A stretch of 64,000 nucleotides of DNA, from the NCBI RefSeq assembly GCF_000022205.1, contig NC_012029.1, positions 682,001-746,000 on the forward strand. The letters are read 5' to 3'. The translations under genes were made by a program, and so were the position numbers. This DNA comes from Halorubrum lacusprofundi ATCC 49239. Lineage in GTDB: Archaea > Halobacteriota > Halobacteria > Halobacteriales > Haloferacaceae. Below, one piece after another: positions 1-64,000 of the stretch. The notes beneath the pieces are model-generated. The model did not search any database. It was not told where the DNA came from and saw nothing but the letters and a program-made list of their open reading frames with translations. How positions within the stretch are numbered: position 1 is the first letter of the stretch; the number at the start of each line of letters is the position of its first letter.

Positions 1-258
1 GGGCGGGTCCAGCGGGCCGCGGAGCGGCTCGCTCCTGGCCGACTCGTCGTCAACCAGCCGGGCACTGCGGCGGTGGGGTCGGCGCGAAACGGGTTCCCGA
101 TCGCGCCGCTCCTCGGGGGCGGGAGCCGCGAGGGGAGTCAGCTCGACGGCGGGCTGACCGCGACAGACCTGATCGAGACGACGAGTGTCTCGGTGACGAC
201 GGTCACCGATCGAGCCGCGCACCGGAATGGGGCCGGGGAGACACTTCGAGGGCCGTAG
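1..258 (+). CDS. Aldehyde dehydrogenase-like protein, C-terminal fragment (5' end outside window)
   Basis: The frame is open from base 1 and stops at TAG 256-258, giving the last 85 residues of a longer protein. The segment GRLVVNQPG, followed by PIAPLLGGGSREG and then LIETTSVSV, resembles the end of aldehyde dehydrogenase superfamily proteins: the cofactor-side N-P-G turn, the glycine-rich G-x-G-S loop and the oligomerisation strand. The catalytic cysteine and glutamate would lie upstream, outside the window, so activity and subfamily cannot be judged. The last 20 or so residues after the SVSV strand are a low-complexity tail. The call rests on a short segment only. Confidence 0.5.
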   Translation, partial: GRVQRAAERLAPGRLVVNQPGTAAVGSARNGFPIAPLLGGGSREGSQLDGGLTATDLIETTSVSVTTVTDRAAHRNGAGETLRGP

Positions 259-323
259 CTACTCTGGTCGCCGTAGCGACTCCGATCGCCGAGAACCGCC
301 GGTGAACGACCCGGAGAACCGTC

Positions 324-1259
324 CTACAGCTCGATCCGGTCGACGATCGACCCGTTGCCGTCGTCGTCGCGGTGGGTGTTGATCGCGACGGTCCGGATCT
401 CGTCTTCCAGCAGCGATCCCTCGATCTTCGCTTTGAGCAGCGAATCGACCTGGTAGACGCCGGCCGCGTTGTTCATCCAGATCACGACCTGCGCCGGGGT
501 CTCCTCGCCCTCACGCAGCGAGACGCGCTCGATCGCTTGCGAGGAGACGGTGTTGATCCCGCGGCCGCCCTCCTCGTAGGGGACCCGCGAGCGCCCGCGC
601 TCCATGTCGAGGCCGTCGGCGATCCGGACGATGCCGGCCTCGCGGGTCAGCGGCTGCTCTTCGGTGTGATGACAGAGGATGGCGTGGAGCACCTCGGCTT
701 TGATCCGGACCTGCTCCGGAACGCCGTAAAACGAGGAGAGGAAGTCGTCGAGGAGGTCGGCCGCGAGCGGGATCGAGTAGTACGGGTGGTCGTGGCGGTG
801 GACGACGTGGCCGATGTCGTGGAGCGTGGCCGCGAGCGCGATGATCACCGACTCGTCGGCCTCGTCGAGCCCCTGCTGGCGAGCGCCGTTGAACTCGACG
901 CCGCCGGCCTTCAGCAGGTCGTACAGCCGGAGCGCGCGGTCCCGGACGATCTCGACGTGTTTCGAGCCGTGGTCGTTGTACCCCTTCCGGTCGACGGGGT
1001 TGACGTTCTGCGCCTCCAGGTACGCCGTGATCTCCGGGTCCGACTCGATCCGGTCGAGCATCTCGTTGAGCCGTTCGTCGGGGAAGGCGTGCTCCCGGTC
1101 GGGGTGGTACTCGTGGCGATCGGCGTCAGGGCTGATGTCGATATCGGGATTGACGTCGATGTCGGGATCGCGGACCGTGTCGGTTTCGGGATCGCGGACC
1201 GTGTCGGACTCGTGGTCTTCGGGATCCGCGTCGACACCGGCGTCGGCGGGGTCGGTCAT
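324..1259 (-). CDS. HD-domain metal-dependent phosphohydrolase
   Basis: This is a 311-residue protein. The first 55 residues are acidic and low-complexity, with an in-frame repeat of the unit VRDPxTD/VRDPDID. The HD domain follows. It has H101 in a GSKHVEIV context, the paired HD at 147-148 in TLHDIGHVVHRHDH, the later histidines of LCHHTEE near 197, and an aspartate in RIADGLDMERGR near 216. These match the metal ligands of HD-superfamily phosphohydrolases, which often act on nucleotides; the substrate is unknown. ATG 1259 was chosen because a TATA-like box lies 27 nt upstream on the minus strand. The longer upstream frame would run antisense through dapA. The C-terminal 70 residues (from about 240) form a separate alpha/beta region of unknown role. 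Confidence 0.85.
   Translation of the reverse strand: MTDPADAGVDADPEDHESDTVRDPETDTVRDPDIDVNPDIDISPDADRHEYHPDREHAFPDERLNEMLDRIESDPEITAYLEAQNVNPVDRKGYNDHGSKHVEIVRDRALRLYDLLKAGGVEFNGARQQGLDEADESVIIALAATLHDIGHVVHRHDHPYYSIPLAADLLDDFLSSFYGVPEQVRIKAEVLHAILCHHTEEQPLTREAGIVRIADGLDMERGRSRVPYEEGGRGINTVSSQAIERVSLREGEETPAQVVIWMNNAAGVYQVDSLLKAKIEGSLLEDEIRTVAINTHRDDDGNGSIVDRIEL
1162..1207. repeat. Direct repeat in the 5' end of the HD gene
   Basis: Two perfect 22-bp copies (1162-1183 and 1186-1207) start 24 bp apart. The period is a whole number of codons, so the repeat stays in frame and encodes the duplicated acidic VRDP units in the N-terminal tail. It is probably a slippage product in a non-structured region. 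Confidence 0.8.
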
Positions 1260-1280
1260 GGGATAGAAGAAGACGCGGCG

Positions 1281-1290
1281 GACATATAAA
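1281..1290 (-). promoter_or_regulatory. TATA-like promoter element of the HD gene
   Basis: The minus strand reads TTTATATGTC here, in otherwise GC-rich DNA. Its centre is about 27 nt before ATG 1259. That spacing places the transcription start at or next to the start codon, which is the leaderless arrangement common in haloarchaea. Confidence 0.65.
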
Positions 1291-1593
1291 TGAATGTCCG
1301 TGATCGAGGATTGAGGGCGTTGCCGGCGGGCGACCGCGAGACGTTCATCGAAGCGATGGGGCGCGGCAGAGCGGCAGTTTCCACCCGAGGCGCAATCTAT
1401 AAGCGAGCCAAAGGCGCATACAGTGGTGTGACCCGACCCGCGTCCGAACGCGGCTCGCCGACGCCGACAGCGACGCGGCTCTTCTCGAAAAAACGCGCGT
1501 GAACCGTCCGACGGCGGGAGTGGCGACCCCGTCCCGGACGACCCCCGACCCGCGCGACAGGTACGACGGTCACCGGCGATCCGCGATCGACGG

Positions 1594-1661
1594 TGACCCG
1601 CGGCAGACATCGACCCGTGACAGGCTCTGACCCGCGACACGCAGCGACCCACGCGACACAC
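1594..1661. repeat. Degenerate 17-bp tandem repeat upstream of dapA
   Basis: Four units begin at 1594, 1611, 1628 and 1645, exactly 17 bp apart, each starting with (T/C)GACCC(G/A)(C/T)G. Related half units occur at 1546 and 1658. The array ends 12 bp before ATG 1674. It could be a protein-binding array or part of a structured leader. It could also simply be N-terminal coding DNA if a GTG at 1593 were used. Confidence 0.6.
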
Positions 1662-1673
1662 CCACGACACACC

Positions 1674-2672
1674 ATGACGGACACCACCACCACGACACCC
1701 TACGCGACGCAGGACGAGACGGACCGAGAGACGACCGACGAGCCCTTCGAGGGCGTCTACCCGGCGATGACGACCCCGTTCACGGACGACGACGAGGTCG
1801 ATCACGAGCAGCTCGCCGCCAACGCCCGCTACCTCGAACGCGCCGGCGTCGACGGCGTGGTCCCCGTCGGCTCCACCGGCGAGTCGGCGACAATGAGCCA
1901 CGACGAGCACGTCGACGTGATCGAGACGGTCCGCGACGCCCTCGAAGACGTGCCGGTGGTCGCCGGAACCGGGTCGAACAACACCGCCGAGGCGCTCTCG
2001 CTGTCCGAGCGCGCCGCCGATGCGGGGGCCGACGGCCTCCTCCTCATCTCCCCGTACTACAACAAGCCCGAACCGCAGGGCTTTCTGGAGCACTACCGGA
2101 CGATCGCCGACGAAGTCGATCTCCCGCAGATCGTCTACAACGTCCCGAGCCGGACGGGCCAATCGATCCCCATCGACGTGACCGTCGAGCTCGCCGAACA
2201 CCCGAACATCCAGGGGTACAAGGCTGCCTCCGGCGACCTCAACCTCATCAGCGAGGTGATAGAGCGCACCCGCGACGAGGAGTTCTCCGTGCTCTCCGGC
2301 GACGACGGGCTCACCCTGCCCGTGCTCTCGATCGGCGGCACCGGCACCATCAGCGTCGTCGGCAACGTCGAGCCGGAACGCTCCTGCGCGATGGTCGGCG
2401 CCGCGCTCTCGGGCGATTACGACCGCGCGCGGGCGCTCCACCACGAGCTCTCGCCGCTCGTCCGCGAACTGTTCGCCGAGACGAATCCGATCCCGGTGAA
2501 GGAGGCGATGCACATCCGCGGGCGGGGCGGCCCGAGCGTGCGCTCGCCGCTCAGTCGGCTCTCCGAGGACCGGCGCGAGATCCTCCAAGAGCTGCTGGCC
2601 GAGTACGACGGGGGCGCGCCCGGAGCCGTCGATCCGGAGGCTGTCGAGCCCACGGCGGGGGACGCCGAATGA
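1674..2672 (+). CDS. dapA: 4-hydroxy-tetrahydrodipicolinate synthase
   Basis: DapA condenses pyruvate with aspartate semialdehyde, the first committed step of lysine synthesis by the diaminopimelate route. The 332-residue protein carries the family landmarks: PVGSTGES at 64-71, LLISPYYNKP at 123-132, the tyrosine of IVYNVPSRTG (Y155), and the Schiff-base lysine in GYKAASGD (K183). ATG 1674 gives a 25-residue Thr/Asp-rich N-terminal lead before FEGVYPAMTTPF. An in-frame GTG at 1593 would add 27 Arg/His-rich residues encoded by the tandem repeat and is unlikely. It is the first gene of the lysine operon, and its TGA overlaps the dapB ATG (ATGA). Confidence 0.95.
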   Translation: MTDTTTTTPYATQDETDRETTDEPFEGVYPAMTTPFTDDDEVDHEQLAANARYLERAGVDGVVPVGSTGESATMSHDEHVDVIETVRDALEDVPVVAGTGSNNTAEALSLSERAADAGADGLLLISPYYNKPEPQGFLEHYRTIADEVDLPQIVYNVPSRTGQSIPIDVTVELAEHPNIQGYKAASGDLNLISEVIERTRDEEFSVLSGDDGLTLPVLSIGGTGTISVVGNVEPERSCAMVGAALSGDYDRARALHHELSPLVRELFAETNPIPVKEAMHIRGRGGPSVRSPLSRLSEDRREILQELLAEYDGGAPGAVDPEAVEPTAGDAE

Positions 2673-3460
2673 GCGGCGACTCCTTGTCTATCGCCGTCAC
2701 CGGCGCCGGCGGTCGGATGGGCCGTGAAGTGATCTCGGCCGCCGCCGACCGCGAGGGCGTCGCCGTTTCAGTCGCGGTCAACCGCACCCCGACCGACCCC
2801 GTGGCGGGGGTCGCAGTCGAGGACGCCGACCGCCTCGACGAGCTGCTCGCGGCCGCGGAACCCGACGCGCTCGTCGACTTCACCGGTCCCGAATCGGCGG
2901 TCGCGTACGCCGAGATCTGTGCGGACGCGGGCGTGGCGATGGTCACGGGGACAACCGGGTTCGCGGACGCGCAGCTCGACGGCCTCCGGGCCGCAAGCAA
3001 GGCGGTACCCGTGCTCAAGGCGTCGAACTTCGCGCGCGGCGTCGCCGCGCTCCGGCGCGCGGTCCGCGAGGCCGCCGCCGCGCTCCCCGGTTACGACGTG
3101 GAGCTGACGGAGACGCACCACAACGCCAAGCGCGACGCCCCCTCGGGCACCGCGAAGTCGATCCTCGACGACGTGGAGTCTGTCCGCGACGACCTCGACG
3201 AGCGCGTCCACGGGCGCGAGGGCGACGCGCCGCGCGAGTCGAACGAGATCGGCGTCCACGCCCGACGCGCGGGCGACGTGACCGGCGAGCACGAGGTGCT
3301 GTTCGCCGGCAATCGCGAGGCGGTCGAGCTCACTCACCGCGCCGGCGACCGCGGCGTGTTCGCCGAGGGGGCGCTCGACGCCGCCGACTGGCTCGCCGAC
3401 CGCGAGCCCGGCTGGTACGCGTTCGGCGACGTGCTGGACGCCGGCGGCGCCGGAGAATAA
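2669..3460 (+). CDS. dapB: 4-hydroxy-tetrahydrodipicolinate reductase
   Basis: DapB reduces the DapA product to tetrahydrodipicolinate using NAD(P)H. The 263-residue protein opens with the Rossmann motif AVTGAGGRMGRE (9-20). It contains VTGTTGF (92-98) and the signature ETHHNAKRDAPSGTA, whose paired histidines (H150/H151) and lysine (K154) form the substrate site. Length is normal for the family. The start overlaps the end of dapA by 4 nt, so the two are translationally coupled. A 57-bp gap to dapD follows. Confidence 0.95.
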   Translation: MSGDSLSIAVTGAGGRMGREVISAAADREGVAVSVAVNRTPTDPVAGVAVEDADRLDELLAAAEPDALVDFTGPESAVAYAEICADAGVAMVTGTTGFADAQLDGLRAASKAVPVLKASNFARGVAALRRAVREAAAALPGYDVELTETHHNAKRDAPSGTAKSILDDVESVRDDLDERVHGREGDAPRESNEIGVHARRAGDVTGEHEVLFAGNREAVELTHRAGDRGVFAEGALDAADWLADREPGWYAFGDVLDAGGAGE

Positions 3461-3517
3461 TTACCGGACATACGCACATCGACGAATAAATACCGACACT
3501 CATCTATACACCATCCA

Positions 3518-4357
3518 ATGACGCTTGAAGCCGACGTATCCGATCTGTGGGACCGCTATCAGGACGGGCTGACCGCCGCCGACGCGACGGCCGAGGACGC
3601 CGCCGTCGTCGACGAGTTCCTCGCCGCGCTGGAGGCCGGCGAGGTCCGCGCCGCCGAGAAGACCGGCGACGACGTAACCACGTGGGAGGCCAACGAGTGG
3701 GTCAAGCGCGGCATTCTGCTGAACTTCGGCCTGCGCGAGACCGAGGCCCGCGAGTACGGCGGCGTGACCTACCACGACGTACTCCCGCTGCGCGATACCG
3801 CCGACCTCGGCGAGCGCGGCACCCGAAACACGCCGGACGGCACCGCGATCCGCCGGGGCGCGTACCTCGGCAGCGACTGCATCATGATGAGCCCCTCGTT
3901 CGTCAACATGGGGGCGTACGTCGGCGACGGCACGCTCGTCGACTCGTGTGACACGGTCGGCTCCTGCGCCCAACTCGGCGAGAACGTCAAGCTCGGCGCC
4001 AACACGCTGATCGGCGGCGTCCTCGAACCGGTCGAGGACGCGCCGGTGATCGTTGAGGACGGCGTCTCGCTCGGCGCCGGCTGTCGAGTCACGAGCGGGT
4101 TCCGCGTCGGCGAGAACTCGATCGTCGGCGAGAACACCCTGCTTACCCCCCGAATCCCCGTCTACGATCTCGTCGAGGAGGAGGTCATCTACGGCCACCT
4201 CCCGGCCGAGCGCCGGGCGTTCACCCGGATGGTCGAGTCGTCGGTCGGCGACCACGACCTCTTCGAGGGCGGCGCGTACAAGCCCGCGGTCGTCGCGACT
4301 CACGTCGAGGAGGAGACGCTGGAGGCGACGCAGCGAGAGGACGCGCTCCGGGAATGA
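3518..4357 (+). CDS. dapD: Tetrahydrodipicolinate N-succinyltransferase
   Basis: DapD succinylates tetrahydrodipicolinate, so this organism uses the succinylase variant of the lysine pathway. The 279-residue protein has a helical N-terminal domain and then, from about residue 105, hexapeptide-repeat sequence typical of a left-handed beta helix: AIRRGAYLGSD, VNMGAYVGDGTLVDS, VKLGANTLIGGV, VSLGAGCRVTSG. The acid-rich C-terminus is family-like. A small A/T-rich stretch (GAATAAATA, about 3484-3492) lies 25-30 nt before the ATG and could be an internal promoter. The dapD TGA overlaps the lysA ATG. Confidence 0.93.
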   Translation: MTLEADVSDLWDRYQDGLTAADATAEDAAVVDEFLAALEAGEVRAAEKTGDDVTTWEANEWVKRGILLNFGLRETEAREYGGVTYHDVLPLRDTADLGERGTRNTPDGTAIRRGAYLGSDCIMMSPSFVNMGAYVGDGTLVDSCDTVGSCAQLGENVKLGANTLIGGVLEPVEDAPVIVEDGVSLGAGCRVTSGFRVGENSIVGENTLLTPRIPVYDLVEEEVIYGHLPAERRAFTRMVESSVGDHDLFEGGAYKPAVVATHVEEETLEATQREDALRE

Positions 4358-5715
4358 GCGACAACGACGCGGCCGCTGAATCCCCTCTGAGTCCCTCGGT
4401 CCGGCGCGTGAGCGACTGGGACGCCGACCGTCTCGCTGGCCTCGCGGTCGAACACGGCACCCCCCTCTACGTGCAGGACCTCGACCGCGTCCGCGAGAAC
4501 AGCGAGCGCCTGCGCGAGGCCTTTCCGGACGCCGACGTGCGGTACGCGGTGAAGGCCCACACCGGTCGGGCCGTGCTGGAGGCCGTCCGCGAGGCGGGCC
4601 TCGACGCCGAGTGTGCCTCTGCCGGCGAGGTGGACCGCGCGCTCGCAGCCGGCTTCGGCGGCGATCGCCTCCACTACACCGCGGTCAACCCGCCCGCCCG
4701 CGACCTCGATTACGTCGTCGGCGTCGCCGAGGCGGAGCCGGACCTCACGATCACTGTCGGCGCGGTCGACACCCTCGACCGGCTGGCCGAGCGAGGCTAC
4801 GACGGGCGGGTCTGCGTCCGAGTGAACCCCGGCGTCGGCGCGGGCCACCACGAGAAGGTCCGGACCGGCGGCGCGGCGAAGTTCGGGATCCCATACGACC
4901 GGGCCGCCGAGGCAACGCGAGACGCGGCCGAGCGCTTCGACGTGGTCGGAATCCACGCGCACGCTGGCTCCGGGATCGACCCGGACCAGCTCGACAGCCA
5001 CCGCGAGATGGTGACACGGATGGGCGGACTGGCGCGGGATCTGACCGACCCGGACGAGGGCGGCGTGGCCCCCGTCGACATCGAGTACGTCGATGTCGGC
5101 GGCGGCTTCGGCGTCCCTTATAAAGAGGACGCGCCGGCGCTCGACCTACCGGCGGTCGCCGAGGCGACGCGGGAGGCGGTCGCGCCGCTCCCTGCGGGTG
5201 TCGATCTCGCGATCGAGCCCGGGCGGTACGTCGTCGCCGACGCGGGCGTCCTCCTGACGCGCGTCAACACCGTGAAGCCAACGCCGGACGAGCGCGTCGT
5301 CGGCGTCGACGCCGGGATGACGGACCTGCTGCGCCCGGCGATGTACGACGCCTACCACCCGATCCGGAACCTCGGGGGCGGGCGAGAGAGCGACGGGAGC
5401 GATGCCCCCGCCATCGACGACCGGTCGGCAACCCCTGTCACGGTCGCCGGACCTATCTGTGAGACCGGCGATACGCTCTGTACAGACCGAGCGCTCGCCG
5501 ACCCGGTACGCGGGGACCTCCTCGCGGTCGGGATCGCGGGCGCGTACGGATACGAAATGGCAACCCAATACAACTCACGACCGCGGCCGCCGGAGGTCGC
5601 ACTCGACGACGGGACTGCAGCGATCGTCCGCCGCCGGGAGACACTCGACGACCTGACGACGGTCGAGCGGGACGCGAACCGGAACCGAGCCGACCGAACG
5701 GAGGCGGGCCGATGA
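4354..5715 (+). CDS. lysA: Diaminopimelate decarboxylase
   Basis: LysA is the PLP enzyme that decarboxylates meso-diaminopimelate to lysine. In the 453-residue protein the PLP lysine is K67 in VRYAVKAHT. HAHAGSGI (about 203-210) and the glycine-rich VDVGGGFG form the phosphate site, and AIEPGRYVVADAG gives the alanine-racemase-fold strand. The catalytic cysteine sits in CETGDTL (usually CESGD), and the C-terminal NSRPRPPEV matches the family. It is coupled to dapD by ATGA at 4354-4357 and to dapF by ATGA at 5712-5715. Confidence 0.95.
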   Translation: MSDNDAAAESPLSPSVRRVSDWDADRLAGLAVEHGTPLYVQDLDRVRENSERLREAFPDADVRYAVKAHTGRAVLEAVREAGLDAECASAGEVDRALAAGFGGDRLHYTAVNPPARDLDYVVGVAEAEPDLTITVGAVDTLDRLAERGYDGRVCVRVNPGVGAGHHEKVRTGGAAKFGIPYDRAAEATRDAAERFDVVGIHAHAGSGIDPDQLDSHREMVTRMGGLARDLTDPDEGGVAPVDIEYVDVGGGFGVPYKEDAPALDLPAVAEATREAVAPLPAGVDLAIEPGRYVVADAGVLLTRVNTVKPTPDERVVGVDAGMTDLLRPAMYDAYHPIRNLGGGRESDGSDAPAIDDRSATPVTVAGPICETGDTLCTDRALADPVRGDLLAVGIAGAYGYEMATQYNSRPRPPEVALDDGTAAIVRRRETLDDLTTVERDANRNRADRTEAGR

Positions 5716-6641
5716 GCACCCACGCCGTCCCGTTCGAGAAGTACCACGGTACGGGGAACGACTTCCTCGTCGTCGACGCGGACGCTGAGGTCGTCGGCGA
5801 CCGCGCGGCCTTCGCGCGCACCCACTGTGACCGCGAGACTGGTGTCGACGGGGGGGATTTCGACGCCGAGAGAAATGAGGAATCCACCGGCCGACGCGGC
5901 GCCGACGGCGTCCTCTTTCTCAGCGTCGAGGAGCGGTTCAACCCCACCCGCGTCGTGATGACGCTGGTCCAGCCCGACGGCTCCACGGCGACAATGTGCG
6001 GCAACGGCGCGCGCGTCGTCGCGCTGTGGGCCCACGACCGGACGGGCGACCGCGAGTTCATGATCGACACGCAGGCCGGTACCCGACGCGCCTCCGTGAA
6101 CGCGGACGCGACCGCGGCCACCATCGAAATGGGCGAGCCGACGTTCGACCCTGCGCGCGTCCCCCTCGCCCGTGACGAGCCGCTGATCGACGAGCCGGTC
6201 GAGGGGCTAACCGTTACCGCCGTCAACACCGGGGTCCCGCACGCGGTGGCGTTCGTCGACGGCGGTCGCAGCGACCCCGACGGGATCGACTCGGTCGATC
6301 TCGACGCGGTCGCGCCTCCCGTCCGTCACGCCGACGTGTTCCCCGAGGGCGCGAACGTAAACCTCGCGAGCGTCGTCGACGACGGAAGTGGTGACGGTCC
6401 CGCCCTCATCGACCAGCGCACCTTCGAGCGCGGCGTCGAGGGCGAGACCCGCTCTTGTGGTACCGGCGCGGTCGCGGTCGTCGCGGCCGCGCGACGACTC
6501 GGCCTGATCGACGGCGAATCGGCCGTCAGCCGGCCGCCGGGCGGCGACCTCGAAGTTACGGTACCGGACCGCGGCCACGCGACCCTGACCGGTCCCGTCG
6601 CCCGCGAGTACGAGGGGACGCTCCCGGCCGACCCGCGATGA
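5712..6641 (+). CDS. dapF: Diaminopimelate epimerase
   Basis: DapF converts LL- to meso-diaminopimelate by a two-cysteine mechanism. The motifs are YHGTGNDFLVVD (11-22), MCGNGARV with the first catalytic cysteine C96, and ETRSCGTGAVAV with the second, C249. At 309 residues it is somewhat long. Between CDRETGVDG and GADGVLFL, which are usually adjacent, there is an extra hydrophilic stretch (about 48-63, GDFDAERNEESTGRRG) that looks like a surface-loop insertion. The reading frame and both catalytic cysteines are intact. It overlaps lysA and dapE by ATGA. Confidence 0.94.
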   Translation: MSTHAVPFEKYHGTGNDFLVVDADAEVVGDRAAFARTHCDRETGVDGGDFDAERNEESTGRRGADGVLFLSVEERFNPTRVVMTLVQPDGSTATMCGNGARVVALWAHDRTGDREFMIDTQAGTRRASVNADATAATIEMGEPTFDPARVPLARDEPLIDEPVEGLTVTAVNTGVPHAVAFVDGGRSDPDGIDSVDLDAVAPPVRHADVFPEGANVNLASVVDDGSGDGPALIDQRTFERGVEGETRSCGTGAVAVVAAARRLGLIDGESAVSRPPGGDLEVTVPDRGHATLTGPVAREYEGTLPADPR

Positions 6642-7861
6642 GCGGGGCGGCGTTCGACTCGGTCTCGTTCTTGGAGCAGGCGGTTCAGACCCCCTCTCAC
6701 GAGTCAGTCGACGAGATGCGCGAGTTCGTCGTCGAAACGCTCGACCAGTTCGGGGCCGAAAGTGAGGTCGTCGCGGGCGGGTGCGTGCTCGCGAAGAAGT
6801 ACTCGGACGCGCCCGGCGAGGGGCCGCATCTCGTGTTGAACACCCATCTCGACACGGTGACGCCGCACGTCCCGTTCGAGCGGGGCGAGGCGCACGAGGA
6901 CGAGCGGGCTGACTCCGTCTCCGACGACGGTCCCGGTGACGTGATCCGCGGCCGCGGCGCCTGCGACGCGAAGGGACCGCTCGCGGCGCTTCTCTCGGGA
7001 TTCCTCGCGGCCGATCCGGAACGCGGGCGGATCACGCTGGCGCTCACCCCGGACGAGGAGTCGCTGTCGCTCGGTGCGGCAGCGCTCACCGGGCGCTCGC
7101 CCGGGACCGAAGACCGGCTCAACGGCGACCTGTTCCTGGTCGGTGAGCCGACGAGTCTCGACGCCTGCACCGCCGCAAAGGGGCGGTTTCAGGGGACCGT
7201 GGAGCTGTCGGGAACCGCCGCCCACGCCGCGGAGTTCGCGGGAGCGAACGCAGTCGCGGCCGCCGAGGGCGCGCTCGCGGCGATCCGGACCTTCGACGAC
7301 GGCGCCGACGAACACCCGCAGCTCGGCCCGCCGAAGCTCACGCCGACCGTCATCGAGGGCGGCGGCGCAACGAATCAGGTGCCCGCGGACTGTGAGATCA
7401 CCGCCGATCGACGGAGTGTCCCCCCGGAGACAGCGGAGGGGTTCCGATCGTCGCTTGCGGACGCCGTTCGGGAGTCGACACCGAAGGACATCGGCGTCGC
7501 GGTCGCGCTGACGGACCGCGAGTCGCCGTTCTTCGAGGCGTTCTCGACGGACCCGGACCACGAACTGGTGGGAGCGGTCGCGAACGCGGCCCGGATCGCG
7601 GCCGACTCGACCGGAATCCTGGCCGACCGCGGCGGCGCTGTTCGTCCCTTCGGCGCGGCGACGGAGGCGTCGTACTTCGCGCCCGCGCCGACGGTGGTGT
7701 TCGGCCCCGGTGACCTCGCTGACAACGCTGGGGCGGTCGCGCACGCCGAGCGGGAGTACGTCCGGGTCCGAGAGGTGGAGGCGGCCGCGAAGACCGTCGA
7801 ACGGTCGATCGCGGCGCTACTCGGTGACGCGGGTGCGACGGCAGCTGATGACGCCGTCTAG
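6638..7861 (+). CDS. dapE: Succinyl-diaminopimelate desuccinylase (M20 family)
   Basis: This is an M20 zinc peptidase of 407 residues. Its place as last gene of the dap cluster, with dapD present, makes desuccinylation of N-succinyl-LL-DAP the likely reaction. Visible ligands and motifs are LNTHLDTV (H and D), GRGACDAKGPLAALL (bridging aspartate), TPDEESLS (general-base glutamates) and GEPTSLDA. The dimerisation domain contains GTAAHAAEF. A final histidine is expected near VAHAERE. The start was set at ATG 6638 because it overlaps the dapF stop; the upstream frame lies inside dapF. The gene ends in CTAG, shared with the stop of the convergent neighbour. Confidence 0.9.
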   Translation: MSGAAFDSVSFLEQAVQTPSHESVDEMREFVVETLDQFGAESEVVAGGCVLAKKYSDAPGEGPHLVLNTHLDTVTPHVPFERGEAHEDERADSVSDDGPGDVIRGRGACDAKGPLAALLSGFLAADPERGRITLALTPDEESLSLGAAALTGRSPGTEDRLNGDLFLVGEPTSLDACTAAKGRFQGTVELSGTAAHAAEFAGANAVAAAEGALAAIRTFDDGADEHPQLGPPKLTPTVIEGGGATNQVPADCEITADRRSVPPETAEGFRSSLADAVRESTPKDIGVAVALTDRESPFFEAFSTDPDHELVGAVANAARIAADSTGILADRGGAVRPFGAATEASYFAPAPTVVFGPGDLADNAGAVAHAEREYVRVREVEAAAKTVERSIAALLGDAGATAADDAV

Positions 7862-8355
7862 AGAAGGAACGTCTCCTCGTGTTCCGCGAGGTCGACGAAG
7901 TCGTCGGCGGCGTCGATCAGCTCGTCGGCGGCGGAGTTGCCGAACCCCATCGCCTCAACCCGAACACCCTCGTGACGGAGATGCGAGCAGAGCCGGGCAA
8001 AGTCGCCGTCGCCGGTGCAGATCACGACCGTGTCGACGTGACTCGCGAGCGAGACGGCGTCGAGGCTCATCCCGAGGTCCCAGTCGGCCTTCTTCGAGCC
8101 GTCAGCGAACGTTTTGATCTCCTTAATCTTCGTCTCGAAGCCGATGTCGCGCAGCGCCTCGAAGAAGCTCTCTTCCTCGGGGGAGTCCGCTCGGATCACG
8201 TATGCGATGGCCCGGACAAGCGATCGGTCGTTAACCGCCTCCTCAAGCAGCCCCGAATAGTCGATATTCCGGGAGTAAACGCTCTGTGCGGAGTGATACA
8301 GGTTCTGTGAGTCGGCAAGCACCGCGACGCGCTGATCGGGATGAATTTCGGTCAT
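7858..8355 (-). CDS. NYN-domain (LabA/DUF88-type) putative ribonuclease
   Basis: This 165-residue protein has the PIN-like NYN fold. An aspartate follows the first strand (D15, VAVLADSQNLY), a second acidic cluster is in KKADWDLGMSLDA (D91/D93/D99), and ICTGDGDFARL (D116/D118) closes the metal site. The family is associated with RNA cleavage or processing, but the target is unknown. It converges on dapE: the palindrome CTAG at 7858-7861 supplies the TAG stop on both strands, so there is no spacer between the two coding regions. Confidence 0.85.
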   Translation of the reverse strand: MTEIHPDQRVAVLADSQNLYHSAQSVYSRNIDYSGLLEEAVNDRSLVRAIAYVIRADSPEEESFFEALRDIGFETKIKEIKTFADGSKKADWDLGMSLDAVSLASHVDTVVICTGDGDFARLCSHLRHEGVRVEAMGFGNSAADELIDAADDFVDLAEHEETFLL

Positions 8356-8440
8356 ACACTCCGTTTGACGCGATGGGTTAGGGGTTTTGGGATCCGTCTG
8401 TCAGTCATGTCACCGAAGATGTTCGAATATCTGAAGTTTT

Positions 8441-8449
8441 TTGTATACC
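8441..8449 (+). promoter_or_regulatory. TATA-like promoter of the peptide ABC transporter operon
   Basis: TTGTATACC follows a T-run in a locally A/T-rich stretch. It is about 23 nt before ATG 8468, so transcription probably starts at the start codon. This argues against using the in-frame TTG at 8441, which would lie inside the box. Confidence 0.6.
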
Positions 8450-8467
8450 CACTTGTTGCATGATGGT

Positions 8468-10408
8468 ATGTTACGTCGACACACTGACGGAACCGACGAC
8501 AACAGCCGCCACATCGGTCGGCGGCAATGGCTCTCCGCACTCGGCATCGCCGGCGTCGCGACGCTGGCCGGCTGTTCCGGAAACGAGGGGGACGGCGGAG
8601 ACGGAAGCGACGGCAGCGACGGCGGAAATGGAAGCGACGGCAGCGACGGAAGTGACGGAAGCGACGGCAGCGACGGCGGCAACAGCGTTGAAGTCGGCAA
8701 TTTCCCACAGTTCGGCGTCGATGACCTGTACGGCGAGGAAGTCGCTCGCAACCTCGCGCGGCAGGCATTCGAGCAGTCCGAGTACGACTACAGCTTCGAC
8801 GGCGGCGATCTGATCACCCCCGAGGGCGATCAGGTCGAAATCGATATCTATCACAGCGCGGGACAGGAGACCTCACAGCTCACCGCCGAATTCATCGCCC
8901 AGGAGCTCGGCAACAATCTCGGCATCAACGTCGTCGTTGAGGCGATCGATGGTACCCGGTTCAACAACGAGTACTGGACCGCCGAGCCGCAGGGTGGCAC
9001 CGATACGGTCAACGGCGAGGATGTCGAGTGGGCGAACCCGACGCCGCAGAACCCCGGCCCGCAGTCGGTCACGAGCAACGAGCCGTGGGACATGTCGATC
9101 GTGTTCGGGCTGAACACCTACCCGCTCAACCCGCTGACGAACGAGGTGTTCTTCGACGGCCCCAACTCCTTTTATAACCCCGTTGGCTACTACCCCGAGT
9201 TCGACGCCACCGGGCTGTTCGAGGAGGCCCGACAGGCGACGAGCCGCGACGAGCTTCGCGAATCGTTTGTCGAGATCTTCGAGAACCTCGCCCAAGAGCA
9301 GCCGTACATCACGCTGCTTTTCAGCGACGATCTGGTCGGCTACAACCCCGACCTGAACGGCCCCATCGAGAACTTCTCGAACGGCTGGGACCTGCCCGCG
9401 TGGCACTTCAACGACCCGAGCGTCTCCGGTTCCTACGACACCGTCACGTCGGCCGGGTTCACGACTTTGAACCCGCTGTACAATACCGAAAACGGCGCTG
9501 GGAACGCGATCGCTCGCGCACTCGATCAGGGGTACACCTTCGACGAGAATCAGGAGTACTTCCCGCTCCTGTACGACATGTCCACCGAGGACGGCAAGGT
9601 GTGGACGTTCGAGGTCCGCGAGAACCTCCAGTTCAGCGAGCCGTACGGACAGGTCACGGCGGAGGACTTCGTCTACCTGATTCAGGAGCTCCACCAGAGC
9701 GAGTGGGCGAATACGGCGGCGTCGGCCAGCTGGGACGGCGTCGAGGTCGAACAGACCGGCGAGTTCGAGTTCCAGGCCACCCTCGAAACCGCCAATCTCC
9801 TGTGGCCCGAGACGTACGACCCGCTGCTGTACCCGATCCCGCGCGACCTCGTCGAGCCGTACGTTGAGGAGGAGGACGTCGACGGGCTCGAACAGGACGA
9901 GGAACTGCTCGAACTCCAGTTCACCGGGAATCTCGGCGCGTTCACGCTCGACGAGTGGAATCGCGGTTCCGGGACTCAATACACCCGTAACGACGAGTAC
10001 TACCTCCGCGACATCAACGAGGGGCCGGACCTGTTCTCTGAGGGGCCGCTGTTCGAGGAGGCCTCGATCAGCGTCGTCGAGGAGCAAGCGTCCCGACTCG
10101 GCGCGTTAGAGACCGGGGAGGCCGACTCCGCGGCGATCCCGCCGGAGCAGTTCGAGTCGTACGACGAAGACGAAAATGTGACTGTGCGAAAGATCCCCAC
10201 ACCGTACAACATGATCATCTCCGTGAACCAGCGCGATAACGGCTGGCAGAGCGGGCCGGGGAACCTGTTTCAGATCACCGAGTTCCGGCAGGCGGTGGCG
10301 GCGGCGGTCAGCAAACAGCAGCTCATCGATGGCGTCTACCGCGGGCTCGCATCGACGCACTTCACCTGGCAGCCCCGCTGGTCCGAGTTCTACCCGGGCG
10401 ACGAGTAG
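8468..10408 (+). CDS. Peptide/nickel-type ABC transporter binding lipoprotein, halves in permuted order
   Basis: This 646-residue extracellular solute-binding protein is of family SBP_bac_5. The N-terminus has a twin-arginine-type lipoprotein signal: RRQ at 18-20, a hydrophobic stretch, and lipobox LAGC with C36. A Gly/Ser/Asp linker follows (40-72). The order after that is unusual. Residues about 77-314 look like the second half of the family (EIDIYHSAGQ, LGINVVVEAIDG, DMSIVFGLNTYPLNP, the RDELRESFVEIF helix). Residues 315-646 look like the first half (TLNPLYNT, the signature GKVWTFEVRENLQF at 376-389, VTAEDFVYLIQ, FRQAVAAAVSKQQLI). The protein ends where the canonical second half would begin. 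The whole domain seems present, so the gene appears circularly permuted rather than broken. Downstream dppBCDF-type genes complete the importer. Confidence 0.88.
   Translation: MLRRHTDGTDDNSRHIGRRQWLSALGIAGVATLAGCSGNEGDGGDGSDGSDGGNGSDGSDGSDGSDGSDGGNSVEVGNFPQFGVDDLYGEEVARNLARQAFEQSEYDYSFDGGDLITPEGDQVEIDIYHSAGQETSQLTAEFIAQELGNNLGINVVVEAIDGTRFNNEYWTAEPQGGTDTVNGEDVEWANPTPQNPGPQSVTSNEPWDMSIVFGLNTYPLNPLTNEVFFDGPNSFYNPVGYYPEFDATGLFEEARQATSRDELRESFVEIFENLAQEQPYITLLFSDDLVGYNPDLNGPIENFSNGWDLPAWHFNDPSVSGSYDTVTSAGFTTLNPLYNTENGAGNAIARALDQGYTFDENQEYFPLLYDMSTEDGKVWTFEVRENLQFSEPYGQVTAEDFVYLIQELHQSEWANTAASASWDGVEVEQTGEFEFQATLETANLLWPETYDPLLYPIPRDLVEPYVEEEDVDGLEQDEELLELQFTGNLGAFTLDEWNRGSGTQYTRNDEYYLRDINEGPDLFSEGPLFEEASISVVEEQASRLGALETGEADSAAIPPEQFESYDEDENVTVRKIPTPYNMIISVNQRDNGWQSGPGNLFQITEFRQAVAAAVSKQQLIDGVYRGLASTHFTWQPRWSEFYPGDE
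8590..8690. repeat. Low-complexity GGC/GAC/AGC codon repeat (Gly-Ser-Asp linker)
   Basis: Repeated codons encode about ten GSDG-like units between the lipobox cysteine and the folded domain of the binding protein. This kind of surface tether is frequent in haloarchaeal lipoproteins. Confidence 0.75.
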
Positions 10409-10447
10409 CGTCCACTGTCGCCTCTCTCACGTTATCACACATATCAC

Positions 10448-11422
10448 ATGGGATTTGGAAGATACGTTACCGCTCGCGTTCTCTGGGCCGGAGTGGTATC
10501 GCTCATCATCACGACGATCACGTTCTTCCTCGTCTCCGCCGCGCCGAATCCGGCGGTCCAAGAGGCGGCGACGCAGGCCGCGCTACAGGGCGGCGACCCG
10601 GCCGCGGCCGCCGAGCGAGCGCGCGAACTCCGCGGGCTCGATCAGCCTCTGTACGTTCGGTACATGGACTTCATCGAAGGCGTCTACACGCTCGACTGGG
10701 GCTGGTCTCGGAGCCGAAGTCAGCCCGTGACGCAGGCGCTGGGCGAGGGGCTCTACTACACCGCACAGTACTCCGTGCCGTGGACGATTCTGACGGTCCT
10801 GATCGGTCCGGTAGTCGGCGTCTACTCCGCGGCGAACATGTACTCTTGGAAGGACCACGCCGCGACCGGGTTCGCGTTCTTCGGGTACGCCATCCCGAAC
10901 TTCTTTTTCGGGATCATCCTGCTTTTGATCTTCGGCGTCTGGCTGGAGGTTATCCCGATCGTGTACAACACGGACGTGTCGGTGTTCAGCGTACAGAACG
11001 CCGTGCAGCTGTCGGTACCGGTGTTCGTGCTGGTCACCGGATCGATCGGCGCGGTCATGCGCGTGTCGCGCAACGAGTCGGCGGAGTTCCAGAACGCCGA
11101 GTTCATGAAGACGGCGAAGGCCAAGGGCGTCTCGCCGCTGCGCGCGTACGCGTACCACGTCATGCGGCCGACGCTCGTGCCGCTGTCGACGACCCTCGTC
11201 GGACAGCTGCTGGCGCTGTTCCTCGGGTCGTCGCTGCTCGTAGAGGTCGTGTTCGGCATCCCCGGGATCGGCCGAGTGACGTACAACGCACTGATCGCGC
11301 AGGACACGAACCTCCTGTTGGGCTCGACGCTGGCGTTCACGTTTATCGCCGTGATCGGGAACCTCTTGGAGGACCTCGTGTTCACGGTGCTCGATCCGCG
11401 GATCAGCTTCGACGACAGATAA
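10448..11422 (+). CDS. dppB: Peptide ABC transporter permease, DppB type
   Basis: This is a 324-residue integral membrane protein with about six transmembrane segments. The first is at 12-31, followed by an extracellular loop containing LRGLDQPLYVRYMDFI, typical of DppB/OppB. The inner-membrane-component loop that contacts the ATPases (EAA motif) is visible as EFMKTAKAKGVSPLRAYAYHVMRP. The C-terminal LDPRISFDDR resembles the usual DPR..Y ending. It starts 39 bp after the binding-protein stop and is followed 15 bp later by the second permease. Confidence 0.9.
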   Translation: MGFGRYVTARVLWAGVVSLIITTITFFLVSAAPNPAVQEAATQAALQGGDPAAAAERARELRGLDQPLYVRYMDFIEGVYTLDWGWSRSRSQPVTQALGEGLYYTAQYSVPWTILTVLIGPVVGVYSAANMYSWKDHAATGFAFFGYAIPNFFFGIILLLIFGVWLEVIPIVYNTDVSVFSVQNAVQLSVPVFVLVTGSIGAVMRVSRNESAEFQNAEFMKTAKAKGVSPLRAYAYHVMRPTLVPLSTTLVGQLLALFLGSSLLVEVVFGIPGIGRVTYNALIAQDTNLLLGSTLAFTFIAVIGNLLEDLVFTVLDPRISFDDR

Positions 11423-11437
11423 CTTGAGGACACAGAC

Positions 11438-12622
11438 ATGGCAACACAGAAACCGGAACGATTCGATCAGGTCGACTGGAACAACATCTCACGGTCGCGG
11501 TGGTTCGACCTGTCGATCAACAGCATCGGCATGCTCGCCACTGCGGTTCCGCTCCTGTTGGTCGCGCTGTCTGACTGGCAGATCCTCGACGAACGGACGC
11601 CGACGCTCGAGCCCATCGGTCTGGAATGGGACATTGGGACCGTCGATTACCTGTTCATCTTCACGTTGCTGCTGTTCGCGTTCTACATCGTCTTGCCGCT
11701 GTTCCAGAACCCGCGGCGGACGAAGTACTACTGGCGAGAGTTCAAGCGCAACCGGCCGGCGGTCGTGAGCCTCGGCTGGCTCGCGATCGTGTTCGTCGGA
11801 GGGATCGTCGGGCCGTTCTTCATCAGTGCACCCGAACAGAGCATCCTCACCGGCTACCAGCCCCCCGTCTTCCTCTCGATCGATCAGTCGTACGTCTCGA
11901 CGTGCGTCGGCGAGATAGCTACCGGCCAGTGTCACGGGACGTGGCAACACCCCCTCGGCACGACGGCCGGCGGGAAAGATATCTTCGCGGGGATCGTTCA
12001 CGGGATGACGATCAGCATGCAGATCGGCTTCATCACGACGACGATCGTGGCCTCGATCGGCATCACCTTCGGGACGGTCAGCGCGTACGCCGGCGGCTGG
12101 GCCGACGAGTTGATGATGCGGTTCGTCGACATCGTGCTCTCGTTCCCGACGCTTTTGATGTTCCTGCTCATCCTCTACATCTACGGCGCCGGGCTCGGGA
12201 TGTTCATCCTCGTCTTCGCGGCGTTCGCGTGGGGCGGCACCGCGCGGTACGTCCGCAGCAAGTCGCTGTCGATCTCCGAAGAGGAGTTCATCAAGGCGAA
12301 CCGGATCAGCGGCGCGAGCACCTATCGCGTCGTGAGACGCCACGTCGTTCCAAACGCGGCCAGCAGCATCATCACGCAGCTCACGCTGCTCATTCCGGGA
12401 TTCCTGCTCGCCGAGGCGCAGCTCGCGTTCCTCGGGCTCGGCGATTCCACGATCCCCTCGTGGGGCCAGCTCATCTCGGCCGGCCGGAGCGATCTCTCGT
12501 TCGCGCCGTGGATCGTCTTGGTGCCCGGTATCGTGCTGTTCTTGACCATTCTGGCGTTCAACTTCCTCGGTGACGCGCTGCTAGACGCCTTAAACCCCGA
12601 AGCGGAGGCGGAGAGCGCATAA
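11438..12622 (+). CDS. dppC: Peptide ABC transporter permease, DppC type, with N-terminal membrane extension
   Basis: This 394-residue permease is longer than most DppC proteins (about 300). Roughly the first 110 residues add two hydrophobic segments (about 26-44 and 70-88) and a basic loop (NPRRTKYYWREFKRNRPA) before the usual first helix. The permease core has HPLGTTAGGKDIFAGIVHG, close to the family HPLGTD..GRD.. motif. The EAA loop is EEFIKANRISGASTYRVVRRHVVP, and PSWGQLIS lies near the end. The terminal sequence FLGDALLDALNPEAEA is typical. Its TAA overlaps the dppD ATG by one base. Confidence 0.9.
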   Translation: MATQKPERFDQVDWNNISRSRWFDLSINSIGMLATAVPLLLVALSDWQILDERTPTLEPIGLEWDIGTVDYLFIFTLLLFAFYIVLPLFQNPRRTKYYWREFKRNRPAVVSLGWLAIVFVGGIVGPFFISAPEQSILTGYQPPVFLSIDQSYVSTCVGEIATGQCHGTWQHPLGTTAGGKDIFAGIVHGMTISMQIGFITTTIVASIGITFGTVSAYAGGWADELMMRFVDIVLSFPTLLMFLLILYIYGAGLGMFILVFAAFAWGGTARYVRSKSLSISEEEFIKANRISGASTYRVVRRHVVPNAASSIITQLTLLIPGFLLAEAQLAFLGLGDSTIPSWGQLISAGRSDLSFAPWIVLVPGIVLFLTILAFNFLGDALLDALNPEAEAESA

Positions 12623-13662
12623 TGTCTACCCCACTGCTCGAGGTCGAAGACCTCACGACGACGTTCAGCACCGACAACGGAGACCTCACGGCCGTCGACG
12701 GCGTCGACTTCGTCGTCGACGAGGGGGAGACCGTCTGTATCGTCGGGGAGTCGGGCTCCGGAAAGACCGTCGCGACCGAGTCGATCACACGGATCGTCAA
12801 GGAGCCGCCGGGCCGCGTCGAGGGAACGGTCCGGTTCAAGGGTCGCGACCTGATGGCGATGTCCGACGAAGAGCTCCGTCAGATCCGCGGAAACGGGATC
12901 GCGCACATCTTCCAGAACCCACAGGAGGCGATGAACCACTGTTACACCGTGGGGTGGCAGATCGCCGAGGCGCTCCAGATCCACCAAGACGTTTCGGACG
13001 AAGCGGCGCGGGCACGGGCCGTCGACCTACTCGACCGGGTCGGGATCGCCAACGCGAGCGCACGCTTCGACGATTATCCCCACGAGTTCTCCGGCGGCCA
13101 GAAACAGCGCGTGATGATCGCGATGGCGCTCGTGGGCGATCCCGACCTGCTGATCGCCGACGAGCCGACGACGGCGCTCGACGTGACGGTGCAAGCGCAG
13201 ATACTCAAGCTGCTCGACGAGCTCCAAGACGAGTTCGACATGGGGATCCTCTTTGTGACCCACGATCTCGGAGTGGTCGCGCAGATCGCCGACCGAATCG
13301 TGGTGATGTACGCCGGGAAGGTGATGGAGCGCGGTGGGGTGCTCGACATCTTCGAGCATCCGGCGCACCCGTACACCCAGCAGCTGCTGAACTGCGTCCC
13401 GGAGATCGGCGGGAACGAGGGCGGGATACCCGGCACGCTGCCGAGCCCACACGACCCGCCGGATGGCTGTCGGTTCGCGCCGCGGTGTTCGTACGCGGAG
13501 CAGGCGTGTCGGACCGGCGGACAGCCCGAGGAGTGTGAGGTGAGTCCCAGTCAGCGAGTCTCCTGTATCCACTACCGCGACGGTCGCGATCCGTCCATGC
13601 TCCGCGAGAACACCCCGGGCGCCGAGCAGGGCTCGAACGAGGTGAGCTCGGCAGATGACTGA
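12622..13662 (+). CDS. dppD: Peptide ABC transporter ATP-binding protein, DppD type
   Basis: This 346-residue ATPase has Walker A GESGSGKT (near 39-46), the Q-loop in [11 protein letters not shown], the ABC signature FSGGQKQR, Walker [14 protein letters not shown], and the H-loop in [12 protein letters not shown]. The C-terminus has the oligopeptide-transporter cysteine motif ([14 protein letters not shown] ... [14 protein letters not shown]), which in some relatives binds an iron-sulfur cluster. It overlaps dppF by 8 nt. Confidence 0.93.
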
Positions 13663-14992
13663 CGAGCCGATACTCTCGGTCCGGGATCTGAAGAAACACT
13701 ATCCGCTCCGGAAGGGGATCTTCAACCGGCAGGTCGGCGCCGCGAAGGCGGTCGACGGGATCAGCTTCGACATCGCGTCCGGCGAGACGCTGGGGCTGGT
13801 CGGCGAGTCCGGCTGCGGGAAGTCAACCGCCGCGAGTTCCGTCATCCGCTTGGAGGAGCCGACTGCCGGCGAGGTCGTGTTCAACGGAAACGGCCGGGGC
13901 GGTGCGACCCGCAACCCGGATGGCACCCACCCGAACGACGTGACCAAGTTTTCCGACGCGGAGCTCAAGCGATTCCGCCGCGGGGCCCAGATGATCTTCC
14001 AAGATCCGGCGTCGAGCTTCGACCCGCGGATGACGGTCGGCAGCGCGGTCGCGGAGATGCTCGAGATCCACGGAATGTCGGACCGTCACCGGCGGCGGGC
14101 GATCGTCGAGGACCTGCTCGAACGCGTCGGGCTCTCCGCGGTGGATTACGACCGATACCCCCACGAGTTCTCCGGCGGCCAGAAACAGCGGATCGCGCTG
14201 GCCCGGGCACTCGTGTTGAACCCGGATCTCATCATCGCCGACGAGCCCGTCTCGGCGCTCGACGTGTCGATCCAAGCGGAGATCCTCTCGCTCATCGACG
14301 ACCTCCAAGCGGAGTTCGACCTCTCGATGTTGTTCATCAGCCACGATATGTCCGTGATCCGCCGGATCTGTGACCGTGTCGCGGTGATGTACCTCGGTGA
14401 AATTGTCGAGGTCGGGCCGACCGACGAGATCTTCGCCGACCCGCAACACCCCTACACCGAGGCGTTGCTGTCGTCGATCCCGACGCCGGATCCGCGGTCG
14501 AGCGTCGGCGGGATCGAACTCACCGGCACGGTACCGAGCCCGACGAATCCGCCGAGCGGCTGCCGGTTCCACACGCGGTGTCACCGCGTCATCCAGCCGG
14601 AGGGGATCGACATCGACCAGTCCGACTGGCGCGGGATACTGAACTTCCGCGATCGCGTCGCCGCCGGTCAGGTCGATGTCGAGAGCATCCGGGAGAACAT
14701 CGTCGTCGAGGGGGGTGCGGCGAGCGACAACGATGTGAGAGAACAGCTCCGCAAAGAGTTCGACATCGGTGAACGGCTCGACGATCCCGAGATCGAAGAT
14801 ACCCTCCGGGAGGTGATCGACCGACTCCTCGCTCGCGACGACGAGGAGGCGGCAGAGCTGCTCTCGGATCGGTTCAGTACCCCGTGCGCGGAGACGACTC
14901 CGGAGCGAACCGTTCACGCTGAGGGACACGAATCGGCGTGTCTCCGCCACGAGTCGGAGCATGTGGTCGCGGCGAGTCCGATCGACGGCTGA
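13655..14992 (+). CDS. dppF: Peptide ABC transporter ATP-binding protein, DppF type, with insertion in the C-terminal cysteine region
   Basis: This is the second ATPase of the importer, 445 residues against about 330 for common relatives. Walker A is GESGCGKST, the signature FSGGQKQR, Walker B LIIADEPVSALDV, and the switch region LFISHDMSVI. The C-terminal cysteine motif begins as GCRFHTRCHRV, but its second part (CAETTPER ... ESACLRHESE) is delayed by about 110 mostly acidic, helical residues (about 313-420). That insertion contains a DPEIEDTLREVIDRLL helix. The reading frame is intact, so this looks like a real domain insertion. It is the last gene of the operon and converges with the next gene across 26 bp. 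Confidence 0.9.
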   Translation: MTDEPILSVRDLKKHYPLRKGIFNRQVGAAKAVDGISFDIASGETLGLVGESGCGKSTAASSVIRLEEPTAGEVVFNGNGRGGATRNPDGTHPNDVTKFSDAELKRFRRGAQMIFQDPASSFDPRMTVGSAVAEMLEIHGMSDRHRRRAIVEDLLERVGLSAVDYDRYPHEFSGGQKQRIALARALVLNPDLIIADEPVSALDVSIQAEILSLIDDLQAEFDLSMLFISHDMSVIRRICDRVAVMYLGEIVEVGPTDEIFADPQHPYTEALLSSIPTPDPRSSVGGIELTGTVPSPTNPPSGCRFHTRCHRVIQPEGIDIDQSDWRGILNFRDRVAAGQVDVESIRENIVVEGGAASDNDVREQLRKEFDIGERLDDPEIEDTLREVIDRLLARDDEEAAELLSDRFSTPCAETTPERTVHAEGHESACLRHESEHVVAASPIDG

Positions 14993-15018
14993 CGCCGGGA
15001 CCGCGCCCCGTCGCCGGG

Positions 15019-15771
15019 TCAGCGGACGACGATCTCCGAGAGCGCCATCGTCTTCGGTTCGGGAACGGCGTCGGTCGTGTCGTCCGCGACCACCGCGAGG
15101 TCACCCCGCGCGCTGTCGTCGCCGTGTCCGTCGCTTTTGGCGTCCGCGAGCACGGTGGTTCCGCCCACGGACAGCGGCGCGAGCACGGCGGCGGAGAGCG
15201 CGCGCGGATCTGCGAGGCTCGTGCGCAACACGATCCGCGTCTCGGAGTCGACGCCGTACTCGTCGACGACGGTTGCGGCCGCATCGAGCGCACCGCCGTG
15301 GGAGACGTCGCCGTCGGCGCCGCGAACGAGCGGATCCGCCGGGCCGACCGTGCTCGGCGGCATCCCCGGGTTCTCGCTCCACAACTCCTGTTCCCAGTGG
15401 GTCGTCTCGGGACGGTTCGGCGGCCCGCCGAAGGTGGCGAGGTTTGTCCCGGGCGCCGGTTCCGTCGTCGATTCGTCTGCGACGGCGACGAGGACCACGC
15501 GATCGCCCTGTTCGATCCCCGCCACGGGATCGAACCGGACCGGAGCGCCGAGCCCAGCGGCGCCTAAAAAGGCGAGCGTCGTGTGGAGCCCCGGCGTCGG
15601 CTCGACGGCGACGGTCGACCCCTCACGGGCACCGAGGTAGCGCAACACGTTGGCGGCCTTGTACGCGTTGGTAATCAGGTCGCGATACGTGCGCTCGCGC
15701 CCGTCGGCCGTGACGAGTGCGATGTCGCGGCTCCGCCGGTCCCGAGCGAGCAAGTCGCCGACGACGTCCAT
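15019..15771 (-). CDS. Truncated AMP-binding (acyl-CoA synthetase-like) protein
   Basis: This 250-residue protein has an N-terminus resembling the first 110 residues of adenylate-forming enzymes: ADGRERTYRDLITNAYKAANVLRYLGAREGSTVAV, then PTPGLHTTLAFLGAAGLGAPVRFDP. The rest lacks the phosphate-binding Ser/Thr/Gly loop, the adenine motif and the catalytic lysine of a full synthetase, and it is less than half the usual length. RTSLADPRALSAAVLAPLSVGGTTVL resembles the region where such enzymes handle the acyl group. It is either a catalytically dead relative with a regulatory or structural role, or a decayed gene with an open frame. The intact frame and haloarchaeal codon use favour a maintained protein. 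Confidence 0.65.
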   Translation of the reverse strand: MDVVGDLLARDRRSRDIALVTADGRERTYRDLITNAYKAANVLRYLGAREGSTVAVEPTPGLHTTLAFLGAAGLGAPVRFDPVAGIEQGDRVVLVAVADESTTEPAPGTNLATFGGPPNRPETTHWEQELWSENPGMPPSTVGPADPLVRGADGDVSHGGALDAAATVVDEYGVDSETRIVLRTSLADPRALSAAVLAPLSVGGTTVLADAKSDGHGDDSARGDLAVVADDTTDAVPEPKTMALSEIVVR

Positions 15772-15855
15772 ACGCGGGGCTCGGGGCGGGCGAGACTTAA
15801 AAACGCGGAGGCGTTCTCGGGAGTCGCGACCGAGAGCCGGGAACCGGAGCGCGGC

Positions 15856-16176
15856 TCAGGGCGCGCCAGCGATGACCATCTTCGAGCCGTCCGCGGAGAA
15901 GGCCAGATCGCGAGTAGAGTCAGCGTCGACCCGGACCGCATCGCCGGGGGCGAGTTCGACGGTGTCACCGTCGACGGTCAGCGTTGCCGCGCCGTGGAGT
16001 AGCACGTACACCTCCTCTTGACCGTCCTCGGCGTGGTCGTGTTCCATCCCCTCCCAGCCGTCGTCGGCTTCGACGACGGTGACTCCGAGCCCCTCGCAGT
16101 TCAGCGCGTCGCGGAGGAAGTACATGCCGGGAGCGCGCGGTTCGACGTCGTCGTAGGCGGTCGCGTCGTAGCCCAT
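15856..16176 (-). CDS. Small cupin-domain protein
   Basis: This 106-residue single cupin barrel has the first motif as EHDHAEDGQEEVYVLLHG (H46, H48, E54 or E55 as likely metal ligands) and the second around LAPGDAVRVDADSTRD. In the second motif the usual histidine is replaced, so the metal site may be incomplete. Such stand-alone cupins often bind small ligands or act as sugar or oxalate enzymes; nothing here fixes the substrate. It is on the minus strand between the AMP-binding-like gene and dnaJ, with its own upstream A/T-rich spot at about 16200-16208. Confidence 0.85.
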   Translation of the reverse strand: MGYDATAYDDVEPRAPGMYFLRDALNCEGLGVTVVEADDGWEGMEHDHAEDGQEEVYVLLHGAATLTVDGDTVELAPGDAVRVDADSTRDLAFSADGSKMVIAGAP

Positions 16177-16230
16177 ACTCTGTGCTACGCAACGCGTGTA
16201 AGAAAAGCTAGGGGTCGAAGAGATCGGGCG

Positions 16231-17391
16231 CTAGAAGGAACTCTTCAGCTTCTTGAAGAACCCGCCGCCGACATCGACGTCTTCGCCGCCGGCCTCGGCG
16301 AACGCCTCCAGCGCCTCGCGCTGCTCCTCGTTGAGCGAGTCGGGAATCACGACGCCCACTTTCACGTAGAGGTCGCCGCGCCCGCGCCGGCGCAGGCGGG
16401 GCATTCCCTTCCCCTTGAGACGGAACGTCTCGCCGCTCTGAGTCCCGGTCGGCACGTCCATCTCGACGCTGCCGTCGACCGTCTCGACCTCGATCGTGTC
16501 GCCGAAGACGGCCTGCGGGAAGGAGACGGCCTCGTTCACCCGGAGGTCGTCGCCGTCGCGCTCGAACCGGTCGCCGACGTCGACGTCGACCTCGATCAGC
16601 AGGTCGCCGTTGGGGCCGCCATTCTCGCCCGGTGCGCCCTCGCGTTCCATCCGGAGGCTCTGTCCCGAGCGGATCCCCGCCGGAATCTCGACCGAGAGGG
16701 TCGCCTCCTCGCGGACGACGCCGTCGCCGCCGCAGTCGGCGCAGTCCTCGCTGTACAGCTCGCCAGATCCTTCACACCGGGGACACGTCGAGGTCTGCTG
16801 GACGCGGCCGAGCGGCGTCTGCTGGACCTGCTGGACCTGTCCGCGCCCGTTACACTGCGAACAGGTCTCCACGTCGGCGTCGGGCGGGTGGCCCGCGCCG
16901 TCGCAGGTGTCGCATTGGGTCGGTCGCGTGAGTGTGACCTCCTTGGTCGCGCCCTCGAACGCCTCCTCTAAGTCGATCGTGAGCCCGGTGCGGAGGTCCT
17001 GTCCCTGACGCGGTCGGTTGCCGCCGCCACCGCCGCGGCCGCCGCCACCGCCGAAGAATTGGTTGAAGATGTCCTCGAAGCCGCCGGCGCCGCCGGCACC
17101 CCCCGCGCCGCCGAAGGGACCACCGGCGCCGCCGGGGCCGCCCCCGCCGGTCGCGCCGCGCTTGTCGGCCTCGGTGAAGCGGTCGTGACCCAACTGGTCG
17201 TACTGCTGTCGCTTCTGCTCGTCGGTGAGCACCTCCTTGGCCTTCTGGATCGCCTTGAACCGCTCCTCGGCGTCGTCGTCGTCGCTGACGTCCGGGTGGT
17301 GTTCGGCGGCCTGCTTGCGGTACGCCTTCTTGATCTCCTCCTCGCTGGCGTCCCGCGATACCCCGAGGACGTCGTAGAAGTTATCGCTCAT
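16231..17391 (-). CDS. dnaJ: Chaperone DnaJ
   Basis: This is the Hsp40 co-chaperone that delivers substrates to DnaK and stimulates its ATPase. The 386-residue, type I protein has a J domain at 1-70 with HPD in [10 protein letters not shown] glycine-rich region with GGAGGAGG runs follows. Four zinc repeats come next ([32 protein letters not shown]), then the substrate-binding C-terminal domain with [16 protein letters not shown] and [19 protein letters not shown]. It is 53 bp downstream of dnaK on the same strand and is probably co-transcribed. grpE is not adjacent. Confidence 0.96.
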
Positions 17392-17444
17392 GCGTTACGG
17401 TGAAATTGGTTGTGAATGTTGATCCGGGGACCGATGAACCGGCG

Positions 17445-19379
17445 TTACGCGTCGTCTTCGTCGTCGACGTCCTCGAAGTCGGCGTCGACGTACTCCTCGT
17501 CGTCGGCGTCCGCACCGCCGGGGCCCGCACCGCCTGCACCGCCGGGGCCGGCTGCGCCGCCCATGCCGCCCATTCCGCCGGGACCGGCGCCGGCAGCACC
17601 GCCCGCGCCGCCCGGACCGGCCTGTGCAGCCTGTCCTTCGTACATCTGTTTGCCGATCTCCTGCAGCTCCTCGGTGAGTGCTTCGGTGGCAGACTCGATC
17701 TCGTCGGTGTCGGCGTCCTCGTCTTCGAGGACCTCCTCGACGTCCTCGATGGCCGCCTCGATGTCGGCGACGAGCTCGTCGTCGTCGAGCTCCTCCTCGT
17801 TCTCCTCTAAGAGGGTCTCGGCGCGCTGGATCGACGTCTCGGCCTCGTTGCGGGCCTCGATCCGCTCGCGGCGGGCCTCATCCTCCTCTTTGTGCTTTTC
17901 GGCTTCCTCCTGCATCTGATCGATCTCCTCGTCGGAGAGGCCGACACCGCCCTCGATGGTGATCGACTCGGCGTTGCCCGAGCCCTGATCCTCGGCCTCC
18001 ACGTTGACGATACCGTTCTCGTCGATGTTGAAGGAGACCTCGATCTGGGGGGTTCCGGCGGGCGCCGGCGGGATGCCGGAGAGCTGGAACGCGCCGAGCA
18101 GCTCGTTCTCCTCGGCGATCTCGCGTTCGCCCTGGAAGACGCGGACGTTGACGGAGGTCTGGTTGTCCGCGGCCGTCGTGAACACCTTCGACTCCTCCGT
18201 GGGGATCGTGGTGTTCTTCTCGATGAGCCGCTCGAAGAGGCCGCCCTTCACCTCAATCCCGAGCGAGAGCGGGGTCACGTCCAGCAGGACGATGTCGTCG
18301 ACGTCGCCGGAGAGCACGCCGCCCTGAACCGCCGCGCCGAGCGCGACCGCCTCGTCGGGGTTGACGTTCTTCTTCGGCTCCTGTCCGACGAGCGCTTCGA
18401 CCTGCTCCTGAACCTGCGGCATCCGGGTGGAGCCGCCGACGAGGATGACCTCGTCGATGTCCGACTTGGAGTAGTCGGCGTCCGAGAGCGCCTGCTCGGT
18501 CGGGTTGACGGTGCGTTCGATGAGATCCGACGTGAGATTCTCGAACGTCGCGCGGGTGATCGACTGTTCGAGGTGGACCGGGCCGCTGTCGGTCGCGGTG
18601 ATGAACGGGAGGTTAACCGTCGTCTCCTTTTTGCTCGACAGTTCGATTTTCGCCTCCTCGGCAGCGTCCTTCAGCCGCTGGAGCGCCTGCCGATCCTCGC
18701 GGAGGTCGATGCCGTGGTTGTTCTTGAACTCCTTCGCGAGGTGGTCGATGAGCGCCTCGTCCCAGTCGTCGCCGCCGAGGTCGTTGTCCCCGTTCGTGGC
18801 GACGACCTCGTAGACGCCGCCGCCGAGATCGAGAACTGATACGTCGAAGGTACCGCCTCCGAGGTCGTACACGAGGACGGTCTGGTCGGACTCGTCGTCG
18901 AGGCCGTACGCCATGGAGGCCGCGGTCGGCTCGTTGACGATGCGCTCGACCTCGAAGCCGGCGATCTCGCCGGCGTCTTTGGTCGCCTGCCGCTGTTTGT
19001 CGTTGAAGTAGGCGGGGACGGTGATGACCGCCTTCTCGACGTCGTCGCCGAGATACTCTTCGGCGTCGCGCTTGATCTTCTGGAGGATCATCGCCGAGAC
19101 CTGCTCCGGCGTGTACTCTTCGTCGCCGATCTCGACGGTGTAGCCGTCCTCACCCATGTGCCGCTTGATCGACTGGATCGTGCGGTCGGGGTTCTGGACG
19201 GCCTGATTCTTCGCCGGCTTGCCGACGAGTCGCTCGCCGTCGTCGGCAAATGCGACGACCGAGGGAGTGGTCCGGTCGCCTTCCGCATTGGCGATGATCT
19301 CGGGCTCGTCGCCCTCCATCACCGCGAACGCGGAGTTGGTGGTACCGAGGTCGATACCGAGGATCTTGTTGCTCGCCAT
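17445..19379 (-). CDS. dnaK: Molecular chaperone DnaK (Hsp70)
   Basis: This 644-residue protein starts [20 protein letters not shown], the Hsp70 phosphate-1 motif. It continues with [46 protein letters not shown] and [14 protein letters not shown]. The substrate-binding domain opens with [16 protein letters not shown]. The lid is acidic, and the tail is a Gly/Ala/Met-rich linker ending in [19 protein letters not shown] 19379 was preferred to the TTG at 19388. A TATA-like element lies 27-35 nt upstream. Confidence 0.97.
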
Positions 19380-19405
19380 CTTGCTCAAATGTACCGGCTT
19401 GTGTC

Positions 19406-19414
19406 GGTTAAAGG
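19406..19414 (-). promoter_or_regulatory. Possible TATA element of dnaK
   Basis: The minus strand reads CCTTTAACC about 31 nt before ATG 19379, at a spacing expected for a very short leader. A stronger A/T box (TTTTTATATC, 19500-19509) lies 120 nt upstream with no obvious gene behind it. It could be a second dnaK promoter or serve a short transcript. Confidence 0.4.
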
Positions 19415-19600
19415 TTACTAGACGGCGCGAATCGGGCGTGCAGTAGATACCGGCGCAGTCATGCGATTTCCGCGATCGTGTGAACGCGTCTCACCGATGT
19501 TTTTATATCGATCCGCAAGCGCAGCAGCCGACAGCCGTCGAGGTGCCACGAGTCGGGCGTCGACTGCCGAAGAAAGTCCGCAAACGCCACCTGTGCGCAC

Positions 19601-20245
19601 TCAGATCCCGCTGACGAGGTCTTCGAGCACGGCCTTCGGGTCGTCGGCCTTCGCGACGCCGGAGGCCAACAGGACGCCGGCGGCGCCGAGGTCGCCGGCG
19701 GCGACCACGTCGTCGCCGGTCGAGACGCCGGCACCGCAGAACACGTCGACGGCGGGATCGACGGCCTCGGCGGCCGCGACCGCGTCCTCGACGATCCCCG
19801 GGTCGGCAGTCGAGACGGAGACGTCGCCGCCGATGAGTTCCGGCGGCTCGACAGCGACCGCGTCGGGACCGAGTGCGGCGGCTGCGCCGACTTGCGCGGG
19901 GTTGTTCGCGCAGACGATCGTCTCCAGTTCGGTGCGCTCGGCCGCGTGAACGGAGCCGTCGATGTCGGCGAGCTTCAGGCGATTCTCGGAGTGGTTAATA
20001 AGGGTCCCCTCCGCGCCGTTGTCGGCGACGGCCTCGGCGAGCGTCGACCCGGTGTGAGAGCCGTGGGCGTTCGGCGAGACGTGCTGGGCCCACGTCTCGA
20101 CGCCGGTGTCGGCAACGCGGGCGATGTCGGCGGCCTGCGGCGAGACCGCGATCCGGGCGCCGGACGCTTCGGCGACGTCGCGGGCAGCGGTCGCGACTTC
20201 GATCGGGTCGCACGGGTACGCCTTGAGGTTCACCAGAATGAACAT
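19601..20245 (-). CDS. tpiA: Triosephosphate isomerase, archaeal type
   Basis: This enzyme interconverts glyceraldehyde-3-phosphate and dihydroxyacetone phosphate. At 214 residues it has the short archaeal length. The substrate-site N6 and K8 are in LVNLKAY, the catalytic histidine is H85 in LINHSENR, and the catalytic glutamate is E134 in [11 protein letters not shown] (the flexible loop 6 region). [12 protein letters not shown] gives the phosphate-binding loop. ATG 20245 gives the usual N-terminus. The gene is followed at some distance by dnaK on the same strand. Confidence 0.95.
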
Positions 20246-20347
20246 ACCCACACTCGGTGTCCGCGGCGCAAATAGCTTCATGCTTCGTCGACGATCCGCT
20301 GAGAGCAGAAACGACCTTATACCCCGCTACTGTGGTCCCGATAAGGG

Positions 20348-21136
20348 ATGTCCCTCATCGAGCTCATCGCGGGCGTGGAAGCTCACGAGGCCACGTTGAC
20401 CGTCTTTAACGCCGATCAGGAGGACGCTGAGGCGCTCCGGGAACACTTCGCCGACCGCAACGTTCGGATCGTCGAAGAACGGACCGCGGCCGGTCCGGAG
20501 GCGTTCGCCGTGCTCGCGCGCGACGAAGAATTCGTCACGGCCGTGACCGTCGACGAGCTACTGCCGCGACCGGGCGGGGTCGGAGACGGAGAGTCGGGAG
20601 ACGGTGGGTCAGGAGTCCGATCGTCCGAAGACGGAGCGTCAAGCGGCGGGCGCGTCGGGGAACCGGTGTTGGACCACCTCGACGAGACGATGTTTACCTC
20701 CTACTCGCGGGCAGACATGGTGGCCGCGTCTCGCGAGATCGAGGACCGCGCGTGGCGAGTCGGCAACGGCGAGCTTCACGCCGGGTTCCAGACGCTCGAC
20801 GTGCTCACCGGCGAAGCGGACACCTATGACCTACTCGGCGAGAAGGAGCGGCTCGACGTGCACGCGTACGCCGCGGACGAGGGCAATGCGCCCGATGTTG
20901 AACACTACACCGTTCACGTCGGCGAGACCGCCGAAATTCGGGAAACGTGGTTTGTCGCGTACGACGGCGGCGGGTACGACGACGCGAAGTGCGCGCTGCT
21001 CGCCGAGGAACGCGCGCCGGGCGAGTTCTACGGATTCTGGAGCTACGACCCCGAGACGGTCGATTACATCATCGACTACCTGAGGGAGCGATACGGCGGA
21101 TCGGAACAGACGGACGGCGGTGGGGCGATAGTGTGA
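20348..21136 (+). CDS. DICT sensory domain-containing protein
   Basis: This 262-residue haloarchaeal protein has a short N-terminal domain, a disordered Gly/Ser/Asp linker (about 76-105), and then a DICT-type domain. The domain's typical features are visible: LDHLDETMFTSYSRADMVAASREIEDRA, a GFQTLDVL strand, and the closing FYGFWSYDPETVDYIIDYL. DICT domains occur with bacterioopsin-activator-type regulators and are thought to sense light or redox-linked signals. This protein has no DNA-binding domain. Its stop overlaps the GTG start of the DsbB-like gene (GTGA at 21133-21136), which suggests the two work together. A TATA-like CTTATACCC is about 30 nt upstream. Confidence 0.8.
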   Translation: MSLIELIAGVEAHEATLTVFNADQEDAEALREHFADRNVRIVEERTAAGPEAFAVLARDEEFVTAVTVDELLPRPGGVGDGESGDGGSGVRSSEDGASSGGRVGEPVLDHLDETMFTSYSRADMVAASREIEDRAWRVGNGELHAGFQTLDVLTGEADTYDLLGEKERLDVHAYAADEGNAPDVEHYTVHVGETAEIRETWFVAYDGGGYDDAKCALLAEERAPGEFYGFWSYDPETVDYIIDYLRERYGGSEQTDGGGAIV

Positions 21137-21552
21137 CAGCCCGGCCCTCGGAGACGACCGTTTGGCTGTCGGCTGCGACAGTCGTCGCAACGATCGCGAC
21201 CGCGGGGAGTCTCTGGTTCAGCCTCGGGCTCGGACTCACCCCCTGTGATCTGTGTTGGTACCAGCGGATCCTCATGTACCCGCTCGTCGTGGTGTTCAGC
21301 GTCGCGACGGTCGAGAAGCGACCGGCGGTCCTCCGGACTGCGCTCCCGCTCGTGGGGCTCGGGCTCAGTCTCGCCGCCTACCACTCGTACCTTCAAGCGA
21401 CGATGACGGAGTGTACGCTTGGTGGCCCGTGTGCGACCGTTCTGTGGCAGAGCCCGGGGCTCGGGCTCACGATCCCGAACCTCTCGCTCGTCGCCTTCGG
21501 GGTGATCGCGGTCCTGCTCGTCGGGATGTGGAGAAGCGCCGGACGGCGCTGA
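21133..21552 (+). CDS. DsbB-like disulfide bond formation protein
   Basis: This 139-residue membrane protein has four predicted transmembrane segments. The redox pairs of DsbB are both present: CDLC (C38, C41) after the first helix, in the family context PCDLCWYQR, and C94/C100 in MTECTLGGPC in the second external loop. DsbB re-oxidises a thiol oxidase using quinone. No DsbA-like partner is visible nearby. GTG 21133 was chosen because it overlaps the upstream stop and gives a full first helix. Confidence 0.9.
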   Translation: MTARPSETTVWLSAATVVATIATAGSLWFSLGLGLTPCDLCWYQRILMYPLVVVFSVATVEKRPAVLRTALPLVGLGLSLAAYHSYLQATMTECTLGGPCATVLWQSPGLGLTIPNLSLVAFGVIAVLLVGMWRSAGRR

Positions 21553-21629
21553 CAGGGTGACGTTGAAGAAGAAACGACGGCAACCGAGAGCAGGAGGAGA
21601 ACGGGAGAGATTCCGGCGGTTCTGTCGGG

Positions 21630-22163
21630 TCAGTCTTTCCGCTTGACCACGTCGCCGAGCGTCATCGTCCCGGCGTCGCCGCTGTCCCAGTCGGCGTCGT
21701 CGGCCGACTCGCCCTCGACGAGAGTGATGTCGAGTTCGCTCTCCAGTTTCCGCTGGATATCGTCGGTGGGAAGCGTGTCGCCGCGCTCCAGCTTACGGAT
21801 GAGGCTCGCCTTCTCGTTGAGCTGGTCGGCCAGCTCTTCCTGGCTGAGCCCGCGGGACTCGCGGGCGTTGCGGATCCGGTCGTCGTAGTCGGTGGCGATC
21901 TCGTCCATGTTGTCGAACATGTCGCGCGGACGCGTCGAGCCACCCGACGATCCGGACGATCCGCCCGAGGAGCCGGATGACGACCCGGAGGACGTCCCGC
22001 TACTCGAACTCGTGGAGTACTTGCTGCCGCCGGAGCCGGTGGACTCGTCGCGGACCTCGGTACCGAAGTCCGTACACGAGCTACACAGCTCCAGTTCGGC
22101 GCCTTCGACCTTCGTCGTCGTCAGCGAGGCCTCGTCGGCGCCACACATCTCACACTGGGGCAT
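21630..22163 (-). CDS. Multiprotein bridging factor type 1 (MBF1)-like transcription regulator
   Basis: This 177-residue protein has an N-terminal zinc ribbon (C4, C7, C27, C30). A very Ser/Gly-rich linker follows (about 43-76), and then a helix-turn-helix of the Cro/C1 type: RESRGLSQEELADQLNEKASLIRKLERGDTLPTDD. This is the archaeal MBF1 architecture, which links TATA-binding protein to regulators or to the ribosome. ATG 22163 is preferred because a TATA box lies 27 nt upstream and the longer frame runs into poorly coding sequence. Confidence 0.92.
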   Translation of the reverse strand: MPQCEMCGADEASLTTTKVEGAELELCSSCTDFGTEVRDESTGSGGSKYSTSSSSGTSSGSSSGSSGGSSGSSGGSTRPRDMFDNMDEIATDYDDRIRNARESRGLSQEELADQLNEKASLIRKLERGDTLPTDDIQRKLESELDITLVEGESADDADWDSGDAGTMTLGDVVKRKD

Positions 22164-22186
22164 ACGCGACGGTAGCGCTCCCGATG

Positions 22187-22194
22187 GTATAAAG
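22187..22194 (-). promoter_or_regulatory. TATA element of the MBF1 gene
   Basis: The minus strand reads CTTTATAC, centred 27 nt before ATG 22163 in GC-rich surroundings, consistent with a leaderless mRNA. Confidence 0.65.
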
Positions 22195-22331
22195 GGTACG
22201 CCGGCGGGGTCCGGCGAGCGCCCGGGTCGCGATCCGCCGGCGGATCCGCCCGCCAAGCCGCGTCGTCGAACTCGCCCGCAGAATCGTGCCGCGGCCGGTA
22301 CCCACTTGTCGTCGCGGACGGCAGGGGACGT

Positions 22332-23693
22332 ATGGACGTCAACGTCACCAGTTCGACCGTGCGGGGTACCACTCGCGCGCCGCCCTCGAAGAGCTACACC
22401 CACCGCGCGCTGCTGGCCGCGGGGTACAGCGACGGCGCGACCGTGCGCTCCCCGCTCGTCTCGGCCGACACGAAGGCGACCGCCCGGGCCGTGACCGCCT
22501 TCGGCGGCGCGGTCGAGCCGGAATCCGGAGAGCGTTTCGACGACGCCGACGCGCTCGTCGTCGACGGATTCGATGGCCGACCCGCCGTTCCCGACGACGT
22601 GATCGACTGCGCGAACTCCGGGACGACGATGCGGCTCGTCACCGCCGCGGCCGCGCTCGCGGACGGGACCACGGTGTTGACGGGGGACGAATCCCTCCGC
22701 TCGCGCCCGCAGGGACCCCTTCTGGAGGCGCTCGGTGACCTCGGCGTGCGCGCGGAGTCGACCCGCGGGAACGGACAGGCGCCGCTCGTCGTGAGCGGAC
22801 CGCTCGCGGGCGGCGAAGTCGCGATCCCCGGCAACGTGTCCTCGCAGTATGTCACCGCCCTGTTGATGGCCGGCGCGGTCACCGAGGAGGGCGTCGAAAT
22901 CGACCTGACGACGCCCCTCAAATCGGCCCCGTACGTCGATATCACGCTCGAACTACTCGACGATTTCGGGATCGAGGCCACGCCGGTCGGCGACGGTGGC
23001 GACGCGCTCGACGGCGCGGCCGGTGCGGCGGGCTTCGTCGTCGACGGTGGACAGTCGTACGCGCCCGCGGGCGGGAGCTACACCGTTCCCGGCGACTTCT
23101 CCTCGATCTCGTACCTGGTCGCCGCCGGCGCGGTCGCCGCCGAGCCGGGAGAGCCGGTTCGGATCGAGGGCGCCGTGCCGAGCGCGCAGGGCGACTCCGC
23201 GATCGTGGAAATCGTCGAGCGCATGGGCGCCGACATCGAGTGGGACCGCGAGGCCGGCGTCATCACCGTCCGGCGCTCCGAGCTGTCGGGCGTCGAGGTC
23301 GACGTGGGTGACACGCCCGATCTGCTCCCCACGATCGCCGCGCTCGGCGCGGTCGCCGACGGCGACACCCGAATCATGAACTGCGAGCACGTCCGGTACA
23401 AGGAGACGGATCGCGTCTCGGCGATGGCCGAGGAGCTGGAGAAGTTGGGCGCAAAGACGACCGAAGAGCCGGACACGCTGACGGTCCACGGTTCCGAGAG
23501 CGACCTCCGGGGCGCGAGCGTCGACGGGCGCGCCGACCACCGGATCGTGATGGCGCTCGCCGTGGCCGCGCTCGTCGCCGAGGGCACCACGACGATCCGC
23601 GGCGGCGAGCACGTCGACGTCTCCTTCCCGAACTTCTTCGATGCGATGGCCGACCTCGGGATAGCCGTCGAGCGCGACGGCGCGGGCGAGTAG
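22332..23693 (+). CDS. aroA: 3-phosphoshikimate 1-carboxyvinyltransferase (EPSP synthase)
   Basis: AroA transfers an enolpyruvyl group to shikimate-3-phosphate in aromatic amino acid synthesis. The 453-residue protein shows [15 protein letters not shown] (17-31), the first substrate lysine and arginine. It also has [15 protein letters not shown] (around 97-111), [26 protein letters not shown] and [20 protein letters not shown] with the catalytic K/E/R. The C-terminal [17 protein letters not shown] matches the family. Length and motif order are normal. No other aro gene is next to it. Confidence 0.96.
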
Positions 23694-23731
23694 GGCGCGG
23701 CGGCGGTTTATAAGGGCGGTGCGGTGGCGTC

Positions 23732-23810
23732 GCCGGCGGCTTTGCCGCCGGCTGCAAGCGAGAGCTTCGCTCTCGCCCTGCGTGCCTCTTCGCGCCCATC
23801 GGGCGCGAAG
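23732..23810. ncRNA. Candidate structured RNA: three tandem triloop hairpins
   Basis: Stem 1 is GCCGGCGGC-ttt-GCCGCCGGC (23732-23752). Stem 2 is GCGAGAGC-ttc-GCTCTCGC (23758-23776). Stem 3 is CTTCGCGCCC-atc-GGGCGCGAAG (23788-23810). All stems are perfect (9, 8 and 10 bp) and every loop is 3 nt. The plus-strand TATA at 23707-23714 would place a transcription start about at stem 1, which suggests a short RNA. The alternatives are an untranscribed inverted-repeat family or a 3'-end structure of aroA. No homology to a known RNA family was recognised. Confidence 0.4.
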
Positions 23811-23970
23811 CGCCGGCGACGAAGGGAGCCGCGAGGCTGGGGAGGCGTGAGGCTGTGCGGTTGCGGTGCGGGGTGGGACTCAAAGGGGCAGTCGCGAGGA
23901 CGAAGCACGCTGCAGCAAGCACCGCAGCGAGCAACGCGAGCGAGGAGCGCAGCAAAGCGCGCGAGTCGTC

Positions 23971-24042
23971 GCGGCTGGGGCTTTGGAGGTGTCCGCTGGC
24001 GAGTCATCGATCACGTAGTACCGAGCGGCTGGGGCTTTGGAG
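23971..24042. repeat. 18-bp direct repeat pair
   Basis: GCGGCTGGGGCTTTGGAG occurs perfectly at 23971-23988 and 24025-24042, 54 bp apart, inside the non-coding element downstream of aroA. It may mark duplication within a dispersed repeat. Confidence 0.75.
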
Positions 24043-24101
24043 ATCGTCACCGTGGAGTCGCCGACTACGTATAAAAAGCCGATAGCGACACCCGATTTGA
24101 C

Positions 24102-25124
24102 CTATAAGAACCCGGCCAGCCCGACCGCCTCGATCAGCGGGACCCCGGCGACGACGGAGCCGATCAGGTAGCCGCCGATCGCGCCGCCATTTAAAAGCGG
24201 GAGCCCGGCGTGCGGCCGTCCCTTGATCACCCAGCTCATCAGGACCAACAGCCCCGCGAGGCTGCCGACCATCGCGAGCAGCGCGGGGAGGTTGATCCCG
24301 ATCAACGGCATGTCGAGGGCCGCGGCCGGCGAGAACGTCGCCGCGCTCGCCACGAGCACGGTCGGGATCACGGCGTCGCCGAGCCCGATGAAGAACGCGT
24401 CGCGGTCCTCGATGTCGGTCGGTTCCGAGACGTCGGCGCCCTCGTCTGCGGATTCGTCGGGATTGTCGAGGTCGTCCGAGTTGGCATCAGGGTCGCCGTC
24501 GTCGATCGCGGAGTCGCCGTCGGTATCATCGCCCTCCGACTCCGACTGCTCCCCCAGAAGCGAGTACGAAAGCGACAGCGGAATCACGAGCACCACGGGG
24601 ATGTTCAGGTCCATCACGCCCTCCGCGAGCGACAGCATGTGCTCGGTGCCGTACACCGAGATCGCGTCGTACACCGCCAGGAAAGCCAACAGCAGGAGGG
24701 CAGGCAACAGCCCGAACGAGATGCCGAACAGCCCTGCCGCGCCCGCGCCCATCAACACCCCGGCGGTGTCGATCACGTACCACTCGGGGTACACGAGCAG
24801 GGCGACTCCGACTGCGATCGCGGGCACGGCGGCCGCGAGCTGCGAAACGACCGCAGAGAAGACGTACCACGAGAGCCACGCGGAGACGCCGACGATCAGC
24901 AGCCGGATCCCTTGATCGAGGTCGTAGCGGAACGCCGCGAGCATCAGCCCCGTCATGGCGATGATCGCGGCGATATACAGGAGGCTGTTCGTCGGGTTAT
25001 CCGGGTTATCAACTGCCTGATAGCCGCTTTCAGCGAACTCCGGTACCAGCGCTAACGCGCCCAACTGAACGACGAGGAACAGGCCCACAACGAAGGCGAC
25101 GCCGCGGTACTCGCGGGGGAACAT
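24102..25124 (-). CDS. Presenilin-type intramembrane aspartyl protease
   Basis: This 340-residue polytopic protein has about nine hydrophobic segments. The two catalytic aspartates are D153 in the sixth segment (LAVYDAISVY, the YD motif) and D250 in FFIGLGDAVIP (the GLGD motif). The PAL-like motif appears as GLPLLNGG (307-314). A strongly acidic loop of about 50 residues (192-241) separates the two catalytic helices, as in archaeal presenilin homologues. The protein should cleave transmembrane substrates within the membrane; none is identifiable here. Confidence 0.93.
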   Translation of the reverse strand: MFPREYRGVAFVVGLFLVVQLGALALVPEFAESGYQAVDNPDNPTNSLLYIAAIIAMTGLMLAAFRYDLDQGIRLLIVGVSAWLSWYVFSAVVSQLAAAVPAIAVGVALLVYPEWYVIDTAGVLMGAGAAGLFGISFGLLPALLLLAFLAVYDAISVYGTEHMLSLAEGVMDLNIPVVLVIPLSLSYSLLGEQSESEGDDTDGDSAIDDGDPDANSDDLDNPDESADEGADVSEPTDIEDRDAFFIGLGDAVIPTVLVASAATFSPAAALDMPLIGINLPALLAMVGSLAGLLVLMSWVIKGRPHAGLPLLNGGAIGGYLIGSVVAGVPLIEAVGLAGFL

Positions 25125-25732
25125 TCGACCGTCGGTTCGGGATCCGAGGGTTTCGTCCTTGCGCTTCGCTCCGGGAACGGATCAATCGCTACCAGACGAG
25201 GGTCCGGTGCCGAGAAACGGGATCGGGTACGGTGTGGGAGCGGGTGGACCCGAGCCCGAAAGCCGACGGACGACGGACGGTGGAAGCGAGTCTCCGACCG
25301 ACCCGCCCGAAAACGGGGTTGGGTCGGCCGGTTTCGTCCGCGGCGTTTACGTGCTCCCCCGACCGCCGTAAGTAGCTATCGACCAAGTTATCGGGTTTGA
25401 TATTACACCGATCCGGACACCGTCGTCGACGAGCAGCGTAGGGACCAGCGACGCAGTGGTGCGAGGATACGTGGGGCACGGGAATGCGAGGCCACGGCTG
25501 TGAGGGGTTCGGAAAGGGGGAGCGGCGAAGGCGAGGAAAGGCGAAGCGGAAAGGTGAACGACGAGAGGCGGGCGGGCGGCGGCCGAACAGCGGACCCCCG
25601 GGCTGTCACCGGCGTCGCCGCCCGAGTGGTCGGGACGGGCGCGTGGTTGGTCGCCGAACTCCAACGAGAAAAGCGTCGGACTTCGGCATTGGATCCTTGT
25701 CGCTTCTCCCGTATAAATGAGACGGTCCGCAG
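25125..25732. other. Long intergenic region without a recognised gene
   Basis: This 608-bp stretch lies between the presenilin-like gene and the nitrilase-family gene; both are on the minus strand. It includes an A/T-richer patch (GGGTTTGATATTACACC near 25400), a purine-rich run (about 25505-25580) and a clear TATA box (CCCGTATAAATG, 25708-25719) at its right end. The box could drive an unidentified minus-strand transcript across the gap. The open frames present are Arg/Ser/Pro-rich with no family features. No tRNA, SRP RNA or RNase P RNA signature was found. Confidence 0.5.
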
Positions 25733-26539
25733 CTATCGGCGGTCGTGCAGCGCGGGGAACTCCTCGCGCACCGCCGCAACCTGGTCGGGGTCGATCTCGG
25801 CGGTCACGGTCGTCGGCTCGTCGCCCGCCGACGCCAGCGTCGTCCCCCACGGGTCGTAGACGGTCGTCCGGCCGCAGAGCGCGTCGCTGTCAAATATGCC
25901 GCTCCCGTTGACCGCTGCGACGTACGTCAAATTCTCGATCGCCCGCGCCCGGCCGAGCGTCCGCCAGTGCTCCACGCGCGGGTACGGCCACGCGCTCGGC
26001 ACCAGCACGCACTCGACGCCCGCCTCGACCATCTGCCGGAACTGCTCGGGGAACCGAAGGTCGTAGCAGGTCGTCACACCGACCTGCACGCCCTCGATAT
26101 CCGTCATGGGTACCCGTTCGCCGGGGACCATCCGGTCCGTCTCCTCGGAACCGTAGCCGAACAGGTGCCGCTTCCGGTAGACGAGCCGACGCTCCCCGCT
26201 CCGGTCGAACAGCACTGCAGTGTTCGCGAGCCCCTCGTCGGCCGGGGCCTCGATCCCGTCGGCCGCGGACGCGGCGAGGTCCTCGACGACGGTCCCCGCC
26301 AGCACGTTGATGTCTTCCTCGTCGGCGACCGCGGCGAACCGACTCAATCGGTCGCCGGCGACGCTCTCGGCCGCGCGGGCGTACGCGTCGAACGCGAAGT
26401 ACCCCACGTCGAACAGCTCCGGGAGCACGACCAGGTCAGCCCCGTCGGCCGCCGCCTCGCGGACCGCTTCCATCGCGGCCGCGACGTTGTCCTCGATAGC
26501 GCCGCCCTCGACGCCGAGCTGGACGCAGGCGAGCCTCAT
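25733..26539 (-). CDS. Carbon-nitrogen hydrolase (nitrilase superfamily)
   Basis: This 268-residue amidase-type enzyme shows a complete Glu-Lys-Cys triad: E41 in VVLPELFDVGYF, K123 in RLVYRKRHLFGYGSEE, and C158 in GVTTCYDLRFPE. The start ATG 26539 gives the classic N-terminus MRLACVQLGVEGG. It most resembles omega-amidase/Nit2-like or predicted amidohydrolase branches; the substrate is uncertain. The start overlaps the stop of the upstream SRPBCC gene (ATGA at 26536-26539), so the two form an operon. Confidence 0.92.
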   Translation of the reverse strand: MRLACVQLGVEGGAIEDNVAAAMEAVREAAADGADLVVLPELFDVGYFAFDAYARAAESVAGDRLSRFAAVADEEDINVLAGTVVEDLAASAADGIEAPADEGLANTAVLFDRSGERRLVYRKRHLFGYGSEETDRMVPGERVPMTDIEGVQVGVTTCYDLRFPEQFRQMVEAGVECVLVPSAWPYPRVEHWRTLGRARAIENLTYVAAVNGSGIFDSDALCGRTTVYDPWGTTLASAGDEPTTVTAEIDPDQVAAVREEFPALHDRR

Positions 26540-26964
26540 GCGGTCGTTCCGAACGACGCTCGCAGGGCGTCTTCTAAGTTGTCCAGCTCCGCATCGAAGT
26601 TGCGTTCGAAGAACGACTCGACGCCCGGCAGCCGGCCGTCGACCACGAACTCGTTGGCCAGCTGACAGCCGCCATCGATCTCGGTGATCGTATGCTCGCC
26701 GGTGACGCGGAAGGCGCGCGACTTGCCGACGAACTTCACTCGGGTCGGTGGCTCGCGCTTGACCTCCTCCGTCTCGACGGAGATGGTCGACTTGATCATC
26801 GGGATCGGGAGCGCGACGTGCCACGTCGCCCGCCCGTCGCCGTGTACTTCGAAGGTGTCGACGACGCTGATCGCTTCTGCGCGCTGCTCGGCGTCCGAGA
26901 TGAACGCCCACACGTCCTCGGCGGGTGCGTCGAACTCGAACGTCCGGGAAACTCGGACGGTCAT
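26536..26964 (-). CDS. SRPBCC-family (polyketide cyclase/CoxG-like) protein
   Basis: This 142-residue single START/SRPBCC domain reads RTFEFDAPAEDVWAFISDAEQRAEAI at the N-terminus, followed by strands such as WHVALPIPMIKSTISVE. The C-terminal helix is VESFFERNFDAELDNLEDALRA. These proteins form a deep ligand-binding cavity. In this operon it may bind a hydrophobic or aromatic molecule linked to the nitrilase-family enzyme, which is inference only. No catalytic residue can be assigned. Confidence 0.85.
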   Translation of the reverse strand: MTVRVSRTFEFDAPAEDVWAFISDAEQRAEAISVVDTFEVHGDGRATWHVALPIPMIKSTISVETEEVKREPPTRVKFVGKSRAFRVTGEHTITEIDGGCQLANEFVVDGRLPGVESFFERNFDAELDNLEDALRASFGTTA

Positions 26965-27078
26965 ACGCTCCCGTTTGGGGCCACGGGGGTTAAAAACACG
27001 CGAGTCGAGCGGGGCGGAAGCAAGAACGGGACCAGAATCGGGCGGCGGAAGCAGACGCCGACAGCGAGGCGGGGCGCG

Positions 27079-27306
27079 TCAGCCTTGCGGAGTCACGCGC
27101 CACGTCGTCGACCGCGCACGACCCCACTTCTCGATGTCGACGTCGTCGGATTTTTCGGCGAGACGGGGGAGCCGGGAGCCGACCTGCTTGGCGGTGAGAC
27201 CGATAGCGTCGGCGATCGTCTTCGAGCGGACGTACCGCTCGCCACGGGTAACGCTGTCCGTGAGGTACGCGAGGATGCGCTGCTCCTCCTCGGTGTACTC
27301 GCTCAT
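27079..27306 (-). CDS. Small haloarchaeal winged-helix-like protein (DUF7123 type)
   Basis: This 75-residue protein has the layout of a winged helix: EEEQRILAYLTDSVTRGERYVRSKTIADAIGLTAKQVGSRLPRLAEK, then a strand pair ending in RARSTTWRVTPQG. The helix after KTIADAIGLTAKQVGSRL would be the recognition helix. I believe it belongs to a small domain-of-unknown-function family restricted to haloarchaea. A GTTAAGG box lies about 28 nt upstream of the ATG. A role in transcription is likely but unproven. Confidence 0.8.
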   Translation of the reverse strand: MSEYTEEEQRILAYLTDSVTRGERYVRSKTIADAIGLTAKQVGSRLPRLAEKSDDVDIEKWGRARSTTWRVTPQG

Positions 27307-27357
27307 GTCCTGAAGTAGGCGTCAAACGTCCTTAACGGTTTCTCGTCCGGATCGCAC

Positions 27358-27540
27358 TCAGTCGAAGATCTGGACGGCGACGACCGAACAGACGGCGAAG
27401 ACGAACGCCGCTCCGAACCCCCAGGCCTTCCCGATCTGCGACGGGTGGCCGAACAGCACGATAGCGCCGACGACCGCGATTGCGCCCAACGCGAGCGCCA
27501 CGCCGACCTCCTTGTCAGACTCGATGGATGCCTCGCTCAT
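27358..27540 (-). CDS. Small two-helix membrane protein
   Basis: This 60-residue protein has a short acidic N-terminus (MSEASIESDKE) and two hydrophobic helices (about 11-30 and 38-59) joined by a short GHPSQIGKAWG loop. It resembles small membrane proteins conserved among haloarchaea and has no recognised function. A CATAAACT box about 31 nt upstream supports this start. Confidence 0.7.
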   Translation of the reverse strand: MSEASIESDKEVGVALALGAIAVVGAIVLFGHPSQIGKAWGFGAAFVFAVCSVVAVQIFD

Positions 27541-27566
27541 ACTCGTCGCTTTGCGGGCGACTACTT

Positions 27567-27574
27567 AGTTTATG
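27567..27574 (-). promoter_or_regulatory. TATA-like element of the small membrane protein gene
   Basis: The minus strand reads CATAAACT, centred about 30 nt before ATG 27540. Confidence 0.5.
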
Positions 27575-27612
27575 CGAAGGCGGGGACTCGGACTCGAAAC
27601 GGCGACGCTCGC

Positions 27613-28644
27613 TCAGATGATCTCGACGTGATCAGAGGGCTCGTTGAGCGCGAGATTCGCGGCGATCTCGGCGTTCCGCATCGCGTACTCTGCGGTGTGC
27701 TGGAGGCTGACGAGCACTTCGCGGGTCATCAACAGCGTGTCGTTGTCGAGGTCGTTCGGTAGTTCTCCGAGGATCTCCTGTTCGCGATCCTCGAGTCGGC
27801 CGAAGAGATCTCGGCACTCGACCGTGAGGTCGTAGTCGCGCTCGACGACTGCCTGCACGGCGAGTGCGGTGAGGTCGTCCACCTGATCGGTGAACTCCCG
27901 GATCTGCCGCATCGTCGCGCTGTCGACGTCGAGCGTGTGGCCCTCCGCCTCCATCACGATATCGGCGATGTCCTCCGCGTTGTCGGCGGTGAGTTCGAGG
28001 TTCTTCGCGACCGACCGGTAGCCGATCAGCGGGAACCCCTCCTCTAGCCCGACCGCGCGGGCGAGGTTCGGGTTCTGGTACGCCGTGAAGATGAGCCGGA
28101 GCAGGAGCACGAAGATCTTGTTCGCCTGCCGCTCGCGGTTGAGCGCACGCTGGGCCAGATCGGGATTCCCGTGGGCGAGTGCCTTCACCGCCTCGCCGCG
28201 CATCGTCGATCCCGTGTTCTCCAAGCGCTCGAGCAGGTTGTCGAGGGTGAAGTCTTCGGGGTCGACCGAACACCGGATCGAGATATCCGAGGGCGTCTCT
28301 TCGATGACGCCGAGTCCCATCAGCTGCGTTTCGGCCTTGTAGACGGCGTTGATGTGTTCACTGTCGAGCGTTCCCTCGCTGCGGACGTGGATCACGCGCC
28401 GCCCGAGAACGTACTGCGCGACGATGGCGCGTTCCAGCGACTGCGCGTCGAGCCCGTCGGCGTTGATCACCGCTTTCGACTCTTCCGTGCTCACCGACTC
28501 CGGCAGGACCGTGAGCGTTCCCTTGCCGCCCATCCGCAGCGACACCTCGTCGCCCTTGTTGACGCCGTGTTCCTTCGCCCACTCCGCGGGGAGGGTCATC
28601 GCCAGCGTCGACGGCCCCAACCGCTGGACTTTCCGCGTTTCCAT
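27613..28644 (-). CDS. AbrB-PhoU fusion regulator (phosphate uptake regulator-like)
   Basis: This 343-residue protein combines an N-terminal SpoVT/AbrB-type swapped-hairpin domain with PhoU-like helical bundles from about residue 130 to the end. The AbrB part reads METRKVQRLGPSTLAMTLPAEWAKEHGVNKGDEVSLRMGG in continuous sequence. The helical part includes EDFTLDNLLERLENTGSTMRGEAVKAL and NLELTADNAEDIADIVMEAEGH. Archaeal proteins of this design are usually annotated as phosphate-uptake regulators and would bind DNA through the AbrB part. No pst transporter genes are adjacent. A GGTTAAGG box sits 28 nt upstream. Confidence 0.88.
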   Translation of the reverse strand: METRKVQRLGPSTLAMTLPAEWAKEHGVNKGDEVSLRMGGKGTLTVLPESVSTEESKAVINADGLDAQSLERAIVAQYVLGRRVIHVRSEGTLDSEHINAVYKAETQLMGLGVIEETPSDISIRCSVDPEDFTLDNLLERLENTGSTMRGEAVKALAHGNPDLAQRALNRERQANKIFVLLLRLIFTAYQNPNLARAVGLEEGFPLIGYRSVAKNLELTADNAEDIADIVMEAEGHTLDVDSATMRQIREFTDQVDDLTALAVQAVVERDYDLTVECRDLFGRLEDREQEILGELPNDLDNDTLLMTREVLVSLQHTAEYAMRNAEIAANLALNEPSDHVEII

Positions 28645-28667
28645 AGACGTTGATACCGCCGGATACA

Positions 28668-28675
28668 CCTTAACC
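28668..28675 (-). promoter_or_regulatory. Possible TATA element of the AbrB-PhoU gene
   Basis: GGTTAAGG on the minus strand, centred 28 nt before ATG 28644. A second A/T-rich site (CGTATAATG, minus strand, about 28689-28697) lies slightly further upstream. Confidence 0.4.
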
Positions 28676-28799
28676 TTGTTCCTATGTTCATTATACGCTT
28701 CGTCGAATATACAAGGTGTTCCAGCGCGTCGGTGGCAGTGAGGATCGAGGACTCTCGGCGGCCGGTCGATCGGTCCCGGCCGCCCGTGTCGATCCACGC

Positions 28800-28807
28800 G
28801 TTTATGC
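28800..28807 (+). promoter_or_regulatory. TATA-like element of the cheY-like gene
   Basis: GTTTATGC, centred about 28 nt before ATG 28831, consistent with leaderless transcription. Confidence 0.55.
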
Positions 28808-28830
28808 CGTTCAGCCGTCGACGGCCACGT

Positions 28831-29190
28831 ATGACCGAGCGGGTACTCGTCGTCGACGACTCCTCGTTTCAGCGGACCGTCGTCCGGGACGCGCTGGAGG
28901 ATCCCTTCGAGGTGGTCGGCGAGGCGGAGAACGGCGCGGAGGCGGTGGAGCTGTTCGAGGCGTACGAACCGGATGCGGTGTCGATGGACGTCGTCATGCC
29001 CGAGATGACCGGAATCGAGGCGACTGCTGCGATCAAGGACCGCTGGGCCGACGCCGTGATCGTGATGTGTACGAGCGTCGACCAGCAGGAGAAGATGATG
29101 GAGGCGGTGAAGGCCGGTGCCGACGGGTACGTGACGAAGCCGGTCGACGCCGACGAGCTGGTCCCCGAGATGCAGAGCCACCTCGAGTGA
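28831..29190 (+). CDS. Stand-alone response regulator, CheY-like
   Basis: This is a single 119-residue receiver domain without an output domain. Residues D9 and D10 form the acidic pocket, D53 in VSMDVVMPEMTG is the phosphorylation site, T81 and K103 are the conserved switch residues, and GADGYVTKPV precedes the last helix. It is close to archaeal CheY. No cheA, cheW or archaellum gene lies in the window, so a chemotaxis role is plausible but unsupported by context. ATG 28831 was chosen over an upstream in-frame start because of the TATA spacing and the canonical N-terminus. Confidence 0.9.
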   Translation: MTERVLVVDDSSFQRTVVRDALEDPFEVVGEAENGAEAVELFEAYEPDAVSMDVVMPEMTGIEATAAIKDRWADAVIVMCTSVDQQEKMMEAVKAGADGYVTKPVDADELVPEMQSHLE

Positions 29191-29265
29191 GCGGGTCGCG
29201 GTTGGTGGGGGCGGTGAGGTGGAAACGGCGACCATCCCTCGGCGACGCCGGATCGACCGGGTTCC

Positions 29266-29646
29266 TTACATCGGATCAAACGACCGCAGGATGGATGCGA
29301 GCGCGCTCGCGAGTTCCTCGAACCGGTCAATCTCCATCGAGTCGGTCGTTACCCATACCCCGTGATCGTTGGCGATGACGCGCGTGAGGTAGCCGTTCTC
29401 GAACACGCGGACCGTGAACTGGTAGTCGCCAAGCTGCGTGTCAGCGTACAGCGACTGCGCGCGGAACCCGTGTCGCTCGCTCTCCGCGAAGCCGACGAGG
29501 TCAGCCGTCCGGCTCAGGTCGCTGCGGAGGTAGAGCTGTTCGACATCGTCTTCACTGAAGTACGTGAGGCTCCGCAGCTCGTCTCCGGTGGCAGTCCGCG
29601 CCGCGCTGAGCAGTTCTTCGACGCTGGCGTCCGGTGGGTGTTCCAT
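29266..29646 (-). CDS. Small conserved haloarchaeal protein (DUF7522-like)
   Basis: This 126-residue soluble protein opens EELLSAARTATGDELRSLTYF and continues SEDDVEQLYLRSDLSRTADLVGFAESERHGF. Beta strands (YQFTVRVFENGYLTRVIAND) and a helix (FEELASALASILRSFDPM) follow. I recognise the pattern as a haloarchaeal family without known function; the DUF number is from memory. An in-frame ATG at 29673 would add nine residues. It converges with the cheY-like gene across 75 bp. Confidence 0.7.
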   Translation of the reverse strand: MEHPPDASVEELLSAARTATGDELRSLTYFSEDDVEQLYLRSDLSRTADLVGFAESERHGFRAQSLYADTQLGDYQFTVRVFENGYLTRVIANDHGVWVTTDSMEIDRFEELASALASILRSFDPM

Positions 29647-29793
29647 GCTACCATGATCGATCGTCTGATACATGAGCGTATGGGTGCCCACAGAACCGAC
29701 TGGCTGACGGGTCGGCGATGATCCCGGTCTGCCGGGGACCGGCGCCGTCCCGGAAGGACAGAGTTTAGCGACTCCCCTGATATCGACCCCGTA

Positions 29794-30726
29794 ATGAGCG
29801 AGTACGACGACGTCTGCGTCCTGCTCCCGACAATGGACGAGGTCGAGACGGTCGCGCGCGTCGTCGAGGCGTTCCGCAACGCCGGGCTCGACGGTGTCCT
29901 TGTGATCGACGGCGGATCGACTGACGGCACGCAGGAGGCGGCCCGCGAGGCGGGCGCGCGAGTCGTCGAGCAATCCGGCCGGGGGAAGGGGCAGGCGGTG
30001 AGGGAAGCGGTCCGAGACCATATCGATGCACCTTACGTCGTGATGGCCGACGCGGACGCAACGTACGACGCTGGCGATGTCGACGCGATGCTCGATCCCC
30101 TGCTGTCCGGTGAGGCGGTCCACGTTATCGGGAACCGGTTCGCGGACATGCGGCCGGGCGCGATGACGCAGTTGAACCGGATCGGAAACCGGCTCATCAA
30201 CCTCTCGTTTCGCGCGATCCACGGCGAGCAGTACCGGGATATCCTCTCCGGGTATCGGGCGTTCACCCGCGAGTCGTTCCGCCGGCTCCACCTCACCGCC
30301 GACGGGTTCGGGATCGAGACCGAGATGGCGGTCGAGTGCGTGAAAAACCGGCAGTCGGTCGCGGTCGTCCCGATCACCTACCGAGAGCGTCCTGGCGGCT
30401 CCGCCACCAACCTCCACCCCATCCGCGACGGCGGCGTGATCTTCCTCGAACTGTACCGGAAGGCGAAGACGAACAACCCGCTGTTCTACTTCGGCAGTCT
30501 CGGCGCGATCTCGACGAGCGCCGGGGCGCTTATGACCGGGTACGTGCTCTACGACTGGATCGTCAACGGGATCCCCCACGAGATAATCGCGATCGGCGCC
30601 GTCGGGGCCGCAACCTTAGGGATCCAGCTTCTGATCTTCGGATTCCTCGCCGACATGATCCTCTCGCTCCACCGCGAGCAGGTGGCGCGCTATGAGCGTG
30701 CAGTCGACGACGGCTCCGATCGATAG
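29794..30726 (+). CDS. aglJ: N-glycosylation dolichyl-phosphate glycosyltransferase AglJ
   Basis: This 310-residue GT2 enzyme is fused to C-terminal membrane helices. The catalytic domain shows VCVLLPTMDEVETVARVV, VIDGGSTDGTQEAA, the DxD motif in MADADATYDAGD, and GYRAFTRESFRRL. Two transmembrane helices follow near 225-250 and 260-285. In Haloferax volcanii AglJ adds the first sugar to dolichol phosphate for S-layer N-glycosylation; assignment here is by overall similarity to that family. No other agl gene is in the window. A GTTTAG box is about 29 nt upstream. Confidence 0.88.
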   Translation: MSEYDDVCVLLPTMDEVETVARVVEAFRNAGLDGVLVIDGGSTDGTQEAAREAGARVVEQSGRGKGQAVREAVRDHIDAPYVVMADADATYDAGDVDAMLDPLLSGEAVHVIGNRFADMRPGAMTQLNRIGNRLINLSFRAIHGEQYRDILSGYRAFTRESFRRLHLTADGFGIETEMAVECVKNRQSVAVVPITYRERPGGSATNLHPIRDGGVIFLELYRKAKTNNPLFYFGSLGAISTSAGALMTGYVLYDWIVNGIPHEIIAIGAVGAATLGIQLLIFGFLADMILSLHREQVARYERAVDDGSDR

Positions 30727-30778
30727 GCTTCGCCGGTCGCGATCGATAGGTCTCGGACGCAAACCCGGATTGAGCCCC

Positions 30779-30788
30779 ATATTTTATG
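30779..30788 (+). promoter_or_regulatory. TATA-like element of the AI-2E family gene
   Basis: ATATTTTATG, centred 28 nt before ATG 30812, in an A/T-rich pocket. It favours ATG 30812 over upstream in-frame starts. Confidence 0.6.
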
Positions 30789-30811
30789 CCGGATCGCGGA
30801 GAGAAACGGCC

Positions 30812-31918
30812 ATGGACGAAAAGCGGTTCGTCATCGCCCTCTTCGGACTCGCTGTCGGGGCGCTCGTCGGGTTCATCGCCTACCGGTTCGTCGCCCCGCT
30901 CACCGTTGCCGTCTTCCTCTACTACTCCACCCGACGCCTCTTTCATCGGCTCGAACGCTTCCGGCTCCCCGCCCGAGTCAGGGCGATGTCCGCGCTGTCG
31001 CTGATCGCCGTTCCGCTGATCGGCCTACTGAGCTACACCATGCTGCTTCTGGTGATCGAGGCCCGCCGGTTCATCGAGCAGTATCCGGTCGCCGAGACGG
31101 TCGGTGCCGAGAACTCGTGGGTCGGCGATCTCGCCGAGCTGTCGAATCCGACCTTCGACGGGATCATGCAGGCGTATGAGTCCGGCCAGCTCGACCCGCT
31201 CATCAACTTCGCGTCAGAGCAGGCGACCCTGCTGGCGAGCACCCTCTCGGGGCTCGTGTTGAGTCTCCTCATCACGATCGTCGTCACCTACTACCTGCTG
31301 CTCGACGGCTCGAAGTTTCACGAGTGGCTCCTCACGTTCGACGACGACGCCGTTGTGCGCGAGTACCTGGAGGCGGTCGATGCCGAGCTAGAGGCGGTGC
31401 TGTACGGGAACCTGCTCAACGTCATCGCCATCTCGATCATCGCCGTCGTGGCCTACACCGGATACAACGTGATCGCCCCGGAACTCGTCGAGGTGCCGTA
31501 CCCGGCGCTCGCCGGTGCGCTCACGGGTGTCGCCAGCCTGATCCCCGTGATCGGGATGAAGATCGTGTACCTCCCACTCGCGGCGGTGACCGCGGTCCCG
31601 GCGGCCCTCGGCGACGAGATCTCCGCACTCGTGTACGTGGCCGGGTTCCTCGTCCTCGCCGCGATCGTCGTCGACACGATCCCCGACATCGTGCTCCGGC
31701 CCTACTTCAGCGGGAAGACCACTCACGTCGGGCTGCTCATGCTCGCGTACATCTTCGGCCCGGTGGTGTTCGGGTTCCACGGGCTGTTCCTCGCGCCGAT
31801 CGTACTCGTGTTAGCGCTCACGTTCGCCGACACCGCCCTGATACGGCTGCTCGGCGGCGACCCCGAGGAAGTCGGTCCGGAGGTGCCGCGCGGACAGCGC
31901 CAACTCGACGAGTTCTGA
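30812..31918 (+). CDS. AI-2E family transporter-like membrane protein
   Basis: This 368-residue membrane protein has about eight hydrophobic segments. The long central soluble region (TVGAENSWVGDLAELSNPTFDG and the segment around LLDGSKFHEWLLTF) and the conserved C-terminal half fit the AI-2E/PerM family. The C-terminal half reads AALGDEISALVYVAGFLVLAAIVVDTIPDIVLRPYFSG, then GPVVFGFHGLFLAPIVL. Members export diverse substrates or couple to sodium; the name is historical and does not imply quorum signalling. Confidence 0.88.
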   Translation: MDEKRFVIALFGLAVGALVGFIAYRFVAPLTVAVFLYYSTRRLFHRLERFRLPARVRAMSALSLIAVPLIGLLSYTMLLLVIEARRFIEQYPVAETVGAENSWVGDLAELSNPTFDGIMQAYESGQLDPLINFASEQATLLASTLSGLVLSLLITIVVTYYLLLDGSKFHEWLLTFDDDAVVREYLEAVDAELEAVLYGNLLNVIAISIIAVVAYTGYNVIAPELVEVPYPALAGALTGVASLIPVIGMKIVYLPLAAVTAVPAALGDEISALVYVAGFLVLAAIVVDTIPDIVLRPYFSGKTTHVGLLMLAYIFGPVVFGFHGLFLAPIVLVLALTFADTALIRLLGGDPEEVGPEVPRGQRQLDEF

Positions 31919-31950
31919 TCGGGCCGCGGGGTCCGGCGCTCGGGCCGAAA

Positions 31951-31959
31951 GAATAAACG
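31951..31959 (+). promoter_or_regulatory. Possible TATA element of the FtsZ-like gene
   Basis: GAATAAACG, about 29 nt before ATG 31984. Confidence 0.45.
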
Positions 31960-31983
31960 CCCGCCTGACGACCGGGGTGACGT

Positions 31984-33138
31984 ATGCGTGTACACGTTAT
32001 CGGTCTCGGAGGCGCCGGCGGCCGAATCATCGACCGGCTCGCCGCCGACAGCGACGGGGACCGGTTCCTGCAGGGCCTCAACGCGTTCGACACCGACGCG
32101 GCCGCGCTCGACGCCCTCCGGTCGATCGACGAGTCCCGGCGGTATCGCTTCGGCGACGCGGCCGGCGGGGGCGGGCTCGACGGCGACCTCCACGCGGCCC
32201 GGCGGCTCGGCGACGCTCACGCCAGCGAGCTCGGCCGAGCGATAGACGATCAACAGCCGTCGCTCGCGGAGGCGTTCGTCCTCGTTGTCGGGCTCGGGGG
32301 CGGTGCGGGCGCGGGTGTCGCGCCGGCGCTGGCCGAGGAGCTGACGCGGCTCTACGACGTCCCCATCTACGCCGTCGGGCTGCTCCCGACGCCCGCGGAG
32401 TCCGAGCCCGACGAGCCCGGTAAGGCCGATTCTCCTCGCACGGCAGGGGACGACTCCGAGGATCGCCCTCCAAAGCGTCCCCTCGCGGAGAAGAACGCGG
32501 CGCGGACCCTCAATGCGCTCTCGGACCGCTGTGCGGCGATCGTTCCATTCGATAACGACGACTGGCTCCGTCCCGGTGAAACGCTCGTCGACGCCCGCGA
32601 CCGGCTGAACGGGGTCGTCGCCGAGCGGATCGCGGCGCTGTTCGGCGCCGGCGAGGCCGATGACGCGGCCTCGACGCCCCAGCAGGTGCTCGACGCGAGC
32701 GACGTTGCTCGGGCCGTCGGCGACGACGGGGAGATCGCCGCCATTGGCCACGCGACGCAGGCGGTCGAGCCGCCCGAGTCGGGATCGCGGTTCGGGCTCG
32801 GGCTGTTCGGCTCCTCGGAGCCGGCAGAGGTGGACACGAGCGCCGCGGTGTCGGCGATCGAGACGACGATCCGGAAGGCGGCCCGCGGGAAGAACACCGT
32901 CGAGGTACCGGACGGGCGGGCCGACCGGACCCTACTCGTGGTTGGCGGGCCGCCAGCGTGGCTCAACCGCGAGGCGATCGCGGACGGGCGGCGGTGGCTC
33001 GCCGACGAGACGGGTTCCGGCGCAATTTTGACCGGCGACGCCCCGGTCCCGGGCGGCGACGAGGTGTTCGCGCTGGTGGTGCGCTCGGGGATCGACGAGT
33101 CGACCCGAATCCGCGAGATCCGGGAGTCGATCGCGTGA
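31984..33138 (+). CDS. Divergent FtsZ/tubulin-superfamily GTPase-like protein
   Basis: This 384-residue protein has the tubulin-type nucleotide-binding fold. VIGLGGAGGRIIDRL (5-19) is the T1 loop, LNAFDTDA (32-39) resembles the nucleotide-contacting NTD strand, and GLGGGAGAGVAPALAEEL (103-120) is the T4 tubulin signature with both threonines replaced by alanine. VLDASDVARAV (235-245) corresponds to the T7 loop but lacks the usual N-x-D-x-x-D/E spacing. A disordered, charged insertion (about 137-167) sits after the T4 domain. It is not canonical FtsZ1/FtsZ2 or a typical CetZ. GTP hydrolysis may be weak or absent. Confidence 0.82.
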   Translation: MRVHVIGLGGAGGRIIDRLAADSDGDRFLQGLNAFDTDAAALDALRSIDESRRYRFGDAAGGGGLDGDLHAARRLGDAHASELGRAIDDQQPSLAEAFVLVVGLGGGAGAGVAPALAEELTRLYDVPIYAVGLLPTPAESEPDEPGKADSPRTAGDDSEDRPPKRPLAEKNAARTLNALSDRCAAIVPFDNDDWLRPGETLVDARDRLNGVVAERIAALFGAGEADDAASTPQQVLDASDVARAVGDDGEIAAIGHATQAVEPPESGSRFGLGLFGSSEPAEVDTSAAVSAIETTIRKAARGKNTVEVPDGRADRTLLVVGGPPAWLNREAIADGRRWLADETGSGAILTGDAPVPGGDEVFALVVRSGIDESTRIREIRESIA

Positions 33139-33212
33139 GGCGGGTTTCCGACATCTCCCCCGTTTTGCCCCCGACCCGAACTCGTTAACCGGGTGAGGTG
33201 CCCAGTACGTCC

Positions 33213-33947
33213 GTGACCACCCACGCCGACCTCGGGCTCGACCTCGACGTGTGCGACACGGATGCGGTCGCCGACCGGCGCGACGAGCTCGTCGCCGCCG
33301 TGCGGGACCACGCCGGAACGATCGCCTACCAGCTCGCCAAGCTGCAGGGCGGCGACTACGGCCGACAGGAGCTGTCGACGCCGGGGGGGACATGGACCGT
33401 CAAACACGAGGCTGGCGAGCTGGAGTTCCTCCTGTTCTCGCCGAAGTCGGGCTCGGACGTGTACGTGATCTCGACGCAGCAGCCGCCGGACCCCGCGGAC
33501 CTCGCGACCGCGCTCGACGACTACGCGAACTTCGTCGCGGCGTGGAACGAGTGGGTCGGATCGCTGTCGGGCGTCCTCGACGGTGTGAGCGCCGAGTTCC
33601 CGGAGCCGGACTCGACCGATGGGATTGTCGCCGAGCGCGATCGGGTGCTAGACCGCGTGCGCGAGACGTGTTCGGTCATGGCCGGTGAGATCTACCGATA
33701 CGAGGGCGACAACTACGGGACCTTCACTGCCCGCGTCGACGGCGACCGATGGGAGCTGAAGTGGGATGAGGGGACCGTCTCGTATCTCCGGGTGGGCGGA
33801 TCGGGCGGCCTCTATATCCTCTCGCAGTACGAGGCGCCGTCGGCGGCCGACGTGCGCGAGTACGCCGACTCGTTCCGGGGGTTCGTCGAAGCGTACAACG
33901 AGTTTGTCGCGGAGTTAGAAAGCGATCTCGCGGCGGTCGAGCTATAG
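33213..33947 (+). CDS. Haloarchaeal protein with two tandem copies of one domain
   Basis: This 244-residue soluble protein is built from two related halves. In half one, AYQLAKLQGGDYGRQEL is followed by GTWTVKHEAGELEFLLFSP, SDVYVISTQQPPDPADLATAL and a YANFVAAWNEWVGSLSGVL helix. In half two, AGEIYRYEGDNYGTFTARV is followed by DRWELKWDEGTVSYLRVG, GLYILSQYEAPSAADVREY and a FRGFVEAYNEFVAELESDL helix. The family is unknown to me. It lies 74 bp after the FtsZ-like gene on the same strand, so a joint role is possible. GTG 33213 was chosen; GTG 33198 would add five residues. Confidence 0.75.
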   Translation: MTTHADLGLDLDVCDTDAVADRRDELVAAVRDHAGTIAYQLAKLQGGDYGRQELSTPGGTWTVKHEAGELEFLLFSPKSGSDVYVISTQQPPDPADLATALDDYANFVAAWNEWVGSLSGVLDGVSAEFPEPDSTDGIVAERDRVLDRVRETCSVMAGEIYRYEGDNYGTFTARVDGDRWELKWDEGTVSYLRVGGSGGLYILSQYEAPSAADVREYADSFRGFVEAYNEFVAELESDLAAVEL

Positions 33948-34013
33948 ACGAAGGGGGGTCCTTTTCAGACGCAGTCTGACCACGAATGTGTGTATTTCGT
34001 TGTTCGATGTGAG

Positions 34014-34023
34014 AATATTTATG
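34014..34023 (+). promoter_or_regulatory. TATA element of purK
   Basis: AATATTTATG, centred about 29 nt before ATG 34048. A short inverted repeat (CAGAC-gca-GTCTG, 33966-33978) lies further upstream in a locally A/T-rich region and could be an operator. Confidence 0.6.
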
Positions 34024-34047
34024 CACTAACATCCGGTATCGCCGGCT

Positions 34048-35211
34048 ATGACGATCACTCTGCCGGGACCCACGCTCGGCGTCGTCGGCGGCGGCCAACT
34101 GGGTCGCATGATCGGTGAAGCGGTCGCGCCGCTCGGCGTCGATATCATCGTATTGGACCCGACGCCCGGCTGTCCGGCCAGCCCCGTCGTCAGCGACCAG
34201 ATCGTCGCTGGCTTCGACGACCCAGAGGGGATCCGCGAACTGGCGAGCCGAGCCGACGCCCTGACGTTCGAGATCGAGTTGGCTGACCCGGACCTGATGG
34301 CCGAGGCCGCCGCCGAACACGACGTACCCGTCCACCCCGACCCGGACACGCTCCGTACCATTCAGGACAAGCTCGTTCAGAAGGAGGCGCTGGTCGACGC
34401 CGGGATCCCCGTCCCCGAGTTCGTCGCGGTCGCCACCGCCGAGGGGCTCGAACGCGTCGTCGAGGAGTACGGCGGCGTCATGCTGAAGGCCCGCGAGGGC
34501 GGGTACGACGGCCGCGGGAACGTACCTGTCGACGAGCCCGCGGACGCCGCCGACGCGCTCGACGAGATCGGCGGCGCCGCGATGGCCGAGGAGTTCCTCG
34601 ACTTCGAGCGCGAGATCGCCGTGATGGGGCTGAAGGGGGCCGACGGCGAGACGCGGACCTACCCGGTCACCGAGACGATTCACCGCGAGGAGATCCTCCG
34701 CGAGAGCGTCGCGCCGGCCCGGACGGACGACGCGGTCGTCGCCGAGGCCGAGTCGGTCGCGCGCGACGTGCTCGACGTGCTCGACGGCCGGGGCGTCTTC
34801 GGGATCGAGCTGTTCGAGACCCGCGACGGCGAGGTGCTCGTCAACGAGATCGCGCCGCGGCCGCACAACTCCGGCCACTGGACCATCGAGGGCGCGCGCA
34901 CCTCGCAGTTCGAGAACCACGTCCGGGCGGTCCTCGGGTGGCCGCTCGGGTCGACCGACCTCGTCGCGCCGGCGGTCACAGCGAACGTGCTCGGGGATGT
35001 CGAGGAGACGCAGCCCGCGGCGCTGTCGGGCGTTGAGGAGGTTCTCGCGGCGCCCGAGGCCGACGTACACTGGTACGGGAAAGACGACGTGCGCCCGCTT
35101 CGGAAGATGGGGCACCTGACGGCGACGGACCGTGATGCTAACGCCGATCGCGACGCCCTGCTCTCCCGATCGCGAGACCTCCGGGACGGGCTGACGTTCC
35201 GGAACGCGTAG
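34048..35211 (+). CDS. purK: N5-carboxyaminoimidazole ribonucleotide synthase
   Basis: PurK is an ATP-grasp enzyme that carboxylates AIR with bicarbonate in purine synthesis. The 387-residue protein begins TLGVVGGGQLGRMIGEAVAPLG. It contains GVMLKAREGGYDGRGN (ATP-grasp lysine and glycine loop), AEEFLDFEREIAVM and VNEIAPRPHNSGHWTIEGARTSQFENH, a stretch highly typical of PurK. Its product is the substrate of PurE, encoded 0.7 kb downstream on the same strand beyond a minus-strand toxin-antitoxin pair. Confidence 0.95.
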   Translation: MTITLPGPTLGVVGGGQLGRMIGEAVAPLGVDIIVLDPTPGCPASPVVSDQIVAGFDDPEGIRELASRADALTFEIELADPDLMAEAAAEHDVPVHPDPDTLRTIQDKLVQKEALVDAGIPVPEFVAVATAEGLERVVEEYGGVMLKAREGGYDGRGNVPVDEPADAADALDEIGGAAMAEEFLDFEREIAVMGLKGADGETRTYPVTETIHREEILRESVAPARTDDAVVAEAESVARDVLDVLDGRGVFGIELFETRDGEVLVNEIAPRPHNSGHWTIEGARTSQFENHVRAVLGWPLGSTDLVAPAVTANVLGDVEETQPAALSGVEEVLAAPEADVHWYGKDDVRPLRKMGHLTATDRDANADRDALLSRSRDLRDGLTFRNA

Positions 35212-35229
35212 CTGCGAACCGATCGGTCG

Positions 35230-35481
35230 TCACGAGTTCCGGTCGATCCACGCGCAGAAGGCGTCGAAGTCACGTGCTCCCCCACTCTCGGCGATGTTTC
35301 TGAGCGTTCCTTTCCGAACTTCGTCGTGCAACGGGACCGTGACGTGTCGTTTGTCCTCCTCGTACGTCGGATGCTCGTAGTAGAGCTGTGCGTGGTCGCC
35401 GGCGGTTCGTCGCCACTCGAAGCCGCCGCGGTTGACGAGTACCTTCACGACCTCTCGCCCGGAAAACGTACGCCTCGCCAC
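35230..35481 (-). CDS. hicA: HicA-type toxin (mRNA interferase)
   Basis: This 83-residue double-stranded-RNA-binding-fold protein matches HicA: REVVKVLVNRGGFEWRRTAGDHAQLYY with the catalytic histidine at position 30 (usually in a GSH context, here GDH). It is followed by RHVTVPLHDEVRKGTLRNIAESGG and a C-terminal helix. HicA cleaves mRNA and is neutralised by HicB. The GTG start at 35481 lies one base after the hicB stop, so the antitoxin gene is first in the operon. Confidence 0.85.
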   Translation of the reverse strand: MARRTFSGREVVKVLVNRGGFEWRRTAGDHAQLYYEHPTYEEDKRHVTVPLHDEVRKGTLRNIAESGGARDFDAFCAWIDRNS

Positions 35482-35482
35482 G

Positions 35483-35752
35483 CTATTCGAGAACGTCGGG
35501 CGGCTTCGTGTCTCCGGTCGCGTTCTCCTCGGGATCGATCCCGAGTTCCCGAAGCTCTTCGTCGGTCGGTTCGCGACCGATCTCTCCCCGGTGGAGCGCG
35601 ACAGCCTCATCGAGGTTCTCTAGCGCCTCGGATCGGGACACGCCCTGCGTCGTGACGCCCGTTCCCACGTCTCGAGCGATCCACCAGTCGTCCTCTCGCC
35701 AGAGCCGGATCTCGCCTTCGTGATCCGACCCGTTTTCCGTCGAACTTGCCAT
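35483..35752 (-). CDS. hicB: HicB-type antitoxin
   Basis: This 89-residue protein has the partial RNase H-like fold of HicB: GEIRLWREDDWWIARDVGTGVTTQGVSRSEALENLDEAVALH. The acidic tail EPTDEELRELGIDPEE is common in archaeal members. No separate DNA-binding domain is visible, so repression of its own promoter, if any, would differ from bacterial HicB. The CCTTATCA box 29 nt upstream supports ATG 35752. Confidence 0.87.
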   Translation of the reverse strand: MASSTENGSDHEGEIRLWREDDWWIARDVGTGVTTQGVSRSEALENLDEAVALHRGEIGREPTDEELRELGIDPEENATGDTKPPDVLE

Positions 35753-35776
35753 TACCGTACAGTTCGAGCGATTTCG

Positions 35777-35786
35777 TTGATAAGGG
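35777..35786 (-). promoter_or_regulatory. TATA-like element of hicBA
   Basis: The minus strand reads CCCTTATCAA, centred about 29 nt before the hicB ATG, within the hicB-purE divergent spacer. Confidence 0.5.
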
Positions 35787-35920
35787 TTGGGCAGGCAAAC
35801 GACTGATACGAGTGTGCTGACCCGCTTCGGTCGCATCTCCGCTCTGCGCCCGAGACGACGGACCGATCCGCAGTCGCCGCATCCGGGAGTTCCTTGTAGC
35901 CCTCCGCCGAACCCGCGTCC

Positions 35921-36538
35921 ATGACCACGGTGCAGGACCTGATCGATCGACTCGAAGCGGAGGCGGCGGCCGACGCCGACCCGGAGACCACCCCCGACGT
36001 GGGGATCATCATGGGGTCGGACTCGGACCTCCCGACGATGGAGGGGGCGTACGACGCGCTCGACGAGCTCGGGTTCGCCGAGCAGACCGACTTCGACGAC
36101 GCGCCCGACGCGCGGTTCACCTACGAGAGCTACGTCGTCTCCGCGCACCGGACGCCGGAGCTCATGTACGCGTACGGGGAGACCGCGGCGGCCCGGGGGC
36201 TCGACATCGTGATTGCGGGTGCGGGTGGGAAATCCGCTGACCTCCCGAACATGACCGCGTCGCTCGCGTACCCGATCCCGGTGATCGGCGTCCCGGTTCA
36301 GGAGAAGTCGGTCGACTCCGTCATCGGGATGCCCACGGGCGCCCCGATCGTCGCGGTCGACGCCGGCAAGTCGTTCAACGCGGGGCTCTCCGCCGCGCAG
36401 GTGCTCGCGCGCGAGCACGACGCGATCGAGGAACGGCTGATCGAGTACCACGAGGAGCTGAAAGGCGGCGTCGCAGAGGTGTCGGCCGACCTGCATGACC
36501 TCGGAATCGACGGGTTCCGCGATCGGAACGAGCCGTAG
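35921..36538 (+). CDS. purE: N5-carboxyaminoimidazole ribonucleotide mutase
   Basis: This class I PurE moves the carboxyl group of N5-CAIR to C4. The 205-residue protein contains GIIMGSDSDLPTMEGAYDAL, YVVSAHRTPELMYAYGETA and IAGAGGKSADLPNMTASLAYPIPVIGVPV. GSDSDLPT and SAHRTPE form the active site. It is longer than bacterial PurE because of an N-terminal acidic lead of about 25 residues and an acidic mid-loop (EQTDFDDAPDARF). It would normally be an operon partner of purK but is separated from it here by hicBA. Confidence 0.95.
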   Translation: MTTVQDLIDRLEAEAAADADPETTPDVGIIMGSDSDLPTMEGAYDALDELGFAEQTDFDDAPDARFTYESYVVSAHRTPELMYAYGETAAARGLDIVIAGAGGKSADLPNMTASLAYPIPVIGVPVQEKSVDSVIGMPTGAPIVAVDAGKSFNAGLSAAQVLAREHDAIEERLIEYHEELKGGVAEVSADLHDLGIDGFRDRNEP

Positions 36539-36684
36539 TACTGGCTGGACAGCCGAAACGACACCCGACCCCGATCGTTTGTCCGGCTTGCTGGCCGGCG
36601 TTTTCGGCGACGTGGGGGCGTTGCGGTGAAGACTCAACGCTTATGAGGGGGCGGTCCAAACCCCAGCACGTTACGGAGACCTAT

Positions 36685-37101
36685 ATGAGCGATTGGATAG
36701 CGATTGGCGCCTTGGCGGTCGTCGGCCTGGTCATCCCGCTAGCGATGATGTCCGTGTCGGCGTTGCTCCGTCCGAGTGTGCCTGAGACCGGTAAAAGTAC
36801 CACCTACGAGTCCGGCGAGACCCCGACAGGCGGGACGCGGATCCGGTTCAACATCCAGTACTACATGGTCGCGCTGTTGTTCGTCGTGTTCGACATCGAG
36901 ACCGTGTTACTGTTCCCGTGGGCCGTCATCTACCGTCCGGCGATCAGTGCGGGCGTGCCGATGATCGACCTACTGTGGCCGATGTTGGCCTTCGTCGGCG
37001 TCCTCGCAGTCGGGCTCGTCTGGGCGTGGCGCTCCGGCGCCATCAGCTGGGCCCGGAGTCCCCGCGCGACCAGTCGAAAGACGGAGCGTGACCTCAACTA
37101 A
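36685..37101 (+). CDS. nuoA: Complex I subunit A
   Basis: This is the first gene of the respiratory complex I operon. The 138-residue membrane subunit has three helices. The conserved loop TTYESGETPTGGTRIRFNIQYYMVALLFVVFDIETVLLFPWAV matches the NuoA quinone-site loop. ATG 36685 was chosen for the usual length. The TAA shares a base with the nuoB ATG. Confidence 0.95.
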   Translation: MSDWIAIGALAVVGLVIPLAMMSVSALLRPSVPETGKSTTYESGETPTGGTRIRFNIQYYMVALLFVVFDIETVLLFPWAVIYRPAISAGVPMIDLLWPMLAFVGVLAVGLVWAWRSGAISWARSPRATSRKTERDLN

Positions 37102-37799
37102 TGAGCAGCGATCAACCATTCATCACCGACGAATCGCAAGTCGTAACCGAGACCCGCGACAGCCGGATGACCGGGCAGGGAGACCGATTCAACTCCCGTC
37201 TTCGCGAGGCGTTCGGCTCCTCGCCGTTCATCCTCACCAAGTTCGATAAGTTCCTGAACTGGTGTCGTGGATCCTCGATGTTCATGCTGCAGTTCGGTAT
37301 CGCCTGCTGCAGCATCGAGATGATGCACACTTACGCGGTGAAACACGACCTCGACCGCTTCGGGTCGGGTGTCCCCCGTGCGTCGCCGCGGCAAGCCGAC
37401 GTGATGATCGTCCCCGGGACGATCGTCTCGAAGTTCGCGCCGCGGATGAAGCGCGTGTACGACCAGATGCCCGAGCCGAAGTTCGTGGTCGGCATGGGTT
37501 CCTGTACTATCTCCGGCGGTCCGTTCCAGGAGGGGTACAACGTGATCAAGGGCGCCGAGGAGGTCATCCCGATCGATATCCACGTCCCCGGCTGCCCGCC
37601 CCGTCCGGAGGCGCTCGTCTACGGCGTCGTGAAGCTGCAGGAGCGCGTCGCCAACGGCGAGGCCGCGCCCGTCACCGTCAAGCCGTACGAGCTGGAGGAG
37701 TTCTCCGACCTCGAACGCGACGAGCTTGTCGACAAGCTCGCCGATCAGGTCGAAGACGACGAACTCGTTATGCGGTACAACTTCGCTGATTCACCATGA
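37101..37799 (+). CDS. nuoB: Complex I subunit B
   Basis: This 232-residue peripheral subunit carries the terminal N2 [4Fe-4S] cluster next to the quinone site. Cysteines are visible in [25 protein letters not shown] and [11 protein letters not shown]. The N-terminal 40 residues and the acidic C-terminus are lineage additions. Overlaps: TAATG with nuoA, ATGA with nuoCD. Confidence 0.97.
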
Positions 37800-39460
37800 G
37801 CCTCGAACGACCCGACTCCGTCGATGACGGCGCCGGCGAGCGCACTCCCGACGAGCTGGAGGCGCTCTTGGGCGACCTCGTCGTCGACCGCGACGACCAC
37901 CTGAACGCGCCCGGGTTCGTTATTCGGCCCGACACCGTCCAGGAGACGCTCTCGATCCTGAAAGAGCAGGCGGGATACGACCACCTCTCGGTGGTGTCCG
38001 CACAGGAGTACGAGAACCGGTACGAATCGATCTACCACCTGAAGAAGTTCGACGACCCGACCCAGGAGGTCAGCGTCGTCGTCCCCGCCGACAAGGACGA
38101 CCCCGTCTCCGAGTCGGCCGAGCCCGTCTTCCGCACCGCCGACTGGCACGAACGGGAGGCGTACGATCTGATCGGCATCGAGTACGACGACCACCCCGAT
38201 CTACGCCGGATCCTACTCCCCGAGACGTGGCAGGGCCATCCCCTCTCGATGGACTACGACCAGGACCGGCCGCAGATCGCTAGTCTCCCGGAGCACGCGA
38301 ACCCGCTGCAGGAGCACCACAAGGACGCTGAGTCCGACACGATGTTTCTCAACATCGGGCCGCACCACCCTGCGACCCACGGGGTGCTCCACCTGAAGAC
38401 GGTCCTCGACGGCGAGCAGGTCGTCGACGTCGAGCCCGACATCGGCTACCTCCACCGCAGCGAGGAGCAGATGGCGCAGTCGGGGACGTACCGTCACCAG
38501 ATCATGCCGTACCCAGACCGCTGGGACTACATCTCGGCGGGCCTGCTCAATGAGTGGGCGTACGCCCGCGCGGCCGAGGACCTCGCCGACATCGAGGTGC
38601 CCGAGTACGCGCAGGTCATCCGCACGATGGGTGCCGAGATGTGTCGGATCGCCGCACACATGCTCGCGCTCGCCACCTTCGCGCTCGACATTAACGGCGA
38701 CTTCACGGCGACGTTCATGTACGCCATCAACGACCGCGAGCGCGTCCAGAACCTCTTGGAGGATCTGACGGGCCAGCGGCTGATGTTCAACTACTTCCGG
38801 CTCGGCGGCGTGGTCTGGGACCTGCCGGAGCCGCGCGACGAGTTCTTCTCGAAGACTCGGGACTTCCTCGACCACCTCCCGGAGTCCGTCGAGGAGTACC
38901 ACAATCTCATCACCTCCAACGAGATTTTCCAGATGCGGACGATCGACACGGGAATCTTGCCGCCGGAGGTCGCCAAGAACTACGGCGCGACCGGTCCCGT
39001 CGCTCGCGGATCGGGGGTCGACTACGATCTGCGCCGCGACGACCCGTACGGGTACTACGACGAGCTCGATTGGGACGTCATCACCGAGGACGGCTGCGAC
39101 AACTTCAGCCGTCTGCTCGTTCGGATGCGCGAGGTCGAGGAGTCGGCGAAGATCATCGAGCAGTGTGTCGACCTGCTCGAAGACTGGCCGGAAGACGAGC
39201 GCAACATCCAGGCGAACGTGCCGCGCACGCTGCGTCCGGATGACGACACCGAGATCTATCGCGCCGTCGAGGGCGCGAAGGGAGAGCTCGGCATCTACAT
39301 CCGGGCCGACGGCACCGATAAGCCGGCTCGGTTCAAGATCCGATCGCCCTGCTTCTCGAACCTCCAGACGCTTCCGGAGATGGCGAACGGGGAGTACATC
39401 CCCGACGTGGTCGCCGCGCTCGGTAGCCTGGACATCGTTCTCGGGGAGGTGGACCGCTGA
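37796..39460 (+). CDS. nuoCD: Complex I fused subunits C and D
   Basis: This 554-residue fusion has the NuoC part at about 20-170 (DHLSVVSAQEYENRYESIYHL, DWHEREAYDLIGIEYDDHPDLRRILLPE). The NuoD part follows, with GPHHPATHGVLHLKT, DIGYLHRSEEQM, NEWAYARAAEDLADIEVPE and the RGSGVDYDLRRDDPY quinone-region motif. Fusion of C and D also occurs in E. coli and other haloarchaea. The histidines and tyrosine expected at the quinone site lie in the D part. Confidence 0.96.
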   Translation: MSLERPDSVDDGAGERTPDELEALLGDLVVDRDDHLNAPGFVIRPDTVQETLSILKEQAGYDHLSVVSAQEYENRYESIYHLKKFDDPTQEVSVVVPADKDDPVSESAEPVFRTADWHEREAYDLIGIEYDDHPDLRRILLPETWQGHPLSMDYDQDRPQIASLPEHANPLQEHHKDAESDTMFLNIGPHHPATHGVLHLKTVLDGEQVVDVEPDIGYLHRSEEQMAQSGTYRHQIMPYPDRWDYISAGLLNEWAYARAAEDLADIEVPEYAQVIRTMGAEMCRIAAHMLALATFALDINGDFTATFMYAINDRERVQNLLEDLTGQRLMFNYFRLGGVVWDLPEPRDEFFSKTRDFLDHLPESVEEYHNLITSNEIFQMRTIDTGILPPEVAKNYGATGPVARGSGVDYDLRRDDPYGYYDELDWDVITEDGCDNFSRLLVRMREVEESAKIIEQCVDLLEDWPEDERNIQANVPRTLRPDDDTEIYRAVEGAKGELGIYIRADGTDKPARFKIRSPCFSNLQTLPEMANGEYIPDVVAALGSLDIVLGEVDR

Positions 39461-40533
39461 TGGGGACGGCACCCGCACAGCTGTTTCCCGAGTTCCTCGT
39501 CGACACGTTCGGACTTCCGGGCGTGCTCGGTGAGGTCGTCGCCTCGCTGATCGGGGCGGCGCTCGTCGCCAACATCATCCTCGCGTTCTCCGGCATCGCC
39601 GGACCGTGGGCGAAACGGAAGATCACGGCCGCGTTCACCGACCGGATCGCGGTCAACCGGATCGGGCCCTTCGGGCTACTCATTATCCCGGCGGCGGCCG
39701 TCCAGCTGCTCGCGAAGGAGCTTATCATCCCCGAGGGGGTCGACCGCCCGACGTGGGATATCGCTCCGATCCTCCTGCCGGCGTCGGCGATGCTCGGGTT
39801 CTCCGTGATCCCGATGGGCCAGATCGGCCCGCTGAACATTCACCTCGCCGACCCCGAAGTCGGGCTGGCGCTGGTGTTCGCGTTCGCCTCCATCGCTTCA
39901 GTCTCGCTGGTGATGGCCGGCTACGCGTCGAACAACAAGTACTCGCTTCTCGGCGGGCTCCGCGCCGTCGCGCAGAACCTCGCGTACGAGATCCCGCTCA
40001 TCGTCACCGCGATGTCGGTCGTGGTCTTCGCAGGGACGCTCCAGATAAGCGGTGTCGTCGGGGCGCAGACGGAGACGCTCGTGACGATCGCCGGCTTCGA
40101 CATCCCGGCGTGGTTCGCGTTCGTGAACCCGTTCGCGTTCGTGCTGTTCCTCACGGCGAACATGGCGGAGATCGGGCGGAATCCGTTCGACATCCCCGAG
40201 GCACCGACGGAGATTGTCGGGGGGTACCAGACGGAGTACTCATCGGCGTACTTCGTCCTGTTTTACCTCGGCGAGTTCGTCCACATCTTCCTCGGCGGTG
40301 CGATCCTCTCCGTGGTGTTCCTCGGCGGCGCGTCCGGTCCGGGCCCGGAGAGCATCAGCTTCATCTGGTTCGTGGTGAAGGTCTGGGGCTTCTTCCTGTT
40401 CACGCAGTGGGCCCGCGCGGCAATCCCTCGCGTCCGGATCGATCAGCTGATCGAGATCGGCTGGAAAGGGATGTTAGTGCTGTCGTTCGCGAACCTGGTG
40501 CTCACGGCCGTAATCGTGGGGGTGATCGCCTGA
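39460..40533 (+). CDS. nuoH: Complex I subunit H
   Basis: This 357-residue membrane subunit has about eight helices and forms the quinone chamber entrance. Conserved loops visible are DRIAVNRIGPFGLLIIPAAAVQLLAKELIIP, NNKYSLLGGLRAVAQNLAYEIPL and NPFDIPEAPTEIVGGYQTEYSS. The start overlaps the nuoCD stop (TGATG). Confidence 0.96.
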   Translation: MGTAPAQLFPEFLVDTFGLPGVLGEVVASLIGAALVANIILAFSGIAGPWAKRKITAAFTDRIAVNRIGPFGLLIIPAAAVQLLAKELIIPEGVDRPTWDIAPILLPASAMLGFSVIPMGQIGPLNIHLADPEVGLALVFAFASIASVSLVMAGYASNNKYSLLGGLRAVAQNLAYEIPLIVTAMSVVVFAGTLQISGVVGAQTETLVTIAGFDIPAWFAFVNPFAFVLFLTANMAEIGRNPFDIPEAPTEIVGGYQTEYSSAYFVLFYLGEFVHIFLGGAILSVVFLGGASGPGPESISFIWFVVKVWGFFLFTQWARAAIPRVRIDQLIEIGWKGMLVLSFANLVLTAVIVGVIA

Positions 40534-40534
40534 T

Positions 40535-40996
40535 ATGATCGGACTCATGAAATCGATGGCGACGACGATGAAACACGCGCTGGACGGGAAGACGTTCACG
40601 GTGGAATACCCGGAGGAAGCGCCCGAGGTGAGTCCGCGCTTCCGTGGCGTCCACAAGTTCAGCCAGGAGCGGTGTATCTGGTGTCGGCAGTGTGAAAACG
40701 TCTGCCCGAACGACACGATTCAGATCGTTCAGGACGACCAACGCAACGGCGAGCAGTACAACCTCCACATCGGGCAGTGCATCTACTGCCGACTGTGCGA
40801 GGAGGTCTGTCCCGTTGACGCCATCCTGTTGACACAGAACTTCGAGTTCACCGCGGACACGAAAGACGACTTCGTGTTCAACAAAGAACAGCTCAAGAAC
40901 GTCCCGTGGTACAAGGGAATCGACCCGCTGGAGTCCCGGAACCCCGATCGCGGCGCGTGGATCGGGGAGGGAGACGGCGAGGTCGACTACCAGTAA
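40535..40996 (+). CDS. nuoI: Complex I subunit I, two [4Fe-4S] clusters
   Basis: This 153-residue ferredoxin-like subunit has two CxxCxxCxxxCP motifs, CIWCRQCENVCP and CIYCRLCEEVCP, which bind clusters N6a and N6b. The N-terminus GLMKSMATTMKHALDGKTFTVEYPEE matches NuoI. It sits one base after the nuoH stop. Confidence 0.97.
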   Translation: MIGLMKSMATTMKHALDGKTFTVEYPEEAPEVSPRFRGVHKFSQERCIWCRQCENVCPNDTIQIVQDDQRNGEQYNLHIGQCIYCRLCEEVCPVDAILLTQNFEFTADTKDDFVFNKEQLKNVPWYKGIDPLESRNPDRGAWIGEGDGEVDYQ

Positions 40997-41045
40997 CGGG
41001 CGCGTCTCGAAATCTTCAAAGGGACTCTCATAGGAGACAAACACA

Positions 41046-41312
41046 ATGGTTTATGCTACCATCGCGTTCGGGCTGTTCGCCGCGGTCACGCTGGCGTTCG
41101 GCCTCGGGGTCGTCCTGGCGCGCGACGTGTTCCACGCCGCGTTGCTTCTGGGCGGTGCCCTGACGAGCGTTGCGGTGCACTACGTGATGCTGCAGGCGGA
41201 GTTTATCGCCGCCATGCAGATCCTCGTCTACGTGGGCGGGGTCTTGATTCTCGTCACGTTCGCCGTGATGCTCACGCGATCGGACACGGAAACGGAGGTG
41301 AATAGCGCATGA
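41046..41312 (+). CDS. nuoJ1: Complex I subunit J, N-terminal part
   Basis: This 88-residue membrane protein has three helices and corresponds to the first half of NuoJ, including the conserved ALLLGGALTSVAVHYVMLQAEFIAAMQILVYVGGVLILVTFAVMLT. That segment contains the tyrosine (LVYVGG) and the pi-bulge helix region of transmembrane helix 3. NuoJ is split into two genes here. A purine-rich GGAGAC lies 9 bp before the ATG. It overlaps the next gene by ATGA. Confidence 0.93.
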   Translation: MVYATIAFGLFAAVTLAFGLGVVLARDVFHAALLLGGALTSVAVHYVMLQAEFIAAMQILVYVGGVLILVTFAVMLTRSDTETEVNSA

Positions 41313-41668
41313 GTAACGACGACTCCCGGAGCCGCGGGCGTCTCGTGCCCGCAGTCGCGGTCGGACTCCTGTTCGCCATCATGGCACTGACGGTGCTGTC
41401 GGCCGACTTCGGCGAAGTTGCTGCGTTCCCGGCGGACGCGTCGATCGTCCACAACATTGGGTACGCACTCTTCAACCTCAGCGAGTACGAGCTCGGCTCG
41501 GTGCCGTCCGAGGGCTTCCTCGCCGCGTTCCTGATCGCGGCGGTCGCGCTCGACGTGGCCGTCGACGGCGCCATCTACCTGGCGAAACGCGAGAAGGACG
41601 GCTCCATCGTCTCCGCGATGAGCACTGTGCTCACCGACGGCGGGCGCGAGGGAGGTGAGCGGCAATGA
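41309..41668 (+). CDS. nuoJ2: Complex I subunit J, C-terminal part
   Basis: This 119-residue membrane protein has two main helices and covers the C-terminal half of NuoJ. It has a long periplasmic-side loop (DASIVHNIGYALFNLSEYELGSVPSEG) and ends AVALDVAVDGAIYLAKREKDG. It is coupled to nuoJ1 and nuoK by ATGA overlaps on both sides. Confidence 0.9.
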   Translation: MSNDDSRSRGRLVPAVAVGLLFAIMALTVLSADFGEVAAFPADASIVHNIGYALFNLSEYELGSVPSEGFLAAFLIAAVALDVAVDGAIYLAKREKDGSIVSAMSTVLTDGGREGGERQ

Positions 41669-41985
41669 CCGCCGTCGCTTCTTCGATCCCGCCCCAGTGG
41701 TACCTGCTGCTCGCCGCCGGGGTGTTCTGTATCGGCCTGTTCGGAGTGCTCACGCGGCGAGACGCGCTGTACTTCCTGATGAGTATCGAGCTCATGATGA
41801 ACGCCGCGAACATCAACTTCGTCGCGTTCGCGCTGTACTACGGCGATCTCACGGGGCAAGTGTTCGCACTGTTCGTCATCGCGCTTGCGGCCGCGGAGGT
41901 CGCGATCGGGATCGGCATCATCCTCGTGTTGTACCGTAACTTCGGGGTCACCGACGTGACCGTTCCAACGGAGATGAGGTGGTAA
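41665..41985 (+). CDS. nuoK: Complex I subunit K
   Basis: This is a 106-residue, three-helix Mrp-related membrane subunit. The conserved glutamates of the proton path are visible in FLMSIELMMNAANINFVAF (helix 2) and ALAAAEVAIGIGIILVLYRN (helix 3). The gene ends one base before nuoL. Confidence 0.96.
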   Translation: MTAVASSIPPQWYLLLAAGVFCIGLFGVLTRRDALYFLMSIELMMNAANINFVAFALYYGDLTGQVFALFVIALAAAEVAIGIGIILVLYRNFGVTDVTVPTEMRW

Positions 41986-41986
41986 C

Positions 41987-44029
41987 ATGATAGATGTGTT
42001 CTCATACGTTCCGGCGATCGTTCTCCTCCCGTTCTTCTCGTTCCTGATCGCCCTCGGTGTCGGGAAGTATCTCCCGAAGGGGGGCGCCTTCGGCGGCATC
42101 GCGGCGACGGCAGGATCGTTCCTGCTCTCGCTGTGGGTGCTCGCGACGGTCGCAGGCGGGGAGGCGGCGAACCGTACGCTCTACACGTGGGCGAGCGCGG
42201 GCGGCATCGGTCCGACGGATGTCGAGCTGTCATTCGGTATTCTGATCGACCCCCTATCGGCGCTCATGCTCGTCATCGTGACGCTCGTGGCGCTTCTGGT
42301 CCACGTGTTCTCGCTCGGCTACATGAACGACGAGGGCGAGACGGGGCTGCCCCGGTACTACGCCGGGCTCGGCCTGTTCACGGCCTCGATGCTTGGGTTC
42401 GTCGTCGCCGACAACCTGCTGATGGCGTTCATGTTCTTCGAGCTGGTCGGGCTCTGCTCGTACCTGCTCATCGGCTTCAACTTCCGAGAGCCCGGCCCGC
42501 CGTCGGCGGCGAAGAAGGCGTTCCTCGTCACGCGGTTCGGGGACTACTTCTTCCTGATCGGCGTCGTCGCCGTGCTCGCGACGTTCGGCACCGCACAGTT
42601 CGCCGGTGAGGGGTCGTTCCCCGCGCTCGCCGACGCGGCGCTCAACGGTTCCGGATCGGTCGCGTGGACACCCGGCGGAGTCGAACTGCAGACGTGGCTG
42701 ACGGTCGTCGGCCTGCTTGTGTTGGGCGGCGTCGTCGGGAAATCTGCGCAGTTCCCGCTGCACACGTGGCTCCCCGACGCGATGGAGGGCCCGACGCCCG
42801 TCTCCGCGCTGATCCACGCCGCGACGATGGTCGCGGCGGGCGTCTACCTCGTCGCGCGAATGTACGGCTTCTACGCGCTGTCGCCGACAGCGCTCGCGGT
42901 TATCGCTTTCATCGGCGGCTTCACCGCGCTGTTCGCGGCGACGATGGGGCTCGTGAAAGACGAACTGAAGCAGGTGCTCGCGTACTCCACCATCTCACAG
43001 TACGGGTACATGATGCTCGCGCTCGGCGCGGGCGGGTACGTTGCGGCGGTCTTCCACCTGACGACCCACGCGTTCTTCAAGGCCCTGCTGTTCCTCGGCG
43101 CCGGCGCGGTGATCATCGCGATGCACCACAACGAGGACATGTGGGATATGGGCGGACTCAAATCGAAGATGCCGGTGACGTACTACACGTTCCTGGCGGG
43201 TTCGCTCGCGCTCGCGGGCATCTTCCCGTTCGCCGGCTTCTGGTCGAAAGACGAGATCCTCTACGAGGCGCTTGTCCACGGGCTCAACGACCCGCTGCTG
43301 CTTGGCGGCTACTTGATGGGACTGCTCGCGGTGCCCGTCACCGCCTTCTACACCTTCCGAATGGTGTTCCTGACGTTCCACGGCGAGCCCCGGAGCGAGA
43401 CCGCACGCGACCCCGAACCCGTTCGCTGGAACGTGAAGGGGCCGCTGACTGTGCTGGGCACGCTCGCGGTCGTCACCGGGTTCATCAACATGGTGCCGGT
43501 TCAGAAGGTCCTCGGACTGGAGGGGATCGACATCCTCCACCGCTGGCTCGACAACGAGTGGGGCGGCATCGAGGGGCTCTCCTCGCACCACTACGCGGAT
43601 CTGGGCCCGTACAGTAGCGGGTCCCTTGTCGGCGGCGAGGTCGGTACGGTGCTCGTCGGCGCGGCTGTTTCGCTCGGCTTAGCGCTGGCCGGCCTCACGG
43701 TCGCGTGGCGGCTCTACAACGTTCCGTCGCCGACGGAGCATACGGCGAAGCTCGGCGGGATCAAAGACGTGCTGTACAACAACTACTACTTGGACGAACT
43801 GCAGGTATGGCTCGCGTATCGCACAGAGGATATCGCCGGTGGCGCTAACACCTTCGATCAAGGTATCATCGACGGCGTCGTCAACAGCGTCTCGTCGGTG
43901 AGTCTCTTCGGCGGGAGCCGGGTCCGCCGGCTCCAGAGCGGCGTGGTCTCGCAGTACGCCATGCTGCTCACGCTGGGGCTCATCGCGCTGCTTCTCGCGC
44001 TCGGCGTGACAGGGGGGTGGTTCCTGTGA
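41987..44029 (+). CDS. nuoL: Complex I subunit L, proton-pumping antiporter-like
   Basis: This is a 680-residue subunit with about sixteen helices, including the C-terminal extension that forms the long lateral helix. Conserved features are ELVGLCSYLLIGFNF, the pump glutamate-lysine region, SAQFPLHTWLPDAMEGPTPVSALIHAATMVAAGVYLVAR, and STISQYGYMMLALGAGGYVAAVFHLTTHAFFKALLFLGAGAVI. Its TGA overlaps the nuoM ATG. Confidence 0.97.
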   Translation: MIDVFSYVPAIVLLPFFSFLIALGVGKYLPKGGAFGGIAATAGSFLLSLWVLATVAGGEAANRTLYTWASAGGIGPTDVELSFGILIDPLSALMLVIVTLVALLVHVFSLGYMNDEGETGLPRYYAGLGLFTASMLGFVVADNLLMAFMFFELVGLCSYLLIGFNFREPGPPSAAKKAFLVTRFGDYFFLIGVVAVLATFGTAQFAGEGSFPALADAALNGSGSVAWTPGGVELQTWLTVVGLLVLGGVVGKSAQFPLHTWLPDAMEGPTPVSALIHAATMVAAGVYLVARMYGFYALSPTALAVIAFIGGFTALFAATMGLVKDELKQVLAYSTISQYGYMMLALGAGGYVAAVFHLTTHAFFKALLFLGAGAVIIAMHHNEDMWDMGGLKSKMPVTYYTFLAGSLALAGIFPFAGFWSKDEILYEALVHGLNDPLLLGGYLMGLLAVPVTAFYTFRMVFLTFHGEPRSETARDPEPVRWNVKGPLTVLGTLAVVTGFINMVPVQKVLGLEGIDILHRWLDNEWGGIEGLSSHHYADLGPYSSGSLVGGEVGTVLVGAAVSLGLALAGLTVAWRLYNVPSPTEHTAKLGGIKDVLYNNYYLDELQVWLAYRTEDIAGGANTFDQGIIDGVVNSVSSVSLFGGSRVRRLQSGVVSQYAMLLTLGLIALLLALGVTGGWFL

Positions 44030-45558
44030 TGATCGAAGCCCTCATCGGCGTCACGTTCGTGGCCGCACTCCTCGTGCTGCTCGCCCCGAATGAGTGGGCC
44101 GGGCGGCTGGCGTTCGCGTTCAGCCTGCTTCCGTTCGCCGGCTCGCTGTACCTCTGGTCCGGCTTCGAAAGCGCCGGCAACGCCCTCACGGGCGGTGATA
44201 TTGCCTATGCGACCCAGATCGAGTGGTTGGAGGTCGGCGGACGGACCGTGTCGTGGTTCGTCGGCGTCGACGGGATCAGCCTCCCGCTCGTCGTGCTCAC
44301 GACGTTCCTCGTTCCGCTCGCGATCGTCAGCGCGTGGACGCCGATCGACGCCCGCCAGAGCCAGTTCTACGGGCTCATGCTGTTCATGGAGGCGAACCTG
44401 CTCGGCGTGTTCACCGCGCTCGACTTCTTCCTCTGGTTCGTCTTCTGGGAGGCCGTCCTCGTGCCGATGTACTTCCTCATCGGTATCTGGGGCGGTCCCC
44501 GCCGGAAGTACGCCGCGATCAAGTTCTTCGTGTACACGAACGCGGCGTCGCTGTTGATGTTCATCGGCTTCATGTCGCTGACGTTCGCGCTCGGCGACTC
44601 CGTGAGCTCGTTCGCGCTGCCGGAGATCACGCAGGCGATCGCTGACGGCGGTCTCGGAACGTGGTTCGGCATCTCGCCGGACCGGATCGCGATGATCGCG
44701 TTCCTCGCGATGTTCCTCGGGTTCGCGGTGAAGGTCCCGATCGTTCCGTTCCACACGTGGCTCCCCGACGCTCACGTGGAGGCGCCGACGCCGGTGTCGG
44801 TGCTGCTGGCGGGCGTGCTCCTGAAGATGGGGACGTATGCACTGCTCCGGTTCAACTTCACGATGCTCCCGGAGCAGGCGTCCGCACTCGCGGTCCCGAT
44901 CGCTGCTATCGCTGTCATTAGCGTCATCTACGGTGCGATGTTGGCGCTGGGTCAGAAAGACCTCAAGCGGATCGTCGCGTACTCCTCCGTCTCGTCGATG
45001 GGGTACGTCATCCTTGGACTGATCGTGTTCACCGAGTACGGCGTCGGCGGCGCGACGTTCCAGATGGTCGCACACGGCCTCATCTCGGGGCTGATGTTCA
45101 TGGCCGTCGGCGTCATCTACAACGCGACGCACACGCGAATGGTCGGCGACATGTCCGGGATGGCCGACCGGATGCCCGTCGCGGTGGGCATCCTCGTCGC
45201 CGGCGCGTTCGGGTACATGGGGCTCCCGCTGATGGCCGGCTTCGCCGGGGAGTTCTTCATCTTCGTGGGCTCGTTTGCCGCCCCGGCGCTTCCGTACGCG
45301 CCGATTTTCACGGCGCTCGCGATGTTCGGTATCGTCATCGTCGCCGGCTACCTGTTGTCGGCGATGCAGAGCACGCTGTTCGGGCCCTTCGAGCTCGAAA
45401 CCGACTACGACGTGGGTCCCGCGCCGTTCCACGATGTCGCCCCGCTCGCGGTGCTTCTGGTGGCGATCATCGTGCTCGGCGTGGCACCCGACATCTTCTT
45501 CGAGATGATACGTGATGCCGCCGTTCCCGTGGTCGAGGGGGTGACCGTCGATGGTTAA
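44029..45558 (+). CDS. nuoM: Complex I subunit M, proton-pumping antiporter-like
   Basis: This is a 509-residue membrane subunit homologous to NuoL and NuoN. It contains WFVFWEAVLVPMYFLIGIWGGPRRKYAAIKFFVYT (the pump glutamate on helix 5), FHTWLPDAHVEAPTPVSVLLAGVLLKMGTYALLR and YSSVSSMGYVILG. ATG 44029 overlaps the nuoL stop; an in-frame GTG at 44017 is inside nuoL and less likely. The end overlaps nuoN by 8 nt. Confidence 0.97.
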   Translation: MIEALIGVTFVAALLVLLAPNEWAGRLAFAFSLLPFAGSLYLWSGFESAGNALTGGDIAYATQIEWLEVGGRTVSWFVGVDGISLPLVVLTTFLVPLAIVSAWTPIDARQSQFYGLMLFMEANLLGVFTALDFFLWFVFWEAVLVPMYFLIGIWGGPRRKYAAIKFFVYTNAASLLMFIGFMSLTFALGDSVSSFALPEITQAIADGGLGTWFGISPDRIAMIAFLAMFLGFAVKVPIVPFHTWLPDAHVEAPTPVSVLLAGVLLKMGTYALLRFNFTMLPEQASALAVPIAAIAVISVIYGAMLALGQKDLKRIVAYSSVSSMGYVILGLIVFTEYGVGGATFQMVAHGLISGLMFMAVGVIYNATHTRMVGDMSGMADRMPVAVGILVAGAFGYMGLPLMAGFAGEFFIFVGSFAAPALPYAPIFTALAMFGIVIVAGYLLSAMQSTLFGPFELETDYDVGPAPFHDVAPLAVLLVAIIVLGVAPDIFFEMIRDAAVPVVEGVTVDG

Positions 45559-47062
45559 CACGCTTCCGCAGATGGCGGCGCTACTGCCCGTCTTCCTGCT
45601 CGCCTTCACGGGACTCGCGCTGCTGCTCGTCGACACCATCAGCCCCGACGCGCGGTCGAACACCTCGATGGCGGTCGTCGGCGCACTCGGATCGCTCGCC
45701 GCGCTCGCGGCGAGCGTTTGGCTGGTCGTCTCCGGCACCGGGAGTGCGGACACCGGCGGCGCGATCACTCTGTTCGCCGAGGCGATCAAAGTGGACACGA
45801 TGGCGCTGTTCTTCACCGCCATCTTCGCGTCCGTGACGGCGCTGGTCGTCGTCGCAGCCCACGACTACTTCCACGACCACACGAACCCAGCGGCGTTCTA
45901 CTCGCTCGTCGTGTTCGCGGCGACCGGGATGGCGCTGCTCGCGGCCGCGAACTCGCTCGCGGTCGTCTTCGTCGCTCTGGAAATGGTGTCGCTGCCGTCG
46001 TACGTGCTCGTCGCGTACCTCAAGCGAGACCGCGGGAGCGTCGAGGCGGGGATGAAGTACTTCCTCATCGGGGCGCTCTCTTCAGCGATTTTCCTGTTCG
46101 GAATCTCGCTGGTGTACGCGGCGACCGGATCGCTGCTACTCGGTGACGTCGCCGAGGGGATCGGCTCGCTTGACGGCCTCGCTGGCGTCGCCGGACTCGG
46201 GATCGTAATGATCCTCGGCGGCGTCGCGTTCAAGACGGCTTCCGTCCCGTTCCACTTCTGGGCACCGGAGGCATACGAGGGTGCGCCCGCACCGGTGAGC
46301 GCATTCCTCTCGTCCGCCTCGAAGGCGGCCGGCTTCGTGGTCGCGTTCCGTCTGTTCACCGAGGCGTTCCCGGTGGGCGCGTCGCTTGCCGCCGGCATCG
46401 ACTGGGTGCTGGCGTTCGGCGTGCTCGCGGCCGTGACGATGACGCTCGGTAACTTCGCGGCGGCCGTTCAGGAGGAGGTCAAGCGGATGCTCGCATACTC
46501 CTCCATCGGACACGCGGGCTACGCGCTCATCGGCGTCGCGGCGCTCTCGCAAGGAGGGAGCGCAAACGGCGCCGTGATGGGCGCGGCGATGGCGCACCTG
46601 CTCGTCTACGGGTTCATGAACACCGGCGCGTTCCTCTTCGTCGCGATGGCGGAGCGGTGGGGCGTCGGCCGGACCTTCGAGGATTACGCCGGGCTCGCGC
46701 GGCGCGCGCCTGTCGCCTCGACGGCGATGGCTGTGTTCATGTTCTCGCTCGCCGGGCTGCCGCCCTTCGCCGGGTTCTTCTCGAAGTACTTCCTGTTCAT
46801 GGGAGCCATCGACAACGGCTTCCTGTGGCTGGCGGCGTTCGGTGCCGTCAACAGCGTCGTCTCGCTGTACTACTACAGCCGGGTCGTGAAGGCGCTGTTC
46901 ATCGACGACCCCGCGTCGTCGAGCTCGCTGGACGTGATCGACGTGCGGCCGACCGGGCTGTACGCCGCGGTCATCTTCGCGGCGGTCGCGACGGTGCTAC
47001 TCTTACCCGGCTTCGGACCGGTCATCGAGACCGCCGAGGCCGCGGCGTCGGCGCTGTTCTAG
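45551..47062 (+). CDS. nuoN: Complex I subunit N, proton-pumping antiporter-like
   Basis: This 503-residue membrane subunit is the last of the operon. It shows VALEMVSLPSYVLVAYLKRDRGSVEAGMKYFLIGALSSAIFLFG (pump glutamate region), SVPFHFWAPEAYEGAPAPVSAFLSSASKAAGF and YSSIGHAGYALIGVAAL. No nuoE, nuoF or nuoG follows, so the electron donor is not set by these genes. Confidence 0.97.
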   Translation: MVNTLPQMAALLPVFLLAFTGLALLLVDTISPDARSNTSMAVVGALGSLAALAASVWLVVSGTGSADTGGAITLFAEAIKVDTMALFFTAIFASVTALVVVAAHDYFHDHTNPAAFYSLVVFAATGMALLAAANSLAVVFVALEMVSLPSYVLVAYLKRDRGSVEAGMKYFLIGALSSAIFLFGISLVYAATGSLLLGDVAEGIGSLDGLAGVAGLGIVMILGGVAFKTASVPFHFWAPEAYEGAPAPVSAFLSSASKAAGFVVAFRLFTEAFPVGASLAAGIDWVLAFGVLAAVTMTLGNFAAAVQEEVKRMLAYSSIGHAGYALIGVAALSQGGSANGAVMGAAMAHLLVYGFMNTGAFLFVAMAERWGVGRTFEDYAGLARRAPVASTAMAVFMFSLAGLPPFAGFFSKYFLFMGAIDNGFLWLAAFGAVNSVVSLYYYSRVVKALFIDDPASSSSLDVIDVRPTGLYAAVIFAAVATVLLLPGFGPVIETAEAAASALF

Positions 47063-47157
47063 CGGCCTCGCGGTCCGCTCCCGCTTCTCGGTTCCGTTCG
47101 GCTCGACCGTCCGTCCGGTACCCGCAGGTATTCCCGCGTCCGGCGCGTCGATCCGGT

Positions 47158-47481
47158 ATGAGTAGGAAACGAGCGTACCGCTGTCTGAACTGTCTGGAAC
47201 ACACCGTGAGCCGGGAGTTCGACACGTCGCACCTCTCGGTGACGTGTCCAAACTGCGGCTCGTTCGAGCGGTTCGTCAACGACGCGGTGTTTCAGCAGTT
47301 CCGTGCGTTCGAGGAGTCGCCGCCCGCGGAGATCGATTGGGCGCGGCTGGACCGCACGGAGAAGCTGGTCGTCTCCGAGCGGCTCGTCCGCTCGACGAAG
47401 ACGCTGGCGGACTTCGACGTCGTAAAAGAGGAAGCGACGGCCGGGGAAGCGACGGCCGGGGAAGCGACGGCCGGGGACTGA
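47158..47481 (+). CDS. Small zinc-ribbon protein with repeated C-terminal tail
   Basis: This 107-residue protein has two knuckles at C9/C12 (YRCLNCLEHT) and C30/C33 (TCPNCGSFERF), forming a zinc ribbon. A helical part (FRAFEESPPAEIDWARLDRTEKLVVSERL) follows, and then a threefold EATAG tail. Similar small zinc-ribbon proteins of unknown function are conserved in haloarchaea. It lies 95 bp downstream of nuoN on the same strand. Nucleic-acid or protein binding is likely; the role is unknown. Confidence 0.75.
   Translation: MSRKRAYRCLNCLEHTVSREFDTSHLSVTCPNCGSFERFVNDAVFQQFRAFEESPPAEIDWARLDRTEKLVVSERLVRSTKTLADFDVVKEEATAGEATAGEATAGD
47431..47475 (+). repeat. Three perfect 15-bp tandem repeats in coding DNA
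   Basis: GAAGCGACGGCCGGG occurs three times back to back, encoding EATAG x3 at the end of the zinc-ribbon protein. Being in frame and perfect, it could vary in copy number between strains by slippage. Confidence 0.9.
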
Positions 47482-47482
47482 G

Positions 47483-47710
47483 TCAGCGCGCGTATAGTTT
47501 CCCACCGACGAGCGCGGCGAGGTCGTCGTCGTTCGGCGTCACCGCCACGTAGGGGCGATCGACGGGGCCGAACACGTCGACGACGCGCCCGACCGTCGCA
47601 AGCGACTCGTCAACTACGGACGAGCCGATCCGCGGCGGCTCAGCGCCCGCCTCGGTGCGTGCGATTGCGAGCCCGCCGGCGGTGCGGACGACGGTACCAA
47701 CGCGGCGCAT
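47483..47710 (-). CDS. gar1: H/ACA RNA-protein complex component Gar1
   Basis: This 75-residue beta-barrel protein matches archaeal Gar1: MRRVGTVVRTAGGLAIARTE, then PRIGSSVVDESLATVGRVVDVFGPVDRPYVAVTPND. Gar1 works with Cbf5, Nop10 and L7Ae in guide-RNA-directed pseudouridylation. ATG 47710 was used; a GTG at 47716 would add two residues and overlap the srp19 stop by GTGA, so either start is possible. It is the downstream partner of srp19, as in many archaea. Confidence 0.9.
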   Translation of the reverse strand: MRRVGTVVRTAGGLAIARTEAGAEPPRIGSSVVDESLATVGRVVDVFGPVDRPYVAVTPNDDDLAALVGGKLYAR

Positions 47711-47712
47711 CG

Positions 47713-47991
47713 TCACTCCCGGATGACCCCGAGGTAGGCGGCGATCGCCTGCACGAGGTCGTTTTTCGCGGTGTCCTCGGTCCCTCGGACGACCACCGCG
47801 CCTCGCGGCTTGAACTCCCGAGAGTAGGTTTTCTCGCGTTCGATCACCGCGTCGTACCCAACCTGTTGGACTGCCTTCGCGATCTCGTCGACCGTCGGCT
47901 CCTCGATCGCGAGATCCATCGGGACACGACGCCCTTCCGACCGCGATCGGTCGGCGTCGAAGTACGCGGGATAGACGACGTTCTCGACCAT
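47713..47991 (-). CDS. srp19: Signal recognition particle 19 kDa protein
   Basis: SRP19 binds the SRP RNA and primes it for SRP54. The 92-residue protein has [41 protein letters not shown], the RNA-contact region with the GRR(V/I)P motif, and [28 protein letters not shown] at the C-terminus. Length is normal for archaea. It pairs with gar1 in a two-gene operon. Confidence 0.95.
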
Positions 47992-48091
47992 ATACCGGAG
48001 AGGCGAGCGCGCGGCGTAAGGTCGTTTCGGACCGGAGCAGTTGGCGGGGCGGAGTCGGTGGGGTCGGTCTCTTCAGGCGGAGCCGCCGCGG

Positions 48092-49993
48092 TCACGACGT
48101 TTTGAACTCGAACCGCGCCCCGCCGGACTCGCCGGTGAGCGCGCGCACCTGCCAGTCGTGCGCGTCGGCGATCCGCTTCGTGATCGCGAGCCCGAGGCCG
48201 GTCCCGCCCTCCTCGGTCGTGAATCCGCTCTCGAACACGCGGTCGCGCTCGCCCTCGGGGATCCCACAACCGTTGTCTTCGACGAAGAAGCCGCTCCCCG
48301 TTGTCCCGTCGTCGCCGCGGAACGCAGTGTCGCCGACGCGCACCGTAAGCGGCTTGCCGTCGCCGCCGTCGTTCCCACCTGAGGAGCGCCGGCCGTGCTC
48401 CACGCTGTTTCGAAACACGTTCTCCAGCAGCTCTCGCGTCCGGGTCGGACTTGCATCGATCGTCACGTCGCCGTCGACGACGAGCTCGATGCCGTCGGTG
48501 TCGACACTCTCCCACGCGTCCCTCGCGATCGCCTCGATCGAGACGGGTTCGGTCTCGCCGACCGCCTCTCCCTGTCGGGCCAGCGAGAGCAGGTCGCCGA
48601 CGAGCTCGTCCATGCGGTCCAGCGCCTCCAGGGTTTTCTCGAGATGGGCGATCTCGCCGGTCTCGTTCGCGAGGGTGACGTATCCCTCTGCGACGGAAAG
48701 CGGGTTTCGGAGGTCGTGGGAGACGATACTTGCGAACTCGTCGAGCCGTTCGTTCTGTCTGCGGAGCGCCGCCTCGCGCTCACGTCGCTCCGTCACATCG
48801 GTGTAGATAGCGTATCCGGAGACGTTCTCGGCGTCGAGCCGGATCGGCACGACGTGGAGGATGAAGTGTCGAAGGCCGTCAGCGGTCTCGCGGGTCACCT
48901 CGCGTCTGACGTTTTCGCCGCACTGAAGCCGCTCGTTGAGTTCCACGGCCTCGGCTTCGGCCTCGTCGCTGGGGGGAACGATATAGTCGTCGACGGACTC
49001 GCCGACCACGCGATCGGCGTCGTAGGCGAACGTCTCTTCGAACGCGTCGTTGACTCGGTGAACGATCGGCTCGCCGTCGACGTAGTCGTAGGCGATCGCC
49101 GGGTCGGGGACGTTCGAGAACAGCGCGAGCAGGTGGTCCCGCTCGGTCCGAAGCGCTTCGTCGGCGCGGATCCTGTCGAGCGTCTCCTCGACGTGGGACG
49201 CGAGCAGCTCCGCGAGGCGGCGGTCACCTGCGTCGAACCCATCGTCTTCGTCGGCCGCGAGCTGGAGTACCGTCTCGTCGCCGACCGGAAGCGAGAGAAG
49301 CGCGTCGTAGGGGGCCTCGCCTATCGTTCGGGACTCGATCACCGGATCGCCGGTATCGATCGCAGTTCCGGCCGAGCCGCGCCCGACTCGAACGCGGTTA
49401 CAGTCGTCGATCGAGACCCCGGACGAGGTCGCGATCGGTTCGACCCACTCCCCGTCGCGGACGCCGACGACGCAGTGGTACCGCGGGAACACTTCGGCGG
49501 CGACGGCGATCGCGGTTCGGTGAGCCCCCTCTATCGACCTGACCGACGCGAGGCGGGTCACCTCTGCGTTGAGCTGCTCGATCCGCGAAGGCGTTCGCGT
49601 CGGGTCGTCGCGGTCGATGCCGGACTCGCCTCTGGCCGCGAACCAGCGGAGCGTCGCATCGAGATCCGCCGGCGTGGTCGCAATCACGTCGACGAGGGGA
49701 TCGGTTGCTGGCTCTGTGGCGGGGTCGTCAACGAACGCGACCACACGGCACGACCGGTTCTGACCACGGATCGCGTCGAGTCCCTCGGCGTCAAGGACGA
49801 TAGCCACGTCCGTGGTCGCGAGGTCGTCGACGGAGGTGGGGGAGACGGCGTCGTCGACGGAAGGTCGGGGGGAGCCGTCGACGGGTGCGGGAGCGGCGTC
49901 GGCGCTTTCCAACGCGTCGGCCACGTCGGCCGCCTCGTCCGCGTCGCCAGCGAGAACGAGGACGGACGACCGCCCGCTGGGCTCGGTGTTCAC
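48092..49993 (-). CDS. Sensor histidine kinase with GAF and PAS domains
   Basis: This 633-residue protein has an N-terminal divergent receiver-like or sensory region (about 8-120) without a clear phosphoacceptor site. A GAF domain (about 150-275) and a PAS domain (about 288-402, ending in the PAC-like YAIYTDVTERRERE) follow. The HisKA helix has phosphorylated H426 (FASIVSHDLRNPLSVAEGY). The ATPase domain has the N-box near ELLENVFRNSVEH, G1 in FFVEDNGCGIP and G2 GGTGLGLAI. It has no transmembrane segment, so it is probably cytoplasmic. GTG 49993 was chosen because a TATA box lies about 30 nt upstream; longer starts would place that box inside the gene. No cognate regulator is adjacent. Confidence 0.85.
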   Translation of the reverse strand: MNTEPSGRSSVLVLAGDADEAADVADALESADAAPAPVDGSPRPSVDDAVSPTSVDDLATTDVAIVLDAEGLDAIRGQNRSCRVVAFVDDPATEPATDPLVDVIATTPADLDATLRWFAARGESGIDRDDPTRTPSRIEQLNAEVTRLASVRSIEGAHRTAIAVAAEVFPRYHCVVGVRDGEWVEPIATSSGVSIDDCNRVRVGRGSAGTAIDTGDPVIESRTIGEAPYDALLSLPVGDETVLQLAADEDDGFDAGDRRLAELLASHVEETLDRIRADEALRTERDHLLALFSNVPDPAIAYDYVDGEPIVHRVNDAFEETFAYDADRVVGESVDDYIVPPSDEAEAEAVELNERLQCGENVRREVTRETADGLRHFILHVVPIRLDAENVSGYAIYTDVTERREREAALRRQNERLDEFASIVSHDLRNPLSVAEGYVTLANETGEIAHLEKTLEALDRMDELVGDLLSLARQGEAVGETEPVSIEAIARDAWESVDTDGIELVVDGDVTIDASPTRTRELLENVFRNSVEHGRRSSGGNDGGDGKPLTVRVGDTAFRGDDGTTGSGFFVEDNGCGIPEGERDRVFESGFTTEEGGTGLGLAITKRIADAHDWQVRALTGESGGARFEFKTS

Positions 49994-50020
49994 TATACAG
50001 ATGAGCAAGACTGGAGCGCG

Positions 50021-50030
50021 GATAAATTTT
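50021..50030 (-). promoter_or_regulatory. TATA-like element of the histidine kinase gene
   Basis: The minus strand reads AAAATTTATC, centred about 32 nt before GTG 49993, in the divergent spacer with alaS. Confidence 0.55.
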
Positions 50031-50161
50031 CCTTCCGTCATCTGTTTCTCCGGAATCGAGGATCGGCCTGTTGGGGGAGAAGTGATACCACTGTACGCGT
50101 GTAGAGCGGGTCGCGAGACACCCCGGAACCCTTTTGGAGGAACACGGGCCACGTTCCTGTA

Positions 50162-52942
50162 ATGAGCGATCTCGAAGCGGAGTACCGCCTCGATTACTTC
50201 GAGGAGGAGGGGTTTGAGCGGAAGGAGTGTCCCTCCTGTGGCGCGCACTTCTGGACCCGCGACGCCGACCGCGAACTGTGCGGCGAGCCACCCTGTGAGG
50301 ACTACAGTTTCATCGACGACCCGGGGTTCCCGGAGGCTTACTCACTGTCCGAGATGCGAGAGGCGTTCCTCTCATTCTTCGAGGAGCATGGCCACGAGCG
50401 AATCGACCCGTATCCGGTCGCCGCGAACCGCTGGCGCGACGACGTACTCCTGACGCAGGCGTCGATTTACGACTTCCAGCCGCTCGTCACGTCGGGACAG
50501 ACCCCGCCGCCCGCGAACCCCCTCACCATCTCACAGCCCTGTATCCGGATGCAGGACATCGACAACGTGGGGAAGACGGGCCGCCACACGATGGCCTTCG
50601 AGATGATGGCCCACCACGCGTTCAACACGCGCGAGGAGGTCGCCGAGGACGAGTACGCCTACCACGGCGAGGTGTACTGGAAAGACGAGACTGTTGAGTA
50701 TTGCGACAAGCTGTTCGAGAGCTTGGGCGCGGATCTAGAGGATATCACCTACATCGAGGACCCGTGGGTCGGCGGCGGGAACGCCGGCCCCGCCATCGAG
50801 GTCATTTATAAGGGAGCCGAGCTGGCGACGCTCGTCTTCATGTGCATGGAGCGGGACCCCGACGGCGACTACGAGATGAAGGACGGGCACACGTACTCCT
50901 TTATGGACACGTACATCGTCGACACCGGGTACGGGCTCGAACGGTGGACGTGGATGAGTCAGGGGACGGCGACGGTGTACGAGGCCGTCTACCCCGACGC
51001 GATCGACTTCCTCAAGGAGAACGCGGGGATTGAACACACGGAGGCAGAACAGAAGCTCGTCCACCGGGCGGCGAAGCTCTCCGGCCGACTCGACATCGAC
51101 GATGTCGACGATGTGGAGGCCGCCCGCGGCGAGATCGCCGATCGGCTCGACGTCGATGTCAACCGGCTCCGTGAGCTGGTCGAACCGCTCGAATCGATCT
51201 ACGCGATTGCCGACCACTCGCGGACGCTCGCGTACATGTTCGGCGACGGGATTGTCCCCTCGAACGTCGGGACGGGCTACCTCGCCCGGATGGTCCTGCG
51301 GCGCACGAAGCGGCTCGTCGACGAGATCGGGATCGACGCCCCGCTCGACGAGCTGGTCGACATGCAGGCCGAGCGGCTCGGCTACGAGAACCGCGACACG
51401 ATCCGCGAGATCGTCCGCACCGAGGAGCGGAAGTACCGCAAGACGCTCGAACGCGGCTCCCGAAAGGTCGAATCGCTCGCGGACGAGTACGCCGGCACGG
51501 ACGAACCGATCCCAACGGAGGTGCTCTTGGAGCTGTACGACTCCCACGGGATTCAGCCGGACATGGTTGCCGACATCGCCGCCGAGCGAGGCGCGACCGT
51601 CGACGTGCCGGACGACTTCTACGCGCTCGTCGCCGACCGGCACGAGGAGGCGGACGGCGACGAGGCGGCAGCCGAGCGCGACGACCGCTTCGACGATCTC
51701 CCCGAGACGGAGAAGCTGTTCTACGACGACCAAGGACGCACCGAGTTCGAGGCGGTCGTCCTCGACGTGTTTGAGCTCGAGGAGGGATACGACGTGGTCT
51801 TAGACCAGACGATGTTCTATCCCGAGGGCGGCGGCCAGCCGGCCGACAGGGGCCAGCTCACCGCCGGCGAGACGACCGTCGACGTGGTCGACGTACAGGA
51901 GCGCAACGGCGTCGTGCTCCATCGCACCGATGCCGACCCCGGGAAGGGAGAGTTCGTCCGCGGGCAGGTCGACGGCGACCGCCGTGACCGGCTCCGCGCG
52001 CACCACACCGCGACCCACCTGATCGGCCACGCGGCTCGCGAGGTGCTCGGCAATCACGTTCGACAGGCGGGCGCACAGAAAGGAATCGACTCCTCCCGGC
52101 TCGACATCCGCCACTTCGAGCGGATCACTCGCGAACAAGTCAAAGAGATCGAGCGCGTCGCAAACGCGCTCGTCCGCGACGACGTGCCGGTGCGACAGGA
52201 GTGGCCCGACCGCAACGAGGCGGAGTCCGAACACGGCTTCGACCTCTATCAGGGCGGCGTCCCGCCGGGAACGAACATCCGCCTGATCCACGTCGGCGAC
52301 GAGGACGTGCAGGCCTGTGCCGGCACCCACGTCGAGCGCACCGGCGAGATCGGCGCGGTGAAAGTGCTGAAGACGGAGCCCGTCCAAGACGGCGTCGAAC
52401 GGATCGTGTTCGCGGCGGGCGGTGCCGCCGTCGAGGCGACCCAGCGCACGGAAGACGCGCTGTACGACGCGGCCAGAGCCCTCGACGTCGACCCGCTCGA
52501 CGTGCCCGAAACGGCCGAGCGGTTCTTCGAGGAGTGGAAGGGGCGCGGCAAAGAGATCGAGTCGCTCAAAGAGGAGCTTGCGGCGGCGCGTGCGTCCGGC
52601 GGCGCCGACGCAGAGGAGGTCGAGATCGGCGGCGTGACCGCGGTGATACAGCGGCTCGACGGCGACGCGGACGAGCTGCGCGCGACCGCGAACGCTCACG
52701 TCGACGACGGGAAGGTGGCGGTCGTCGGCAGCGGGGCAGACGGCTCCGCGAGCTTCGTCGTCGGTGTCCCCGATGGTGTCGACGTGAACGCCGGACAGGT
52801 GGTCTCGGAGCTCGCCGCCCGCGTCGGCGGCGGCGGCGGTGGCCCGCCGGACTTCGCGCAGGGGGGCGGCCCGGACGCGGACGCGCTCGACGACGCGCTC
52901 GACGCGGCACCGGACGTTCTTCGCAGCCTTCAGGAGGCCTGA
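50162..52942 (+). CDS. alaS: Alanyl-tRNA synthetase, archaeal type
   Basis: AlaS charges tRNA-Ala. The 926-residue protein begins with the archaeal N-terminal extension containing a zinc-binding [23 protein letters not shown]. The class II core follows ([56 protein letters not shown]). The editing domain has [11 protein letters not shown] and [13 protein letters not shown] with zinc ligands. The C-Ala region ends in a glycine-rich [15 protein letters not shown] segment and a final helix. Length is typical. Confidence 0.97.
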
Positions 52943-52962
52943 CGGCTTCCCGCAAGTTCACC

Positions 52963-53769
52963 ATGCCTCACGCGAACAACGCCGGTGTCGAGATCCGGTA
53001 CGAGGTGGACGCTCCCGACGCCGGCGACCCCGACGAGGCGGTCGTGTTCTGTGGCGACGTGGGGCTCGGCGCGTGGCAGTTCGGCTGGCAACACGCCGCG
53101 CTCGCGGGCCCACACACGGTGATCACGCCCGAGACGCGGGGTGTCGGTCGATCGGACGCGCCACCGGGGCCGTACACGGTCGAAGCGCTCGCGAGCGACG
53201 TGGACGCGGTGTGTGCCGCGGAGGGGATCCGGAACGCGCACCTCGTCGGGTACGGCCTCGGTGGGATGGTCGCGCTCGCGTACGCGCTCGCCTCGTCGCG
53301 TCCGGCGAGCCTCTCGGTCATCGGGACGCCGCCCGCGGGAGACGACTACAACCCCGCCGGCGTGTGGGCCGACCCGTCGGACCCGGCGGCGGTCGAGGGC
53401 TCCCTGAACGGACTGCTCTCGGACTCGTTCCGGGAGCGCCATCCCGACGTGCTCTCGCGGATCGTCGAGTGGCGACTCGGCGAGGACGCCGACCGCGAGA
53501 CGTTCGAGGCCCACTGCGCCGCGATCGAGGGGTTCGACCTCTCGGACCGCCTGTACGAGCTCACGACGCCGACCCTCGTCGTCCACGGGACCGAGGACAC
53601 CGTGTGTCCGAAACCGGCCGCGGAGGGGCTCGCTGGGGGGCTCCCGCGCGGGGAGCTTCACGCGGTCGCTGGCGCGCGCCACTTCGTCGGGGTGGAGGCG
53701 TCCGCCGCGGTCAACGACACTCTCGTCGGCTGGCTCGCGGAGCACGCCGCAGACCCGTTCTCGGAGTGA
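52963..53769 (+). CDS. Alpha/beta-hydrolase fold protein lacking the nucleophile serine
   Basis: This 268-residue protein has the alpha/beta-hydrolase layout: oxyanion-side region VFCGDVGLGAWQFGWQ, TPETRGVGRSDAPPGPYTVEALASDVDAV, the nucleophile-elbow strand, and an acid in LVVHGTEDTV (D212). A histidine is in GARHFVGVE (H240). At the elbow the family motif G-x-S-x-G reads G-Y-G-L-G (96-100), so residue 98 is glycine (codon GGC) instead of serine. The acid and histidine remain. It is probably not a normal serine hydrolase; it may be a binding protein or use another chemistry. It lies 20 bp downstream of alaS on the same strand. Confidence 0.85.
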   Translation: MPHANNAGVEIRYEVDAPDAGDPDEAVVFCGDVGLGAWQFGWQHAALAGPHTVITPETRGVGRSDAPPGPYTVEALASDVDAVCAAEGIRNAHLVGYGLGGMVALAYALASSRPASLSVIGTPPAGDDYNPAGVWADPSDPAAVEGSLNGLLSDSFRERHPDVLSRIVEWRLGEDADRETFEAHCAAIEGFDLSDRLYELTTPTLVVHGTEDTVCPKPAAEGLAGGLPRGELHAVAGARHFVGVEASAAVNDTLVGWLAEHAADPFSE

Positions 53770-53867
53770 TCGAGATAGCCGGCCGACCCGACACCACCGC
53801 TCATCGACGCCGGTAGCGCTTCCCGCCGCCGCAACCGTTTTTGCCCCGTCGCGCCTCGGAGCGTCCA

Positions 53868-54584
53868 ATGACACGTCTCCGGTTTGCCCTGCTGAACGCC
53901 GCCCACGACGGCGCGAACACCCGGCGGAACTTCCGACGGGAGGTCGACGCCGACCTCGTCGAATTCTCGGCCAGCGACGGCCACCTTCCCGACCACACCG
54001 AGTTCGACGGCGTCGTGGTCACCGGGTCGCGCTCGTCGGTCTATTGGGACGAAGAGTGGATCCCGTCGCTCGTCGACTACGTCGCCGAGGCCGCCGACGC
54101 CGGCCTCCCGGTGCTCGGCGTCTGTTACGGCCACCAGGTACTCGCGGAGGCGCTCGACGGGCGCGTCGCCGGGATGGACGGCTTCGAGATCGGGTACAAC
54201 GAAGTACGCCACCGCAGCGACGACGAGCTGTTCGCGGGGGTCGACGAGGAGTTCACCGTCTTCACGACCCACGGCGACGCGGTCGTCGATCTCCCGCCGA
54301 ATGCGAGCCTGATCGGCGAGAACGACCACGGCGTCCACGCGTTCCGCGACGGCCACTGCTGGGGCGTGCAGTTCCACCCGGAGTACGATCTCAAGACGGC
54401 ACGAGAGGTCACGGAGGGGAAACGCGAGCGGCTCGGCGACGCCCGCGTCGACGCGGTGTTAGAAGCGATTACGCCCGAGGCGTACGACGACGCCTGCGAG
54501 GCGAAGCCGCTCTTCGACAACTTCACCGAGTATGCTCGACGCCTGAAGGCCGACCGGGAGTCGGTCGCGGCAGCCGGCGACTGA
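53868..54584 (+). CDS. Class I glutamine amidotransferase-like protein
   Basis: This 238-residue stand-alone GATase1 domain has the nucleophile C86 in LGVCYGHQVLAEAL and the rest of the triad at H170 and E172 in GVQFHPEYDL. It resembles the GMP-synthase-like glutamine amidotransferases found alone in many haloarchaea. The amidated partner enzyme is not identifiable here. ATG 53868 follows a T-rich stretch (CCGTTTTTGCC) about 30 nt upstream. Confidence 0.9.
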   Translation: MTRLRFALLNAAHDGANTRRNFRREVDADLVEFSASDGHLPDHTEFDGVVVTGSRSSVYWDEEWIPSLVDYVAEAADAGLPVLGVCYGHQVLAEALDGRVAGMDGFEIGYNEVRHRSDDELFAGVDEEFTVFTTHGDAVVDLPPNASLIGENDHGVHAFRDGHCWGVQFHPEYDLKTAREVTEGKRERLGDARVDAVLEAITPEAYDDACEAKPLFDNFTEYARRLKADRESVAAAGD

Positions 54585-54693
54585 GTCGTCGAGTCGATAA
54601 CGTCGCGATCGGTCGTGAGGTCGGCCCGACCAGTCGCGCAAGGGTACCGTCCGGGTCGAACACGCTTATACGGTTCCCGCCCGGACTCACGGT

Positions 54694-56595
54694 ATGAACG
54701 TAGTACCGGACACCAGTGCGGTCGTCGACGGCCGCGTGTCCGAACGGGTCGAGGACGGGACCTACGCGGCGGCGCGGGTGCTGATCCCGGAGGCCGTCGT
54801 CGGCGAGCTGGAGTCGCAGGCCAATGACGGGCTCGAATCGGGCTGGGACGGATTGAGCGAGCTCAAACGGCTCGCCGACTACGCCGACGAGGGGACGATC
54901 GAACTGGAGTACGTCGGCGAGCGAGCCGACGGCGACGCCCGCTCGCGCGCCCACAAGGGCGACGTGGACGCGTTGATACGCGAGGTCGCCGACGACTACG
55001 ACGCCACGCTCCTCTCCAGCGACATCGTACAGGCCGAGGTCGCCCGCGCGAAGGGGATCGACGTCGAGTACGTCGAGCCGGTCGCCCGCGGCGTCGTCGA
55101 CGAGCTGCCGATTCTGGAGTTCTTCACCGACGAGACGATGTCGGTCCACCTCAAGACGGGGACGAAGCCGAAGGCGAAGCGGGGAGCGCTCGGCGAGATG
55201 CGGTACGTCGTCATCGACGAAGAGGAGACGAGCGAGGAGCAGATGGACGAGTGGGCCACCGCCATCGTCGATCTGGCCCGCCAGTCCACCGATGGGTTCA
55301 TCGAACTCTCCGACGACGGGATGGACATCGTCCAGTTCCGTAACTACCGGATCGCCGTTGCGCGACCCCCGTTCGCTGACGGGATCGAGATCACGGCCGT
55401 CCGCCCCATCGCGAAAACGACGCTCGACGACTACGAGTTCGCCGACGAGCTCCGCGAGCGGTTCCTCGAACAGAAACGCGGCGTGCTCATCTCCGGATCC
55501 CCCGGCGCCGGGAAGTCGACGTTCGCGCAGGCGGTCGCGGAATTCCTGAACGACAACGACTACGCGGTCAAGACGATGGAGAAGCCGCGGGACCTGCAGG
55601 TCGGTCCGGAGATCACCCAGTACGGCGCGCTCGGCGGCCAGATGGAGAAGACGGCGGACTCCCTCCTGTTGGTTCGCCCCGACTACACCATCTACGACGA
55701 GGTGCGGAAGACGAACGACTTCGAGGTGTTCTCGGACATGCGGATGGCCGGCGTCGGGATGGTCGGCGTCGTCCACGCCTCCCGCGCCATCGACGCGCTC
55801 CAGCGGCTCGTCGGCCGGGTCGAGCTCGGGATGATCCCGCAGATCGTCGACACCGTGGTGTACATCGAGGCTGGCGAGGTCCACACCGTCTACGACGTGA
55901 CCACCGAGGTGAAGGTGCCTGCGGGGCTCACCGCCGAAGACCTCGCGCGGCCGGTCATCCAGGTGTCGAACTTCGAGACGGGTCGGCCGGAGTACGAGAT
56001 ATACACGTTCAACCGGCAGGTCGTCACGGTTCCGCTGAACGACGAGGACGGTGAGGGCGAGGCGGAGACCGGCGTCGGCCGGATCGCGAAACAGGAGATC
56101 GAACGCGAGATTCGGTCGGTCGCACACGGCCACGTTGACGTCGAGCTCAAGGGGAACAACAAGGCGATCGTGTACGTCTCTGAGGGGGACATCGGCACCG
56201 TCATCGGTAAGGGCGGCGGCCGCATCAGCGACATCGAGAACCGCCTTGGGATCGAGATCGACGTCCGCACTCACGACCAGAAGCCCGGCGGCCGCGAGGG
56301 CGGTTCGGGCGGCGACGGGCGCGGCGCGAACGGACAGGGAGACGGTCAGGGCGGGCAGGTCGGAGAGGAGCGCGGCACCGTTGTGACCCCCGAGATCACC
56401 TCTCGACACGTCGTCATCGCCGTCGACGCCGGCGTCGGGGAGACGGTCGAGGTGCGCGCGGACGGCGAGTACCTCTTCACCGCCACCGTCGGGCGCGGCG
56501 GCGAGGTGCAGGTCTCCCGCGGCTCCGCAATCGCCGAAGAGTTGGAGGACGCAATCGACCGGAAGCGGACCGTAACGGTCGTTCCGGCTCGCTGA
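54694..56595 (+). CDS. PIN-domain / VirB11-like ATPase / KH-domain protein
   Basis: This 633-residue three-part protein carries a PIN-type nuclease domain at about 1-140 (VVPDTSAVVDGRVSE with D6, PEAVVGELE with E38, acidic residues near 90 and 110). A RecA/VirB11-like ATPase follows, with Walker A GSPGAGKST (268-276), a probable DEVRKTNDFEVFSDMRMAG motor region and VGVVHASRAIDALQRLVGRV. A KH domain carries GTVIGKGGGRISDIENRLG. The C-terminus adds a Gly/Asp-rich linker and a small beta domain (HVVIAVDAGVGETVEVRADG). This architecture is conserved in archaea (COG1855-type) and predicts RNA binding and processing. The biological role is not established. Confidence 0.92.
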   Translation: MNVVPDTSAVVDGRVSERVEDGTYAAARVLIPEAVVGELESQANDGLESGWDGLSELKRLADYADEGTIELEYVGERADGDARSRAHKGDVDALIREVADDYDATLLSSDIVQAEVARAKGIDVEYVEPVARGVVDELPILEFFTDETMSVHLKTGTKPKAKRGALGEMRYVVIDEEETSEEQMDEWATAIVDLARQSTDGFIELSDDGMDIVQFRNYRIAVARPPFADGIEITAVRPIAKTTLDDYEFADELRERFLEQKRGVLISGSPGAGKSTFAQAVAEFLNDNDYAVKTMEKPRDLQVGPEITQYGALGGQMEKTADSLLLVRPDYTIYDEVRKTNDFEVFSDMRMAGVGMVGVVHASRAIDALQRLVGRVELGMIPQIVDTVVYIEAGEVHTVYDVTTEVKVPAGLTAEDLARPVIQVSNFETGRPEYEIYTFNRQVVTVPLNDEDGEGEAETGVGRIAKQEIEREIRSVAHGHVDVELKGNNKAIVYVSEGDIGTVIGKGGGRISDIENRLGIEIDVRTHDQKPGGREGGSGGDGRGANGQGDGQGGQVGEERGTVVTPEITSRHVVIAVDAGVGETVEVRADGEYLFTATVGRGGEVQVSRGSAIAEELEDAIDRKRTVTVVPAR

Positions 56596-56784
56596 TAGCT
56601 GGGCCGACTCGCTGATTGTCGCGTTTCCGTGCCCGTCTCGGGCGCAACTGCCGCGGTTCGCCGCTACAGTTTTGGAAAACCGAACGACGCAACGCCGTCG
56701 TTCGACGCGAAGCGGTTCGTCGATCGTCGTGCGTATTCCTCCTGAAAGATAACGCTTTTTTGGTGGTGGTCGGAACTTTCCTCC

Positions 56785-57933
56785 ATGTCAGACGAGTTAA
56801 AACGCGGGCTCGAAGGCGTCCTCGTCGCGGAGTCGGATCTGAGCTACGTCGACGGCGAGGTCGGCAAGCTCGTGTACCGTGGGTACGACATCGAGGACCT
56901 CGCTCGCGGTGCGAGCTACGAGGAGGTGCTGTACCTCCTGTGGCGCGGCTCGCTGCCGACGCGTGAGGAGCTCGATGCCTTCACCGCGGATCTCGCCGCC
57001 GAGCGCGCCGTCGACGACGACGCGCTCGACGCCGTCCGGACGCTCGCCGACGCCGGCGAACGCCCGATGGCGGCGTTGCGGACCGCAGTCTCTATGCTGT
57101 CGGCGTACGAGCCGGAGTCGGATGCCGACCCCGAGGATCTCGACGCGACGCTCCGGCAGGGCCGCCGGATCACGGCGAAGATCCCGACGCTTCTCGCCGC
57201 CTTCGAGCGCGCGCGGCAGGGCGAGGACCCGGTCGCGCCCGACCCCGACCTCTCACACGCCGCGAACTTCCTCTACATGCTCACCGGGACCGAGCCCGAC
57301 GACGTGAGCGCCGAGACGTTCGACATGGCGCTGACGCTCCACGCCGATCACGGACTCAACGCCTCGACATTCACCGCGATCGTGATCGGCTCGACGATGG
57401 CCGACGTGTACTCCGGTGTCACCGGCGGGATCGGCGCACTCTCCGGCCCCCTCCACGGCGGCGCGAACCAAGACGTGATGGAGGTGCTTCAGGAGGTCGA
57501 CGCCTCCGATAAGGACCCCGTACAGTGGGTAAAAGACGCCCGCGAAGAGGGTCGGCGCATCCCCGGCTTCGGCCACCGCGTCTACAAGGTCAAAGACCCT
57601 CGTGCGAAGATCCTCGAAGAGAAGCTACGTGACCTCTCGGAGTCGTCCGGCGACACGAAGTGGCTCGACTACACCACCGCAATCGAGGAGTACCTCACCG
57701 AACAGGGATTGCTTGATAAGGGAATCGCTCCGAACGTCGACTTCTACTCCGGATCCGTCTACGACTCGCTGGGGATCCCGGTCGACATGTACACCCCTAT
57801 CTTCGCGATGAGCCGCGCCGGCGGCTGGATCGCTCACATGGTCGAGTACCAGGAGGACAACCGCCTCATCCGCCCGCGGGCGCGGTACACCGGTCCCAAA
57901 GCGTCCGAGTTCGTTCCCGTCGACGAGCGGTGA
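56785..57933 (+). CDS. gltA: Citrate synthase
   Basis: This enzyme condenses oxaloacetate and acetyl-CoA in the TCA cycle. The 382-residue small-type enzyme has catalytic H224 (GPLHGGANQDV), H264 (PGFGHRVYKVKDPRA) and D319 (PNVDFYSG). H189 in HADHGLNAST binds oxaloacetate. The N-terminus reads GLEGVLVAESDLSYVDGEVGKLVYRGYDIEDLA, typical of archaeal and Gram-positive citrate/2-methylcitrate synthases. Preference for acetyl-CoA over propionyl-CoA cannot be read by eye. A T-rich box (GCTTTTTTGG, about 56753-56762) precedes the ATG by about 27 nt. Confidence 0.94.
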   Translation: MSDELKRGLEGVLVAESDLSYVDGEVGKLVYRGYDIEDLARGASYEEVLYLLWRGSLPTREELDAFTADLAAERAVDDDALDAVRTLADAGERPMAALRTAVSMLSAYEPESDADPEDLDATLRQGRRITAKIPTLLAAFERARQGEDPVAPDPDLSHAANFLYMLTGTEPDDVSAETFDMALTLHADHGLNASTFTAIVIGSTMADVYSGVTGGIGALSGPLHGGANQDVMEVLQEVDASDKDPVQWVKDAREEGRRIPGFGHRVYKVKDPRAKILEEKLRDLSESSGDTKWLDYTTAIEEYLTEQGLLDKGIAPNVDFYSGSVYDSLGIPVDMYTPIFAMSRAGGWIAHMVEYQEDNRLIRPRARYTGPKASEFVPVDER

Positions 57934-57978
57934 GGCGTCGACGGCGGTCCAGAACCGCAGTCTGACACCTGTTCTCTT

Positions 57979-59031
57979 CTACAGCGTGTAGTCGTGTTCT
58001 CCGGACTCGGACTCCAAAAAGGCCGTCAGCAGGTCGATCGTCGCGGCCACGTCGTCGCCGTCGGCGGTTTCGGTGACGGTGTGGAGGTACCGCGTCGGGA
58101 TCGAGATGGCGCCGACAGGCTTTGCACCGGCAGTATTCTGAAACCCGGCGGTGTCGGTGCCGCCCGCGGGCAACACCTCGTGTTGGTGATCGATCGCCTC
58201 CGCTTCGGCGACCGCAGTGAGCCGCTTGTGGACCTTCGGGCTGGTGATCACCGACGAGTCTTTCAGTTTGATCGCGGTCCCCTCGCCGAGCTCCGTCACG
58301 GCGTCGGCCGGTTCGCCGATCTGGGGTACGTCGTTCGCGACGGTCACGTCCAAGGCGATCGCGAGGTCGGGGTCGATGTCGACGCCGAGTGCGGTCGCGC
58401 CGCGGATCCCGACCTCCTCTTGAACCGTCGCCGCGAAGTGGATCGTCACGTCGGGATCCTCGATTCGCTTTGCGGCCTCAAGCGTCGCGAACAGGCAGAT
58501 CCGGTCGTCGAGCGCCTTCCCCGTGATCCGATCGCCCATGCGGGTCGTCGTCTGATCGAGGGTGACCAGATCGCCGACGCCGACGAGTTCTTCGACCGCC
58601 TCGGCGTCGCGCCCGACGTCGATGAACACGTCCGAGACCTCGTCATCCTTCTCCTTCTGCTCGTCCGTGAGCGTGTGCGGCGGGACGGAGCCGATGACGC
58701 CGGTGAGATCCTCCTCGCCGTGGACGGTGACGCGCTGTGCGCGCAGCACCCGGGCGTCGAACCCACCGAGCGGATCCACCTGGACGAACCCCTCGTCGGT
58801 GACGTGTCGGACCATGAAGCCGATTTCATCCATGTGGGCCGCGACGGCGACCGAGTAATCAGAGTCACCCTCGAGCGTGGCGACGACGTTTCCCATCGCG
58901 TCGGTGCGAACGCGGTCGGCGCGATCGGCGAACTCGCGGCGGACGATCTCGCGGACTTCGTCTTCGTATCCCGGGACGCCTCGGGCCTCAGTCAACTCAC
59001 GGAGCAGATCGTAATCAAACTCGAACGACAT
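57979..59031 (-). CDS. M42-family metal-dependent aminopeptidase
   Basis: This 350-residue peptidase is of the glutamyl/tetrahedral aminopeptidase family. H66 and D68 (VAAHMDEIGFMVRH), the bridging aspartate in KALDDRICL, the general-base glutamate pair in VQEEVGIRG, the ligand aspartate in ALDVTVAND and the last histidine in TRYLHTVTE complete the two-metal site. Such enzymes form large tetrahedral particles that trim peptides after the proteasome. The start at MSFEFDYDLL was preferred; longer forms have no family similarity. Confidence 0.94.
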   Translation of the reverse strand: MSFEFDYDLLRELTEARGVPGYEDEVREIVRREFADRADRVRTDAMGNVVATLEGDSDYSVAVAAHMDEIGFMVRHVTDEGFVQVDPLGGFDARVLRAQRVTVHGEEDLTGVIGSVPPHTLTDEQKEKDDEVSDVFIDVGRDAEAVEELVGVGDLVTLDQTTTRMGDRITGKALDDRICLFATLEAAKRIEDPDVTIHFAATVQEEVGIRGATALGVDIDPDLAIALDVTVANDVPQIGEPADAVTELGEGTAIKLKDSSVITSPKVHKRLTAVAEAEAIDHQHEVLPAGGTDTAGFQNTAGAKPVGAISIPTRYLHTVTETADGDDVAATIDLLTAFLESESGEHDYTL

Positions 59032-59124
59032 ACTCACCCTCACGACCCCACCGACAAAGTTCCGCAGGATCCGGAACGCGCGCCCGGTTTCCGTGTTTCT
59101 CATCTGAGAACCCTCAACGAGTTT

Positions 59125-59143
59125 AGCGTTGTTCCGCAACGCT
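59125..59143. promoter_or_regulatory. Inverted repeat in the M42/MTH865-like divergent spacer
   Basis: AGCGTTG-ttccg-CAACGCT has perfect 7-bp arms with a 5-nt spacer. It abuts the probable T-rich promoter box (GCTTTTGC, about 59141-59148) of the rightward gene, 30 nt before its ATG. It could be an operator for one or both divergent genes. Confidence 0.4.
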
Positions 59144-59171
59144 TTTGCGCTCGCTCCCGGGAAGTGGGTAT

Positions 59172-59429
59172 ATGACAGACGTGAAAGCGGAACTCCGCGA
59201 ACAGTTCTTAGAGGCCTTCGGCGGCGCCGACTTCCCCGTCGAGAACCAGATGGATCTGGTCCCCGCACTTCCGGACGGACCGGCCACGAAGTTCGAGGCC
59301 GGCGACGTGAGCCTCACGGCGATGGAACTGGCCGCGAAGCTCGGAAACGAACAGGAATTCCCCTACGACACCCCCGAGGCGCTCGTCGACGACATTATCG
59401 ACGGGCTCGAAGCGAAGGGAATGATCTGA
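59172..59429 (+). CDS. MTH865-like small protein
   Basis: This 85-residue helical protein reads KAELREQFLEAFGGADFPVENQMDLVPALPDGPATKFEAGD, then SLTAMELAAKLGNEQEFPYDTPEALVDDIIDGLEAKGMI. It matches the MTH865-type family of small EF-hand-fold-like archaeal proteins with unknown function. It is divergent from the M42 peptidase gene. Confidence 0.82.
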   Translation: MTDVKAELREQFLEAFGGADFPVENQMDLVPALPDGPATKFEAGDVSLTAMELAAKLGNEQEFPYDTPEALVDDIIDGLEAKGMI

Positions 59430-59509
59430 CGCTTCGGCGCGACACCTCTTTTTGAACCGCCTGCTGAACCCGCCGAGGGGTTGATACGCGCGGAGCCGTA
59501 ACTGCGGGC

Positions 59510-60289
59510 GTGGTCGTCGAGCTCATCCGTCTTCTGCCGCCGTGGGTCGTGTTGGGCCTCGCGCTCGGCATCGTCGCCTCCGGGCTCGTCGCGCTCGCCT
59601 TCTACCTCGGGAACCGCTATGTGGGTCCAGTCCCGAACGACGGCGCCGGAAGCGCCGGTCCCGCGGGTACCGCCAGCGGCGCCGGTTCGGGTGCTGCCGG
59701 CGACGAGCGACGACGCCGGGAGATCCGCGAGTACCTGCGGGCGATCGGCGAGCAGTTCAGCGAGGACCACGCGCTCGACGGCGTGACGGTCCCCTTCTAC
59801 CTCTCCGAGCGCGGGGTCGCCATCACGTTCGACGCGCACGACTACTTCAGACTGGAGGGAGAGGGCATCTACACCGTTCTCTGTGAACACGAGATGCCCG
59901 GCCGCGGGCTCGGCCGGCGGCTCCCCTTCGACGTGATCGAACCCGAGTGGGCGACGGGCGGCCGGGCCGGGAGGACCAGAAGGACCCACCGTCGCGTTGG
60001 CGGAGCCGGCCGCACCGCCGACAGGATCGGACGAGCCGCCGGCGTGGGTGGACGCGATCCCGTGGCGGCCGCCTTCGCCGAGCTCGATGTGGCGACCGAC
60101 GCCGACGCCACCGAGGTGAAACGCGCCTACCGCGATCGCGTCAAGGAGACCCATCCCGATCAGGGCGGTGACGAGGCGGCGTTCCGACGCGTTCGTGAGG
60201 CGTACGCGACCGCGCGCAACCACGTCGGCGAGGGAGACGGTGACGTCCCGCGAGACGACGGCGGCGCTCGTACGAGAGGAGCCAACTGA
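59510..60289 (+). CDS. Membrane-anchored J-domain protein
   Basis: This 259-residue protein starts at a GTG. An N-terminal transmembrane helix (about 12-34) and a Gly/Ala/Ser linker precede an uncharacterised alpha/beta domain (about 66-145, REIREYLRAIGEQFSEDHALDGVTVPFYLSERGVAITFDAHDYFRL). After a basic segment, a C-terminal J domain carries AFAELDVATDADATEVKRAYRDRVKETHPDQGGDEAAFRRV, with the HPD tripeptide. It could recruit DnaK to the membrane. The J domain is C-terminal, unlike DnaJ itself. The middle domain is unknown to me. Confidence 0.8.
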   Translation: MVVELIRLLPPWVVLGLALGIVASGLVALAFYLGNRYVGPVPNDGAGSAGPAGTASGAGSGAAGDERRRREIREYLRAIGEQFSEDHALDGVTVPFYLSERGVAITFDAHDYFRLEGEGIYTVLCEHEMPGRGLGRRLPFDVIEPEWATGGRAGRTRRTHRRVGGAGRTADRIGRAAGVGGRDPVAAAFAELDVATDADATEVKRAYRDRVKETHPDQGGDEAAFRRVREAYATARNHVGEGDGDVPRDDGGARTRGAN

Positions 60290-60416
60290 GGCGATCCGTC
60301 CGGCTCGCGAACGGGCTTCGGTCGGTGAGCGGGGAGCCTCTATCGGTGACCGAAGCGGATCGCCGTCGGACTCGACCGTCGCGAACGCTTTTGCTGTTCC
60401 GTGTTTACTGTGACCT

Positions 60417-60620
60417 ATGAACACAGAGGCCGCCTGTCTCGGCTGCGGCGAACCGTTCGACTGGAGCGACGGGGAGTGTCCCGACTGTGGATGGAGCCGA
60501 GACCAGTGGGCGGCACGCGGCCGCCACGGGCTGGAGAAAGAAGGTCACGGCGAACCAAACGAGGAAGGGACTTCGGGAGGTACCGGCGGCGGAATGAGCG
60601 GTCTCGGACCGATCCGATGA
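60417..60620 (+). CDS. Small zinc-ribbon protein
   Basis: This 67-residue protein has two CxxC knuckles, C7/C10 (ACLGCGEPF) and C21/C24 (ECPDCGWSRDQW), followed by a disordered Gly/Glu-rich tail. It is a typical haloarchaeal small zinc-finger protein of unknown function. It sits 127 bp after the J-domain gene with a small T-rich box (CGCTTTTGC) about 30 nt upstream. Confidence 0.7.
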   Translation: MNTEAACLGCGEPFDWSDGECPDCGWSRDQWAARGRHGLEKEGHGEPNEEGTSGGTGGGMSGLGPIR

Positions 60621-60643
60621 CAGATATCGGTCCGGCGAGCGGG

Positions 60644-61444
60644 CTACGCCCCGGGGCCTTCCGGACCGTGTCGGGCCCGATGGAGCGCGTCGCACACCGC
60701 CCCCTGCCCGCCCATATTGACGGTGGCGAGCCGCGAGCGCTTCTGGACGAGGTCGAGCCGGTCGGCCTCGATCTGCTCGCCTTCCGGCGTGAGAAACAGC
60801 GCGTCTTCCGGTTCCGTCACGTGGCGGCTCTCGGCCGCGCGGTCTAGGTAGTCGTCGATCGGGTCGGCGTCGACGACGACGGAGAGCCCGTCAAGCGAGA
60901 CGTACGCCTCCTCGCCGGCGATGTCGACGTCCGATCGTTTGAGGGCGACGACCTGCTCGGGGTCGAGACCGGCGTCGAGCAGCGCGTCGATCGCCTCGCG
61001 CTGCGTCGAGACGCGAGCCTTGTCGGCGATGGCCGCCCGTACCTCCGCCACTCCGCCGTCGGCGTCCGGGAACGTCTCGCCGAAGGTGTCGCGGGCGTTC
61101 ACGCCCGTCGTAACTTCCGTCTCGTGCATGTGGTCGCACAGCTCGATCCGGGCCTCGCGGACCCAGTCGAGCGCCTCGACCTCGTCGCGAGCGTCGGTCG
61201 CCATCATCCACGCGAATGCCGGCGAACACCACGCCGTCGGGAGCGTGAACCGGACCTCGACGCGGCCGCCGTCGATCTCGATCGCGTCGATATAGTCGAG
61301 TTCGACGATAGAGCGGGCGAGCTCCGGGTCCTCGACGCGGTCCAGTCGGTCCCTGACCGCCGGCGTCCCGCGCGGATCGCCTCCGCTGTCCCCCACTGGG
61401 TCACCTCCGGGATCGCTCGTCGGGTCTGCACTGCTCCCCGACAT
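60644..61444 (-). CDS. MIP18/DUF59-type iron-sulfur assembly-like protein with C-terminal extension
   Basis: This 266-residue protein has, after an acidic disordered lead (1-30), a MIP18 domain: DRLDRVEDPELARSIVELDYIDAIEIDGGRVEVRFTLPT with C73 in TAWCSPAFAWMM. The sequence then continues DEVEALDWVREARIELCDHMHETEVTTGVNARDTFGETFPD and a 100-residue helical C-terminal part. The cysteine next to PT-x-W-C-x-P is like metal-sulfur assembly factors encoded in actinobacterial propane monooxygenase operons. The ATG shares one base with the TGA of the upstream amidohydrolase gene, so they form an operon. Confidence 0.82.
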   Translation of the reverse strand: MSGSSADPTSDPGGDPVGDSGGDPRGTPAVRDRLDRVEDPELARSIVELDYIDAIEIDGGRVEVRFTLPTAWCSPAFAWMMATDARDEVEALDWVREARIELCDHMHETEVTTGVNARDTFGETFPDADGGVAEVRAAIADKARVSTQREAIDALLDAGLDPEQVVALKRSDVDIAGEEAYVSLDGLSVVVDADPIDDYLDRAAESRHVTEPEDALFLTPEGEQIEADRLDLVQKRSRLATVNMGGQGAVCDALHRARHGPEGPGA

Positions 61445-62505
61445 CAGTCCGCCCTGGCCCCCGCATCGCCGCCGTAGTGGGACTCGAGGTCGAACCGTTC
61501 CGTGATGTCGTCGTCGCGGAACTGCCGCTTTTTCTCCTCGATATCGATGTCGTACAGCTCCGCGGCGTTCTCGCCCATGATCTTCTTCATCGTATCGACG
61601 TCGAGCTCGACGCCGTACTCGTCTTTCTGCTCGTCGGTGAGTTCCGCGTTTATCACCTGTTCGACGAGCCAGTCGGGGTTCCACAGCGCGTAGTCGGAGC
61701 CGAACAGGACCCGGTCTTCGCCGAGCCAGAAGAGGAGCTCACCCATGATCTCGCCGAATTTCCGCTCGCGGTGAGTCGACATCGCGGAGGCGACCGCGAG
61801 CCCGCCGTACACGTTCGGCTCTTGGGCGGCGATCCAACAGAAGTCGTCGAGCCGCGGGAGCCCGACGTGGTTGACGATGAAGTTGAGCTCCGGGAACGAC
61901 GAGGCGGCGTCGTCGATGTCCTTCACGTCGAACGCGTCGCGGTTGAGCGGGCGGATCGTCGGTCCCTTGTGGGCGTTGATGTTCTCGATGCCGAGCTCCG
62001 AACACTTCTCGAGGAACTTGAAGGCGTCGTCGCTGTCGAGCCGCCACCCCTTCGAGTCGTCGCGCCACTCAGCGGTGTACAGCTTCACGCCGGGGATGTC
62101 GTACTCCTCTTTGAGGTGTTCGAGGTAGCGCAGCCCCTCTTCGCCGTCACGCGGGTCGAAGCTCCCGTTGAGCACGAACCGCTCGGGGTACTCCTCCGCG
62201 AGTTCGGCGTTCTGTTCGGTCGTGTTGAACCCCTCGTCGTAGAAGTCGGAGAGGTACGTCGGCTGGAAGATTGCCATGTCGGCGGCCGCGTTCCCGAACA
62301 GGTCCTCGGTCATGCGGTCGGCGCCGTAGTGGCGGTACTCGTCGATGTCCCACTGTTCCTCCTCCGGGGTGAACCCGGTATGGTAATCGTAGAAACACTG
62401 GAGGAACTGCTCGCCCCCCTCGTGAATGATGTTCTCCTGCCGCGCGTCCCACAGGTGGACGTGGCCGTCGATGACGAAGATCTCCTCGCCGTCCTTCTCG
62501 TACAT
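61444..62505 (-). CDS. Amidohydrolase-family protein (type found in propane monooxygenase operons)
   Basis: This 353-residue TIM-barrel metal hydrolase has H15 and H17 in the first strand (FVIDGHVHLWD), the strand-4 and strand-5 regions IPGVKLYTAEW and NINAHKGPTIRPLNRDAFDV, VNHVGLPRLDDFC with a histidine ligand, and D in LFGSDYALWNPDW. The N-terminus MYEKDGEEIFVIDGHVH closely resembles the amidohydrolase-2 protein next to actinobacterial propane monooxygenase genes, whose reaction is unknown. ATG 62505 was chosen from a promoter box 31 nt upstream. An inverted repeat overlaps the start. Confidence 0.85.
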   Translation of the reverse strand: MYEKDGEEIFVIDGHVHLWDARQENIIHEGGEQFLQCFYDYHTGFTPEEEQWDIDEYRHYGADRMTEDLFGNAAADMAIFQPTYLSDFYDEGFNTTEQNAELAEEYPERFVLNGSFDPRDGEEGLRYLEHLKEEYDIPGVKLYTAEWRDDSKGWRLDSDDAFKFLEKCSELGIENINAHKGPTIRPLNRDAFDVKDIDDAASSFPELNFIVNHVGLPRLDDFCWIAAQEPNVYGGLAVASAMSTHRERKFGEIMGELLFWLGEDRVLFGSDYALWNPDWLVEQVINAELTDEQKDEYGVELDVDTMKKIMGENAAELYDIDIEEKKRQFRDDDITERFDLESHYGGDAGARAD

Positions 62506-62518
62506 ACGAGTACGTATG
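62503..62518. promoter_or_regulatory. Inverted repeat at the start of the amidohydrolase gene
   Basis: CATACG-agta-CGTATG has perfect 6-bp arms and covers the start codon and predicted transcription start of the minus-strand gene. A probable TATA (ATAGTTATGT, minus strand, 62531-62540) lies just upstream. It is a possible repressor site. Confidence 0.45.
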
Positions 62519-62659
62519 ATACACGGCAACACATAACTATGAGGATTGATCATGTGAATTGCGCATCAGTTTGTCGTTCACTCGTCGGGTCGTCGGTCGG
62601 CTCCTCCGGCGTCGGGTTTGCGGGTGGCCGCACCTCGATGAGACTGCATCGTAACGAAC

Positions 62660-62667
62660 GTTTATGA
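62660..62667 (+). promoter_or_regulatory. TATA-like element of the alcohol dehydrogenase gene
   Basis: GTTTATGA, centred about 29 nt before ATG 62693, within the divergent spacer shared with the amidohydrolase operon. Confidence 0.6.
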
Positions 62668-62692
62668 TGAAGGGTGCGGGAGAGTATGTCAC

Positions 62693-63733
62693 ATGCAAGC
62701 AGCTAGACTCCACGAGTACACCGACGACATGAGCGAGGGGCTCGCGATCGACGAGGTCGACCGTCCGCACGCCACGGGCCCGAGCGACGTGATCGTCGAG
62801 GTCGAGGGCGCGGGCTGGTGCCAGACGGACAACCACATCATCGAGGGGATGTGGGAGGAGTACGTCCCCCAAACTCTTCCCATGACTCTTGGCCACGAGA
62901 ACGCCGGGACGGTCGTCGAGACGGGAGACGACGTAGATATCGTCTCTGAGGGCGACCCCGTGATCTGTCACCCGGTCCAGACCTGCGGCACCTGTCGCCC
63001 CTGCCGGCTCGGCGAGACGATGTACTGCGAGAACAGCGCGTTCAACGGACTCACCACGGACGGCGGCTTCGCCGAGTACCTCCACACCAGCGAGCGCTCG
63101 GTGATCCCGCTACCGTCCGGCGTCGATCCGATCGACATTGCGCCCCATGCCGACGCTGGGATCACGGCGTATCACGCCGTAAAGAAGGCGGTCGCGGATC
63201 TGAATCCCGGCGACCACGCGGTCGTCATCGGCGTCGGCGGGCTCGGCCACATCGGCCTGCAGTGCCTAGATGCCATGAGCGCGGCTCGGATCACCGCGGT
63301 CGACCTGAAGGAGTCGGCGCTCGACCTCGCGGAGGGGTACGGTGCCGACCACCTTATCAACCCGAGCGACGATGATGTCCGCGAGGAGCTTGCCGGAATC
63401 ACCGACGGGACGGGCGCCGCACAGGTGCTTGACTTCGTCGGGGCGGACATCACTACCGCATACGCGCCGGACATCACCGCGGCCGGCGGCGACCACCACA
63501 TCATCGGCTACGGTGGACACGTCCACGAGCCGGCCCAGGCGCTGGTGAACGGCGAATTCTCCTTCGTCGGCAACATCGTCGGGCGGTACGCGGAGCTGCA
63601 GGAGCTGGTCGCGCTCGTCGAACAGGGCGAGGTGGATCTCCACACCAGCCGGTACGATCTCGGTGAGGTGAACACGGTCGCGGAGAAGCTCGAACACGGC
63701 GAAATCGACGGTCGCGCCGTGATCACGCCCTGA
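62693..63733 (+). CDS. Zinc-dependent NAD(P) alcohol dehydrogenase
   Basis: This 346-residue medium-chain dehydrogenase has the catalytic zinc site C43 (GAGWCQTDNH) and H68-E69 (LGHENAG). Structural zinc cysteines are at 98, 101, 104 and 112 (TCGTCRPCRLGETMYC). A Rossmann loop GVGGLG (180-185) is followed by D204 in the strand ITAVDLK, suggesting NAD preference. It is divergent from the amidohydrolase-MIP18 operon; together the three resemble accessory genes of propane-oxidation clusters, where the dehydrogenase oxidises 2-propanol. The actual substrate here is unknown. Confidence 0.92.
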   Translation: MQAARLHEYTDDMSEGLAIDEVDRPHATGPSDVIVEVEGAGWCQTDNHIIEGMWEEYVPQTLPMTLGHENAGTVVETGDDVDIVSEGDPVICHPVQTCGTCRPCRLGETMYCENSAFNGLTTDGGFAEYLHTSERSVIPLPSGVDPIDIAPHADAGITAYHAVKKAVADLNPGDHAVVIGVGGLGHIGLQCLDAMSAARITAVDLKESALDLAEGYGADHLINPSDDDVREELAGITDGTGAAQVLDFVGADITTAYAPDITAAGGDHHIIGYGGHVHEPAQALVNGEFSFVGNIVGRYAELQELVALVEQGEVDLHTSRYDLGEVNTVAEKLEHGEIDGRAVITP

Positions 63734-63801
63734 GCGTCGACGGCGACGGACCCTCGGCCGCGACCGCTAACTCCTTGTGACCGTGAAGCACATCGGTGGG
63801 T

Positions 63802-64000
63802 ATGGGCGAGAACGATGTCGACGATACCGGCTCCGCGACCGATCCCCTCGCCGACGAGGACTGCTACCGCGTGCTGGGACCTGACGGGATCCCCCTGCCG
63901 GACGCGACCGTGCCGGATCTGTCGGACGAACGATTTCGTGCGATCTACCGCGACCTGGTGACCACGCGCCGGTTCGACGAGCGCGCGGTCAGCCTCCAGC
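63802..64000 (+). CDS. 2-oxoacid dehydrogenase E1 component, alpha subunit (3' end outside window)
   Basis: Only the first 66 residues are present and the frame stays open to the last base. After an acidic lead, YRVLGPDGIPLPDA and LSDERFRAIYRDLVTTRRFDERAVSLQ match the start of thiamine-diphosphate-dependent pyruvate/branched-chain 2-oxoacid dehydrogenase E1-alpha. The thiamine-binding GDG...N motif would lie beyond the window. It begins 68 bp after the alcohol dehydrogenase stop on the same strand. Confidence 0.8.
   Translation, partial: MGENDVDDTGSATDPLADEDCYRVLGPDGIPLPDATVPDLSDERFRAIYRDLVTTRRFDERAVSLQ

Follow-up and report, generated by a model that had tools for sequence, protein, structure and literature searches.

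The gene at positions 8468 to 10408 of the window (the whole stretch of 64,000 nucleotides of Halorubrum lacusprofundi ATCC 49239 that was analysed) raises the question of whether a solute-binding lipoprotein is encoded there with its two halves in exchanged order and, if so, how this order arose and whether the protein is functional. The initial annotation, made from the letters alone, had proposed a circular permutation of a peptide-binding (SBP_bac_5) protein by duplication and trimming, with misassembly as the main alternative. As it had read, both halves lie in one frame behind a well-placed signal peptide, and its coordinates were right to a few residues; the ORF of 646 aa is intact, with a Tat signal and a lipobox ahead of the linker (C-terminal half 79-314, junction about 315-317, N-terminal half 318-646). 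The gene is composed as follows:

8468..10408, plus strand: SBP_bac_5 (peptide/nickel-type) Tat lipoprotein of circularly permuted order, 646 aa, from the ORF, its translation, the rotated PF00496 matches and the permuted orthologues.
8468..8575, plus strand: predicted Tat signal peptide (GRRQWLSALGIAGVATLAGC) up to the lipobox Cys36, from the sequence and its likeness to many lipoprotein signals encoded in this genome.
8576..8701, plus strand: flexible Gly/Asp/Ser linker, residues 37-78, from the sequence and repeat analysis.
8702..9409, plus strand: ancestral C-terminal half, residues 79-314, now first (PF00496 266-352; 1xoc 332-402 and 409-502; 71% identical to the canonical L027).
9410..9418, plus strand: new internal junction, where the old C-terminus (..GWDLPAWHF) is joined to the old N-terminus (SVSGSYDTV..), from the orthologue alignment and the alignment of the linker end to L091 and L093.
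9419..10405, plus strand: ancestral N-terminal half, residues 318-646, now last, with the end RWSEFYPGDE (PF00496 13-251; 1xoc 15-321; 72% identical to the canonical L027).

The whole protein scores 140.3 bits against PF00496, for which the curated cut-off is 32.4, indicating that it is an SBP_bac_5 homologue; the collinear order of the family is absent, with profile positions 266-352 lying ahead of 13-251. Aligned separately, as the initial annotation had suggested, residues 77-314 match the former segment (E 1e-5) and residues 315-646 the latter (E 3e-34). The two halves thus match complementary regions rather than the same region twice, which rules out a duplication of one half. A profile of the permuted group was also aligned with the solved B. 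subtilis AppA (PDB 1xoc_A): positions 242-572 fall on AppA residues 15-321, 22-94 on 332-402, and 134-227 on 409-502, so that the chain is cleanly rotated, its break lying between AppA 321 and 332. Compared with a homologue, two complete and complementary segments have changed places; homologues of canonical order exist, and the permuted order is inherited; profile, solved-structure and orthologue alignments agree in bearing out the proposed permutation. As translated from its gene, the protein is an SBP_bac_5 homologue with a permuted topology and not a collinear member of the family. Ahead of the two halves, a twin Arg at residues 18-19 (GRRQWL), a hydrophobic stretch and the lipobox LAGC containing Cys36 predict, from sequence only, that it is exported and tethered to the membrane, and a DNA tandem repeat at 8591-8679, with periods of 9 and 27 bp, encodes the Gly/Asp/Ser linker.

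The same order was to be sought in related haloarchaea, and tblastn of the two halves against loci from independent assemblies found it in about 17 Halorubrum species, including H. lipolyticum, H. kocurii, H. salsamenti, H. halophilum, H. saccharovorum, H. sodomense, H. coriense, H. ezzemoulense and H. yunnanense. The permuted orthologues have essentially identical termini (a FPxFGV... start and a QPRWSxFYPxxx end) and one internal junction, whose limits are defined by the alignment of 16 permuted and two canonical orthologues. The canonical order is found in H. alkaliphilum (L072) and H. tebenquichense (L065). Permuted loci (the window, L049, L050, L052, L054 and L060) and canonical ones (L072 and L190) have a common gene order, lysA-dapF-dapE-NYN domain gene (minus strand)-SBP-permease B-permease C-ATPase D-ATPase F, of which the last four genes are, in the window:

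10448..11422, plus strand: permease B of the adjoining ABC importer, an ORF conserved beside permuted and canonical SBPs.
11438..12622, plus strand: permease C, an ORF in the conserved neighbourhood.
12622..13662, plus strand: ATPase D, an ORF in the conserved neighbourhood.
13655..14992, plus strand: ATPase F, an ORF in the conserved neighbourhood.

Because this gene order is shared and the permuted clade is nested within canonical ones, the comparison indicates that the permutation happened in place, in an orthologue at the same locus. One further canonical orthologue of the window gene (L189, G016:C1:408000-414500) is apparently broken, its match being split over two frames (396 and 584 aa).

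Circular permutation has two main accepted models (PMC3320104): duplication followed by trimming, and fission followed by fusion. The initial annotation had proposed the first, and it is the mechanism that we favour, because of a linker scar at one permuted locus, junction linkers at two others and a tandem SBP protein, although it is unproven for the window gene. The internal junction of L064 has a stretch rich in Gly, Glu and Asp, which can be aligned with the lipobox linker of the canonical sister L091 (GGADESA..GLPEDIEEPPAVEGSY versus GGTDTSGEQGIPEETDELPSVSGSY); fusion of a second copy, linker included, to the end of the first would be expected to leave such a stretch. The junctions of L143 and L156 hold similar low-complexity linkers. 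In the window gene, the junction still carries the end of the linker, PSVSGSYDTVT, a segment lost from the canonical Halorubrum orthologues. The tandem protein, encoded on the minus strand at L188 (G025:C1:2361000-2368000), is 1197 aa long, with a twin-Arg signal followed by two SBP_bac_5 domains that are 69.5% identical. It resembles, by sequence, a subfamily with canonical (L178, L182) and permuted (L181) members, and reads as a natural duplication-fusion in a subfamily other than the window's; within the window gene's own orthologue group, no intermediate with a duplicated domain is known. On the favoured model, an in-frame tandem duplication of the mature domain together with its linker would come first, the N-terminal half of the first copy would then be lost, fusing signal and linker to the first C-terminal half, and a stop would finally arise after the N-terminal half of the second copy. 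The repetitive Gly/Asp/Ser linker and Tat export, in which folding comes first, probably allow such trimming to be tolerated.

The permuted gene might instead have arisen via fission and re-fusion of half-genes, or via the cut-and-paste of one segment, a course that we judge the less likely one while granting it real weight. Fission-fusion is likewise an accepted route to circular permutation (PMC3320104), and in Halorubrum the cut site and the new ends are clean and free of leftover duplicated sequence. However, no lone half-genes were seen beside any locus, and both the lipobox-linker-like stretch retained at the L064 junction and the existence of an in-frame tandem pair speak for duplication and trimming.

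The window gene is not an isolated case, a point that the initial annotation had not raised. A 400-genome search of the class with the junction query, complemented by further loci and a generic SBP_bac_5 profile, revealed many other permuted SBP_bac_5 proteins in haloarchaea. A hand count that omits the unusual genome G034 gives about 18 permuted genes among 55 sampled haloarchaeal SBP_bac_5 genes, i.e. about a third. Three of the six PF00496 genes of the window genome are permuted, the window gene and those at C2:~72.6-74.3 kb and C2:~140.8-142.6 kb; the latter two (L149, G000:C2:71500-75500, and L148, G000:C2:139500-144000) belong to other lineages than the window gene's. Among about 48 genes from 53 genomes of other Halobacteriota, ~47 are canonical and one is permuted (L197:796-3162), with profile positions 150-353 before 28-133, a Sec-type signal and a PGF-CTERM C-terminal anchor. 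Haloarchaeal permutants have been cut at no fewer than three sites. In the window group, L016 and L150, the cut precedes the helix downstream of the FRQA... segment; in L064, L071, L103-L117, the L143 group, L152, L155 and L158, it comes directly behind this helix; and in L122+4929, L181 and L185, it lies farther along the chain, close to the last helix. The cut site of L197 differs again from these. A further candidate, L166, proved to be an off-frame artefact and was dropped, and SBP_bac_8 (PF13416), examined for permutation, gave no reversed pair.

The number of events was estimated on trees of sequences rotated to the canonical order, the main one being inferred with the mixture model LG+C20 (72 rows, 499 columns). 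On this tree the permuted/canonical label changes 11 times (bootstrap range 10-11), at least eight changes being forced by well-supported branches; a larger quick tree gives nine changes, seven of them forced, and separate trees of the N- and C-terminal halves force eight and seven, respectively. The exact total is uncertain because the deep branches are long. The permuted Halorubrum clade (support 100/99) joins the canonical Halorubrum at 98/98 and is nested in canonical rows; in the N-half tree its exact sister is without resolution (support 51), yet the clade still lies among canonical rows. The switch between permuted and canonical Halorubrum is among the securest, all of which separate near neighbours; the others lie between L064 and L091 (100/97), between L155/L062- and L176 (100/100), between L016 and L044/L177 (100/97), and at L181 inside the L178/L182 group (100/100). 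The tree and the AU test reject a single permuted clade, both for the window clade with L064 (p 0.0001) and for the full set of permuted rows in the window gene's larger family (p 0.0004). As for the divergent 'B' rows, six in number (L071, L103, L104, L107, L109, L116), one origin is compatible with the data (AU p 0.30).

Note that parsimony on an unrooted tree cannot tell gain from reversal, so that the family might have been permuted once, in ancient times, and canonical forms regained later through reversal or an exchange of halves. We consider this improbable: the canonical order prevails in the other Halobacteriota as counted above and in the solved relatives, the cut sites vary among lineages, the trees of the two halves agree, and reversal would itself require a new permutation. 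Permutation recurred independently in other haloarchaeal SBP lineages. That haloarchaeal SBP lipoproteins form a hot spot, with at least eight independent SBP_bac_5 permutations in at least three loops and a permuted LivJ-type family besides, all produced by duplication and trimming and tolerated thanks to folding before Tat export and a long, repeat-encoded linker, is a broader proposal to which we give even weight for and against.

Pairwise NG86 dN/dS values among the permuted Halorubrum orthologues range from 0.12 to 0.35, indicating purifying selection. Some relatives have lost the adjoining importer genes, as might be expected if the rearranged gene were a decaying, non-functional pseudogene, but this reading is very hard to sustain given these dN/dS values, a frame open in all species with a permuted orthologue, an intact lipobox and an operon conserved in most species. 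An assembly error, or a local inversion or translocation artefact that swapped the halves of a normal gene, found no support, and misassembly is excluded, as is chance, by the identical order and termini in so many independent Halorubrum assemblies and by the several further permuted lineages. We conclude with considerable confidence that the window gene encodes an OppA/DppA-type (SBP_bac_5) solute-binding lipoprotein that is circularly permuted by nature, is inherited in this form and is under functional constraint.

How the exchanged order would be accommodated in the fold was addressed by the structure prediction that the initial annotation had suggested. The AlphaFold model of the permuted protein has low confidence (pLDDT 63.8, pTM 0.53); in it, the N-terminal half, the larger of the two, matches AppA and DppA-type folds and aligns to AppA with a VIA Z of 16.5 (289 residues, rmsd 4.4), while the C-terminal half is barely covered. 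The model of a canonical orthologue has a pLDDT of 47.7, which precluded a direct superposition of both forms. Going by the homology and by the larger half, the permuted protein would keep the usual bilobed (cluster C) SBP fold. The N- and C-termini lie close together in the OppA/DppA fold; the old termini would be bridged by a few residues, and the new ones would fall in the loop formed by AppA residues 321-332, placing the lipid tether there and not at the original N-terminus. Tat, the main secretion route in haloarchaea, exports folded proteins (PMC2910488), and this may relax the constraints on chain order. A strict dependence of permutation on Tat is ruled out by L197, which is permuted and has a Sec-type signal.

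Family and operon suggest that the lipoprotein captures a peptide-like solute, which it would deliver to the adjoining BCDF importer. Five species (L051, L053, L056, L059, L063), representing at least two lineages, lack the permease and ATPase genes behind the SBP gene, and searches of genomes G003, G006 and G012 gave best permease B matches of 31-32%, versus 86-95% elsewhere, i.e. no close permease B. The SBP frame is nevertheless open in the species lacking the adjoining transporter genes. Since these five species keep the SBP, its role perhaps does not depend solely on BCDF, and a second role or partner is possible.

The protein of the window gene is homologous over nearly its whole chain to the SBP_bac_5 peptide/nickel-binding proteins, such as AppA (1xoc) and E. 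coli OppA, DppA and NikA, and shares with this family its place, as a lipoprotein, beside BCDF-type importer genes; it differs from them in its exchanged halves and in having the chain break and the tether at the AppA 321-332 loop. A literature search, with subscription papers outside its scope, found no report of a permuted OppA/DppA-type protein or of recurrence in haloarchaea. A permuted SBP is already known: Treponema pallidum Tp0684 (MglB-2) is a circularly permuted glucose-binding lipoprotein (PMC4990184), and thus likewise a natural permutation of an ABC solute-binding lipoprotein. MglB-2, however, has a Cluster B sugar-binding fold in which three N-lobe strands are shifted to the C-terminus (PMC4990184), and it is described as one permuted family, unlike the recurrent in-place switching between close relatives found here. 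For saposin/swaposin and DNA methyltransferases (PMC3320104), a tandem-duplication intermediate is predicted, whereas here a tandem SBP and a linker scar are found; these proteins are not exported ABC binding proteins, and no repeated recurrence in one archaeal class is reported for them.

The surprising part is the recurrence. Natural circular permutations are usually single, ancient events that set distant homologues apart. In the present case, orthologues of the two orders are ~70% identical and occupy the same operon within one genus, and the switch has recurred many times within the family. Nature thus offers ordinary and swapped versions for direct comparison; such replicated natural experiments bear on how far a binding protein is sensitive to its chain connectivity, its folding order or the position of its tether, and they make the duplication-and-trimming model testable. 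Automatic annotation does not flag the permutation, Pfam giving SBP_bac_5 only.

The LivJ-type family (Peripla_BP_6) is likewise permuted in several haloarchaeal genera, with profile positions 188-312 before 1-191 (L192, L193, L194, L195 and L196). The copy of the window genome (L193, G000:C2:2081264-2083861) is interrupted by a transposase-like ORF.
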